52,135 nt of DNA from assembly GCA_023511725.1 (NCBI GenBank), contig JAIMAY010000022.1, positions 1 through 52,135 of the forward strand, in the 5' to 3' direction. Shown one piece after another: positions 1-52,135 of this stretch. Within the stretch, counting starts at the first letter, position 1; each line of letters opens with the position of its first letter. Both the position numbers and the translations under genes were made by a program. The notes beneath the pieces are model-generated. The model saw nothing but the letters and a program-made list of their open reading frames with translations, searched no databases and was not told where the DNA came from. The DNA comes from Alicyclobacillus sp. Lineage in GTDB: Bacteria; Bacillota; Bacilli; Alicyclobacillales; Alicyclobacillaceae.

Positions 1-76
1 TCATGAACCGCCGTATGCGGACCCGCACGTACGGTGGTGTGAGAGGACGGGGGCTAGGCGCCCCCTCCTACTCGAT
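1..76 (+). mobile_element. 3' end of a group II intron (domains V and VI)
   Basis: The first 76 bases have the typical 3' end of a bacterial group II intron. A domain V-like hairpin is formed by ACCGCCGTA/TACGGTGGT with an upper stem TGCG/CGCA and a short GACC loop. It is followed by GTGAGAGG, a domain VI hairpin (GGGGGC/GCCCCC around TAGGC), and the terminal CCTACTCGAT, in which the bulged A before CTCGAT fits the branch point and AT fits the 3' splice boundary near 76. Only the end of the element is visible; the reverse transcriptase/maturase gene would lie upstream of the window. It sits just beyond the 3' end of the convergent antiporter gene. Subclass not assigned. Confidence 0.8.
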
Positions 77-111
77 TGCCCTGAGTTTGTTTCCACCGCC
101 TACCCTACCCG

Positions 112-1257
112 TTACGCGCTGGAATTGGCGGATTTCGCCATCGCCATCCGCGGCTGGAACCAGAGTTGCGCCACCAAAGTTGGGATCAGCGCGCTCAGGA
201 TGACGACGGTGACCAACACGGTGTACTGAGCCTGTGAAATCAGGTGGTGCGAGAGGCCGTAAAGGGACGAGATGGTGCCGAACGTGAGCCCTGTGGCCAT
301 CAGCAGTGTCGTATAGTTCGCCTCACGCGCCGGGTAACCGAACGCGCTCGCCAACGGTCGCACGCCGATGATCTTGGTCGCCATTTTCACGAGGAAGAAG
401 ATGAGAATCAGGCCCAGCTGGGTCCACACTGCCGGCAGCAGCACATACAGTCCTGCCTTGATGAAATACAGCGGCGTGAGCAGCGTCATCGCAATGGCGC
501 GGATCTGCTCCGGAATGCGCGGCGCCTCCTGGAATGCACCCGCCACCGCCAGACCCACCAGGTAAGCGGGAAGCACCGCCTCACTTTGCGCCAATTCCGC
601 GAGACCCCCGAGGATGAACAGCACAAGCAACAGAAACTTGAGTTCCGCCGCCTGGGTCCTGCCCCCCCAATGGCGGTTTACCCAGCGCGTGAGCCATGGC
701 ATGAACACCATCGCCAGGATGGTGGCCGCAATGAATGGCAGCATCCAGCGGTTGAACCCGGAGAACAACAGGCCCAGGGCGAGAACGGTGCCAAGGTCCG
801 TCACGAAACACGCGGCAAGGATGGCCTTGCCGATGTCCGTACGGTTGAGCCCTGTCTCCACCATGACGGCGTAGACCACCGCGACCGATGTCGTGGAAAG
901 GGCGATGCCTGCAATTTTTGCGGCGGAGAATGACCAGCCCGCCACATAGTAGGCGTACGCCATGGCGCCGAGGAATGGCAGGAGGAAGGAGACGAAGCCG
1001 ATGGCCACACTCACGCGCAGGTGTCGCCGAAGTGCGCCGGGGTCAATCTCCGCACCCGCGAGGAACGTGAGCACGACCGATCCGAAGCTGGCCAGCGCGT
1101 TGATCCAGTCTGTGGGGACGATGTGGAAGGCGTTGCCCGCCGCGACGCCCAGCAGGATCTCCACGAGGGCCGCCGCGATGCCGAAGCGCACGGAGAGGAT
1201 GCCGCCGAGGAAGGCGAGGAGCATCCAGACAGATGCCGTCAACCACAGGTTGCTCAT
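112..1257 (-). CDS. CPA2-family cation/proton antiporter under fluoride riboswitch control
   Basis: A 381-aa integral membrane protein with about 11-12 hydrophobic segments across its whole length and no cytoplasmic TrkA-N tail, which fits the short form of monovalent cation:proton antiporter-2 (Na+/H+ exchanger domain, KefB/NapA-like). The FVTDLGT segment near residue 150 contains the conserved acidic residue of the transport site. The start is ATG 1257, preceded by AGGAGGG nine bases away. The gene stands alone. Its 5' leader carries a fluoride riboswitch ending in a terminator, so expression is expected to rise with fluoride. CPA2/NhaA-type antiporters are known members of fluoride-riboswitch regulons besides CrcB/Fluc and CLC-F; whether this one moves fluoride directly or restores cation/proton balance cannot be told from sequence. 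Confidence 0.85.
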   Translation of the reverse strand: MSNLWLTASVWMLLAFLGGILSVRFGIAAALVEILLGVAAGNAFHIVPTDWINALASFGSVVLTFLAGAEIDPGALRRHLRVSVAIGFVSFLLPFLGAMAYAYYVAGWSFSAAKIAGIALSTTSVAVVYAVMVETGLNRTDIGKAILAACFVTDLGTVLALGLLFSGFNRWMLPFIAATILAMVFMPWLTRWVNRHWGGRTQAAELKFLLLVLFILGGLAELAQSEAVLPAYLVGLAVAGAFQEAPRIPEQIRAIAMTLLTPLYFIKAGLYVLLPAVWTQLGLILIFFLVKMATKIIGVRPLASAFGYPAREANYTTLLMATGLTFGTISSLYGLSHHLISQAQYTVLVTVVILSALIPTLVAQLWFQPRMAMAKSANSSA

Positions 1258-1370
1258 GGGATGTGTCCCTCCTGTGCCGCTGGCGCAGGAGGCGTGTCCG
1301 GCGCAGTCCTGGCGGCGGGGTCGCCCCTCGCGGGGCGAGTCGCAGCCCAGGAGCCCTCACCAAACGACGC

Positions 1371-1414
1371 AAAAAGACTCCTGCGCACAGCGAGATTCGT
1401 TGTACGCAGGAGTC
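1371..1414 (-). terminator. Intrinsic terminator, riboswitch expression platform
   Basis: A perfect 10-bp inverted repeat, GACTCCTGCG (plus-strand 1376-1385) against CGCAGGAGTC (1405-1414), is followed on the minus strand by TTTTT (plus-strand A-run 1371-1375). It lies upstream of the antiporter start, so it acts on the leader transcript and not at a gene end. Confidence 0.85.
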
Positions 1415-1470
1415 ATCAGCCGCGGTGCATGACGAACCGCCGGCGGTTGACGGTGGACTCCATCACCGGT
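1371..1470 (-). promoter_or_regulatory. Fluoride (crcB-motif) riboswitch with overlapping terminator
   Basis: Read on the minus strand, the leader contains CGGTGATGGAGTCCACCG (1468-1451), then TCAACCGCC, a variable hairpin, and GGCTGATGACTCCTGCG (ending 1376). This is the layout of the fluoride aptamer: stem P1 (CGGTG/CACCG) enclosing GATGGAGTC, whose GGAGTC loop pairs with the downstream GACTCC to make the pseudoknot, with the conserved GGCTGATG just before it. The GACTCCTGCG arm (1376-1385) is also the 5' arm of the terminator with CGCAGGAGTC (1405-1414), followed by five U. Pseudoknot formation and terminator formation should therefore be mutually exclusive, giving an ON switch. The next gene is the antiporter. 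Confidence 0.88.
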
Positions 1471-1484
1471 GCATCTACGCCCAG

Positions 1485-1513
1485 AGCGTATCACAGGTGC
1501 GGAGGAAACACAA
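1485..1513 (-). promoter_or_regulatory. Candidate sigma-A promoter for the riboswitch/antiporter transcript
   Basis: On the minus strand, TTGTGT (plus 1508-1513) and TACGCT (1485-1490) are separated by exactly 17 bases. Initiation would fall near 1478, about ten bases before the first aptamer stem at 1468, which is the usual arrangement. The boxes each deviate from consensus, so this rests mainly on spacing and position. I see nothing else convincing between here and the end of the GH18 gene at 1600. Confidence 0.5.
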
Positions 1514-1599
1514 TATGTTATGCGAAAATTCCTGGTAGCGTTACCTGTACGCGCGTCACATGCGATGGTATCACATGCCAACGCCCGCTTCGCGATGTA

Positions 1600-3411
1600 T
1601 CAATCGTCGGCATGCAGCCATGCGTCGATGGCACTCCACGCCAGGGGCGTCTCCAGCCCCGCGTGCCATACGGCGACGCCCGTCACGCCGTCTTGGCTGG
1701 CCAACTGTAGTTTGGCGGCCAGGCTCGCCTCGTTTTCATAGTATACCTGATGCACATCCCCACCGGTGTCCGTGTAGGTGAAGTACGGGAATGCGTCTGC
1801 CGCGTTCCACGTCTCCGTGGACCTGGTACTTTGCATCAGGTGATCCACCGCACCGAGGCTCAGCGCACGCGCGGGGCCACCGCGTATTACGTCCCAATCG
1901 TAGCCGTACAATCCCAGTCCCAGCCGCACTTTGGACGCGGGCATTTGAGTGAGCGCGTACTCCAGGATGTTCTGGTCCCAGGACAGGGGGGCGATGGGTC
2001 CCGCGGATCCGCCCTGCCAACTGAAGTCGTAGGCCATGATGGGCACCTCGTCCGCCAGATTACCGATGGCCGCATAGTCGTAGGCGGCACTCCACGGCTC
2101 GGCGGTGGCACCCGTGCGGGCTGGCACCGTGATCGACAGCGACTTGCCGGCGGCGTGCAGGTCCGAGGAAAGGTCAGCCAGCAGCGCCAGGAACGCACTC
2201 CTATCGGACGGCGCCACGCTTTCAAAGTCGATGTCGATCCCGTCATACCCCTGTGCGCACAGCGCCAGCGCGCTTGCCCGGAACTGCGCCTGTGCGGCAG
2301 CATTGCTCACGAGTTGGTGGACCAGCGTGCCATCGAAGTTGCCCGTGTCCGGCCGGATGTTGGTAATGGTCGCGTAGAGCTTGACGTGATGGCTCCGCGC
2401 GTACTGCAACAGCGCGGCGGTGGCGCTCGTCAGGCCGGGCGTTGCGGAGATGGTTCCGCTTGCCGCCATCGCGTAGTGATCATCGTGGATCTCGGTGATA
2501 TCCGGCTGCTTCTCCGCGGCCTGCATGGAGGAGGCATCCGTCACCCAGGCCATGACGGAGTGGCTGTCCGCGGGGCTCGTGGAGGTGCCGCTCTGCGCAT
2601 CGATGCCCGAGGATGCGGCCGGGCCGGAGACATTCGTGGGTGGCGCGGATTCATTCGTCAACACGCTAAACTTCGCGGCCAGTGCCTGATTGAGAGCCAG
2701 CCACGTGCGCGGGCCGACGATGCCGTCCGGGTTGAGGGCGTGCTGCCTCTGGAACGCTTGGACGGTGATGCGGGTGGTGGTGCCGAACACACCGTCGATG
2801 GGGCCCACCGAGTAACCGGCGGCGTTGAGCCTCTGTTGGAGCAGCACGACTGGATAGCCGCTTTTGCCCTGATACAGCGTTGGATATTGCGCGGGCGGTG
2901 CCACCGTCACGCTGATGGGGGGTGGTGTGGTCATGGACCAGGTGGTGCCGTCCCAGGAGGAGCCGATCCCGACTCGCTGAAGCGCCATCATGATATTCCA
3001 AATAGGCATCCACGTCGTCGCGTTGTGCCACCGTGGATCCGGTAGAACGAGCTTGGGTAGTCGGCAGACGACAGTGCCGTTCAGACGGATGGCCCCAGGG
3101 CCGGAGGACTTCGCCATGTTGCTGAGGTCGATGGGCGTGCCCGGCGGCGCGGTGATGGACCACGTGGTACCATCCCACGTGCTCTGGTAACCAAGTTCCG
3201 CTATCACCGTCATGACGTAGGCGATAGGCATGTATGTGGTGCCACCTATCACGATGCCATAGGAGTTGAGGACCAATGTACCGTTGATGGTGATGCGCTT
3301 CGGCTGGACTTTGGGGGTGGCGGCCTGGACAGTGGAGGCCGCCGGTATAGCCAGCACGGTGCCAGCCAGGGTCAGACCGCTGAGGGCGGCTATGGCGAGG
3401 TGTTTTTTCAA
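1600..3411 (-). CDS. Secreted GH18 glycoside hydrolase with peptidoglycan-binding domain
   Basis: The domains in order are: a signal peptide (KK, then a hydrophobic core ending near AATPK at about residue 32); two copper-amine-oxidase-N-like repeats (roughly 40-90 and 105-165, each containing a DGTTWS(I/M)T motif); a PG_binding_1 domain (about 180-245, with GPIDGVFG and DGIVGPRTW); a low-complexity linker; and a GH18 barrel (about 285-600). The GH18 signature DGIDIDFE is intact, with Glu as the proton donor. Family relatives (YaaH/SleL type) cleave N-acetylglucosaminyl bonds of cortex or wall peptidoglycan. The start is placed at TTG 3411, which has AGAGGAG eight bases upstream; a GTG at 3429 is in frame but lacks a well-spaced site. 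A role in the spore or cell envelope is inference. Confidence 0.82.
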   Translation of the reverse strand: MKKHLAIAALSGLTLAGTVLAIPAASTVQAATPKVQPKRITINGTLVLNSYGIVIGGTTYMPIAYVMTVIAELGYQSTWDGTTWSITAPPGTPIDLSNMAKSSGPGAIRLNGTVVCRLPKLVLPDPRWHNATTWMPIWNIMMALQRVGIGSSWDGTTWSMTTPPPISVTVAPPAQYPTLYQGKSGYPVVLLQQRLNAAGYSVGPIDGVFGTTTRITVQAFQRQHALNPDGIVGPRTWLALNQALAAKFSVLTNESAPPTNVSGPAASSGIDAQSGTSTSPADSHSVMAWVTDASSMQAAEKQPDITEIHDDHYAMAASGTISATPGLTSATAALLQYARSHHVKLYATITNIRPDTGNFDGTLVHQLVSNAAAQAQFRASALALCAQGYDGIDIDFESVAPSDRSAFLALLADLSSDLHAAGKSLSITVPARTGATAEPWSAAYDYAAIGNLADEVPIMAYDFSWQGGSAGPIAPLSWDQNILEYALTQMPASKVRLGLGLYGYDWDVIRGGPARALSLGAVDHLMQSTRSTETWNAADAFPYFTYTDTGGDVHQVYYENEASLAAKLQLASQDGVTGVAVWHAGLETPLAWSAIDAWLHADD

Positions 3412-3459
3412 GGGGCTATCTCCTCTCACCGAAATGCCTGATGTTCGCCTCCTTTATCG

Positions 3460-3488
3460 ATGCTAGCGAATTGGCAACCAGTGTACAA
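3460..3488 (-). promoter_or_regulatory. Candidate promoter of the GH18 gene
   Basis: On the minus strand TTGTAC (3483-3488) and TAGCAT (3460-3465) are 17 bases apart, about 50 bases before the TTG start. An AAAGGAGG at 3446-3453 lies in the leader without a usable start codon at the right distance. Confidence 0.35.
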
Positions 3489-3675
3489 AGGAAGATGTGG
3501 GCAGTTGTCCCGTCGTCTGGTGATGAAGTCGACCAGATCTCGGACACCTCCTAGTAATAACACTTTGGCAAGGATGCGGTGAAGCCACCCGCTTTCGGCC
3601 GCAAACGGTCATGCTCAGATCATGACATTGGGCCGCCGATGTCCAAAGACGGCGGCCGTTAAGATTTCACGTGGT

Positions 3676-4329
3676 TCATGGGATCCATTTACTGAATGGT
3701 GTGTAGTACAAAGCAACGTTGACCTTATGCCTTGCCTTACCACGCAACTTCCAATGCACCGTTGTTCCACCGGGACTCACAGACACCTCGGCACCCGCTT
3801 TCGATATCTCCAACGTTCCGGAGGGACGGGAGTAATTGATAACTCCGTTGTCTTTCCATTCTATAATTTTCAGGAATGGAAACAATTTGGCTCGTTCCTG
3901 CGAGATAGGCGCACTTCGACCTCTTCTTTCACCCATCTGAACGAAGTCCCGTAGCGGACGGTCCGTAGGAAACACAAATAGAAAGACACGGTGTATTCCC
4001 TTGGGACAAGTAACAAGACCCGCCATGTCTTTGCAGAGCAACTCCCATGCTAGCGGGTAGGTTCCACAGTACTTAACCATACCCTGGATTTTTTTGTCGG
4101 GTGATACGAAATCACACTTGCCCCAGGTATCACCGGTTACACGAGAGTGCTTTTCCTCCGTACTCATCCGACCCTGTACGGTCACTTCAAACTCCCGTGG
4201 GAGACAAGGGTGAAGATAATTTTTACAAAGGTCGTTCTCCGAAGTTGGGAGCACGTCACAGCGATTCAGTTTCCTAATCATCCTATCAACAGCAACAAGA
4301 AGTTGAAGAAAACTAATGAATGAGCACAT
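3676..4329 (-). CDS. Orphan hypothetical protein, low-GC
   Basis: I do not recognise the family. The protein is about 217 aa from ATG 4329, which has AAGGAG nine bases upstream; the frame also runs back to an ATG at 4416 (246 aa), but that start has no ribosome binding site. It is soluble-looking, with several cysteines (for example RCD near the N-terminus, WGKCDF, CKD, TCPKG) and a basic C-terminal half. Base composition and codon use are clearly more AT-rich than in every flanking gene, and the gene lies beside a probable group II intron remnant, both of which suggest acquisition by transfer. It stands alone between a minus-strand GH18 gene and a plus-strand gene. I can assign no catalytic motif. 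Confidence 0.55.
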   Translation of the reverse strand: MCSFISFLQLLVAVDRMIRKLNRCDVLPTSENDLCKNYLHPCLPREFEVTVQGRMSTEEKHSRVTGDTWGKCDFVSPDKKIQGMVKYCGTYPLAWELLCKDMAGLVTCPKGIHRVFLFVFPTDRPLRDFVQMGERRGRSAPISQERAKLFPFLKIIEWKDNGVINYSRPSGTLEISKAGAEVSVSPGGTTVHWKLRGKARHKVNVALYYTPFSKWIP

Positions 4330-4442
4330 TTCTACCATCTCCTTAAAAAGGTTTACACCTACAAATATGATGGTTTGGTTGATTTGATGAATGATTGAGT
4401 AGAAATTTATTCCCATATTTACTCTTTAATCCCCTCATTCAT

Positions 4443-4636
4443 GGAACGCCCTCTTCTCTTCCGGACGAGAGGAAAGAGCCGCTAACAAGGAGACCCGCCA
4501 AAACGGGGATGACGCGAAAACCATGTGGTTTCCGAGATAGCTCACGGGGTCTTCAGCTGACATATATGAAGTGAAGTGACCGCGGGCAACCGAATAGTAA
4601 CGGGTGGCGTAAGTTCCCCCGCGCTGTGCTGCGCAT
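4443..4636 (+). mobile_element. Probable 5' remnant of a group II intron (domain I region)
   Basis: This non-coding stretch reads like the structured 5' part of a bacterial group II intron. It contains a run of short hairpins (CCCG/CGGG around CCAAAA, AACCA/TGGTT, GGG...CCCCC), the segment GCCGCTAACAAGGAG, and the phrases CGGGCAACCGAATAGTAACG and GGGTGGCGTAAGTTCCCCC, which I recall from domain I of such introns. No reverse transcriptase follows; the similarity ends abruptly around 4636 and an ordinary gene begins at 4685. It is in the same orientation as the intron 3' end at 1-76 but cannot be the same copy in its present order. The boundaries are approximate. Confidence 0.5.
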
Positions 4637-4684
4637 GTCCAGCCGGTGGCCGGCATAGGTGTGGAGCGAGGGAGGGAGTGCAAG

Positions 4685-5188
4685 GTGACGCACGAGGAGG
4701 CTTGGCGAGCGGTCAAGGAGGACCTCGAGGAACGCCTGCGCTGGGCGGAGCATATCCGGCGTATGATGGGACAGCAGTTCTCAGAACCGGCGGGTCAGGG
4801 CCAATGGGACGCCATTCGCTGGATGCTGCGGCGCATGGAACTGTACGAACGCTGGTTCATCGCCCACCCGGCAGATCCGCCCGCCCCAGACAGCCCCGAT
4901 GTATGCCCCGTCACGGGGTATCCGTTCTTTCGCCTCATTCGCCATCCGGATGGCCGCTGGGTGCCGCTGTACGGTCACCGCTGGTTCTGTTTCACCCTGC
5001 CGCGGCCGGTGGGTAGCGCTGATGACGACTATGAGGCCGACTTCTTCGCCTACTACGACGGCGTGTGGGAGCCCATGGGCGTGCGCTTTCGGCGGAGTGA
5101 AGGCATTCGCTACGCGTTCGACCGGTACACATGGCTGAAGCGGCTGTCCGCCATAGGGACGCACATGCAAGAGGGGACCCAGACCTAA
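4685..5188 (+). CDS. Hypothetical protein, 167 aa
   Basis: I do not recognise the family. The GTG at 4685 is chosen because GGAGGGAG lies six bases upstream; an in-frame GTG at 4646 has no such site. The N-terminal third is helical and charged (EEAWRAVKEDLEERLRWAEH), followed by a Trp/Tyr-rich segment with VCPVTGYPFFRLIRHPDGRW, and an acidic DDDYEADFF stretch. No signal peptide or membrane segment is seen. Composition matches the neighbouring high-GC genes, so it is probably native, unlike the orphan gene on its other side. The next gene, a sensor kinase, starts about 190 bases downstream, so operon membership is uncertain. Confidence 0.6.
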   Translation: MTHEEAWRAVKEDLEERLRWAEHIRRMMGQQFSEPAGQGQWDAIRWMLRRMELYERWFIAHPADPPAPDSPDVCPVTGYPFFRLIRHPDGRWVPLYGHRWFCFTLPRPVGSADDDYEADFFAYYDGVWEPMGVRFRRSEGIRYAFDRYTWLKRLSAIGTHMQEGTQT

Positions 5189-5377
5189 CCAGCGCAGCGG
5201 CATTCGCGTCGGGGGCAACTCTGCACGCGGTTGCGCCGCATCGCGCATTCAACATGCGTATTCGGTGCAGGCTGCATTCGCCTTGGACCTTGCCAATCGG
5301 GCTGGGCTGTGCCACGATGCAGACAGCATGGCGCAGCGGTATGAGATGGCGCCTCAGGGATGGCGGAGGTCGTAGGC

Positions 5378-6688
5378 ATGGGTGTGCCCGAACAGCCGGC
5401 AATGAGCGGCGCAGTGCGACAACACAGCGTGACGGAGGCAGCGGGGGCAGCCGGCCAAACGGCGTGGTTCACCTGGTTCGGCTGCCTGTGGGAACTGGTT
5501 TGCCTCGGGATGTTCGCGGTGGCGAACAGCATCCTCTGGCGAAGCGCGGTCTATGCCGTGGCGGCGTCGGTGTTCTTGGCGGGCAGCGTCCTTCTGTCGC
5601 CGGCGGTGGACACGCGGCGGCTGCAGCGGTTGCGGGATGGGGTGGTGTGGGTCGAGCTGGCAGCCGCCGGCGTGGCGTGTTTGGCCGCGGCGACGGATGG
5701 AGATATGGCTTCGCTCGCCCCTCTCGCACTCCTGCCCGTCACCATGCGTCTCGCCGCAGCGCGGGTGTCGGCGCCATCCGTGTTCGCCTGGACCCTCTGT
5801 GTCATCGCCGTGCTTGGCTGCCTGCTGCTGAATGCGCGGGTGGCGATGCACGCGGGACAGGCTTGGTGGCGAACGACCGATGCGCTCCCCATCCTCATCC
5901 TGCTGTTCGCCGCGCTGTGGTGGCGAGATCGGACGCGGGTTCGGCGCCTGCACGAGCAGCGGGCGCAGGATGCCGCGCGGTTCGTCGCTCAACAGCGCAT
6001 GCTCGAACGCAGCCGCGAGCAGATCAGCGCCTACGCCGAGCAGGTGTACACCCTGGCGGCGGCGGAGGAGCGCAATCGCATTGCCGGGGAGATCCACGAC
6101 ACGGTGGCGCACCGGTTGTCGGCGCTGATTGTCCAGCTGCAGGTAGCGCGCCGGCTGACCGCTTCTGCCGAAGGCCATGACCACAGCGCGGCGCAGGAAG
6201 CCCTGCGTACCTGCGAGGACCTCGCGAGGGACGCCCTCGACGATGCGCGCCGCGCGGTGCGGGCCATGCGGACCCATTCGGGAGATGCCAGTGTCCAGGC
6301 GCTGCGCAGGCTGGCCCTCGAGTACGGGCGGCTTGCGGGAATGGAGGTTAACGTGCGAACGGAGGTGGACAGGCTGCCAACTCACCTGATGGGCCCGTTG
6401 CAACGAGCACTGCAAGAAGCGTTGACCAATGCGCATCGGCATGGCCGCGCCACGCGGGTGAAGATCGACCTCTGGCGGGAGGGACCCCAGGTCCGAATGC
6501 GCGTGGTGGACAACGGCCGGGGAGCAAGCCATCCTCGATTCGGGGTGGGGCTGGCGACGATGGCGGAGCGGGCGCAGGAGGCCGGCGGCGAGCTCCGCAT
6601 CCGGACCGAGCCGGGGCGCGGCTTTGAGCTGGACATCCGTTTGCCCGTGTGGGGGGAGATACATGATCCGCGTGCTGATTGCCGATGA
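5378..6688 (+). CDS. Sensor histidine kinase, HisKA_3 (NarL/LiaS/DesK-type)
   Basis: The protein has 436 aa. The first ~190 residues form about five to six membrane segments with very short loops, so the input is probably sensed in or at the membrane. A short coiled linker follows, then a HisKA_3 dimerisation domain with the phosphoacceptor His in EIHDTVAHRL (H240), and a HATPase_c domain with an N box (LQEALTNAHRHG), VVDNGRGA and GVGLATMAERA. The start is ATG 5378, with GGAGGT seven bases upstream; the frame also contains an ATG at 5360 without a good site. The stop overlaps the response regulator gene by 26 bases, so the two are translationally coupled. The ABC exporter downstream suggests a drug- or envelope-stress sensor, as inference. 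Confidence 0.9.
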   Translation: MGVPEQPAMSGAVRQHSVTEAAGAAGQTAWFTWFGCLWELVCLGMFAVANSILWRSAVYAVAASVFLAGSVLLSPAVDTRRLQRLRDGVVWVELAAAGVACLAAATDGDMASLAPLALLPVTMRLAAARVSAPSVFAWTLCVIAVLGCLLLNARVAMHAGQAWWRTTDALPILILLFAALWWRDRTRVRRLHEQRAQDAARFVAQQRMLERSREQISAYAEQVYTLAAAEERNRIAGEIHDTVAHRLSALIVQLQVARRLTASAEGHDHSAAQEALRTCEDLARDALDDARRAVRAMRTHSGDASVQALRRLALEYGRLAGMEVNVRTEVDRLPTHLMGPLQRALQEALTNAHRHGRATRVKIDLWREGPQVRMRVVDNGRGASHPRFGVGLATMAERAQEAGGELRIRTEPGRGFELDIRLPVWGEIHDPRADCR

Positions 6689-7388
6689 CCAGCGCTTGAT
6701 GCGGGAGGGGTTGCGCACGCTGTTGGCGCTCGAGCAGGACATCGAAGTTGCGGGTCTGGCGGCCGATGGCGTGGAGGCCGTTCAGATGGTGGCTGCGGGC
6801 GGAATTGACGTGGTGCTCATGGACATCCGCATGCCGAGCATGGATGGCATCGAGGCGGTGCGAGAGATTCGCCGCAGGGGGCTGCCGGTCCGCGTGCTGA
6901 TGCTGACCACCTACGACGACCAGGCGGACATCGTTGCTGCCCTGCACGCGGGTGCATCGGGCTATCTGCTCAAGGACATGGCGGCGGAGGACATCGCGGA
7001 GGCCATCCGCACGGCACACGCGGGCGGTGCGGTGCTACCACCGCGCGTTGCGAGCGTGTACCTGGAGGCGATGCGCAGCGGCGATGGGGCCAGGGCTGGC
7101 CAGGCCGAGACGGGAGCCGCCGAGGGTGACAAGGTCCATCATCCGCGCGCCGCGGAGGTGACGGGCGGCGCCGAAGATTCCGGTGCACCGCTCGAGCCGC
7201 TGACGGAGCGGGAACAAGAGGTGCTGCGCTGTTTGGCGCGGGGTCTATCCAATCGGGAGATTGCGGAACGCCTCCACGTGACGGAGGGTACGGTGAAAAA
7301 CCACGTCAGCAGCATCATCAACAAGCTGGGATTGCGCGACAGGACACAGGCTGCGCTGTATGCCGTTCGTCACGGCTATGACGCGTGA
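6663..7388 (+). CDS. LuxR/NarL-family response regulator
   Basis: A 241-aa protein with an N-terminal receiver domain (IADDQRLMREG at the start; phosphorylation Asp54 in VLMDIRMP; a conserved Thr in MLTTYDD; Lys in LLKDMA) and a C-terminal GerE/LuxR helix-turn-helix (LTEREQEVLRCLARG...SNREIAERLHVTEGTVKNH). The interdomain linker, about residues 140-175, is longer than usual and rich in Gly, Ala and Asp. The start is ATG 6663 inside the end of the kinase gene, after GGGGGAG. It is the evident partner of the upstream kinase, and its likely target is the ABC transporter operon beginning at 7515. Confidence 0.92.
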   Translation: MIRVLIADDQRLMREGLRTLLALEQDIEVAGLAADGVEAVQMVAAGGIDVVLMDIRMPSMDGIEAVREIRRRGLPVRVLMLTTYDDQADIVAALHAGASGYLLKDMAAEDIAEAIRTAHAGGAVLPPRVASVYLEAMRSGDGARAGQAETGAAEGDKVHHPRAAEVTGGAEDSGAPLEPLTEREQEVLRCLARGLSNREIAERLHVTEGTVKNHVSSIINKLGLRDRTQAALYAVRHGYDA

Positions 7389-7436
7389 CTTTCATCATGG
7401 TATCCCTTCCTCACAGCCACACAAAATCTCACCATC

Positions 7437-7451
7437 GGCACATGTCGTGCC
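7437..7451. promoter_or_regulatory. Candidate operator palindrome upstream of the ABC operon
   Basis: GGCAC-ATGTC-GTGCC is a 5-5-5 inverted repeat lying 64 bases before the ABC ATPase start, in the only gap between the two-component system and its presumed target operon. A NarL/LiaR-type dimer binds such symmetrical sites. I do not see a consensus promoter next to it, so the assignment is tentative. Confidence 0.3.
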
Positions 7452-7514
7452 ATCCCGCCTCTGCTACGCTCAAACCGATCCCCGAATTGAAAACAATGGC
7501 GCGAAGGAGGCGGG

Positions 7515-8462
7515 ATGGTGCTGGAAGCCCGTTCCCTCAGCAAATCATACGGCAACAAACGTGCGGTGGAGGATGTCAGTCTCACGGCGGAACCCGGTGA
7601 TGCACTCGGCCTGCTTGGCCCGAACGGCGCCGGCAAATCGACCACCATCTTGATGCTGGTGGGATTGCTGGAACCGGACGAGGGAGACGTGTGGCTGGAC
7701 GGTCGCAGCATCCGCCAGGATCCAAGGTACTTTCGGCAACACATCGGACTGGTGCCGCAGCGCATTGCCCTGTATGAACGTCTGACGGCAGAGGAGAATC
7801 TCCGCTTCTGGGGCCGGGTGTACGGGTTGACCGGTAAGGCGCTGGCGGCCCAGGTCGAATGGTGCCTCGAGCTGGCGGGGTTGACCGAGCATCGGCGGGA
7901 GCGGGTGGCGCATTTCTCCGCCGGCATGCAGCGGCGACTGAATGTGGCGGTGGGTCTCGTGCATCGTCCGAAACTCCTCATCATGGACGAGCCCACAGTG
8001 GGCATTGACCCTCAATCCCGCGGCCACATCTTGGACACGGTGCGCCGGCTCAACGCCGAGGGCATGACCGTCCTTTACACCAGCCACTACATGGAAGAGG
8101 TGGAGTATCTCTGTCGGCGCGTGGCGATTCTGGACCATGGCCAGGTCATCGCCTACGGCAGCATCGACGATGTGCGGCGGTTGGCGGGTGCGCTGTCCAC
8201 CGTGCGCCTCACGCTGCCGGAGGTGCCAGAGGACGCGCTGGCGGCGCTGCGTCAGAACCTCACCCTGCGCAACGTCGTGGCTGACGGTAACACCGTGCTG
8301 TTTCAGACGCAGGAGGCCGGCCCCGCCATCGCGCGGGCGGTGCAGGTTTTGGCCGATCACGGCCTGCATCCGGCGCGCATCGACGTCGATGAGCCGAATC
8401 TGGAAGCGGCCTTCCTGCACCTGACGGGACGGAGGCTCCGTGATGGGGGTGAGGAGGCATGA
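7515..8462 (+). CDS. ABC-2 type exporter, ATP-binding subunit
   Basis: The 315-aa protein has a complete nucleotide-binding domain: Walker A GPNGAGKST (about residue 37), Q-loop in GLVPQRIALY, signature FSAGMQRR, Walker B LLIMDEP and a switch His in TSHYMEE. The C-terminal ~90 residues form the DrrA/CcmA-type extension typical of drug, antibiotic and lipid exporters. ATG 7515 follows GGAGGCGGG. The stop overlaps the next gene by ATGA. It powers the two permeases that follow; the substrate is unknown. Confidence 0.93.
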   Translation: MVLEARSLSKSYGNKRAVEDVSLTAEPGDALGLLGPNGAGKSTTILMLVGLLEPDEGDVWLDGRSIRQDPRYFRQHIGLVPQRIALYERLTAEENLRFWGRVYGLTGKALAAQVEWCLELAGLTEHRRERVAHFSAGMQRRLNVAVGLVHRPKLLIMDEPTVGIDPQSRGHILDTVRRLNAEGMTVLYTSHYMEEVEYLCRRVAILDHGQVIAYGSIDDVRRLAGALSTVRLTLPEVPEDALAALRQNLTLRNVVADGNTVLFQTQEAGPAIARAVQVLADHGLHPARIDVDEPNLEAAFLHLTGRRLRDGGEEA

Positions 8463-9589
8463 TCCGCGCGGCGTTGGCGTTGGTGTGGGTCCAACTGCTC
8501 CAGATGGCGCGCAGCCGGCGTGCCCTGTTCGCGTTGCTGGGATGGCCCGTGGCGCTGACCGCCGTTCTCAGCTTTGCGCTCGGCCCTGCCTTCGACGGGC
8601 AGTTGATCACGTCCGTGCGCGTGGCGCTGGTCAACCTGGACACCGGTTCCACCGGTGACGTCGTGGCGCAGTTTCTCCGTGACAGATCTGGTTTCACTGT
8701 CACGGCGGCCTCCAGCCAGGACGAAGCGCTGGCTGATGTGGCCAAGGGGAGCGCGGACGTGGCCGTGATCATCCCCGCGGACACCACGGAGCAGATCTCG
8801 CACGGCGGAAAAGCATCCGTGGAGGTGGACGCACCGCCGTCCAAATCGACCATGCAGTCGGTGGTGGCGGGCGTCATCCAGGGTCTGGGCACCGTGCTGC
8901 CGGTGCTGTCGGACGTTGCAGGTAAGGGTACAGCACCTCGAGGACTGGCCGAGGTCTCGTTTGTTTCCCAGTACAGCGGCGGGACAGCGCTGACGGCGAG
9001 TACGTATTACGCCATCGGCATGACCACGCTGTTCATGCTGACGCAGGCCATGAACCGAGCGGAGGCGATGGTTCGAGACCGGCGCAGCGATCGTTGGCAG
9101 CGTCTGTGCGCGGCGCCCCTTCCCGCCCTCTGGCGGACGGTGGCGTGGTTCGTTGCCAGCTATGTGCTGCTGTTCGCACAGGCCGTGGCGCTGTGGGTGG
9201 CGAGCACACTCCTGTTCGGCGCGAAACTGGGTACACCGGGCCTTACGTTGGCCCTGCTTGCGGGCTACGCGTTCGCGCTGACGGGATTGGCCGTCGCCGT
9301 TGGCTACGGCATTAACAATCCGGAAACCGTGGACGGGCTATCCATGGTGGGTGCCAACATCCTGGCGGCGCTTGGCGGCAGCTTCTACCCACTGTACAAC
9401 TTTCCGCACTGGTTGCAGGTCCTGGGCCGCATTCTGCCCAATGGGCTGATGCTGCAGACCTGGGTGCAGACGGCGCTGTCGCCGGATCCCTCGGCATTGC
9501 GGCTGCCGCTCTGCGTGTTCGCTGCCATGGGCGTGGTATGCGTGCTGCTTTCGCTGGGTCAGCGCGCAGCGAGGAGGAATGCGGTATGA
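8459..9589 (+). CDS. ABC-2 type permease subunit 1
   Basis: The 376-aa protein has the ABC2_membrane_3 plan: one N-terminal membrane helix (about 20-42), a large extracytoplasmic region (about 45-175, including the VALVNLDTGSTGD strand), then five or six membrane helices to the C-terminus. The start ATG overlaps the ATPase stop, with GAGGAGGC upstream, and its own stop overlaps the next permease start, so the three genes are translated as one unit. The paired permeases probably form a heterodimer. The substrate is not deducible; drug or lipid export is the common role of the family. Confidence 0.88.
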   Translation: MIRAALALVWVQLLQMARSRRALFALLGWPVALTAVLSFALGPAFDGQLITSVRVALVNLDTGSTGDVVAQFLRDRSGFTVTAASSQDEALADVAKGSADVAVIIPADTTEQISHGGKASVEVDAPPSKSTMQSVVAGVIQGLGTVLPVLSDVAGKGTAPRGLAEVSFVSQYSGGTALTASTYYAIGMTTLFMLTQAMNRAEAMVRDRRSDRWQRLCAAPLPALWRTVAWFVASYVLLFAQAVALWVASTLLFGAKLGTPGLTLALLAGYAFALTGLAVAVGYGINNPETVDGLSMVGANILAALGGSFYPLYNFPHWLQVLGRILPNGLMLQTWVQTALSPDPSALRLPLCVFAAMGVVCVLLSLGQRAARRNAV

Positions 9590-10791
9590 TGGTGCTGGGT
9601 GGCATCCTGAGCGGCTTCCTGCGGGGGCTCGTGCGCAATCGCAGTAATCTTCTGTGGATGGTGCTGCTTCCTCTCGTGTTCCTGCTCGTGTTCATCGGGA
9701 TTCCGGAGCGCAGCTTCCATGGGACATTGGTGGGTGTGGTGGACCAGGATCACACGCCGGTTTCCGGCGCCATTGCCCAGCAACTGGCCCGTCTCCCGGA
9801 CACGCGCGTACAGGCGGTGAATGCCGGCGATGCACGCCACCTGCTGCAGACCTCCCAGGTCACCGTGATCCTGACGTTGCCACCGGGCATGACGCAGCGG
9901 GCACTGGCCGGTCAGCCCCTCCGCCTGGGTTGGGATGTGGCGCCCGATGCAGGGGCGGCGTCGGGGGCCGATTCGAGCCAGTTGGCACTGGATTTGCGCG
10001 CCTGGTTGACCGCGGGGGAGACCGCTGTCCGCGCTGCGACGCAGCAGCACACGACAGCAGCCGGCGGCCCTGCGGCGGAGCGCCTCCAGCAGGCATTCGT
10101 GCAGGGCATGGCCCGCGCCGCCGCGACGGGCACGGTGCTGCAGCCCATCACACGCCTCACCGTATCCGGTCAGGCACAGACCACGGATATCAGCGATGCG
10201 CAGCGAGCCGTCATAGGACTCGGACTCATGTTCATCGTGTTCACCGTCTTTGGCAGCACGGGACATCTGCTTCAGTTGTTTGCGAGCGGATCATGGGACC
10301 GTCTGTTGGCCAGTCCGACCCCGCGCTGGCTGCTCATCACCAGCTACGCGTTGTGTTTTTTCATCGTCGGTTGGCTGCAATACGCCATCCTCTACGCAGG
10401 AGCGCGCTGGCTGATTGGCGTGGCCGTCCCCCTTGGCGCGATGCAGGTGTTGATCCTCACCCTGTTCATCCTCGCCATCTGCGGCCTGGCGCTGTGCGTG
10501 AGTACCCTGGTGCGCAGCGTGGAGCTTCATATGGCGGCGGGATCGTTCATCGCCGTGGCGACCAGCATGCTCAGCGGCGCGTATTGGCCGGTGGACATCG
10601 AACCCGGTTGGATGCAGCACCTTGCGTGGTTCATGCCGCAGAGCTGGGCGCTCCAGGGCTTTCGCGCGGCGGCCGCCGGGCTGGGCTTCACGTCGGCCGT
10701 GTGGTTGTCTGTCGGTGTCCTCGCCGTGTTCGCCCTGGCTTTCTTCGCTGCCGGCGTGCTGCGCCTCTCGGTGAGCCGCACCCGTATCTGA
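9586..10791 (+). CDS. ABC-2 type permease subunit 2
   Basis: The 401-aa protein has the same plan as the preceding permease: an N-terminal helix (about 15-40), an extracytoplasmic domain up to about residue 200, then six membrane helices, with the ELHMAAGSFIAVATSMLSGAYWP stretch typical of ABC-2 permeases. ATG 9586 overlaps the previous TGA, and GGAGG lies eight bases upstream; the frame extends back to 9538 but within the upstream gene. It is a distant paralogue of the previous gene and presumably its heterodimer partner. Confidence 0.88.
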   Translation: MMVLGGILSGFLRGLVRNRSNLLWMVLLPLVFLLVFIGIPERSFHGTLVGVVDQDHTPVSGAIAQQLARLPDTRVQAVNAGDARHLLQTSQVTVILTLPPGMTQRALAGQPLRLGWDVAPDAGAASGADSSQLALDLRAWLTAGETAVRAATQQHTTAAGGPAAERLQQAFVQGMARAAATGTVLQPITRLTVSGQAQTTDISDAQRAVIGLGLMFIVFTVFGSTGHLLQLFASGSWDRLLASPTPRWLLITSYALCFFIVGWLQYAILYAGARWLIGVAVPLGAMQVLILTLFILAICGLALCVSTLVRSVELHMAAGSFIAVATSMLSGAYWPVDIEPGWMQHLAWFMPQSWALQGFRAAAAGLGFTSAVWLSVGVLAVFALAFFAAGVLRLSVSRTRI

Positions 10792-10809
10792 TCATGAGGA
10801 GGAAACCGT

Positions 10810-11376
10810 GTGTCCCAAGGTCATCTCGTGAGCGCTGTCGTCATCGTCGCCCTTATCGCCTGGAGCTTCTACCGGCGCGCGCGCCGCACGCTGCGCATGC
10901 AGCCTCTGCGCCAGCGTCCGCTGGTGATTCGAACCGTATTGTTGCTCGCGATTGCCGTCTTGATCATCGCTGCGACCTGGACGCATCCGCTCGATCTCGC
11001 CTTCGACGCCCTGGCCATCCTCTTGGGCGGCGTGTTGGCCTGGCTGGCCGCGCGCGGCACTCGCATCGAGGCGCTCCCGGCGGGGGGCTGGCAGTACCGG
11101 CCGAGTACCGGCATTGGCATTCTGGTGTTGGCGCTGCTTCTGGTTCGCGTGGGCTGGCGGCTGTGGTTCGCGGAGGAGATGCTCGGCCAGCTTCCCAACA
11201 GCACGGCGACCGCCGCGCCCGGAACGGTACCGGCGTCCACCAACCCCTACGCGTCCGATCCTGTGACGGCGGCGCTGCTGCTCATCTTCGTCGCCTACTA
11301 TGCAGGCTATGCGCTGTGGCTGATGATGAAGGTGCGCCGGCTGGAGCGCGAGGCGATGCAACAGCCTGAGGGGTGA
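10810..11376 (+). CDS. Small integral membrane protein (possibly DUF1453/CcdC-like)
   Basis: A 188-aa protein with four or five membrane segments (about 5-20, 40-58, 62-80, 100-118, 155-175) and a basic RRARRTLR stretch after the first helix. The layout recalls the DUF1453/CcdC-like family, but I cannot confirm it. The GTG at 10810 (or a GTG two bases earlier in another frame) follows AGGAGGAAACC; the gene begins 18 bases after the permease stop and is probably the last gene of the ABC operon. It could be an accessory subunit or an immunity-like protein; its function is unknown. Confidence 0.65.
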   Translation: MSQGHLVSAVVIVALIAWSFYRRARRTLRMQPLRQRPLVIRTVLLLAIAVLIIAATWTHPLDLAFDALAILLGGVLAWLAARGTRIEALPAGGWQYRPSTGIGILVLALLLVRVGWRLWFAEEMLGQLPNSTATAAPGTVPASTNPYASDPVTAALLLIFVAYYAGYALWLMMKVRRLEREAMQQPEG

Positions 11377-12969
<1,593 letters not shown>

Positions 12970-13028
12970 AACTCGTGCGAGGCGGCGCTTCGGCAGCGGC
13001 GCCGGATGTACGATGGGCGGCATATGGG

Positions 13029-13072
13029 GACCACGGGCTTTCGGTGCGGCGAAAGCACCGTGGTCATTTTAT
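13029..13072 (+). terminator. Terminator-like hairpin between glpK and glpD
   Basis: GACCACGG-GCTTTCG pairs with CGAAAGC-(A)-CCGTGGTC (13029-13065), a long stem with one bulged A, followed by ATTTTATT. It ends only about 16 bases before the glpD start. It may partly uncouple glpD from glpK or act as an attenuator; in Bacillus the glpD leader has a terminator that GlpP overcomes. Confidence 0.7.
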
Positions 13073-13088
13073 TCCTTTAGGGAGGGTG

Positions 13089-14834
13089 ATGCGGGTGCGG
13101 ACGTGGGCCGCGGCGGACAGAACCCGCCTTTTCCGAGAGATGGCGGAGCAGCCGCTGGATGTGCTGGTGATTGGCGGGGGCATCACGGGCGCTGGCATCC
13201 TGCTCGACGCGACGGTGCGCGGGCTGCGCGCCGGGCTGGTGGAGATGCAGGACTTTGCCGCTGGCACATCCAATCGATCCACGAAGCTCGTCCACGGGGG
13301 TCTGCGCTACCTGAAACAGGGCGAGGTGCGACTGGTGGCGGAGGTGGGCCGCGAGCGGGCCATCGTGCACCGGCTCGGCCCGCACATCACGACGCCCGTC
13401 TGGATGCTGCTGCCCATCATCGAAGGCGGGACGTACGGCTGGTTCGCCACCTCCATCGGCGTCTGGCTGTACGACCGGCTGGCCGGCGTCCGCCGCGAAG
13501 AGCGGCGCAAGATGCTGCCGCGGGATGCGGCGCTCGCGCGTGAGCCGCTGTTGCGACGCGACGGACTGCGCGGCGCGGGCTGCTATGTGGAGTACCGCAC
13601 GGACGACGCGCGCCTGACGCTGGAGGTGCTGCTCGCCGCGCTGGAGCGAGGGGCGAAGGCGGTGAACTACGCGCGCGCCGAGCGGTTGCTGTACGAGGAC
13701 GGGCGCGTGGTGGGCGGGCGCGTCGTAGGCGCCCGCGTCCGCGACGTGCAGATCGGCGAGACCTACGAGGTGCGGGCGCGGTTCGTCGTCAACGCCGCCG
13801 GGCCGTGGGTGGATGAGGTGCGGGAGATGGACGGATCGAAAACCGGCAAGACCCTGCACCACACCAAAGGCGTGCACATTGTCGTCGATGGCGCGCGCTT
13901 TCCGCTCAAGAACGCAGTGTACTTCGATGTGCCGGACGGGCGGATGGTGTTTGCCATTCCGCGCGATGGCAAGACCTACATCGGTACGACGGACACGGAC
14001 TACCATGGCGATCTCGCCCATCCCCGCATGACCATCGCCGACCGCGACTATCTGCTGGACTGCGTCCGCTTCATGTTCCCGTCCATTCAGCTCACGCCCG
14101 CCGACATCGAGTCGGCGTGGGCGGGGGTGCGGCCGCTGATCCACGAGGAGGGTCGCGGGCCGTCGGAGATCTCGCGGCGGGATGAGGTGTTCGTTTCTCC
14201 GACGGGGCTCATCAGCATTGCCGGCGGCAAGCTGACCGGCTACCGGAAGATGGCGGAGAAGGTGGTGGACCTGGTGGCCCGGCGCATGGCGGAGGAGACG
14301 GGTCGCGCGCTGCCACCGTGCAGTACCGACCGGGTACCGTACGCGGGCGGCCACGTGGGCGGCGCCGAGGGTTGGCCGGCGTATCGGAAAGCGCAGGTGG
14401 CCGAGGGCCGGGCGCTGGGGCTGGAGACGGCGGTGGCGGCGCGCATTGTCCAGCGCTACGGTTCCAACGCGCCCGAGGTGTGGGCGCTGCTGCCGGAGGC
14501 GCGCGAGCGGGCGGACGCGTACGGGTTGCCGGCGGACGTGCTGGCCGAGCTGCTGTACGGCCTGCGCCATGAGATGGTCGTACGACCGGCGGATTTCGTC
14601 GTGCGGCGGACCGGGATGCTGTACTTCGACATGCCGGCGCTGCGCCGTGTGCAGGGCGGCCTGCTGGCGGCGATGGCGGACGAACTGGGTTGGGACGCGG
14701 CTGAGCGCGAGGAAGCGGCACAGGAGCTGGCGCAGGCGGTGGAAGAGGCGACGGTGCCGCTCCCCGCGGAGCCGTGGCAGGCATCGACCCGCGCCGCGAA
14801 CGTGCCCGATGTGCAGCCATCGCACGCGCAATAG
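13089..14834 (+). CDS. glpD: Aerobic glycerol-3-phosphate dehydrogenase (FAD)
   Basis: The 581-aa peripheral membrane flavoprotein oxidises glycerol 3-phosphate to dihydroxyacetone phosphate and passes electrons to quinone. An N-terminal dinucleotide-binding motif VIGGGITGAGI, the signature SNRSTKLVHGGLRYL, and the C-terminal DAO_C domain are intact, and the length is typical (about 550-580). ATG 13089 is preceded very closely by GGGAGGG; GTG 13095 has better spacing and may be used. It forms a glycerol-catabolism pair with glpK upstream, separated by a terminator-like hairpin. Confidence 0.95.
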   Translation: MRVRTWAAADRTRLFREMAEQPLDVLVIGGGITGAGILLDATVRGLRAGLVEMQDFAAGTSNRSTKLVHGGLRYLKQGEVRLVAEVGRERAIVHRLGPHITTPVWMLLPIIEGGTYGWFATSIGVWLYDRLAGVRREERRKMLPRDAALAREPLLRRDGLRGAGCYVEYRTDDARLTLEVLLAALERGAKAVNYARAERLLYEDGRVVGGRVVGARVRDVQIGETYEVRARFVVNAAGPWVDEVREMDGSKTGKTLHHTKGVHIVVDGARFPLKNAVYFDVPDGRMVFAIPRDGKTYIGTTDTDYHGDLAHPRMTIADRDYLLDCVRFMFPSIQLTPADIESAWAGVRPLIHEEGRGPSEISRRDEVFVSPTGLISIAGGKLTGYRKMAEKVVDLVARRMAEETGRALPPCSTDRVPYAGGHVGGAEGWPAYRKAQVAEGRALGLETAVAARIVQRYGSNAPEVWALLPEARERADAYGLPADVLAELLYGLRHEMVVRPADFVVRRTGMLYFDMPALRRVQGGLLAAMADELGWDAAEREEAAQELAQAVEEATVPLPAEPWQASTRAANVPDVQPSHAQ

Positions 14835-14863
14835 CCGATGATGGGAGAGAAGGGGACTGGAGC

Positions 14864-15046
14864 ATGCGCAAACGTTACCACTGCTGCGCCACCTGCGTGC
14901 ACTTCCGCATTGCCCGGCAGGAGACGGGCGTCCGCGCCTGGTGCGCACGGCTCGGCTATGACACAAAGACGTTCTACCAATTCAACTGCTGGCAGCCACG
15001 AGCGGACATTGTGCGGCGGATGGAGAAAGAGGGTGAGCGGAGATGA
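14864..15046 (+). CDS. Small cysteine-rich protein, possible zinc ribbon
   Basis: A 60-aa basic protein with HCCATCVHF near the N-terminus, WCARLGYDTK in the middle and FNCW near the end: five Cys plus His, arranged as could bind one metal ion or an Fe-S cluster. The family is unrecognised. The start is ATG 14864 with GGGGACTGGAGC upstream; the stop overlaps the rmuC start as ATGA, so the two are translationally coupled. The coupling suggests a nucleic-acid or envelope role shared with RmuC, but this is inference. Confidence 0.65.
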   Translation: MRKRYHCCATCVHFRIARQETGVRAWCARLGYDTKTFYQFNCWQPRADIVRRMEKEGERR

Positions 15047-16350
15047 CGACGGTCCTGCTCGGGATTGTGGTGGTGCTGCAGTTGCTGGTGCTGGCCAGCC
15101 TCTGGATGTCGCGCGGCTCCAAGACCAGGCCGGGGGACGTGGAGGCGCTGCGTGATGCGCTGGTCAGCGCGCTCCGCGCCGAGGTGGACAAGCTGCGCGA
15201 GGCCCAGGCGCGCGAGGCACGCATGCTGCGCGAGGAGCTGACGGTGCAGACGACCCAGCTTGCGCGGGCATCGCAGCAGACACTGCTGCAGATGGGCGCG
15301 CAGCAGCGCGAGGGTCTGGATGTGTTTGCGAAGCAGATGGCGGCGCTTACGGAGGCGACGGAGCGCAGGTTGGAGCAACTGCGTTCGGTGGTGGAGCAGC
15401 GCCTGCACTTGCTGCAGGAGGACAACAACCGCAAGCTCGAGCAGATGCGGCAGACGGTGGATGAAAAACTGCACGCCACGCTCGAGCAGCGGCTGGCCGC
15501 GTCGTTCCGCCAGGTGAGCGAGCGGCTGGAGGCGGTGCACCAAGGGCTGGGCGAGATGCAGGCGCTGGCGAGCAGCGTCGGGGATCTGCGGCGCGTGCTC
15601 ACCAACGTGAAGACGCGTGGCACGTTCGGCGAAGTGCAGCTGGAGCTTCTGCTGGAGCAACTCCTTACTCCGGATCAATATGAGAAAAACGTGGCGGTAA
15701 GGCCGGGATCAAGCGAGCGGGTCGAGTTCGCGGTCAAGCTGCCGGGGCGGGAGGAGGGCAGCGAGGCGGTGTACCTGCCCATCGACTGCAAGTTCCCGCT
15801 GGAAGACTACCAGCGCATGCTCGATGCGCAGGATGTGGCGGATCCGGCCGCCTTTCAGGAAGCATCCCGCGCACTCCAGATGCGCATCCGCAGCGAAGCC
15901 CGCAGCATCCGCGACAAGTACATCGCGCCGCCGCATACCACGGATTTTGCCATCCTCTACCTGCCCATCGAGGGGTTGTTTGCGGAGGTTCTGCGCGTCC
16001 CCGGCCTGACGGAGACGCTGCAGCAGGAATACCGTGTCGTCGTCGCCGGACCGACGACGCTCACCGCATTGCTCAACAGCCTGCAGATGGGCTTTCGGAC
16101 GCTGGCCATCCAGCGCAGGTCCAGCGAGGTGTGGCAGCTCTTGGGCGCCATCAAAACGCAGTTTGGCGCGTTTGGCGAGTTGCTGCAGCGTACGCAGAAG
16201 AAGCTGCAGGAGGCCAGCCAATCGATTGAGAATGCGACCAAGAAATCGCGTACCATCGAGCGCCGGCTGCGAAAGGTGGAGGAGTTACCCGCCGATGAGG
16301 CGATACGGGTGTTGCCGGAGCTCGCCGCGGCAGAGGAGGATGAAGAATGA
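15043..16350 (+). CDS. rmuC: RmuC-family protein, DNA recombination
   Basis: The 435-aa protein starts with one membrane helix (about 3-18), continues with a long coiled coil (about 30-190, with repeated heptads rich in Glu, Gln, Arg and Leu), and ends with the RmuC domain (about 190-400: TRGTFGEVQLELLLEQLL, LPIDCKFPLEDY, AILYLPIEGLFAEVL, VAGPTTLTALLNSLQMGF). RmuC is predicted to be a PD-(D/E)XK nuclease-fold protein; E. coli RmuC limits recombination at short inverted repeats. The conserved Asp and Lys of PIDCKFP are present. It overlaps genes on both sides. Confidence 0.92.
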   Translation: MTTVLLGIVVVLQLLVLASLWMSRGSKTRPGDVEALRDALVSALRAEVDKLREAQAREARMLREELTVQTTQLARASQQTLLQMGAQQREGLDVFAKQMAALTEATERRLEQLRSVVEQRLHLLQEDNNRKLEQMRQTVDEKLHATLEQRLAASFRQVSERLEAVHQGLGEMQALASSVGDLRRVLTNVKTRGTFGEVQLELLLEQLLTPDQYEKNVAVRPGSSERVEFAVKLPGREEGSEAVYLPIDCKFPLEDYQRMLDAQDVADPAAFQEASRALQMRIRSEARSIRDKYIAPPHTTDFAILYLPIEGLFAEVLRVPGLTETLQQEYRVVVAGPTTLTALLNSLQMGFRTLAIQRRSSEVWQLLGAIKTQFGAFGELLQRTQKKLQEASQSIENATKKSRTIERRLRKVEELPADEAIRVLPELAAAEEDEE

Positions 16351-18668
16351 AGGACGGAAGGCCGCGGGCGAAGGATTTGGGGCGGGCGGAGGCCGTTCGG
16401 CGACGCAGGCCCCTGGTCTGGTGGGCGGCCGGCGCGCTGTTCACCCTTGCGGCAGCGGCATGGGGTGCGACGCGGCCTGCCCCCGACAGCCGTTTGGCGG
16501 GGTCCGTCTGGGTTGTGCCCACGCTGCGTAAGACCGTGACGTACAGCCTCGGCGAGTTTCGCCTCACCTGGGACGGTGCTCACGGCGCATGGCGCATCAC
16601 TCATATGCGAACTGGGGACCACGAGGTCTTTGCGACGCCGGCAGGACAAGCTTTCCTGCTCGCGGCACGGGGTGGCATGACCGCGCCGGAGAACATCGGC
16701 TACTTTTACATTCGGCGCTGGACGGACATCGCGTACACCATCCAGACCGTGGACGATATCCGGGAAGAGGACGGCGCTTTGGTGGTCCGAGGTACGCTCA
16801 GAAGTGACCGAGGGGATGAGGCGGCTTACGAGTTGACCTGGCGCGCCGAGGCTGCGGATCGGCTGGCTTATGACGTGAAGGTGAGCTCCATGCAGGGACC
16901 GGCGCCGAATCGACTGTACCTGACCTTTGCCACGCAGCCAGGGGAACATTTCTACGGCTTTGGCGTACAGTTCTCCACGCTGGACATGAAGGGGCGACGA
17001 CTCCCCATCCTCGTCCAGGAGCATGGCAATGGCCGCGGTATGCAGCCGCTGACGCTTCTGGCCGACATCACGCACGGCGGTGCGGGAGGGCACTGGTACA
17101 ACACCTACGCGCCAGTGCCGTACATGCTGACCAGCACCATGCAGGCGCTGTTCAGCAAGAACAGTGAGTACCAAGTCTTCGACTTCACGGATCCGCGGGC
17201 AGGCGAGCTGGAGGTGGACGCCGACCACATCCAGGGCGACATCTTCGCAGGGACCACACCGGCGGCACTTACGCAGGCATACACGGCCGTGATCGGGCGC
17301 ATGCAGCCCCTGCCGGCTTGGACCCAGCAGGGCTTCATCTTCGGTGCGGAGGGCGGGACGCAGACGGTCCTGTCGCACCTTCGCCAGCTGCTGGCTGCGC
17401 ACGTGCCCATCACAGGACTTTGGATCCAGGACTGGGTGGGGCAGCGCCGCACCAGCTTCGGTGACCAACTCATCTGGAACTGGACGCTCAATCCAGACCA
17501 ATACCCGGATTGGAATGCCTTCACGGCGCAGCTTCATGCACTCGGCATCCACCTGTTGGGGTATGTCAACCCCTTCCTCACGGATGTGAGCAGCTACCCG
17601 CGGCTGACCAACCTCTATGAGGAAGCGCTGCTCAAGGGTTACTTCGTCAAGGGGCCCGACGGTCGCCCCGTGGTCTTCCAGTATCCCAACTTCACCGCTT
17701 CGCTGATTGATCTCACGAATCCCTCTGCTCGGCAATGGCTGGAGCAGGTGATGCTGCAGGAGCTCGTGGGCAACGGCTTCGATGGCTGGATGGCAGATTT
17801 CGGCGAGGAGTTGCCGCTGAGCGTCACCACGGCCGATGGCTCCAGCGGTCTGACCCTGCACAACCTGTATCCTGTGTTGTGGGCCCAGGTCAACCGAGAC
17901 GTGCTGCAGGCCGCCGGTCTGGCGGGAAAGGGCCTGGTCTTCATGCGATCCGGCTTTTCCCCCAGCCCGGGCGTCATTACGGACCTGTGGCTCGGTGATC
18001 AGCTGGAAAGCTGGGACCCGGACAACGGCCTGCCATCGGCGGTCACGGGGCTACTCAGCGCGGGGTTATCCGGCTTCACCATGGTCTCCAGCGATGTCGG
18101 GGGTTACACCAGCCTGACGCAGTTCCCGTTTCATTATGTTCGCGACGACGAGTTACTGATGCGCTGGATGGAACTGGATGCCTTCACGACGCTCTTTCGC
18201 AGCCATGAAGGCAATCAGCCGGACAAAAATGTGCAGGTCTACAGCAACCCCGACGTGATGGCCGAGCTCCGCCGCTGCGTCATTCTCTTCCGCGACCTGG
18301 CGCCTTACCGTGAGCAGCTGATGCAGCAGGCTGCAGCCACGGGTGTGCCGGTGGACAGGCCGATGTTCTTCGAGTATCCGGAGGATCCTGTGGCTTGGCA
18401 GGTGGCTGACCAGCAGTTCATGCTCGGCCCGGATGTCATCGTTGCGCCGGTGTTGGCACCGCACCAGACCAGCGTCAAGGTGTACCTGCCGGCGGGGGAT
18501 TGGGTGCACCTGTGGAGCGGAAGGGTGTACCATGTGGCGCAGGGCGAGACCATCACGCTGCCGGCGCCCATCGGGCAGCCCGCGGTGTTGTACAGGGCGG
18601 GATCGACCGTGGCTACCCAGTTCCAGCAGGCGCTGGCCGACATCCGCCAAGCGGACGCCGGCCAGTAA
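16347..18668 (+). CDS. Membrane-anchored GH31 glycosidase, sulfoquinovosidase-like branch
   Basis: The 773-aa protein has an N-terminal membrane anchor or signal (about 23-45), a beta-sandwich N-domain and a GH31 catalytic barrel. Catalytic residues are intact: nucleophile Asp484 in WMADFGEE and acid/base Asp551 in LGDQLESW. Spacing and motifs (WIQDWVG, SFGDQLIWNW, SSDVGGYT) resemble the YihQ sulfoquinovosidase branch more than classical alpha-glucosidases. At the positions I align with the YihQ sulfonate-binding set Q-Q-R-W-Y, this protein has Glu335, Gln361, Gln374, Trp377 and Tyr587: the key Arg is replaced by Gln. So it is probably an alpha-glycosidase of another specificity. ATG 16347 overlaps the rmuC stop. 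Location outside the membrane contrasts with the cytoplasmic YihQ. Confidence 0.85.
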   Translation: MKDGRPRAKDLGRAEAVRRRRPLVWWAAGALFTLAAAAWGATRPAPDSRLAGSVWVVPTLRKTVTYSLGEFRLTWDGAHGAWRITHMRTGDHEVFATPAGQAFLLAARGGMTAPENIGYFYIRRWTDIAYTIQTVDDIREEDGALVVRGTLRSDRGDEAAYELTWRAEAADRLAYDVKVSSMQGPAPNRLYLTFATQPGEHFYGFGVQFSTLDMKGRRLPILVQEHGNGRGMQPLTLLADITHGGAGGHWYNTYAPVPYMLTSTMQALFSKNSEYQVFDFTDPRAGELEVDADHIQGDIFAGTTPAALTQAYTAVIGRMQPLPAWTQQGFIFGAEGGTQTVLSHLRQLLAAHVPITGLWIQDWVGQRRTSFGDQLIWNWTLNPDQYPDWNAFTAQLHALGIHLLGYVNPFLTDVSSYPRLTNLYEEALLKGYFVKGPDGRPVVFQYPNFTASLIDLTNPSARQWLEQVMLQELVGNGFDGWMADFGEELPLSVTTADGSSGLTLHNLYPVLWAQVNRDVLQAAGLAGKGLVFMRSGFSPSPGVITDLWLGDQLESWDPDNGLPSAVTGLLSAGLSGFTMVSSDVGGYTSLTQFPFHYVRDDELLMRWMELDAFTTLFRSHEGNQPDKNVQVYSNPDVMAELRRCVILFRDLAPYREQLMQQAAATGVPVDRPMFFEYPEDPVAWQVADQQFMLGPDVIVAPVLAPHQTSVKVYLPAGDWVHLWSGRVYHVAQGETITLPAPIGQPAVLYRAGSTVATQFQQALADIRQADAGQ

Positions 18669-18771
18669 CTCGGGCCATGTCAGGTCGGCCACCACGCCGC
18701 GGCGCCGACTGCACCACAGGTCGCGCCTAGACGCGGGACACCGGCCCTGCATCGAAGACCCAAGACCTTGC

Positions 18772-19242
18772 TCAGTCGCGGCGGGCCGGGCCGTAGATGT
18801 CCGGGACCTGCAGCCCCGCTTGACGCATCAGCACGGACAGTTGGCCGCGGTGGTGGATCTCGTGCCGCACCAGGGTGTGGAGGATCTGCGCCACCGGCAA
18901 TTCCATGCCGAACATGGCGCGCCGCTCTGTCAGGGTGGCGTCGGTGAGGTCGCGTTGCGCGGCCTCAGCGAGGGCCGCGCTCACTTGCCGGTACGCATCG
19001 GCGATGGCGCGGGCGGAGCTGGGGACGGACTTCGGATCTCCTGGGGAGTTCAGCCCCAGTCCGGCGGCGCTGGCCATCATCGGGATGACGGTGACGATGT
19101 GCCACGCCAGCTCACCGAGCGCCCTGTCCTTCGGGCTCACCCGCTGCGCCAGGGACGCGTCGGTGAGGTTGTCGAGGCACCGTTGCGTGATGCCGGACTC
19201 ACGCTTCCAGTCGGAAACAAATGCCTGCACCGTGGGATACAT
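18772..19242 (-). CDS. DinB-family putative metal-dependent protein
   Basis: A 156-aa four-helix-bundle protein of the DinB/YfiT type. The three metal-binding histidines appear as ELAWHIVT (about residue 47) and HEIHHRG (about 128-132), the usual spacing of the family. Some members are bacillithiol- or mycothiol-dependent transferases; the substrate here is unknown. ATG 19242 has AAGGAGG seven bases upstream; the frame extends to 19305 without a better site. It lies downstream of deoD on the same strand, 70 bases away, and could be cotranscribed. Confidence 0.85.
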   Translation of the reverse strand: MYPTVQAFVSDWKRESGITQRCLDNLTDASLAQRVSPKDRALGELAWHIVTVIPMMASAAGLGLNSPGDPKSVPSSARAIADAYRQVSAALAEAAQRDLTDATLTERRAMFGMELPVAQILHTLVRHEIHHRGQLSVLMRQAGLQVPDIYGPARRD

Positions 19243-19312
19243 GGCTTGTCCCTCCTTGGACTCTGTTTGCTTTGACTTTCTTGAACGCGATGACGCTTGA
19301 TCCAAGCCTTGA

Positions 19313-20023
19313 TCAGCTGAGGTTCACCGCTGTCTCTAAGGCGAGTTCTATCATCTGCGTGAACGTTGTCTGCCGCTCCTGCGCGCTGGTGGCCTCGCCG
19401 GTGACGAGATGGTCGCTCACGGTGAGAATGGACAGCGCCTTCCGTCCGAACTTGGCAGCCAGCGTGTAGAGGGCCGCCGTCTCCATCTCCACCGCAATGA
19501 CACCGAACGCCGCCAGGTCCTTGGTCACCTGCGGGTCATCGTTGTAGAACACGTCGGTGGTAAACACACTGCCGACTCGCACGGGGATCTGCTTGGCAAT
19601 GGCCGTCTCGTACGCTTTGTGCAGCAGTTCGAAGTTCGCGGTCGGCGCATAGTCGATGTGGGGGAACCGGCCCCGGTTGAGCGAGGAGTCTGTACTGGCG
19701 CTCATGGCCAGGATCACGTCGCGCACGCGCACCTCCTCACGCATGGCGCCGCACGTCCCTACGCGGATCAACGTCTGGACGTTGTAGCTTTCCATCAACT
19801 CATGGGCGTAGATGGAGATGGATGGGACGCCCATGCCCGTCCCTTGCACCGATACGCGCCGGCCTTTGTATGTACCGGTGAAGCCAAGCATCCCGCGGAC
19901 GCGGTTGTAGCACTCCGCGCCCTCGAGGAACGTTTCCGCAATGAACTGCGCCCGCAGCGGGTCACCCGGGAGCAGTACAATCTCAGCGATTTGGCCAGGA
20001 TTGGCTTCGATGTGGATGCTCAC
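19313..20023 (-). CDS. deoD: Purine nucleoside phosphorylase, DeoD-type
   Basis: The 236-aa hexameric phosphorylase converts purine (deoxy)nucleosides and phosphate to base and (deoxy)ribose 1-phosphate in the salvage pathway. Diagnostic motifs are HIEA at the N-terminus (active-site His from the neighbouring subunit), LLPGDPLRA (phosphate-binding Gly/Arg), IRVGTCGA, the VEMETAALY ribose-binding Met/Glu segment, and the catalytic Asp in TVSDHLVTG. The length is that expected for the DeoD type. The start is GTG 20023 after a purine-rich GGAAGGGAAGG. A TATACT-like -10 box lies at 20081-20086 on the minus strand. Confidence 0.95.
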
Positions 20024-20140
20024 CCTCGCCTTCCCTTCCTTTCCGCGCCCGGATCATCATGCCTGTCCGGGATCGGTATCAGTATAGATCAGGGGGCGAG
20101 GTTACCCAAACGACATGCCGAACCTGGGCGAGTTGCGTGT

Positions 20141-20497
20141 TCACGTGGATGTGTCGGAACAGGATTCGAGTATCGCTTGCACCGCTTTTTTGAGTTGTGG
20201 CAGATCCCGCTCAACAACGGACCACACCTCTTTGAGCCCAACTCGATCGTAATCGTGGATCAAGATGTCTCTAAAACCGGCAATGCGTCGCCACGGGACA
20301 TCGGGGTAGCTTTTGCGGAGATCCTCTGACAGCTTTTTCACAGCCTCGCCGATGATCTCAAAGTTGCGTATCGTTGCATCCTGAATCAGTGGCGATTTCA
20401 TGAACTCCTCATACCCACTTGAAGTGTAGGAGTTCACTCTGTCGATGGCGTCCAGGATGTCTTGCAAACGTGCCAGATCCGTTTTCCGTCTCGTCAT
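20141..20497 (-). CDS. hepT: HepT-like ribonuclease toxin (DUF86)
   Basis: The 118-aa HEPN-domain protein carries the RX4HXY motif of HepT toxins, read here as RDILIHDY. Arg and His form the RNase active site and the Tyr is the residue that the partner nucleotidyltransferase AMPylates. The first helix ([15 protein letters not shown]) and [13 protein letters not shown] are typical of DUF86. ATG 20497 overlaps the mntA stop (ATGA), so antitoxin and toxin are coupled with the antitoxin first. It belongs to a mobile-type defence/stress pair, sited beside a tRNA gene. Confidence 0.9.
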
Positions 20498-20775
20498 AGG
20501 GGTCTGGCCTCTGCGAGAATCTCATCCCTCAACACGGGGTGCAGGCTTTCATCGGTCAGGAGATCAACCTTCAGACCCAACAGGTCCTCCAGGTCTTGCT
20601 TCATGGCAATCCTGTCAAGGAGGTTGGGGTTTTCAAATTCCACCAACAAGTCAAGGTCGCTGTTGGGATGTTCTTCGTTGCGACATTGGGATCCGAACAC
20701 CCGCACATTTTTTGCACGGTACGTCGTCGCAATGCGCAAGATGTCCTCACGCTTCTGTTCGATTCGAAGGTCCAT
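20494..20775 (-). CDS. mntA: MntA-like nucleotidyltransferase antitoxin
   Basis: The 93-aa minimal nucleotidyltransferase has the GSX10DXD signature ([20 protein letters not shown]), with the second and third carboxylates in DLD and LKVDLLT. In the known HepT/MntA systems this enzyme transfers AMP to the toxin's Tyr and inactivates it. ATG 20775 is preceded by AAAAGGGGCGGG; the reading frame continues upstream to 20964, but that part crosses a terminator and is not coding. It is translationally coupled to hepT. Confidence 0.9.
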
Positions 20776-20841
20776 GTGCGCCCGCCCCTTTTCAGGATCC
20801 AGTATACATACAGGTATGCCCATCGGGCATCCCTTCCAACA

Positions 20842-20884
20842 ATAAAAACCGCTCCTTCGTGTCTGGCTACACAGAAGAAGCGGT
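20842..20884 (-). terminator. Intrinsic terminator of the tRNA-Pro transcript
   Basis: On the minus strand, ACCGCTTCTTC pairs with GAAGGAGCGGT (plus-strand 20848-20884, one mismatch), followed by TTTTTATT. It lies 85 bases beyond the tRNA 3' end and before mntA, so the TA pair is probably transcribed from its own promoter. Confidence 0.8.
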
Positions 20885-20968
20885 CTTTGGGCGGGGGAAA
20901 GTGGTTTCGCAGGACGGCTTTCACGCTTCCCCTTAACGAATCCCAAGCAACCCACGCGTATCACGGTT

Positions 20969-21045
20969 TGGTCGGAATGACAGGACTCGAACCTGCGACC
21001 TCACGGTCCCGAACCGTGCGCTCTACCAACCTGAGCTACATTCCG
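20969..21045 (-). tRNA. tRNA-Pro(CGG)
   Basis: The 77-nt cloverleaf on the minus strand: acceptor CGGAATG/CATTCCG with discriminator A and an encoded CCA; D arm GCTC...GAGC with AGGTTGGTA; anticodon stem CACGG/CCGTG with loop TTCGGGA, giving anticodon CGG; T arm GCAGG-TTCGAGT-CCTGT. All stems pair (one G-U in the T stem). It reads CCG codons, which this high-GC genome would use heavily. It has its own promoter and terminator, and a TA module lies directly downstream. Confidence 0.95.
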
Positions 21046-21058
21046 ACGTTCGTGGTAT

Positions 21059-21123
21059 GAGCCGACCCGTCGGCTCCGCCGTGTGACAGTGAGTAATATA
21101 GCACGCCTCACGCGCTGCGTCAA
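21059..21123 (-). promoter_or_regulatory. tRNA-Pro promoter and leader hairpin
   Basis: On the minus strand, TTGACG (plus 21118-21123) and TATATT (21095-21100) are separated by exactly 17 bases, about 50 bases before the tRNA. Between promoter and tRNA is a perfect 8-bp inverted repeat, GAGCCGAC-CC-GTCGGCTC (21059-21076), without a U-run; it probably forms in the 5' leader of the precursor. Confidence 0.75.
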
Positions 21124-21258
21124 CCGCATTTCCGGCTCACAAACTGTGGTAATCTGTGGGGGACTGCATCCGCTTCGGTTGCACGGCCGTGGGCGAGTGC
21201 TCTTCGGCCGAATGCCACCGTGGTATGGGTATCGATGTGGCTACGGGGAGGTGCGCCT

Positions 21259-22503
21259 TTGACGACGGCAATGCGCGGTACGTGGGTCGATATCACGCCC
21301 CTGCGGGTTTCCCCACCCTTTCGCCGCTTGTGGCTGGGCACGGGTATTTCCACATTGGGCGGCTACATGACCGATTTCGCCATCGTCCTTCAATTGTATA
21401 CCATCACGCACAGCGCGCTGGCCGTCGGAGCTGCCGGGTTATTCAAAGGTGTGCCTTCCATGCTGTTCGTGCTGCTCGGCGGAAGTCTGGGGGACGCCGT
21501 CGACCGGCGGAAGCTGGTGCTGCTGGCCACCACCGGCCAGGCGCTCGTCTCCACAACCCTCGCTGTGCAGGCTGCGGCCGGCCTGAGGTCCGTTGCCGTG
21601 CTGTACACGCTGCTGGTCGTGCAGTCCCTGCTCGGCGCCATCAACGCGCCGGCGCGGCGGACGTTCCTGCCGCGCTTGCTGCCTGCTGAGCTTGTCCGAT
21701 CCGGTGCCGCCCTCAACACCCTCTTCACCCGCGCGGCCGAGGTCACGGGGCCGGCGCTGGCGGGCTGGGTGGTGGCCTTGGCGGGCATCACCGCCTGCTA
21801 CGCCGCGGACGCCGTGAGCTTTGGCGCCGCATTACTCGGCGTGTCGAGTTTGCCGCCGATGCCTCCCGAGGGTGGCGCGGGTGCTGGACCGAGCGCGCAA
21901 TCTGCTCTCGCCGGCCTGCGCTATGTGGTGAGTCAACCCATGCTCGGTGGCGCCTTTCTGGTCGACCTTAGCGTCACCGTCTGCGGCGTCTCCACCGCGC
22001 TCTTTCCTGCCTTGAACGCCGCGTATTTCGGAGGGCAGCCCATCACGCTGGGGTGGCTGATGGGCGCCAGCGGCGTCGGCGGGCTGATCGTGCTGTTTGT
22101 ATCCGGGTGGTTGTCTCGCATCCGGCGCGAGGGGATGGCGCTCATCCTGGCCGGCCTGGCGTGGGGCGGCTGCATGACGTGCGTCGGACTGAGCCGTAGC
22201 CTCGGTCTGACGGTGGTGCTGCTCGCGACCTGCGGTGCACTCGATTCCATCCTCGTCGTCATCCGATCCGCCCTCGTCCAGATCCATACCCCTGACGCCT
22301 TGCGTGGCCGCGTCAGCGCACTGGATTACCTGGTGGGTGCGGGTGGGCCACAACTGGGCAACGTGCGGGCTGGCCTGCTCGGCTCCTTGTTGCCGGCCGG
22401 CAGCGCCATGGCCATCAGCGGCCTGTGCACCATCGCGGCGCTGTGTGTCACGGCCTTGGCCCTGCCGGCATTTCGCCGCCACACCGCCCAGGCATCGGAG
22501 TGA
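21259..22503 (+). CDS. MFS transporter (MFS_3/EntS-like exporter)
   Basis: The 414-aa protein has twelve predicted membrane helices and the MFS loop motif LGGSLGDAVDRRKLVL between helices 2 and 3. The FRRLWLGTGISTLGGYMTDFA start is typical of the MFS_3 (enterobactin exporter-like and macrolide-efflux-like) group. I place the start at TTG 21259, six bases after GGAGGT; GTG/ATG codons further upstream at 21220 lack a site. It lies divergent from the tRNA gene and 61 bases before pcrA. The substrate is unknown. Confidence 0.85.
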   Translation: MTTAMRGTWVDITPLRVSPPFRRLWLGTGISTLGGYMTDFAIVLQLYTITHSALAVGAAGLFKGVPSMLFVLLGGSLGDAVDRRKLVLLATTGQALVSTTLAVQAAAGLRSVAVLYTLLVVQSLLGAINAPARRTFLPRLLPAELVRSGAALNTLFTRAAEVTGPALAGWVVALAGITACYAADAVSFGAALLGVSSLPPMPPEGGAGAGPSAQSALAGLRYVVSQPMLGGAFLVDLSVTVCGVSTALFPALNAAYFGGQPITLGWLMGASGVGGLIVLFVSGWLSRIRREGMALILAGLAWGGCMTCVGLSRSLGLTVVLLATCGALDSILVVIRSALVQIHTPDALRGRVSALDYLVGAGGPQLGNVRAGLLGSLLPAGSAMAISGLCTIAALCVTALALPAFRRHTAQASE

Positions 22504-22506
22504 CGG

Positions 22507-22512
22507 TATAAT
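22507..22512 (+). promoter_or_regulatory. Candidate -10 box for pcrA
   Basis: A perfect TATAAT sits 53 bases before the pcrA start, immediately after the MFS stop codon. No matching -35 box is evident at 16-18 bases. Confidence 0.35.
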
Positions 22513-22564
22513 GGAGACAGTCATGCCGTCCGGCAACGGAGGGCTGCAGAAAGGTGGACGGGCC

Positions 22565-24880
22565 ATGCAGTCCATGACGGCCGAGCAAATTCTTGAGGGG
22601 CTCAACCCTGAGCAACGTCGCGCGGTCGAGACCACGGAAGGGCCGGTTTTGATCCTCGCCGGTGCGGGCAGCGGCAAGACCAACGTGTTGACGCGACGCG
22701 TGGCGTATCTGCTTGCCACGCGGCGGGCGGCGCCGTGGAACATTCTCGCCATCACGTTCACGAATAAGGCTGCGCGGGAGATGCGGGATCGGATCGAGCA
22801 GTGGGTCGGTCCCTTCGCGCACGACATCTGGGCCATGACGTTTCACGCACTGTGCGTGCGCATCCTCCGCCGCGACATCGCGCGGCTCGGCTACACGAGC
22901 GGCTTCACGGTGCTGGATGACGCGGACCAACTGGCCGTCGTTCGGCGCATCCTGCAGGACCTGAACATCGACAGTAAGCGCTATGATCCCCGCGCTGTCC
23001 TGGGTTCCATCAGCCAGGCGAAGAACATCCTGCGCTCGGCGGCCAAGGTGATGGATCTGGCGGGCGATCCGTTCCAAAAAGTTGTGGGCACCGTGTACTT
23101 GGAATACGAGAAGCGGCTGAAGCAGAACAATGCGCTGGACTTCGATGACCTCATCATGAAAACGGTGCAGCTGTTCCGCGAGGCGCCGGACGTGCTGGAG
23201 CACTACCACCGGCGGTTCCGCTATCTCCACGTCGACGAGTACCAGGATACCAACCATGCGCAGTATGTGCTCGTATCCATGTTGGCGCAGGGATCCCGCA
23301 ACCTGTGCGTGGTCGGCGACTCGGACCAGTCCATCTACCGCTGGCGCGGGGCCGACATTCAAAACATTCTCCAGTTTGAACGCGATTATCCCGACGCAAC
23401 GTTGATCCGGCTGGAGCAGAACTATCGCTCCACGCAGACCATCCTTGACATCGCCAACGAAGTGATCCGGCACAACACGCTGCGCCAGGACAAGCGCTTG
23501 TGGAGTGCGCTCGGCGCCGGTGAGAAGGCGCGCTTGTACGAGGCGCCCGACGACAGGACGGAGGCGGCCTACATCGCGCGCACCATCTCGGATTATGTGG
23601 AACGCGGGGGCCGTTACAGCGACTGTGCCGTGCTGTATCGGACCAACGCGCAGTCGCGCGTCATTGAAGAGGCGCTGCTCCAGTTCCAGATTCCCTACCG
23701 CATCTTCGGCGGGCTGCGTTTCTATGAGCGCAAGGAGATCAAAGATGTGCTCAGTTACCTGCGGGTCATCCTGAATCCCGCCGACGATGTCAGCCTGGAG
23801 CGCATCCTGAATGTGCCGCGCCGAGGCATTGGCGATACGTCGGTGGAGCGGCTGCAGGCGTGGGCGCAGCAGCACGGCACATCGCTGTATGAGGCCATCC
23901 TGCATGCCGAGGAGGCGGGCGTGACCGGGCGTGGGCGCAAGGCGCTGGCCGAGTTTGCCGAGGTGCTCCACCAGCTCATCCAGATGCAAACGTTCCTGCC
24001 CATCACGGACCTCACCGAAGAAGTCCTGGCCCGCACGGGCTACCGCGAGGCGCTCGAGGCGGAGCGGTCCATCGAGGCGGAGGCACGGCTGGAGAACCTG
24101 AACGAGTTCCTGTCGCTGACCGCCGAGTTCGACGCGCGCTGGACACCGCAGGAAGATGTCTCTCGCCTGGAGGCGTTCCTGACGGAGGTGGCGCTTGTCT
24201 CCGACGCCGACCTGAACAACGGGATGCCGTCCGCATCCCACGATGCGGACCAGGTGTCGCTGATGACCCTGCACAGCGCCAAGGGGCTGGAGTTTCCCGT
24301 GGTGTTTCTGGCGGGCCTGGATGAGGGCATCTTTCCGCACGCGCGCGCCCTGTACGACGACGAGGAGTTGGAGGAGGAACGGCGCCTTTGCTACGTCGGC
24401 ATCACGCGCGCCATGCGCCGGCTGTATCTGACGCGCAGCCAGTTGCGGATGGTCTTCGGCGAGCACCGGACGTACACGCCGTCGCGGTTTCTGCAGGAGA
24501 TGCCCGCGCATCTGATTGAGCCCGAGATGCCACCGGGATACGGATCGCACCACGGTGCCCAGCGCACGGGATGTGGTTACAGTGCCATGCAGAGCGGGGG
24601 ATCCGGTTCCCCCAACACCATCACACCGGGTGCCCATCCGGCCTCTCGCCCCGCGCTCGGCCTCGTCGTGCCACACAATTTCGGCGCGGACCTGACGGTC
24701 AGCTATGCGCCGGGGGATAAGGTGGAGCACCGCAAGTGGGGCATTGGCGTGGTGCGCAGTGCGCACGGCAGCGGCGAGGACCTGGAGCTCGTCATCCAGT
24801 TCGCGCCGCCGGTGGGCGAGCGGCGGCTGGCGGCACGCTTTGCGCCCATCCGAAAGGTGAGCGCGGACGCCGGCCGGTGA
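22565..24880 (+). CDS. pcrA: ATP-dependent DNA helicase PcrA (UvrD/Rep family)
   Basis: The 771-aa superfamily 1A 3'-5' helicase acts in repair, rolling-circle replication and clearing RecA or RNA polymerase. The motifs appear in order: LNPEQRRAVETTEGPVLILA and AGAGSGKT (Q and Walker A, about residues 10-40), ITFTNKAAREMRDRI (Ia), HVDEYQDTN (II), VGDSDQSIYRWRGAD (III), LEQNYRST (IV), LMTLHSAKGLEFPVVFLAGLDEG (V) and EERRLCYVGITRA (VI). A C-terminal Tudor-like segment (GDKVEHRKWGIGVV) binds RNA polymerase in homologues. ATG 22565 follows AAAGGTGG. The pcrA-ligA pair is a conserved Firmicute arrangement. Confidence 0.96.
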   Translation: MQSMTAEQILEGLNPEQRRAVETTEGPVLILAGAGSGKTNVLTRRVAYLLATRRAAPWNILAITFTNKAAREMRDRIEQWVGPFAHDIWAMTFHALCVRILRRDIARLGYTSGFTVLDDADQLAVVRRILQDLNIDSKRYDPRAVLGSISQAKNILRSAAKVMDLAGDPFQKVVGTVYLEYEKRLKQNNALDFDDLIMKTVQLFREAPDVLEHYHRRFRYLHVDEYQDTNHAQYVLVSMLAQGSRNLCVVGDSDQSIYRWRGADIQNILQFERDYPDATLIRLEQNYRSTQTILDIANEVIRHNTLRQDKRLWSALGAGEKARLYEAPDDRTEAAYIARTISDYVERGGRYSDCAVLYRTNAQSRVIEEALLQFQIPYRIFGGLRFYERKEIKDVLSYLRVILNPADDVSLERILNVPRRGIGDTSVERLQAWAQQHGTSLYEAILHAEEAGVTGRGRKALAEFAEVLHQLIQMQTFLPITDLTEEVLARTGYREALEAERSIEAEARLENLNEFLSLTAEFDARWTPQEDVSRLEAFLTEVALVSDADLNNGMPSASHDADQVSLMTLHSAKGLEFPVVFLAGLDEGIFPHARALYDDEELEEERRLCYVGITRAMRRLYLTRSQLRMVFGEHRTYTPSRFLQEMPAHLIEPEMPPGYGSHHGAQRTGCGYSAMQSGGSGSPNTITPGAHPASRPALGLVVPHNFGADLTVSYAPGDKVEHRKWGIGVVRSAHGSGEDLELVIQFAPPVGERRLAARFAPIRKVSADAGR

Positions 24881-24922
24881 CGTGGCGTGAATGAGAGCGA
24901 AGACGAAGCCCCACCGAGGTGA

Positions 24923-27028
<2,106 letters not shown>

Positions 27029-27036
27029 AGCCCAGC

Positions 27037-27243
27037 TTACTCGGCGCGGCTGCGGCGCCGGGCAAACGGGGCGATTTCCCCGTCCGGCAGTCCGGCTCCT
27101 TGCCGTCCGCGCACGAATTCAGGCACGGTGTATTTCTCCTCCATGCGCGCGTGGAACCACGTGATGCGCGTGGAGATGCGGCCCAGCGCGAAGCCGGCAA
27201 TGGCCAGCGCGGCGCAGGCAATCACCCATTCTTCGACGGACAT
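27037..27243 (-). CDS. Small single-span membrane protein
   Basis: A 68-aa protein with one N-terminal membrane helix (VIACAALAIAGFALG) followed by a basic cytoplasmic tail ending RRRSR. The family is not recognised. I choose ATG 27243, which has GGAGGT eight bases upstream; ATG 27249 is in frame but only two bases from that site. It converges on ligA with an 8-base gap. Confidence 0.6.
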   Translation of the reverse strand: MSVEEWVIACAALAIAGFALGRISTRITWFHARMEEKYTVPEFVRGRQGAGLPDGEIAPFARRRSRAE

Positions 27244-27438
27244 GCTCATCGACCTCCATCTTTCCGGTGGACCTCACGAACGGTCTAAGGGATGCTTATG
27301 CACCGCGTGGCTCGTTCATGTGTATAAGCCCAGGCGGGTATGAAATAGCGGTGTCGGGCCAAAACTTCGATTAATGTGTACGAGGTACCGATGAAAGCAT
27401 GGTTCACGGGGTGAAGGGACATTGTATCGGGGCTTTGC

Positions 27439-27444
27439 TATAAT
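27439..27444 (+). promoter_or_regulatory. Candidate -10 box for the tagO-like gene
   Basis: A perfect TATAAT lies 72 bases before the start codon in the gap after the convergent ligA/small-protein pair. No -35 hexamer close to TTGACA is seen at 16-18 bases. The rest of 27250-27516 shows no other feature. Confidence 0.45.
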
Positions 27445-27516
27445 ATCGTAGACCAGCGAAGCGGACCGAACCCCATGGTAGGCATGTACCATGAGGATGA
27501 GGAGGCCGGTTAGCGC

Positions 27517-28491
27517 ATGCACCCGCATTCGTATGCAGCTTGGTATTACCTGCTCTGCGCCGGCGTGGCATTTGGCCTTGTCTATGGTTCTGTGCCATTC
27601 GTACGGCGTCTGGCGTTAAAGCTGGGTTTTGTGGACCGCCCAAATCAACGCAAAATCCATAAACAGCCCGTTCCCCTGCTCGGGGGCCTGTGCATCTATT
27701 TCGGTTTTCTCTTGACAGCCGGTATGTTCGGAATCGCGGGCAGCACCTTCTCAGGCATCGCGCTGGGCGGGCTGATCATCTTCATCATCGGTGTGATTGA
27801 CGACTATTACAAGACGCGCGGTCGTGACCTCAAGGCTTGGCCAAAGTTCGTCATGCAGATCCTGGCCGCGGTGGTGCTGTACAGCTTCGGGATTTCCATC
27901 CCGGGTGTGAATCTGCCGTTCAGCCACACCTTCTACCCGTTCCCCACCTGGCTGTCCTGCGTGACGACGGTGCTGTGGGTGGTCGCGCTCACCAACATGT
28001 TGAATTTCCTCGACGGTGTCGATGGGCTCGCCGCCGGCATTGCAGCCATCTCGTCGGCGACGCTGTTCTGCATCGCCCTGATCAAGGGCCAGGACCAGAT
28101 GGCTATCTTTTCCCTCGCCTTGACAGGTGCAGCGCTCGGCTTTTTGCGTCACAACTTCTACCCGGCGCGCATCTTCATGGGCGATGCGGGTTCCACGTTC
28201 CTCGGCTTCGTGCTGGCGGCCATCGCGGTGGACGGCGCCTTCAAGAGCGCCACGCTGGTCTCGCTGGTGGTGCCGGTGCTGGCCCTCGGTGTCCCCATCT
28301 TTGACACGCTGTGGGTGATCATCCGCCGGGTTCGTGAGAATCGTCCGGTGTACGTGGCGGATAAGGGGCATACCTTCCACATGCTGATGAAGTCGGGCCT
28401 TACGCAGATCCAGACGGTCGCGTTCCTGTATCTCGTCGGGATCTGCTTCTCGCTCGCATCGCTGGTGGTCCTCTTGGCGACTCATTCCTGA
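27517..28491 (+). CDS. tagO: Undecaprenyl-phosphate N-acetylglucosaminyl 1-phosphate transferase
   Basis: A 324-aa polytopic enzyme of the MraY/WecA/TagO family, which transfers a sugar 1-phosphate from a UDP-sugar to undecaprenyl phosphate at the cytoplasmic membrane face and begins teichoic acid or other wall-polymer synthesis. About ten membrane helices are seen, along with the catalytic motifs GVIDDYY, NFLDGVDGLAAG, FMGDAGSTFLGF and the ADKGHTFHML loop (the HIHH equivalent). The start is ATG 27517 with GAGGAGGCCGG upstream. MraY is less likely because the substrate loop matches the TagO/WecA form. Stands alone between ligA and gatCAB and ends in a terminator. Confidence 0.9.
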   Translation: MHPHSYAAWYYLLCAGVAFGLVYGSVPFVRRLALKLGFVDRPNQRKIHKQPVPLLGGLCIYFGFLLTAGMFGIAGSTFSGIALGGLIIFIIGVIDDYYKTRGRDLKAWPKFVMQILAAVVLYSFGISIPGVNLPFSHTFYPFPTWLSCVTTVLWVVALTNMLNFLDGVDGLAAGIAAISSATLFCIALIKGQDQMAIFSLALTGAALGFLRHNFYPARIFMGDAGSTFLGFVLAAIAVDGAFKSATLVSLVVPVLALGVPIFDTLWVIIRRVRENRPVYVADKGHTFHMLMKSGLTQIQTVAFLYLVGICFSLASLVVLLATHS

Positions 28492-28511
28492 CGCCACTTG
28501 GCAGCCAGGGA

Positions 28512-28566
28512 AGGGTCCCGTGCGGTGGCATCCGTGCCTGTCGGGTGTCGCCGCGGGGGACCCTTT
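28512..28566 (+). terminator. Intrinsic terminator after the tagO-like gene
   Basis: AAGGGTCCC (about 28511-28519) pairs with GGGACCCTT (about 28557-28565), with further inner pairing GCGG/CCGC, and is followed by TTTTT. The stem is long and GC-rich. Confidence 0.8.
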
Positions 28567-28606
28567 TTCCATCCCGCCACGTTCAAGGTCGTACGCCTGA
28601 ATATGT

Positions 28607-28612
28607 TATAAT
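28607..28612 (+). promoter_or_regulatory. Candidate -10 box for gatCAB
   Basis: TATAAT at 28607-28612, 41 bases before the gatC start and just after the preceding terminator. A TTCAAG at 28582-28587 is the nearest -35-like element, at a long 19-base spacing. Confidence 0.5.
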
Positions 28613-28653
28613 CCCCAACATGAGCCCATGGTGAAGCAGGAAGGTGATTCCGT

Positions 28654-28953
28654 TTGAAGATCACCCACGAGACGGTGCAGCATGTCGCCAAGCTGGCGCG
28701 GCTGGCCGTAAGTGAGGAGGAAGCGCGCCAACTCGCGCCGCAATTGGACGAGATCATTGGGTACGCGGAGCAACTTCAGGCAGTGGACCTGGAGGGCGTG
28801 GAGCCGACCAGCCACCCGCTGCCGTTGGTGAATGTGCTGCGCAAGGACGAACCGCGGCCGAGTCTGCCGCGTGAGGAGGTCCTGGCGGGGGCGCCGGATC
28901 ACGACGGTGAACAGGTGCGCGTGCCCGCCGTGCTGGAGGGATACGGAGAATGA
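28654..28953 (+). CDS. gatC: Asp/Glu-tRNA(Asn/Gln) amidotransferase subunit C
   Basis: A 99-aa small subunit that wraps GatA and GatB in the GatCAB complex. [19 protein letters not shown] at the N-terminus and [13 protein letters not shown] near the middle are typical. The start is TTG 28654 with AGGAAGGTGA upstream. The stop overlaps gatA by four bases. GatCAB amidates mischarged Glu-tRNA(Gln) and, where needed, Asp-tRNA(Asn). Confidence 0.95.
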
Positions 28954-30413
28954 GCAGGTGGACGGTCAAGGAGACGCTTGCGTCCCTTCAGCGTCGAGAG
29001 TCAAAGCCGTCGGAGTGGACGAAGCGCGCGCTGGATCGGATTCGTGAGGCAGACCAACGGATTGGCGCGTTCCTGTCCGTGGATGAGGAGCGTGCCCTGA
29101 CGGCCGCCAGGCAGATGGATGAAGTGTTCGAGGACGGCGGTGCACAGGCGCAAGGGGCGCTGTTCGGCGTGCCCTACGCGCTCAAGGACAACCTGTGCAC
29201 CCGCGGTCTGCGAACGACGGCCGCCAGCCGAATTCTCGAGAATTACATACCGCCCTACTCCGCCACGGTCGCGGACAAGCTCGCTGCTGCGGGCGGCGTG
29301 TTGGTAGGCAAAACGAATCTGGACGAATTCGCGATGGGCTCGTCGACGGAGAACTCGGCGTTCCAGCTCACGCGCAATCCCTACCGGCTGGAGGCGGTCC
29401 CGGGCGGATCCAGCGGTGGGTCGGCGGCAGCGGTCGCTGCGGGTATGGTGCCGTTCTCGCTCGGCTCCGACACCGGGGGGTCCATCCGTCAGCCGGCCGC
29501 CTTCTGCGGTGTCGTCGGTCTGAAGCCGACGTACGGGCGCGTGTCGCGCTATGGGCTCATTGCCTTCGCGTCATCGCTGGACCAGATTGGTCCGTTCACG
29601 CAGACCGTCGAAGACGCGGCGTTGGTGATGAACATCATCAGCGGGCATGACCCGCTCGATTCCACGTCCGCGCCGGTGGAAGTGGAGGACTTCACCGCGG
29701 ATCTGGCGAAGGGCCTGGCGGGATTGCGGATCGGCATCGTCCGTGACATTCCTCAGGAAGGGCTGGACTCCCAGGTTCGAGAGGCCGTGGAGAAGGCCGT
29801 GGAGGCGATGCGGGGCGCGGGCGCCGAGGTGGTGGAGGTGGAGCTGCCGCACAGCCAGTACGCGGTGGCGACCTACTACCTGATTGCACCCGCGGAGGCA
29901 TCGTCCAACCTGGCGCGCTACGATGGCGTGCGCTACGGTCGCCGTGCGGACGCGGACACGCTGCTGGAGCTGTACGAGAGATCGCGCAGTGAAGGGTTTG
30001 GCCTCGAGGTCAAGCGGCGCATCATGATTGGCACGTTTGCGCTCTCGTCCGGGTACTACGATGCGTACTACCGCCGGGCGCAGCAGATGCGCACGTTGAT
30101 CCGGGACGACTTCAACCGGGCCTTCGAGCGGTGTGACGTCATTGTCATGCCGACGACACCGACGCCGGCGTTCGACATCGGCGCCAAGACGGCGGACCCG
30201 CTGCAGATGTACCTGAACGACATCTACACCATTCCCGCCAACCTCGCCGGGTTGCCGGGAATCAGCGTGCCGTGCGGCATGTCGGCGGAGGGGTTGCCCA
30301 TCGGCTTGCAGATGCTCGCCAAGGCGTTTGATGAGCGGACGTTGCTGCGGGCTGCACACGCGTACGAGCAAATCCGCGGCGACGTGATCCCGGCGCCGGT
30401 GCTGGAGGGATGA
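28950..30413 (+). CDS. gatA: Asp/Glu-tRNA(Asn/Gln) amidotransferase subunit A
   Basis: The 487-aa amidase-signature subunit releases ammonia from glutamine and channels it to GatB. The Ser-cisSer-Lys triad is visible: Lys in ALKDNL, cis-Ser and nucleophilic Ser in [12 protein letters not shown] and [16 protein letters not shown]. Length and C-terminus ([15 protein letters not shown]) are normal. Its start overlaps gatC and its stop overlaps gatB, giving a tight translational operon. Confidence 0.97.
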
Positions 30414-31846
30414 AGATGGACTTCGAGACGGTCATCGGGCTTGAGGTGCACGTCGAACTCAAGACGGACACGAAGATCTTCTGCGGCTGCCGGACCAACT
30501 TTGGTGCGCCGCCCAACACCAACGTCTGCCCGGTGTGCCTGGGTCTGCCCGGTACGCTGCCGGTGCTCAACGAGCGCGCGGTCGATCTCGCCCTCAAAGC
30601 GGCGATGGCCCTGAACTGCCGCATCAACCGCGAGGCGAAGTTTGACCGGAAGAACTACTTTTACCCCGACCTGCCGAAGGGCTACCAGATTTCGCAGTAC
30701 GACCAGCCCATTGGCGAGGATGGGTACATCGAGATCGATCTCGGCGGCCAGCGCAAACGCATCGGCATCGTCCGCGTGCACCTGGAGGAAGACGCCGGCA
30801 AGTCGATGCACGCGCCGGATGGCACGCACACCCTGGTCGACTATAACCGCACGGGTGTGCCGCTGATTGAGATTGTCTCGAAGCCGGACATCCGCTCACC
30901 GGAGGAAGCGCGGCTCTACCTGGAAGCGCTCAAGAGCATCATGGAGTACTGCGACATCTCCGATTGTCGGATGGAGGAGGGGTCGCTGCGCTGCGACGCC
31001 AACATATCGCTGCGCCCGGTGGGCCAGGAGGCGTTCGGTCAGAAGACGGAGCTCAAGAACATGAACTCATTCCGCAACGTGCAGCGCGCGCTCGAGTACG
31101 AGGCGGATCGGCAGGCGCAGATCCTGCGTGCCGGTGGGACGATTGAGCAGGAGACGCGGCGCTTCGACGAGGCGACGCAGACGACCGTGTCCATGCGCTC
31201 CAAGGAGGAGGCGCACGACTACCGCTACTTCCCGGAGCCGGATTTGGTGCGCCTGCACATCGACGAGGCGTGGCTGGCGCGCATCCGCGCGACGCTGCCA
31301 GAGCTGCCGCTGCAAAAGCGAGACAGATACATCCGGGAGCTGGGTCTGCCCGAGTATGACGCGGGCGTGCTGACGGCGAACCGCGCGGTCGCGGAGTACT
31401 ACGAACAGGTGGTCGCCGCGGGAGCGGATGCGAAGCAGGCCAGCAACTGGGTGATGAGCGATCTGCTCGGCTACCTCAACACGACAGGCCAGAGCATCGA
31501 CGAGGCGAAGGTGCGGCCGGCGCAGTTAGCGGGTCTCATCGCCGAGGTGGGGAGTGGCCGCATCTCCATCAAGCAGGCGCGCGACGTGTTCAAGGCCATG
31601 TGCGAGACGGGCAAGGACGCGCCGGTGCTGATCAAGGAGATGGGCATGGAGCAAATCAGTGACGAGAGCGTGCTCATTCCCATTATTGAAGACGTGATTG
31701 CCAAGAATCCGAAGTCGGTGGAGGACTACCGCAACGGCAAGGAGAAGGCGCTCGGCGCCCTCGTCGGCCAGACGATGAAGGCGACGCAGGGCAAGGCCAA
31801 CCCGGCGGTGGTCAACAAGCTGATCCTGGAGCGGATCCGTCCGTGA
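30410..31846 (+). CDS. gatB: Asp/Glu-tRNA(Asn/Gln) amidotransferase subunit B
   Basis: The 478-aa subunit phosphorylates the mischarged tRNA side chain and receives ammonia from GatA. Signatures are [10 protein letters not shown], the zinc-binding Cys set CGC...CPVCLGLPG, the kinase region [16 protein letters not shown] and a C-terminal YqeY-like tail that recognises tRNA. ATG 30410 overlaps the gatA stop. The gatB stop in turn overlaps the methyltransferase start by GTGA. Confidence 0.97.
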
Positions 31847-33333
31847 CGGGCGATGGCGTCCGCCGCGGTGATGGAGCGGCGAGGGGCCGTCGCGCGGCGG
31901 GCGGTCGAGCGCGGCGCCCCACAGGTGCCGACGGGGTTCCCGTTCGACCGGGAGCCTCCTACACGGTGGAGGCGCTGCGCCTCAACGATGACGGCGAGGG
32001 TGTGGCGCAGGTGGGCGGCTTCACCGTGTTCGTGCCCGACCTGTTGCCGGGGGAGCGAGGCGAGGCCCTTGTCGCGCAGGTGGAGCGGCGTTTTGCACGC
32101 GCCCGCCTCGTGCGCCGCGATGCAGCCACCGCGTCCCCGCTGCGCACGGACCCCGCCTGCGCCGTCTTCGGCGCCTGCGGCGGCTGTCAACTTCAGCACC
32201 TGACCTATGCCGCGCAACTGGAACATAAGCGGACGGTGGTGGTGAGCGCGCTGCGGCGGATCGGACGGTTCCTGGAGGGAGAGGTTCCGGTCTTGCCCAC
32301 ACTGGGCATGACCCACCCCTGGCGTTACCGCAACCACGTGCAGGTCCCCTTGCGTTTTGAACACCAGGCCGGGCGCTATGAGCCCGGTTTCTTTGCTGCT
32401 GGGAGCCATGAGCTGGTGCAGACACGCCATTGTCAGCTCGCGCCGCTTGGGCTGGAGGCGTTGGTGCAAGACACCGTGGACGCACTCAACGATGCAACAG
32501 CGCGAGACCTTCCCGGCCTGACGCCCGGTCTCGTCCACCACCTCATCGTGCGGCAATCGTGGACCAACGGCGAGCAGATGCTGGTGTTCGCCGTGCGCCG
32601 CGCGGCGGAGGACGCACTGAAGGCGATGCTCCGGTCCGTGCTTGCAGGCCACCCCGCCCTCGTCAGCGTGGGGATGACGGTGCAGCCACGCCCTGTCGGC
32701 CCGCCCTGGGGGCCCGAGGTGGTGGTGTTATACGGGCGGGACCATCTCACGGAACAGGTGCTGGGGCTGCGCTTCCGCATCTCGCCCAGGTCCTTCTTTC
32801 AGGTCAACACCGCCCAAGCGGAGGTGCTGTACCGCACGGGGTTGGAGATGGCAGACCTGCGCCCGGACGACACCGTGCTGGACGCCTACTGCGGCACAGG
32901 CACCCTCACCTTGCTGGCGGCTGCGCGCGTGCCTCAAGGCCGCGCGCTGGGCGTGGAGGTGGTGGAGGCGGCCGTGATCGACGCGCGGCAGAATGCCGAC
33001 GACAACGGCATCCGGAATGCAGATTTCGAGATAGGCGCGGTGGAGGACGTCTTGCCGCGTTACGTGGCGGAGGGTCGGCGAATCGACGTGGTGCTGCTCG
33101 ATCCGCCCCGCAAAGGCTGCGACGCCGCGGTCCTCCGCGCCATCGCCGCCGCCCGCCCGCGGCAAGTGGTTTACGTCTCCTGCAATCCAGCGACGTTTGC
33201 GCGGGACGCCCGCATTTTGGTGGACGCCGGGTATCGGCTGGAGCGCGTACAGCCCGTCGACATGTTCCCGCAGACGGCGCATGTGGAGTGCGTTGCATCC
33301 ATGGTTCTGCGTCGTCCGGGAGTCTCAACATGA
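31843..33333 (+). CDS. rlmCD: TrmA/RumA-family 23S rRNA (uracil-5-)-methyltransferase
   Basis: A 496-aa SAM-dependent RNA methyltransferase. It has an N-terminal TRAM domain ([22 protein letters not shown]), four Cys for an Fe-S cluster ([10 protein letters not shown] plus TRHC), a Rossmann domain ([14 protein letters not shown]), and the catalytic [14 protein letters not shown] with its Cys nucleophile, preceded by LLDPPRKG. B. subtilis RlmCD (YefA) is the expected orthologue because it follows gatCAB there too; the exact uridines modified are not shown by sequence. The GTG start overlaps gatB, and residues 1-35 are a Gly/Arg-rich extension of doubtful significance. Confidence 0.88.
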
Positions 33334-33344
33334 CCATTCTCCCT

Positions 33345-33830
33345 TCACTGCACGAGCAGATGACGCTGATTGAGGTCCTGCCACAGACTGTCGACGCGGG
33401 CGAGGTATTGGGAGCTGTCTTTTTCCATCGCTGTCATCAGGTCATTGTCATCGGGAAGGTGCTCGAAAAAGAGGTTCAGCCTCTCCTTGTCGTCTGCGTT
33501 GAGCTGCTGCGTGGCCTGTAGATGTCCGGCCATCTCCGAGAAAACCTGATATAATGCGAAGAAGCGCGCATCCTGTTTCGCCTCACTGTACTGCAGGTAC
33601 TGGCCGGAGACCACGTAAAGCTTCGCGATGGCATCCTGGAGCAAGGACGAATCATGGGTTTGTTCGTACTTTGTGACATCGTCTGCCGCATCCTTCACCA
33701 TGGCACTTTGGAAGGCAATCGGGCCTGCCTGGTGTTGTGATAAGCGGTCAGTCACGATGAGTGCCCCCAAGGCCATGTTGAGGGCGATGGACACTGCCAA
33801 TCCAAGGTAGGCCCAGGTGCGTCGATGCAT
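33345..33830 (-). CDS. Hypothetical membrane-anchored helical protein
   Basis: The 161-aa protein has an N-terminal membrane segment (about 8-27, LGLAVSIALNMALGALIV) followed by an all-helical, acidic extracytoplasmic region rich in Gln and Asp. The family is not recognised. The start is ATG 33830 with AAGGGGG eight bases upstream; it is divergent from the acetyltransferase and ends 11 bases from the convergent rRNA methyltransferase gene. Confidence 0.65.
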   Translation of the reverse strand: MHRRTWAYLGLAVSIALNMALGALIVTDRLSQHQAGPIAFQSAMVKDAADDVTKYEQTHDSSLLQDAIAKLYVVSGQYLQYSEAKQDARFFALYQVFSEMAGHLQATQQLNADDKERLNLFFEHLPDDNDLMTAMEKDSSQYLARVDSLWQDLNQRHLLVQ

Positions 33831-33862
33831 CGGTTATGCCCCCTTGCGGGCAGTGAGAGGTC

Positions 33863-34327
33863 ATGACGGACGGTGATCTGGATATGATAGAGTTCCGTGA
33901 TTTCGAGTCCTTCCCGCCTTCACCCTACGCAGAGGGGCTTCAGGCGCTGCATGCGCGCATTTTCGTGGGCCATAATCCAGCCATGATTGCAACCGAGTTG
34001 GCGAACAGGCCACGCTGTTTCGTCACCATTGCGCTCGAAGACGACGAGGTGGTCGGCTATAAAATTGGCTATGAAGAACGGCGGGACAGGTTCTACAGTT
34101 GGTTGGGCGGCGTTGCTCCGGAGTTCCGGCGCCACGGCATCGGCTCGGCGTTAATGATGCGGCAGCACGACTGGTGCCGGAGCCAAGGGTATCGCTTCAT
34201 CCGCACGCACACGAAGAACAAGTGGCGCGACATGTTGATTCTCAACCTGCGCCATGGCTTCGACATCATCGGTACCTACACCGATAGCCGCGGCGAACCA
34301 AAGATCATTCTGGAGAAGAGGCTGTGA
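33863..34327 (+). CDS. GNAT-family N-acetyltransferase
   Basis: The 154-aa protein has the GNAT fold: strand pair FVTIALEDDEVVGYKIGYE, then the acetyl-CoA pyrophosphate loop VAPEFRRHGIGSALM (R/Q-x-x-G-x-G/A form) at about residues 90-104, and LNLRHGFDIIGTY near the end. The acceptor is unknown. ATG 33863 is close to GAGAGGT; ATG 33884 with GGTGAT six bases upstream may be the true start. It is followed by two MFS transporter genes on the same strand. Confidence 0.85.
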   Translation: MTDGDLDMIEFRDFESFPPSPYAEGLQALHARIFVGHNPAMIATELANRPRCFVTIALEDDEVVGYKIGYEERRDRFYSWLGGVAPEFRRHGIGSALMMRQHDWCRSQGYRFIRTHTKNKWRDMLILNLRHGFDIIGTYTDSRGEPKIILEKRL

Positions 34328-34399
34328 AACCGTCTGGCCCGCCCATCCGCGTATGTGCCCGGCATCGACGAGCCGAGGCGAGTAGAGGAGGAACCTCGC

Positions 34400-35668
34400 A
34401 TGGCCGACGCACGGCCCGCGCCCAGCCCCAGGCAGCTGCGCCTTTGGGTGACCATCTTGGTGGCGGGGGCGGGGATCTCCAGCATTGGGGATTTCATCTA
34501 CCTGGTCGCCATCAATGTGCTGGTGTTGGAGAGGACCCACTCGGTCACGGCCGTGGCGGGGCTGTGGGCCGTGTCGCGCGTGGCCGCGCTCGTGGTGGGG
34601 CCGTGGGCGGGTAGTGTGACTGACAGATACCCCCGCCGCGAACAACTCATCCTCATCGAGCTGTGTCGGGCGGCGCTGCTTGCGGTACTGCCCCTGCTTT
34701 CTAACGTCATCTTGATGTATGCTGATCTCTTTCTTCTTGGCGCCGCGACGGTGTTCTTTCAAAACGCCTCACTGCCGTACCGGACGGCACTGATTCCGGC
34801 GGATAAGCAGAAGCGTGTCAATGCACTGTCCAGCACGCTGCAGTTCAGCGCGTTCATCACAGGTCCTGCCATCGCCGGCGCGCTCATGGCCGCGGGTCAC
34901 CTGGCGCTGCCACTGTGGCTCGACGCCGTGAGCTTCCTCGGATCGGCGTTGAGTTTCCTGCTCCTGCCCGGCGTGGCGGTGCCACAGACGGAGAGTCACG
35001 GCTCCTCCCTCTGGCGGGCGGTCCGCGATGATGCGCGGGCGGTGTGGGCCTTTCTTCGCGATCACGCCACCTTCCTCACCCTCTACATCCTCTTCGCCCT
35101 GATGATGCTGCTCGGCTCAACGGCCGATGCACAGGAGGTCGTGTTTGCGCAGGAGGCGCTGCACCTCGGGCAACTTGGCTACGGCATGATGGTGACGGCG
35201 GCGGGGGTGGGATTTGTGGCGGGATCAGTCCTGCTATCCCTGTGGGCCCACCGCCTGCCGACGCGCCTCTTGGTGGCGGCAGGGGCCGTACTTAACGCCG
35301 GGGGCTACTTGGTCTATGCATGCGCGCAGGGCTTTTGGTCTGCGGTGACGGGGCTGGTCATCCTCGGTATCTTCGGATCAGCGCTCAACGTGGGCTGGAC
35401 GACGTACATGCAGCGCGTCGTGCCCGTCGCTTGGATGGGTCGCTTGAACAACGTCGTCGGTCCGCCGCAACAGGTGCTCACCATCGTGTTCATGCTGCTG
35501 GGCGGCGTGGTCAGCGGCTCTTTCGGGGTGCGCGCGCTGATGGTCAGCATGACCATCCTGATGACGCTGGCTTCCCTCGTCCTCGCGCTGCTCGTCAACA
35601 GCCGATCCGGCCGCACCCAGATGGCCGACGTCGACCTGCCGGCGGGCGGCGAGCATGTGGCGGGGTGA
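34400..35668 (+). CDS. MFS transporter
   Basis: The 422-aa protein has about twelve membrane helices and is of the MFS_3 type (GISSIGDFIYLVAINVLVLE start; VGPWAGSVTDRYPRREQLIL loop 2-3 motif). ATG 34400 is chosen because GAGGAGG lies nine bases upstream; an in-frame GTG at 34355 has no site. The ribosome binding site lies in the loop of a short hairpin GCGAG/CTCGC (34378-34399) that abuts the start codon. Similar genes act as drug or macrolide efflux pumps, but the substrate is not shown here. Confidence 0.85.
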   Translation: MADARPAPSPRQLRLWVTILVAGAGISSIGDFIYLVAINVLVLERTHSVTAVAGLWAVSRVAALVVGPWAGSVTDRYPRREQLILIELCRAALLAVLPLLSNVILMYADLFLLGAATVFFQNASLPYRTALIPADKQKRVNALSSTLQFSAFITGPAIAGALMAAGHLALPLWLDAVSFLGSALSFLLLPGVAVPQTESHGSSLWRAVRDDARAVWAFLRDHATFLTLYILFALMMLLGSTADAQEVVFAQEALHLGQLGYGMMVTAAGVGFVAGSVLLSLWAHRLPTRLLVAAGAVLNAGGYLVYACAQGFWSAVTGLVILGIFGSALNVGWTTYMQRVVPVAWMGRLNNVVGPPQQVLTIVFMLLGGVVSGSFGVRALMVSMTILMTLASLVLALLVNSRSGRTQMADVDLPAGGEHVAG

Positions 35669-35822
35669 CGGTGGCATGGTCCTATAAGACGTGTGACAGC
35701 GTCGCGAATGAAAGGTGCCGCCGCTACGTGTGTGCCGCCGGTGAAAGGTACTGCCGCTCTACCTGCGTCGCGGAACGCCGCTAAGCCTGGCTGGGTCCAA
35801 GAAAGGTCGCGAGCTTTTGGAT

Positions 35823-35937
35823 AAGGAGGGCGCCCGCGTGAATTATCATCGTCCCATCTGATCACCTCAGGGCTCAGGCCCCGCATCGACCGAACATCAT
35901 CGGCCCCCGACGGGGCCACTGAGGTGATCCGCAATTG
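35823..35937 (+). promoter_or_regulatory. Candidate translational attenuator with 7-codon leader peptide
   Basis: A leader reading frame begins at GTG 35838, eight bases after AAGGAGG (35824-35829 with flanking A), and encodes MNYHRPI before TGA 35859-35861. The stop overlaps the first base pairs of an 11-bp perfect inverted repeat, GATCACCTCAG (35860-35870) and CTGAGGTGATC (35919-35929). The 3' arm contains GAGGTGAT, the ribosome binding site of the MFS gene that starts at TTG 35935. Between the arms, GGCCCC-CGAC-GGGGCC (35902-35917) makes a second hairpin. The plan matches erm/cat/cmlA attenuators: a ribosome stalled on the leader would occupy the 5' arm and free the buried site. Confidence 0.6.
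35838..35861 (+). CDS. Leader peptide MNYHRPI, putative
   Basis: The frame GTG-AAT-TAT-CAT-CGT-CCC-ATC-TGA has its own well-placed ribosome binding site (AAGGAGGG, eight bases upstream) and ends on the edge of the inverted repeat that hides the downstream MFS start. It is too short to be recognised by similarity; its reality rests on the position and the ribosome binding site. Confidence 0.5.
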   Translation: MNYHRPI

Positions 35938-37197
35938 CATAGACGAGATTGGAGTCGGTATCGTCCGTTCTTGTGGCTGACGGCGGGGACCGCGCTGTCG
36001 GTGCTGGGTGATCAAGCCGGCTGGATGGCCCTCCTGTGGTGGGTGATGTCGCGGCACCTAGCAACGGTGTGGATGGGCGCGCTTTCGCTGAGTTACGGCG
36101 TGGCGGGTGCTATCGGCGGGGTGGTGGCCGGCTGGTTGATGGACCGGTACGCCCCGCGGGCACTGATGCTGGTGGACGCCACCGTTCAGGGGCTGATCTT
36201 TCTAGTCATGACCCTCGCCGCCTGGGCGTGGCCGGCGCCGCCGTGGCTGCTCTGCATGCTGCTGTTTGTGGCGGGGCTGCTCAGTCCCGTGACCCCGGTC
36301 GGGGCCATGACGGTGCTTCCCGACATCGTCCCGGCGCATGCGCTGGTTCAGGCCAATGCTTGGGACGAGACGTTGTGGCAAGGGGCGCAGCTGGCGGGAC
36401 CGCTGCTGGGAGGACTCCTGATCTCCACCGTCGGCGTACCGGGTGCACTGCTGTGGGATGTGTGCACGTTCGCTCTGTGCGCGTTCTGCCTGACGCACCT
36501 GCCGCGCGTGAAGCCTCGCTGTGACGTTGCGGAGTCAGCGGGTCGGGCGGCGGGCGTTGCGCCAGGTTCATGGGGCTGGAGGGCTGCACGCACTGTGGCT
36601 GTCCAGCTGGCGGACGGGCTTCGGGCGCTGTTGTCCGTCCGCATCATCGTGGTCATCACGCTGGCCGCCTTTGTCCTGAACCTGGCCTATGGCGGGCTGG
36701 AAGTGGCGCTGCCTCTGTTCGTGCATCACCGCCTCGGCCAGAGCGCCGCTGTACTCGGGATGCTCTGGTCCGCGAACGCTGCGGGCCTGCTGGCGTCCAC
36801 GACCGTGATGGTTTTTGGGCGGATCGGGAACGGGCTTGTCGGAGAGCGCTGGTTGGCGCTCATGGTGGCCGGGATGGGCGCCGCCTTGGTGCCGCTGGCC
36901 TGGGTCAGCACCCCATGGCAGGTCGCCGTTTGCTTGGGGCTTGCAGGGCTGTGCTTCGGCCCCTACGCACCCCTCTGCCGATCCGTCATCCAGCGCGCAC
37001 TCGCCGCGGACCTCCGCGGTCGCGTGCTGGGCCTTCGGGCGACAGTGCTCAGCCTTGCCGGCCCAATGGGTGGCTTCATCGCGGGCGAAGGGCTCCGGTG
37101 GATCACATCGCCGGTGTGGCTGAGTTGCACGGGGAGCTTGCTGGTTTGCCTCGGCGTCGGCATGCGGTGGTTGTGCCGCGTAACGTGGGTGGGGTAG
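35935..37197 (+). CDS. MFS transporter, putative attenuator-controlled exporter
   Basis: The 420-aa protein has twelve predicted membrane helices (RYRPFLWLTAGTALSVLGDQAG at the start; VVAGWLMDRYAPRALMLVDA loop motif between helices 2 and 3). It is related to the MFS_3 exporter group like the previous gene, but only distantly, so this is not a recent duplication. The start is TTG 35935; GAGGTGAT, six to seven bases upstream, is the 3' arm of a long inverted repeat. Regulation at translation by a stalled leader ribosome would fit an antibiotic-inducible exporter. The 35669-35822 stretch upstream shows no clear promoter. Confidence 0.85.
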   Translation: MHRRDWSRYRPFLWLTAGTALSVLGDQAGWMALLWWVMSRHLATVWMGALSLSYGVAGAIGGVVAGWLMDRYAPRALMLVDATVQGLIFLVMTLAAWAWPAPPWLLCMLLFVAGLLSPVTPVGAMTVLPDIVPAHALVQANAWDETLWQGAQLAGPLLGGLLISTVGVPGALLWDVCTFALCAFCLTHLPRVKPRCDVAESAGRAAGVAPGSWGWRAARTVAVQLADGLRALLSVRIIVVITLAAFVLNLAYGGLEVALPLFVHHRLGQSAAVLGMLWSANAAGLLASTTVMVFGRIGNGLVGERWLALMVAGMGAALVPLAWVSTPWQVAVCLGLAGLCFGPYAPLCRSVIQRALAADLRGRVLGLRATVLSLAGPMGGFIAGEGLRWITSPVWLSCTGSLLVCLGVGMRWLCRVTWVG

Positions 37198-37255
37198 GCG
37201 AGCCTGCAGGGAGAGATAAACCGGCGGTGGGCTCGCGGGGCGCGAGGGCGGCGGG

Positions 37256-37339
37256 TAGCGGAAGAAAGCTCCGCAATGGGCGCCGTGTCCCACGCGATCG
37301 CGCCGGATAGCGGAAGAAAGCGCCGCAATGGGCGCCGTG
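37256..37339 (+). repeat. Two direct copies of a 32-bp repeat
   Basis: TAGCGGAAGAAAGCTCCGC... (37256-37287) and a near-identical copy (37308-37339) share AATGGGCGCCGTG and differ at one base (T/G in AGCTCC/AGCGCC). Each copy can fold a small GCGG/CCGC hairpin; a degenerate third start (GGATAACGCAAGAGCGCC) follows near 37364. They lie in the convergent gap between the MFS gene and the EamA-type gene. The remainder of 37198-37465 has no gene. Confidence 0.6.
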
Positions 37340-37465
37340 GCGGCCGGCGCGAAGGCTCCGGATAACGCAAGAGCGCCCCGCTACCGCCGGCGCAGCCGCC
37401 GCAGATGCAAGGCTTGCACGTATGGCCCACCGCCCTTCCGCTCCACGCGCCCGGCGTCGCTACGT

Positions 37466-37831
37466 CTACTTCACCACAAAGCCGACGCCGACGAGGATGA
37501 TGGCGACGCCAATCCAGCGCCAGATGCTGACGTGCTCATGAAAGACGAGCATACCCACGAACACCGCCGCGACATACGCGAGGCTCTGCATGGGGTAGAG
37601 CAGGCTCAGGGGCAGCTTTGACAGCAGGTAGATCCATATGACGGTGGCAATCACGTACAAAGCCAGTCCGGCGATGACCCACGGCGAGAGCATGGCGAGC
37701 AGGATTTGGCCGACACTGTGAAGCGGTGTGCCCTGCGGGATGCCAATCTTCCACAGCGTTTGCCCAGTCACAAGAAGCGCTACGTTGACGAGTACCAGGA
37801 GATACAGGATCCAGTTCATTGATTTCGCCAT
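37466..37831 (-). CDS. EamA/SMR-like small four-helix carrier
   Basis: The 121-aa protein has four membrane helices (about 5-22, 45-62, 70-90, 102-120) with LPLSLLYPMQSLAYVAAVFVGMLVFHE and WRWIGVAIILVGVGFV, the pattern of half-size EamA/ArnE/SMR proteins. Because it lies 49 bases after a polyprenyl-phosphate glycosyltransferase gene, an ArnE/ArnF-like role as flippase of a lipid-linked sugar is likely; drug efflux is the alternative. The start is ATG 37831, with GGGAGG very close; ATG 37819 is also possible. The long frame to 38179 is a shadow of the neighbouring gene. Confidence 0.75.
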   Translation of the reverse strand: MAKSMNWILYLLVLVNVALLVTGQTLWKIGIPQGTPLHSVGQILLAMLSPWVIAGLALYVIATVIWIYLLSKLPLSLLYPMQSLAYVAAVFVGMLVFHEHVSIWRWIGVAIILVGVGFVVK

Positions 37832-37880
37832 AACCTCCCATCCGTAGATCGGGCCCCCTCTCGAAATAGGCCCGCCACAC

Positions 37881-38807
37881 TCACCTGTCCTGTGGTTCCC
37901 GCTGCAGCACCAGCAGTTCGTACGTCTCTCGGTGGAGGCGGACGATGGTGTCCAGAATGACGCCGCAACCGAATGATCCCATCGCCAGCAGCACCAGGCC
38001 GACCGCCAATACGGCGCTGGGCAGGCGCCGGATGTAGTGCCAGTGGATGAATTCGTAGACGACGGGCAACCCCACTGCAATTCCGAGGATAAGCAGGACG
38101 AGGGCGGCCCACCCGAAGAACGCCATCGGCCGATAGCTCTTGAAGATGCTGAAGATGGTGACCAGAACGCGCCAGCCATCGCTGAATGTATCGAGTTTGG
38201 AGTGGCTTCCCTCCGGCCTGTCGCGGTAATCGATGGGCACTTCGACGATGGTGTACCGCTTGTCCAGCGCGTGCAGGGTCATCTCCGTCTCAATCTCGAA
38301 GCCTTCGCTGGCGATGGGAAAGTTCTTCACGAACCGCCGATTCATCACGCGGTAGCCCGTCATGATGTCGCGCAGGCCGGTGCTGAACAGCCGGTTGATC
38401 AGGCCGCGGACAAGACGGTTTCCCAGATCATGGAATGGGCGCTTATTCTGCTCGAAGTAGCTGCCATTGGACAGCCTGTCCCCGATGGCCATGTCCGCCT
38501 CACCACGCGCGACGGGCTCCAGCAGCCGATGAACCTGCTCCGCCGGGTAGGTGTCGTCACCGTCGACCAGCACGAACAGGTCCGCCTCCACTTCGCGGAA
38601 CATGCGACGGACCACGTTACCTTTGCCTTGCCGCGTCTCGCGGCGGACGATGGCTCCAGCCTTCCGCGCGATGTCGTCGGTGCCATCGGTGGAATTGTTG
38701 TCGTAGACGTAGATGTCCGCGTCGGGCAGAGCCTGACGGAAGTCGCTCACCACCTTCGCGATGGTGAGGCTTTCGTTGTAACACGGGATCAGCACGGCGA
38801 TTCGCAT
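37881..38807 (-). CDS. Polyprenyl-phosphate glycosyltransferase, GT2 (GtrB/DPM1-like)
   Basis: The 308-aa GT2 enzyme has an N-terminal GT-A domain (IAVLIPCYNESLTIAKVV; DNNSTDGT; LVDGDDTYPAEQ with the DxD motif; TGYRVMNRRFVKNFP; FEIETEMTLHAL) and two C-terminal membrane helices (about 220-245 and 258-285). Family members transfer glucose or another sugar from a nucleotide sugar to undecaprenyl phosphate. ATG 38807 has GGAGG six bases upstream. It is flanked by a GT-C-type membrane protein upstream and an EamA-like carrier downstream, the three-gene set for building, flipping and using a lipid-linked sugar. Confidence 0.88.
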   Translation of the reverse strand: MRIAVLIPCYNESLTIAKVVSDFRQALPDADIYVYDNNSTDGTDDIARKAGAIVRRETRQGKGNVVRRMFREVEADLFVLVDGDDTYPAEQVHRLLEPVARGEADMAIGDRLSNGSYFEQNKRPFHDLGNRLVRGLINRLFSTGLRDIMTGYRVMNRRFVKNFPIASEGFEIETEMTLHALDKRYTIVEVPIDYRDRPEGSHSKLDTFSDGWRVLVTIFSIFKSYRPMAFFGWAALVLLILGIAVGLPVVYEFIHWHYIRRLPSAVLAVGLVLLAMGSFGCGVILDTIVRLHRETYELLVLQREPQDR

Positions 38808-38838
38808 AGGGTTCCTCCATCTATAGGATCTTTGTGCC

Positions 38839-40779
38839 TCATTTACCCTCCATATTGTCGTCCAACATGTGCTGTGTGTTTCCCCTGCACAGTTTGGGGT
38901 AGAACAGGAGGAATGGCACCGTGAACGCGAATCCAAACTGATATCGGAAATCCGTGGCTGGCATGGACATGGCCAACGTCACGACGACGAAGATTGCGGG
39001 AAGATAGACCGCCAGGCCTCGTGACCCAAAGCGTCGGATGGACGCCACGAGGCTCAATATCAACAGGAAGAACGGGATGGCGCCCTTTACGAAATAGTTC
39101 TGCCAAGTGACCGCCATTTGTTGGAAGACCCAATCGATACGACTGCGCAGATCCGCAAAGCGGGAGTTGGTGTGGAGCGGTTCAAGCGTCCGTTGAATCC
39201 CTTCCGTAAACTCGGCGTAGGTAGGTAACGGCTGACTGGTATGGAAGGAGCGCAGTGTGCTCACGTAATGCATATAGGATTCTTTGATCATAATGGTCGG
39301 GTTCGCGGCATGGCTAGACGCCCGTATCCGGACGCTTAGAGCGTAGTCCTGCAGATTCAATGGTGTATCCAAATACGGGCGCATTTGCGACGGCGACGAG
39401 AATTGCCAGATTTCGGCTGTCTGATCCATGTAAGCCCGAATGAAGATACCAGGGTTCAGCACCAACAGGTGTGCCCAGTTTCGCAGGTATGCGGGGAAGT
39501 TATCCGTAATCACGGACGAGCGATACTGGGGATCCCACTTTATGGGATTCACCGTGTACGGGTTGTAGTCTTTGACCCAATGATCTGCTGGCAAAATGCG
39601 ATTGAAGTAGGCTTTCAACTCCGGCGTAAAGGTGCCACCATACTTGTACGTGGCCGCGATTTGCTGGGTGGGAATCGCCAACGCCTCGTTCAGCGGGTTC
39701 CGAATGACATGATAGTACCTTAGAACAGGCCCGTTGAAGGCCAGAAATAACGCAAGGACCGACGCGGACACTGCCACGAGCCTCCAGCGGAGCTCCTTCA
39801 GGATCAGCGTGAGGACGACCAGCGATGCAAGGACGGTTTCCGGTCCGTTTTGGCGCATATTCATGACAAGGAAGCAAACGACAATCAGCAACAAAACATG
39901 GCGCCACGGAGACAACCACGACGGGTCGTGAACCATCTTCGCCACCATGGTCGTGAAAAACAGAATCAGTGCTGCAAACAGGATATCCTTCCACATCGTG
40001 ATGGCCAAAATCCCAATTGCAGGATTGAGAGCATAGAAGAAATCCAGGGTCAAAACCAGCCACTGGGGCATCCCCATCGTCTGCAGGAATCGTAATGCGT
40101 AGGCAACGACACAGGCCATGACGATGATTTGCAGCACAATATAGGACGCTGGCGAGTTGTACAGCTTGGACGTAGCCTCAATGATCCACGTGTCGAGAAT
40201 GGGATGCCAGTTGTTGTAGGGCGTAATGTGGTGAGCCTGCGCCCATTGCCAGAACGAATCGTACGTCATTTTGGCGGGGAAATAGGCGAAGAAGTACGGC
40301 ATCCAACCGGCGATAGGAATCACCGCATAGAGTATGCCCCACCACCTTGCGCACGGCCGCGTGTTTCTCACCCACGGTTGGGTCAGTTCCTCAAGGGCAA
40401 GGTACACAGTGAACGATACCATGACACCGGCCGCCACGAACACAATGCCCGACATGATTCTCATGGTGCCAAGGGATTGACCATGTGAGCTGCAAAGCCA
40501 GGCGAACCCTATACATAGAGCGACAATCACTCTCGATGGGGCTAGACGAAGGTCTTGGTGCCTGTACAACAATCCAAAATGAGTCGCCGCGTAGCCAAGC
40601 AAGACCACAACCTGGCGAATGTGAATCGGCGGCTGGATATAGAACCGCGCCGTCAAGACCATCCCCACGATGGAAAGCAGACTTGTCATCACTGTCCTCG
40701 ACGTCACGAACGCACAACACCTTCCCTTCCACGAATCGCGAACGATCCACCTGGTGACGACCTGAACGACGGTTCTCAT
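38839..40779 (-). CDS. Large integral membrane protein, GT-C-like (DUF6020-type)
   Basis: The 646-aa polytopic protein has about 12-13 membrane helices and an extracytoplasmic region around residues 390-520. A loop near residue 175 reads MTYDSFWQWAQAHH...NNWHPILDTW, with the Asp and the HP pair that recall GT-C and DUF6020 family glycosyltransferases, which use polyprenyl-phosphate sugars as donors on the outer membrane face. The start is uncertain: ATG 40779 has no ribosome binding site, while ATG 40689 has GAGG six bases upstream and begins just at the first membrane helix. Composition is less GC-rich than in neighbours. It is the likely user of the sugar lipid made by the next gene. Confidence 0.75.
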   Translation of the reverse strand: MRTVVQVVTRWIVRDSWKGRCCAFVTSRTVMTSLLSIVGMVLTARFYIQPPIHIRQVVVLLGYAATHFGLLYRHQDLRLAPSRVIVALCIGFAWLCSSHGQSLGTMRIMSGIVFVAAGVMVSFTVYLALEELTQPWVRNTRPCARWWGILYAVIPIAGWMPYFFAYFPAKMTYDSFWQWAQAHHITPYNNWHPILDTWIIEATSKLYNSPASYIVLQIIVMACVVAYALRFLQTMGMPQWLVLTLDFFYALNPAIGILAITMWKDILFAALILFFTTMVAKMVHDPSWLSPWRHVLLLIVVCFLVMNMRQNGPETVLASLVVLTLILKELRWRLVAVSASVLALFLAFNGPVLRYYHVIRNPLNEALAIPTQQIAATYKYGGTFTPELKAYFNRILPADHWVKDYNPYTVNPIKWDPQYRSSVITDNFPAYLRNWAHLLVLNPGIFIRAYMDQTAEIWQFSSPSQMRPYLDTPLNLQDYALSVRIRASSHAANPTIMIKESYMHYVSTLRSFHTSQPLPTYAEFTEGIQRTLEPLHTNSRFADLRSRIDWVFQQMAVTWQNYFVKGAIPFFLLILSLVASIRRFGSRGLAVYLPAIFVVVTLAMSMPATDFRYQFGFAFTVPFLLFYPKLCRGNTQHMLDDNMEGK

Positions 40780-40927
40780 CGGACATCAAGCCACGGGGAC
40801 ACATAGACGTGATACCACACCTACATGTAAAAGGCCAGGGATGAGGGGTGGCAACGCGTCCCAAGAAGAAAGTGGCATTCTTTATGCATGAATGCCCGCG
40901 TTTCTCCCGCGATGTGAATCTTGACAA

Positions 40928-42341
<1,414 letters not shown>

Positions 42342-42376
42342 CGGCTGAACCTTTGACGCAAGCGCAGTCCATACGA

Positions 42377-42399
42377 GGGCCGGGCGTGAAGCCCGGCCC
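42377..42399. terminator. Strong hairpin between convergent metY and exporter genes
   Basis: GGGCCGGGC-GTGAA-GCCCGGCCC is a perfect 9-bp stem with a 5-base loop in the 65-base gap between the two convergent genes. There is no U-run on either side, so it may end transcription poorly or protect mRNA 3' ends. Confidence 0.5.
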
Positions 42400-42406
42400 G
42401 ACGCAT

Positions 42407-43840
42407 TCAGAGGCGGCCTGCGGATGCGTTTTCCGCGGGACTTGCCCCGCGGCCGGGCAAACGCCAGCTCATCCAGATCACAAGCAGACCCAGCACGGCC
42501 AGCACGGTGCCCAGCGCATGGAGGGACGGGGTGTCCAGGTGATTGCCGAAAAACAGGCCGAGCAGCACGCTGGAGAGGATGGTGCCCAGGTATCGTGACG
42601 TCTGGAACAGGCCGGACGCCGTGCCGATGATCTGCTTCGGCGTCACCCGAAACAACGCGGTCTGCAGGCCGACATTGTTGAAGCCGTTGCTCACCCCGAG
42701 CACGGCCAGGCAGATCACCAGCCACCACACCGGCGTACGTTCATGGATGGTCCAGAACAGGATGGATCCCGTGGTCATGCAGATCCCCGCCAAGAGCAGC
42801 GGCGGCCGCACCCCTGAACGAGCCACCCAGCGCCCGGTGATGGGCGCCATCACCACGCCGAAGCCCGCCACCGCCAGCATCAGCAGGCCGGTCTGTTGGC
42901 TGTTGAAGCCCCTCGCTTCCTGCAGGAACTGCGGCATACCGAAGAAGATGGAGTAGAAGATGATGTTCACCGTCACGAACTGTAGCAGCACCCAGGTGAG
43001 GCCGCGGTTGCGGCCGAACATGCGGAGATCGATGAACGGCGAGGCCGATCTCAGTTCCAACAGGATGAAGCCGGCGAGTGCCACGACGGCAAGCACCCCG
43101 GCGGCCCACTGCACGTTTCCCGTGAGCGAGAGCAGAAACAGCAGCCCGCACACAATCAGCGCTGAGAACAGGATGATGCCGGGAATGTCGATGCCGCGCA
43201 ATAGCTCCCGAAAGCCGCCGCCGTGGGTCTGGCGCCGAGCGTGACGTGGCGGATCGGCCGGAAGCGTCCACAGCGCCAGCAGAAAACTGGCGATGACAAA
43301 CGGGAAGTTGACCCAGAAGATGGCCGGCCAGTCGCCATAATGCACAAGAAACCCGCCGATGGACGGTCCGAACGCGGCGGCTCCGCTGGCGAACACCGAC
43401 ATCACGGCCAGTGCCTGCGACTGCCGCTCCGTAATATGGTTGCGCACGATGCCCATGCCCGCCGGATAGATGGCGCCGCTGCCGAATGATTGAATCAGGC
43501 GGAAGGCGATGAGCCAGCCGAAGCTGGGCGCGAACGATGCCGTGAACGATGAGACGGCGACGAGCACCAGGCCGACGAGAAAGATCTTCTTGCGGCCTAC
43601 GAAGTCCGAGACCTTGCCCATCACCGGCTGCGCGATGGCGCTGGCCAGGTAGTAGGCGGAGATCAGCCACGAGGCTGTGGTGAAGCTGAGGTGAAAGACG
43701 TGCTCGAGCCGGCTGAGTGCCACGGCAATCATGGAGGAGTTGAGCGGGTTCAGGAGAACGCCTAAGGCGATGGTGACCAGCAGTGGGCCGCGCCGAACAC
43801 GCGCGGACGGGCTGGGCGTGGCCTTCGCCGCCTGTTCCAT
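42407..43840 (-). CDS. MFS exporter, DHA2 (EmrB/QacA-type)
   Basis: The 477-aa protein has about 14 membrane helices, the DHA2 pattern. LNPLNSSMIAVALSRLEHVFHLS replaces the usual motif D1 of helix 1; the loop motif GKVSDFVGRKKIFLVG and the helix-5 motif region (GSGAIYPAGMGIVRN; GPSIGGFLVHYGDWPAIFWVNFP) are clear. ATG 43840 has GGGGAGG eight bases upstream; the frame runs on to 44767 as a shadow of the sigma factor gene. Drug or organic-cation efflux driven by protons is likely; the substrate is unknown. Confidence 0.88.
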   Translation of the reverse strand: MEQAAKATPSPSARVRRGPLLVTIALGVLLNPLNSSMIAVALSRLEHVFHLSFTTASWLISAYYLASAIAQPVMGKVSDFVGRKKIFLVGLVLVAVSSFTASFAPSFGWLIAFRLIQSFGSGAIYPAGMGIVRNHITERQSQALAVMSVFASGAAAFGPSIGGFLVHYGDWPAIFWVNFPFVIASFLLALWTLPADPPRHARRQTHGGGFRELLRGIDIPGIILFSALIVCGLLFLLSLTGNVQWAAGVLAVVALAGFILLELRSASPFIDLRMFGRNRGLTWVLLQFVTVNIIFYSIFFGMPQFLQEARGFNSQQTGLLMLAVAGFGVVMAPITGRWVARSGVRPPLLLAGICMTTGSILFWTIHERTPVWWLVICLAVLGVSNGFNNVGLQTALFRVTPKQIIGTASGLFQTSRYLGTILSSVLLGLFFGNHLDTPSLHALGTVLAVLGLLVIWMSWRLPGRGASPAENASAGRL

Positions 43841-44017
43841 CGGATCAGCCTCCCCGATGCGGTGTGGAAACACATGCCACGCCCATTGTACGCCGGGGTG
43901 GCGTGTTCGACCAAATGGCGGGATCGGCAGGAATCGGCACGATTCGGGGCGAAATGGACAGGGAGGAATGGACGCACAGCGCACCGCCGCGCGGCGGTCG
44001 TTCGGGGGAGCGGCAGC

Positions 44018-44743
44018 GTGAGGGCAAGGCAGCAGCAGTACGCGGAATGGGACCAGCAGCGCCGGGCCGAGGTGGTGCAGCAGCACCTGCCCATGGTCTA
44101 TCGCTGGGCGCACTGGGTGCGGGGCAGCGTACCGGAGATGCCCATCGAACTGGGAGACCTGATCAGCGCGGGCGTGCTCGGGCTGTACCGTGCGTTGGAT
44201 CGATATGAGGAAGGGCGGGGGGCGTCGTTCAGCACCTTCGCGCAGGCTTTTGTGCGGGGGGCGATGCTGGACGAGATCGCAAAACACCGGCAGATCCCGC
44301 GCGGCCTGCGGCGCAAACAGGCGCGGTTGAAACAGGCGCTGGAGAAACTGACCGCATCCCTGGGACGGGAGCCGACCGACGCAGAACTGGCCGATGAACT
44401 CGGCATCAGCGGGCGTGAGTTGGATCAGTGGTACGCGGAACTGCACTTTACCTCCGCCTTCTCGGTGGAGGAACTGGAAGCCGCGGGAGGCGTGGGGCTG
44501 GAGGATCCCGCACCATCCCATGACCCATCGGCGCTGCTTGACGCAAAGGGGCGCCGCACGGCGCTGGTCCAGGCACTGTCGCGGCTCACGCCGCGCGAGC
44601 AGCAGGTGTTGTGGGCGTACTACCAGGAGGAGTTGACGCTGAAGGAGATTGGGGAGATCCTCGGCGTCGGCGAATCGCAGGTGTCGCGCATCCGCGCGCG
44701 GGCTATCGCGAAGCTGCGCGAGTGGCTGAGCGAGTGGTCGTAG
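44018..44743 (+). CDS. Sigma-28 (FliA/SigD/WhiG) family RNA polymerase sigma factor
   Basis: The 241-aa sigma factor has region 2 (LGDLISAGVLGLYRALDRYEEGRGASFSTFAQAFVRGAMLDEI), region 3 (ALEKLTASLGREPTDAELADELG) and region 4 (LTPREQQVLWAYYQEELTLKEIGEILGVGESQVSRIRARAI), each as in the FliA/SigD group. GTG 44018 has GGGGGAG seven bases upstream; the frame extends to 43862 without a site. No flagellar, chemotaxis or anti-sigma gene lies nearby, so its regulon is unknown. Confidence 0.88.
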   Translation: MRARQQQYAEWDQQRRAEVVQQHLPMVYRWAHWVRGSVPEMPIELGDLISAGVLGLYRALDRYEEGRGASFSTFAQAFVRGAMLDEIAKHRQIPRGLRRKQARLKQALEKLTASLGREPTDAELADELGISGRELDQWYAELHFTSAFSVEELEAAGGVGLEDPAPSHDPSALLDAKGRRTALVQALSRLTPREQQVLWAYYQEELTLKEIGEILGVGESQVSRIRARAIAKLREWLSEWS

Positions 44744-44776
44744 GGCCAGCGCTGCGCGATGCCCCACGGCCGCGTT

Positions 44777-45937
44777 TCACGGCCCGCTGAAGTAGTGGTG
44801 AAGCACCAGCGCGGCCGCACCCACGGCGATGGCGTCGCGGCCCAAGGCGGACAGGCGGATGGGCGTGGCGGAATAGCGGGCGACGAAGGAGCGGCTCTGC
44901 ACTGTCTGCTCCACGGGACGCAGCAGCCAATCGCCGAACTGGCTGACGCGGTTGCCAATGACGACCATCGACGGGTTGAGCCCGTTGATCATGTTGGCGA
45001 CGCCAATGCCGAGGTAGTAGCCAGCCGCCTGCACCGCGGATATGGCTGCGCTATCGTTTTGGTTGACCAGCGATAGGATCTCCGCCAAGCCCGCGTGACG
45101 CCCCGCCTCGCGCACATACAGCTGCTCGATGGCAGCCTCGGAGGCATACAACTCCAGACAGCCTGTGTTCCCACACGAACAGCGTGCGCCCGCGGTCTCC
45201 ACCGTCATGTGCCCGAACTCGCCGGCCAGCCCGCGCCGGCCGCGCATCAGCTCACCGCCCACAATCACCCCTGTCCCGATGCCGATCCCGACACTCACAT
45301 ACACCAAATCGGAAACCTCTTTACCGCACCCGAACAGCTTTTCGCCGAGTGCGCCGGCGTTGGCCTCGTTGTCGACGAACACCGGCATCTGCAATTCATG
45401 CTCCAGCCGTTCCCGCAACGGCAGATCGCGCCAGTGCAGGTTGGGCGCGTTGATGACCGTTCCGGTGTTGTAGTCGACGAGCCCCGGAACCCCGACGCCG
45501 ACACCGACGATGCCCAGTTGAGAGGCTGGCAAGGTGTCGGCCGCCTGGCGCACCAGGTCGATTACGAGCCGCAGATTGGCGTCGAGGGGGGCGCCGGGGT
45601 CCAACGGGGATTCGTAGGCATGATGGGCGCGTGCGGCGAGATCCGTGGCGAGGACGCGGATGTAGTTCACGCCCAGGTCCACGCCAATCACGTGTCCTGC
45701 ATTCGCGTTGAACAGGAGCAGAACAGGTCGTCTGCCGACGCGCGCGTGGCCGTGGCCAATCTCCTGCACGAGATTATCTTGAATCAGTTCATCCACCAGC
45801 GCGGACACCGTGGCCTTGTTGAGACCCGTGATCTTCGCAATCTGCGTCCGCGAGATGGGAGACTGCGTACGGATCAGGTTCAATACGATGGAACGGTTGA
45901 GCGCCTTGATGAAAGCTTGATCTCCGGTTCGTGTCAT
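44777..45937 (-). CDS. xylR: ROK-family transcriptional repressor of the xylose locus
   Basis: The 386-aa protein has an N-terminal winged helix (about 10-70, ISRTQIAKITGLNKATVSALVDELI) joined to a ROK kinase-like sugar-binding domain (VIGVDLGVNYIRVL; GIGTGVIVGGELMRG; the zinc-binding CSCGNTGCLE). The typical role of such proteins is to repress xyl genes until xylose binds. The position, divergent from xylB and xylA, supports this. ATG/GTG 45937 lies 270 bases from the xylB start, and the shared region holds the probable operators. Confidence 0.88.
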   Translation of the reverse strand: MTRTGDQAFIKALNRSIVLNLIRTQSPISRTQIAKITGLNKATVSALVDELIQDNLVQEIGHGHARVGRRPVLLLFNANAGHVIGVDLGVNYIRVLATDLAARAHHAYESPLDPGAPLDANLRLVIDLVRQAADTLPASQLGIVGVGVGVPGLVDYNTGTVINAPNLHWRDLPLRERLEHELQMPVFVDNEANAGALGEKLFGCGKEVSDLVYVSVGIGIGTGVIVGGELMRGRRGLAGEFGHMTVETAGARCSCGNTGCLELYASEAAIEQLYVREAGRHAGLAEILSLVNQNDSAAISAVQAAGYYLGIGVANMINGLNPSMVVIGNRVSQFGDWLLRPVEQTVQSRSFVARYSATPIRLSALGRDAIAVGAAALVLHHYFSGP

Positions 45938-45961
45938 CGTTCGCCTCGAAAGACCCCGTCA

Positions 45962-46103
45962 TGGTTTGATTGGAAAACTAAAAGGAGCCGATTTCATTAT
46001 CCCCCTCCCGTTCGCTTTCCGCAATCCCGTTCGTTGTCGTGGCCACACAAGACTATCAGAAATCATGCAAACTTACCTATTGCGCTTTTGAAAGCGTTAT
46101 ACT
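45962..46103. promoter_or_regulatory. Divergent xylR/xylB control region
   Basis: In this gap are a TATACT -10-like box (46098-46103, plus strand) without a good -35, an inverted repeat CGCTTT-TG-AAAGCG (46083-46096) overlapping a cre-like TGAAAGCGTTATAC (46089-46102; differs from the CcpA consensus at the last two bases), and near xylR an imperfect TGGTTTG...AAAACTA repeat (45962-45980). These suggest catabolite repression and XylR control, but none is a full consensus match. Confidence 0.4.
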
Positions 46104-46206
46104 ACACTGTCCTCAGAAACGTTTGTTGAAGCAATAAACCAATGACGAAATGTTTCGACGGTACCCAGTGAGCTGTTATGACGGCATGGGCATGAGAGGG
46201 GGCGGT

Positions 46207-47712
46207 GTGGTGGCGGCGACGGTGACGGCCGTGATCGGCATGGATATTGGCACATCGGCGGTGAAGACGGTGGCCGTCGCCCACGACGGGCGTGTGTTAG
46301 GTTCCGCATCGGTGGGCTACACCCTCTCGTCACCCCGCTCGGGATGGGCGGAGCAGGATCCGGAGGATTGGTGGCAGGCCACGGTGCAGGCGCTGCGAGA
46401 CCTGGTGGAGCGGCTCGGCCGCGACGGGACGGTGCTCGATGTGGTGGGCATCGGCCTGACCGGACAAATGCACGGCCTTGTGCTGCTCGACGCCGATGGC
46501 GCGGTGATTCGTCCGTCCATCCTGTGGTGCGACGTGCGCACCGCGGCGGAAGCGGAGGCGCTGGAGCGCGAGATGGGGCGCGCGCAGATCATCCGGTGGA
46601 CGGAAAATCCTCCGCTGCCTAACTTCACCCTCACCAAACTGCTGTGGGTCCGCAGGCACGAGCCGGAGGCTTACGCCCGCACCCACGTCATCCTCAACCC
46701 CAAGGACTACGTCCGCTACCGGCTGACCGGTGATCTGCACGCGGAGTACTCGGATGCTTCGGGGACGCTCCTGCTCGATGTGGCGCGGCGGCGCTGGTCC
46801 AGCGAGTTGTGCGACGCGGTGAAGGTCCCACAGGCCTGGCTTCCACCCCTGGCGGAGTCAACCGACGTGGTGGGGCGTCTGACGCCGGAAGCGGCGGCGG
46901 CCGTCGGGTTGCCTGCGGGCATCCCGGTGGTCGCGGGCGCGGGAGATCAGGCGGCGGGCGCGGTGGGGCTCGGCGTGCATCATCCCGGCGTGGTCTCGGT
47001 CATCTTCGGAACGTCCGGGGTGGTTCTCGCACCGACCGACGCACCGGTCCGAGACGAGGTGGGCTGTCTGCACACGTTCTGCCACGGCCTGCCCGACCGG
47101 TGGTTCGTGATGGGCGTGACGCAATCCGCAGGTGGCTCCCTGCAGTGGCTGCGGGACCAGGTGTTCCCAGCGGAGTCGTATGACAGCCTGATGGAGCGCG
47201 CCGCGGCGGTTCCCGCCGGTGCGGAGGGTCTGACGTTCCTTCCGTACCTGATGGGCGAGCGCACGCCGCACCTGGACCCGTACGCGCGCGGCGTGTGGCT
47301 GGGGATGGATTGGCGGCATGGGCCAGGTCATCTTGCCCGATCCGTGATCGAAGGCGTGTCCTTCAGCCTCTACGATTGCTGGCAAGTGATGGACCGGCTC
47401 GGGGTACCGGCTCAGGTGTTCCGCGCGTCCGGCGGGGGTGCTCGCAGCGCGTTGTGGATGCGCATCTTCGCCTCGGTTCTTCAGCACCCCGTGGAGGTTG
47501 TGCATGCCTCACACGGCCCCGCCTTTGGTGCCGCGGTGCTGGCGGCCATGGGCACGGGCATCCCGGTGGACGATGCCTGGTGGAATGCGGGCACCACGGT
47601 CGAGCCGGATCCGGCGTGGGCAGGGATGTACAGCCGGCGCCACCAACTGTACGCCGAGACCTACCGACGGTTGCGGGATCTGTTCCCGGCTTTGCTGGAC
47701 CACGCGGAGTGA
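46207..47712 (+). CDS. xylB: Xylulokinase
   Basis: The 501-aa FGGY kinase phosphorylates D-xylulose to xylulose 5-phosphate. Its motifs are GMDIGTSAVKTVAV (ATP phosphate-binding), GIGLTGQMHGLVLLD, the catalytic Asp in AGAGDQAAGAVG and SGGGARSALWMRI near the C-terminus. The start is uncertain: GTG 46207 is preceded by GAGAGGGGG and gives a typical N-terminus; ATG 46192 and GTG 46150 are in frame. The following xylA starts 21 bases downstream, so the two form an operon. Confidence 0.93.
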   Translation: MVAATVTAVIGMDIGTSAVKTVAVAHDGRVLGSASVGYTLSSPRSGWAEQDPEDWWQATVQALRDLVERLGRDGTVLDVVGIGLTGQMHGLVLLDADGAVIRPSILWCDVRTAAEAEALEREMGRAQIIRWTENPPLPNFTLTKLLWVRRHEPEAYARTHVILNPKDYVRYRLTGDLHAEYSDASGTLLLDVARRRWSSELCDAVKVPQAWLPPLAESTDVVGRLTPEAAAAVGLPAGIPVVAGAGDQAAGAVGLGVHHPGVVSVIFGTSGVVLAPTDAPVRDEVGCLHTFCHGLPDRWFVMGVTQSAGGSLQWLRDQVFPAESYDSLMERAAAVPAGAEGLTFLPYLMGERTPHLDPYARGVWLGMDWRHGPGHLARSVIEGVSFSLYDCWQVMDRLGVPAQVFRASGGGARSALWMRIFASVLQHPVEVVHASHGPAFGAAVLAAMGTGIPVDDAWWNAGTTVEPDPAWAGMYSRRHQLYAETYRRLRDLFPALLDHAE

Positions 47713-47733
47713 CGAGAGAAGGAGGAAGACAGC

Positions 47734-48891
<1,158 letters not shown>

Positions 48892-48969
48892 CGAGGTGGC
48901 GGGCTAAGCGCCCTGTGTTCAAGGTAGCGGCTTGAATCATGAATCCAGAATGTCAAGGGGGGTCCTTCG

Positions 48970-50313
48970 ATGCAGCACAAGCTGCGGAAGACAGCGATGG
49001 CCGCCATCGTACTAGGCGGCTTGGTTGCCGGAGTGGCCGGCTGCGGCAGCAGCGGTCAGGCGGGTGGCAACACCGCCGCCGGCAACGGTACTGCCGCAGG
49101 TCAGACGAACATCACGGTGTGGGACATTCAGACGGGTGACCTGCAGAAGGTCATTCAGAGCATGGTGGATGATTTTAACCAATCCCACCCCAACATTCAT
49201 GCCACCGTTCAGTTCTTTGAGAACGATCCGTACAAGCAGAAGTTGCAGGTGGCCATGGGGGCCCATAATCCCCCGGACATTTTCTTTGGCTGGGGCGGCG
49301 GCATCCTGAAATCCTACATTGATGCGGGCGACGTCGTGGATCTGACAGACGCGTTGAACAGCGATCCTCAGTGGAAGAATCGCTACTTGCCTTCCGTCAT
49401 GAATGCCGTCACGTTTAACGGCCACATCTATGGCGTGCCCAACAACTATGTTCAGCCCGTCTTCTTCTTCTACAACAAGAAGATCTTTGATCAGTACGGG
49501 CTACAGCCGCCTAAGACATGGGATGATCTACTGCACTGCATCCAGGTTCTGAAGCAGCACAATGTGATCCCTATCGCTTTGGCGGGCAAAGACAAGTGGC
49601 CAGATCTGATGTACGAGGAGTACTTGGTGGACCGCATCGGCGGGCCGCAGGTCTTCGACAACATTGTGGCGGGCAAGCCCAATGCCTGGTCCGATCCGGC
49701 CGTCGTCCAGGCAAACCAGATGATCCAGCAACTCGTCGACATGGGTGCCTTTGAGCCCGGCTATGCCGGCGTGAGCTACGGCGACGGCTCGGCGACGGCT
49801 CTCGTGTACACGAACAAAGCCGCCATGCAGCTCATGGGTAGCTGGGACTTCTCGAGCGTGCTGACCAACGCCAAGTCCATGATCGACAACGGAGAACTTG
49901 GCTGGTTCCCCTTCCCGTCGGTGCCTGGTGGTAAGGGAGATCCCAACGATGTAGCCGGCAACCCGTCCAACTTCTATTCCATCTCCGGGGATTCTAAGAA
50001 TAAGGACGCGGCTCTCACGTTCTTGAAGGACGCGGTGCTATCCGACAATACGGTGAAGCGGCTGATTGACCTCGGCCAGGTCCCACCGGTGCAGGGGATT
50101 GAGAGTCAGTTGCAGCAAGCCAAGTACGGGGACTACATGACATTCCAATACAACATGGTGAAGAATGCACCGCATTTCCAGCTTTCGTGGGACCAGGCGC
50201 TGCCGCCCACCGAGGCCCAGCAGCTGCTGACCGATCTGGACAAGGTGTTCCTGAAGCAAATGACGCCGCAGCAATTCTCCGCCGATATGAACAAGTACCT
50301 GCAGAAGCAGTGA
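48970..50313 (+). CDS. Sugar ABC transporter substrate-binding lipoprotein
   Basis: The 447-aa family-1 extracellular solute-binding protein has a lipoprotein signal (KLRKTAMAAIVLGGLVAGVAGC, lipobox VAGC with Cys27), a Gly/Ala/Asn-rich tether, then the SBP fold (ITVWDIQTGD, NPPDIFFGWGGG, YGVPNNYVQPVFFFYNKKIFDQYGL). The position after xylBA suggests a ligand of the xylose or xylo-oligosaccharide type; the sequence alone does not tell which. The start is ATG 48970, after GGGGGGTCC. Two permease genes follow. Confidence 0.92.
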   Translation: MQHKLRKTAMAAIVLGGLVAGVAGCGSSGQAGGNTAAGNGTAAGQTNITVWDIQTGDLQKVIQSMVDDFNQSHPNIHATVQFFENDPYKQKLQVAMGAHNPPDIFFGWGGGILKSYIDAGDVVDLTDALNSDPQWKNRYLPSVMNAVTFNGHIYGVPNNYVQPVFFFYNKKIFDQYGLQPPKTWDDLLHCIQVLKQHNVIPIALAGKDKWPDLMYEEYLVDRIGGPQVFDNIVAGKPNAWSDPAVVQANQMIQQLVDMGAFEPGYAGVSYGDGSATALVYTNKAAMQLMGSWDFSSVLTNAKSMIDNGELGWFPFPSVPGGKGDPNDVAGNPSNFYSISGDSKNKDAALTFLKDAVLSDNTVKRLIDLGQVPPVQGIESQLQQAKYGDYMTFQYNMVKNAPHFQLSWDQALPPTEAQQLLTDLDKVFLKQMTPQQFSADMNKYLQKQ

Positions 50314-50342
50314 TCAAACGGTCGCGCCGGCGACCCCTCGCC

Positions 50343-50375
50343 ATCCATCCCACCCGTTGCGGGGGTGGGATGGAT
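50343..50375 (+). promoter_or_regulatory. Intergenic stem-loop between binding protein and permease genes
   Basis: ATCCATCCCACCC (50343-50355) pairs perfectly with GGGTGGGATGGAT (50363-50375), a 13-bp stem with a 7-base loop and no U-run. Such hairpins commonly protect the upstream mRNA so that more binding protein than permease is made; it may also terminate partially. Confidence 0.6.
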
Positions 50376-50398
50376 TGGCCACAGGGAGTGAATCATTC

Positions 50399-51289
50399 GT
50401 GGAACGACGCACGCCTTGGACACGCACGGTGATGATGCTACCCGCCCTGGTGTTCTTCGTCGCCTTCGTCATCATCCCGATGCTGATGGCGGTGTATTAC
50501 AGCTTTCTGCGTTGGAATGGCATCGGCAAGCCCAAGTGGATAGGCGGATTGAACTGGGTCCAGATCTTCCACGACCCACAGGCGTTGCACGCCCTGCGGT
50601 TGACGGTGCTGGTCATGGTGCTGTCGTGGGTCATCCAAACGCCGCTCAGTCTGCTCATCGGGGTGTTTTTGGCAGGAAGAGAGAGATACAGAAATTTCTT
50701 TGGGATTCTCTACTTCACGCCGCTTTTGTTCTCGTCGGCGGCCATCGGTATCACCTGGTCCTACATCCTCAACCCGAACTTTGGTTTGGTGCTGAACATC
50801 ATCAAGGCGCTTGGCTTTTCCGCGGACGCCGCAAACATCGTGGGCAATCCGCGATGGGCACTGTTGGCGGTCGCATGCGTGATCTCGTGGCAGTTCATCC
50901 CGTTCCATTCTCTTCTCTATCAATCGGGTGCTCGGCAGATTCCTGAAATGCTGTATGAGGCGGCGAAAATTGACGGGGCAGGTCCGTGGCGCACCTTCTT
51001 TGCCATCACCCTGCCTCAGTTGAAATACACCGTCATCACCTCCACCGTCCTGATCCTCACCGGCTCGTTGACGTACTTTGATCTGATTTACGTCTTGACC
51101 GGTGGCGGTCCGGGGGACGCGACCAATGTGCTGGCGATGGACATGTACAAGCAGGCGTTCATGAACCAAAACGTGGGTTATGGCAGCGTGCTGGCGGTGA
51201 TCCTGGCCGTGGCCGGGGTGGTTCTGTCCATCATCACCCTGCGGTTGACGGGATACAACCGAATGGAAAGCCAGCTAGAAGGGATGTGA
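50399..51289 (+). CDS. Sugar ABC transporter permease 1
   Basis: The 296-aa MalF-type permease has six membrane helices and the EAA loop YEAAKIDGAGPWRTFFAITLPQL (about residue 195) that docks on the ATPase. GTG 50399 is chosen (GGGAG ten bases upstream) over an in-frame ATG/GTG at 50357, which lies inside the stem-loop. It ends four bases before the next permease start. Together with the binding protein and second permease it forms a CUT1-type importer. Confidence 0.9.
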   Translation: MERRTPWTRTVMMLPALVFFVAFVIIPMLMAVYYSFLRWNGIGKPKWIGGLNWVQIFHDPQALHALRLTVLVMVLSWVIQTPLSLLIGVFLAGRERYRNFFGILYFTPLLFSSAAIGITWSYILNPNFGLVLNIIKALGFSADAANIVGNPRWALLAVACVISWQFIPFHSLLYQSGARQIPEMLYEAAKIDGAGPWRTFFAITLPQLKYTVITSTVLILTGSLTYFDLIYVLTGGGPGDATNVLAMDMYKQAFMNQNVGYGSVLAVILAVAGVVLSIITLRLTGYNRMESQLEGM

Positions 51290-51293
51290 GCGC

Positions 51294-52135
51294 ATGGCCC
51301 GCCGTGTTCGAAGCACAACAGCGGAGAAAGTTTGGCGATGGGTCGGGATTGTCGCGGGTGTCGTGTGGTTGGCCATCGCGTTCTATCCCATCCTCTACAT
51401 TCTTCTCACAAGCATCCGGTCACAGCAGGGCTTCCTGATGGGCAATCCGTGGATCCCCACGCAGACACCGACCTTCGAGAACTACGGCACGGTGTGGAAT
51501 GCGGGCTTCGCCCATTACTTCTTGAACAGCGTCATTGTGTCGGTGATCACGGTCGCCTTGATCCTTGCATGCGCATTGCCGTTTGCGTACGCGGTCGTGC
51601 GTACCCCGCGACGCTGGGTACGAACGTTGTTCAACGTCCTGCTCGTGGGGCTGGCGTTGCCGATTCAGGCCGCCATCATTCCCGTGTATATCCTGGTGTC
51701 GCGCTTTCATCTGTACGACACCCTTGCGGGGCTGATCCTGCCAGGGGTGGCCTTTGGTCTGCCGCTCACCGTGCTAATTCTTGTGAACTTCGTACGGGAT
51801 ATCCCAAAGGACCTGTACGAGGCGATGGCGTTGGAGGGTGCGGGTGACCGGGACGTATTGCTCCGCTTGGTGTTGCCCTTGTCCCGTCCTGCCCTGCTGT
51901 CGGTCGGGATCTACAACTTCGTCCAGTCGTGGAACAACTTCCTGTTCCCGCTCGTGCTGACGCAACAGGAGTCGGTCCGCGTGTTGCCGCTGGCATTAGT
52001 CAACTTCCAAGGCCAGTACACCATCAACGTACCGGTGATCATGGCGGCCGTCACCCTGTCAGCACTACCGCTGATCCTCGCCTATATCTTCGGACGGCGC
52101 TATCTCCTGCAGGGCATGCTGGTCGGGTTCAGCAA
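51294..52135 (+). CDS. Sugar ABC transporter permease 2, cut by window edge
   Basis: At least 280 residues of a MalG-type permease; the frame stays open to the last base, after LLQGMLVGFS, which is near the usual C-terminus, so only a few residues are missing. Features are MARRVRSTTAEKVWRWVG, six membrane helices and the EAA loop YEAMALEGAGDRDVLLRLVLPL. The ATG at 51294 follows GGGATGTGAGCGC. No ATPase gene is seen in the window; CUT1 importers in Firmicutes often share a distant MsmX-type ATPase. Confidence 0.92.
   Translation, partial: MARRVRSTTAEKVWRWVGIVAGVVWLAIAFYPILYILLTSIRSQQGFLMGNPWIPTQTPTFENYGTVWNAGFAHYFLNSVIVSVITVALILACALPFAYAVVRTPRRWVRTLFNVLLVGLALPIQAAIIPVYILVSRFHLYDTLAGLILPGVAFGLPLTVLILVNFVRDIPKDLYEAMALEGAGDRDVLLRLVLPLSRPALLSVGIYNFVQSWNNFLFPLVLTQQESVRVLPLALVNFQGQYTINVPVIMAAVTLSALPLILAYIFGRRYLLQGMLVGFS

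Follow-up and report, generated by a model that had tools for sequence, protein, structure and literature searches.

Known Short Leader Frames That Control Hidden Ribosome-Binding Sites

The leaders of cmlA and fexA, two of the closest described systems, are listed as translational attenuators (PMC5418344). As in the locus described here, a short leader carries its own Shine-Dalgarno (SD) sequence and a hairpin hides the SD of an MFS exporter gene. The ermC gene with its leader ermCL is alike in that a hidden SD is controlled by a ribosome on the leader. Arrest at a stop codon has been reported for MsrDL (MYLIFM-stop), the leader of the mefA/msrD operon, which serves macrolide resistance and includes an MFS pump; this arrest depends on erythromycin (PMC10314930). 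In E. coli, a stalled ribosome on the upstream frame ToiL of topAI-yjhQ frees the downstream SD, and an erythromycin stall at termination has been inferred for this frame (PMC12121999). In Salmonella, the short mgtQ frame likewise controls a membrane transporter gene whose SD is hidden (PMC8092293).

The locus lies in a stretch of 52,135 nucleotides, analysed as a whole and referred to here as the window. The host draft genome is 2.66 Mb in size and its named relatives belong to Alicyclobacillus. An earlier note on this DNA had read the locus as a leader-peptide attenuator in front of an MFS exporter, induced by a drug which targets the ribosome.

Architecture of the Locus

The leader frame, GTG AAT TAT CAT CGT CCC ATC TGA (35838-35861, + strand), reads VNYHRPI, or MNYHRPI-stop from the GTG start. 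It is preceded by an SD of its own in the sequence, AAGGAGG, at 35823-35829 (+). The 5′ arm of the sequestering stem, GATCACCTCAG (35860-35870, +), shares two bases with the leader stop codon. The 3′ arm, CTGAGGTGATC (35919-35929, +), contains the exporter SD, GAGGTGAT (35922-35929, +), which is recognised from the sequence. Both arms are identified from the sequence and from comparison with relatives, and together they form a perfect inverted repeat of 11 bp. Just 5′ of the SD arm is an inner hairpin, GGCCCC-CGAC-GGGGCC, with 6 perfect bp (35902-35917, +). The MFS exporter gene (35935-37197, +) encodes 420 aa from a TTG start, which is supported by alignment with relatives. All elements named in the earlier note, namely the SD, the heptapeptide frame, the 11-bp repeat, the second hairpin and the TTG at 35935, are present at these positions.

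A G-rich then C-rich stretch, gggctcaggcccc (35870-35883, +), is referred to as helix 2. This may form a small inner hairpin or serve as an alternative partner of the G-rich 35912-35917, a tentative reading because the stretch is mostly invariant among the relatives. No U-run terminator was found at the stem in the window, nor does a U-run occur 3′ of the stem in the relatives' sequences displayed. A transcriptional attenuator of the MsrDL type is judged unlikely, as there is no intrinsic terminator between the leader and the gene. A promoter for the leader was not recognised within the window. A second MFS gene (34355-35668, +) is situated directly upstream of the leader and is itself preceded by a GNAT acetyltransferase gene.

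Both strands of the window were scanned for the full configuration, consisting of an SD, a frame of 3-14 codons, a stop at one arm of a repeat of at least 9 bp, an SD in the other arm and a long frame. It occurs at a single place. Simulated versions of the window, 60 in number and drawn from a first-order Markov model, all lacked the layout, even with the long-frame requirement removed; the leader-stem-SD layout is far beyond chance. The 74-nt hairpin alone folds better than 200 of 200 shuffles (z -3.72). The fold of a longer stretch of 138 nt is no better than that of its shuffles (z -0.56), and the weight therefore rests on the comparative evidence.

Two further features are found near the start of the window. 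A fluoride riboswitch (Rfam RF01734, 55.6 bits; 1400-1476, - strand) lies directly upstream of a gene of the Na_H_Exchanger family (112-1257, -), which probably encodes a fluoride-induced antiporter. A match to the catalytic domain of a group II intron (6-76, +) is located at the contig edge, where the intron end may have broken the assembly.

Leaders in Related Genomes

The layout is present before homologous MFS genes at 26 loci (the window and 25 others) in 25 genomes, the hosts being Alicyclobacillaceae and a few other Bacilli. The exporters of these loci mostly share 29-50% identity with that of the window. Across the loci, the leaders range from 3 to 11 codons and their N-terminal sequence is variable. 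Their ends are far more uniform: 23 of the 26 terminate in Ile-stop, Pro is penultimate in 23/26 and the complete Pro-Ile-stop is found in 21/26 (20 of the 25 leaders tabulated). At these 25 loci, Pro is encoded by CCC, CCA or CCG and Ile by ATC or ATT, while the stop is TGA, TAA or TAG. Since Pro-Ile is kept through synonymous codon changes, selection acts on the amino acids and not on the RNA letters. The end of the leader peptide is thus under selection and the N-terminus is free. The motif is not absolute, because five leaders end otherwise (Pro-Gly in two; Thr-Ile, Leu-Ile and MRD-stop in one each). A purine-rich SD is positioned 6-10 nt 5′ of the start in 24/25 tabulated leaders. In the exception, G091, the SD is spaced by 1 nt from the first ATG but by 7 nt from the following ATG in the same frame.

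Exporters with 42-50% identity to that of the window are accompanied by a similar leader and stem in A. kakegawensis, A. pomorum, Alicyclobacillus sp. ALC3, Alicyclobacillus HOT.MB2.91 (two loci), a Bacillota MAG and others. The peptides of this group include MIHRPI, MTHRPI, MINTRIRPI, MINTRKRPI, MINSRKRPI, MNRTTRPI and MVYRHRPI, and MVCPI occurs once. A second exporter group, at approximately 30-38% identity, has a stem sequence distinct from that of the first and the peptides MHRPI, MHRLI, MFRIFTI, MFRKLPI, MFRTFPI, MSMNLPI and MFPSTPI. Additional leaders in the Alicyclobacillaceae are MNRPI and two which end in Pro-Gly-stop. At L139 and L140, leaders of 11 codons with Pro-Gly-stop are followed by a much longer loop of about 90 nt before a similar SD arm.

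Two other families of Bacilli contribute the leaders MTMPI and MRD. The former may alternatively be read as MPI from the second ATG, for which the SD spacing is better. The three-codon Met-Arg-Asp-stop leader of L086 (approximately 1500-1620, -), in another family of Bacilli, has a like layout; its arrest signal may be of another kind or may have decayed.

A covariance model trained on 17 loci, with the Pro-Ile columns included, recovered one new locus from the Alicyclobacillaceae (G047), with MFKTMPI-stop and an MFS frame. Because the model contains the Pro-Ile columns, G047 is independent support for the start codon, the SD and the MFS gene and not for the motif. The earlier note had proposed conservation of the heptapeptide as a check on the leader frame. 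What is conserved is (Arg)-Pro-Ile-stop together with the stem register; the heptapeptide as a whole is not.

The +X+ motif of the MefAL/ErmDL type (Arg/Lys-X-Arg/Lys) is absent from the window peptide and occurs, as RKR, RIR or RHR, in only four relatives. Rfam covariance models gave no credible match to the leader-stem element of the window or of its relatives. A search of the literature returned no such leaders in Alicyclobacillus and no Pro-Ile-stop arrest motif, although some overlap with an orthosomycin-linked regulatory frame is conceivable. Within the searchable literature, the earlier observation that the peptide carries no known stalling motif stands.

Register and Covariation of the Stem

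The stem starts 0-2 nt after the stop codon at each of the 25 tabulated loci. As this spacing holds although leader length varies from 3 to 11 codons, the position of the stem is set by the stop and not by the start. A structure-aware alignment has 94.6% of its cells paired, which falls to 41-56% when the columns are slid by 1-3. Both sides have changed in 11/19 pairs; five of the double-change pairs are in the basal stem and five in the inner hairpin before the SD, where they account for 5/6 pairs. None of 500 shuffles of this alignment reaches the observed values. The stem covariation that the earlier note had put forward as a check is borne out by these double changes and by the loss of pairing on sliding.

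The structure-aware alignment leans towards structure because it is fitted to it. A count with the arms anchored by hand on the SD and the stop, free of structure fitting, gives the same picture. In this count, the first nine pairs form in 94% of cases, a figure lowered by one wrongly anchored row (G044), and slid arms give at most 49%. The compensatory changes recorded by hand are A-U to G-C at pair 7, G-C to U-A at pair 8 and C-G to G-C at pair 12. With RNAalifold, the main stem is lost on a raw MAFFT alignment, because the two stem groups are misaligned at the 3′ arm, and is recovered with the structure-aware alignment.

The Exporter

The exporter matches MFS_1. Its best NCBIfam matches are TIGR00900 (H+ antiporter), EntS, MefB and Tap, none of which comes near its cut-off, and it falls far below every cut-off of the curated families of named resistance proteins. 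Membership of the CmlA/FexA phenicol family is rejected, as the match to FexB reaches 18.7 bits against a cut-off of 950. The weak matches to TIGR00900, Tap and Mef agree with a relationship of the exporter to drug pumps of the DHA3 type (Tap, Mef). No solved structure was found to match it.

A 100/99 branch in a 27-protein tree has every one of the 18 pumps with a leader on the same side. The leader and stem are absent upstream of related pumps in another family of Bacilli (nine of L106-L117). A phylum-wide search of 398 genomes yielded no additional close exporters, and plasmid records returned only distant MFS proteins (<30% among the matches listed). No resistance genes were recognised by eye beside the relatives' loci, the contexts of which differ. 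At L034, L035, L036 and L016, including the complete genome of ALC3, the leader and stem are intact and the exporter frame is broken, which indicates that the exporter is dispensable in some relatives. A CRISPR-like repeat array (GTTGATCCGCCGAGATCGTCGGCGGCCCCATTGAAGC) is located immediately beyond the exporter gene, at its 3′ end, at L012 and L013.

Proposed Mechanism and Alternatives

The effect of a ribosome on the stem was computed with a masking model in which the ribosome occludes the transcript as far as 15 nt beyond the first base of the P site. For the window, the exporter SD is predicted to be fully free with a probability of 7e-9 when no ribosome is present. A ribosome at the start codon lowers this value to 7e-10, and one at the last sense codon raises it to 1.6e-3. 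The predicted gain is thus approximately 10^5-fold at the last codon, with none at the start codon. The corresponding medians for the 25 loci are 1e-6, 7e-8 and 3e-2. Predicted opening starts only when the ribosome occupies the last two or three codons of the leader. As opening is confined to these codons, the anatomy demands a ribosome which lingers at the leader end, and the sole conserved feature of the peptide coincides with this point.

The reading of the architecture as a real, conserved leader-peptide translational attenuator is supported. Leaders with their own ribosome-binding site are found at 26 loci, the hairpin on the exporter's binding site covaries and the peptide is under selection; the release of that site by a parked ribosome is a computed result. 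The architectural part of the earlier attenuator reading is upheld, with a conserved leader frame, a covarying stem, a sequestered SD and no U-run terminator. As for the inducer, we infer a ribosome-targeting drug. It is probable that the locus acts as a translational attenuator in which a drug-bound ribosome, arrested at the leader end, frees the ribosome-binding site of the exporter.

In the absence of drug, ribosomes would cross the short leader rapidly and be released at the stop. The stem after the stop, evident from the anatomy and the covariation, would then close over the exporter's ribosome-binding site and the exporter would presumably remain silent. A ribosome arrested by the inducer would, by the computed geometry, leave this site free and the exporter would be made. 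Judging from its family, the exporter would then pump the inducing compound out of the cell. The signal for the drug-bound ribosome would be the last residues, Pro-Ile-stop; it is placed there because only these residues and the stem register are conserved, while the rest varies. The conserved Pro-Ile-stop and the stem register suggest arrest at termination, as reported for MsrDL and proposed for ToiL with erythromycin. We infer that the ribosome halts either with the stop codon in the A site and P-site Ile, or one codon earlier with P-site Pro and A-site Ile; in computed SD opening the earlier position is almost equal to the last codon.

Other explanations of the same anatomy are less probable. 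Chance, or conservation through recent descent with no function, is refuted by the comparative data and may be given practically no weight. It is true that the sequences are homologous and that the stems of the first group are almost identical. The exporters, however, are mostly 29-50% identical, the stem has undergone compensatory changes, shuffled and slid alignments fail and the layout arose in 0/60 simulated windows. A hairpin over the SD with no sensor, melted by passing ribosomes to give constant low expression, would be plain translational coupling. The stem is of short range and would be opened briefly at each passage to the stop, and the leaders have good SDs of their own. Such coupling is nevertheless improbable, as it would explain neither the strict placement of the stem after the stop nor the retention of Pro-Ile while the codons and the rest of the peptide change.

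The conserved codons themselves could instead sense the supply of Pro or Ile, since a ribosome stalled on them would open the stem. Classical amino-acid attenuators have runs of cognate codons, whereas the leaders here offer one Pro and one Ile codon, and one or both are missing at G225 (MRD-stop) and G022 (FTI-stop). The transporter is also closest to drug pumps of the Tap/Mef type, and attenuation by amino acids is rated as slightly less probable still than coupling. Least improbable among these alternatives, though unlikely, is a general translation-stress frame comparable to toiL of E. coli, in which many unrelated inhibitors would act on various codons. ToiL uses the same release of an SD and senses at least five drug classes (PMC12121999), and very short leaders offer few codons for stalling. 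Any stall works in toiL because pairing runs along the whole frame; here the stem begins after the stop, the computed opening depends on a ribosome within the final one to three codons and it is the end motif that is conserved.

Within the drug-induced attenuator reading, two reports offer leads to the inducer, which are not tests of it. Thermorubin, a product of a thermophile, blocks release by RF2 approximately 550-fold (PMC9938272), and erythromycin enriches XPX motifs in inverse toeprinting (PMC13410324). It is possible, though rather doubtful, that Pro-Ile or a like pair before any stop is a minimal sensor, sufficient for drug-bound arrest at termination even as Met-Pro-Ile-stop. If so, the signal would lie in the peptidyl transferase centre instead of the exit tunnel. 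A blocker of peptide release, thermorubin being one candidate, would then act as inducer in place of a classical macrolide.

If the attenuator is confirmed, the leaders would represent a family with its own arrest signal, from heat- and acid-loving Bacilli as opposed to clinical strains. They would provide a natural reporter of a compound, whether drug or natural product, that halts ribosomes at termination, as well as a function for an unnamed family of drug pumps. As the leaders are very short, the arrest signal is almost fully defined by comparison, which would allow a direct search for the inducer and structural study.

Relation to Known Systems

The cmlA and fexA leaders have their arrest motif inside the frame and a stem that extends into leader codons. 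Here, the last residues of the leader form the conserved motif and the stem lies wholly beyond the stop codon or begins at it; the leader peptide is also unrelated, as far as is known. The ermC system differs in its methylase gene, its four-arm refolding and its internal arrest motif.

Unlike MsrDL, which acts by transcriptional attenuation with a terminator, the SD itself is paired here and there is no U-run terminator. MsrDL ends in F-M-stop with UAA favoured, whereas P-I-stop is found here with UGA, UAA and UAG. ToiL belongs to a toxin-antitoxin operon, pairs along its whole frame and responds to several drug classes; we know of no Pro-Ile end in ToiL. The mgtQ frame relies on acidic residues that destabilise the ribosome at low Mg2+, whereas the leaders described here are almost devoid of acidic residues. 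Set beside these systems, the locus looks like a new leader family of a known kind of attenuator, unusual for a putative arrest signal at the end of the frame.
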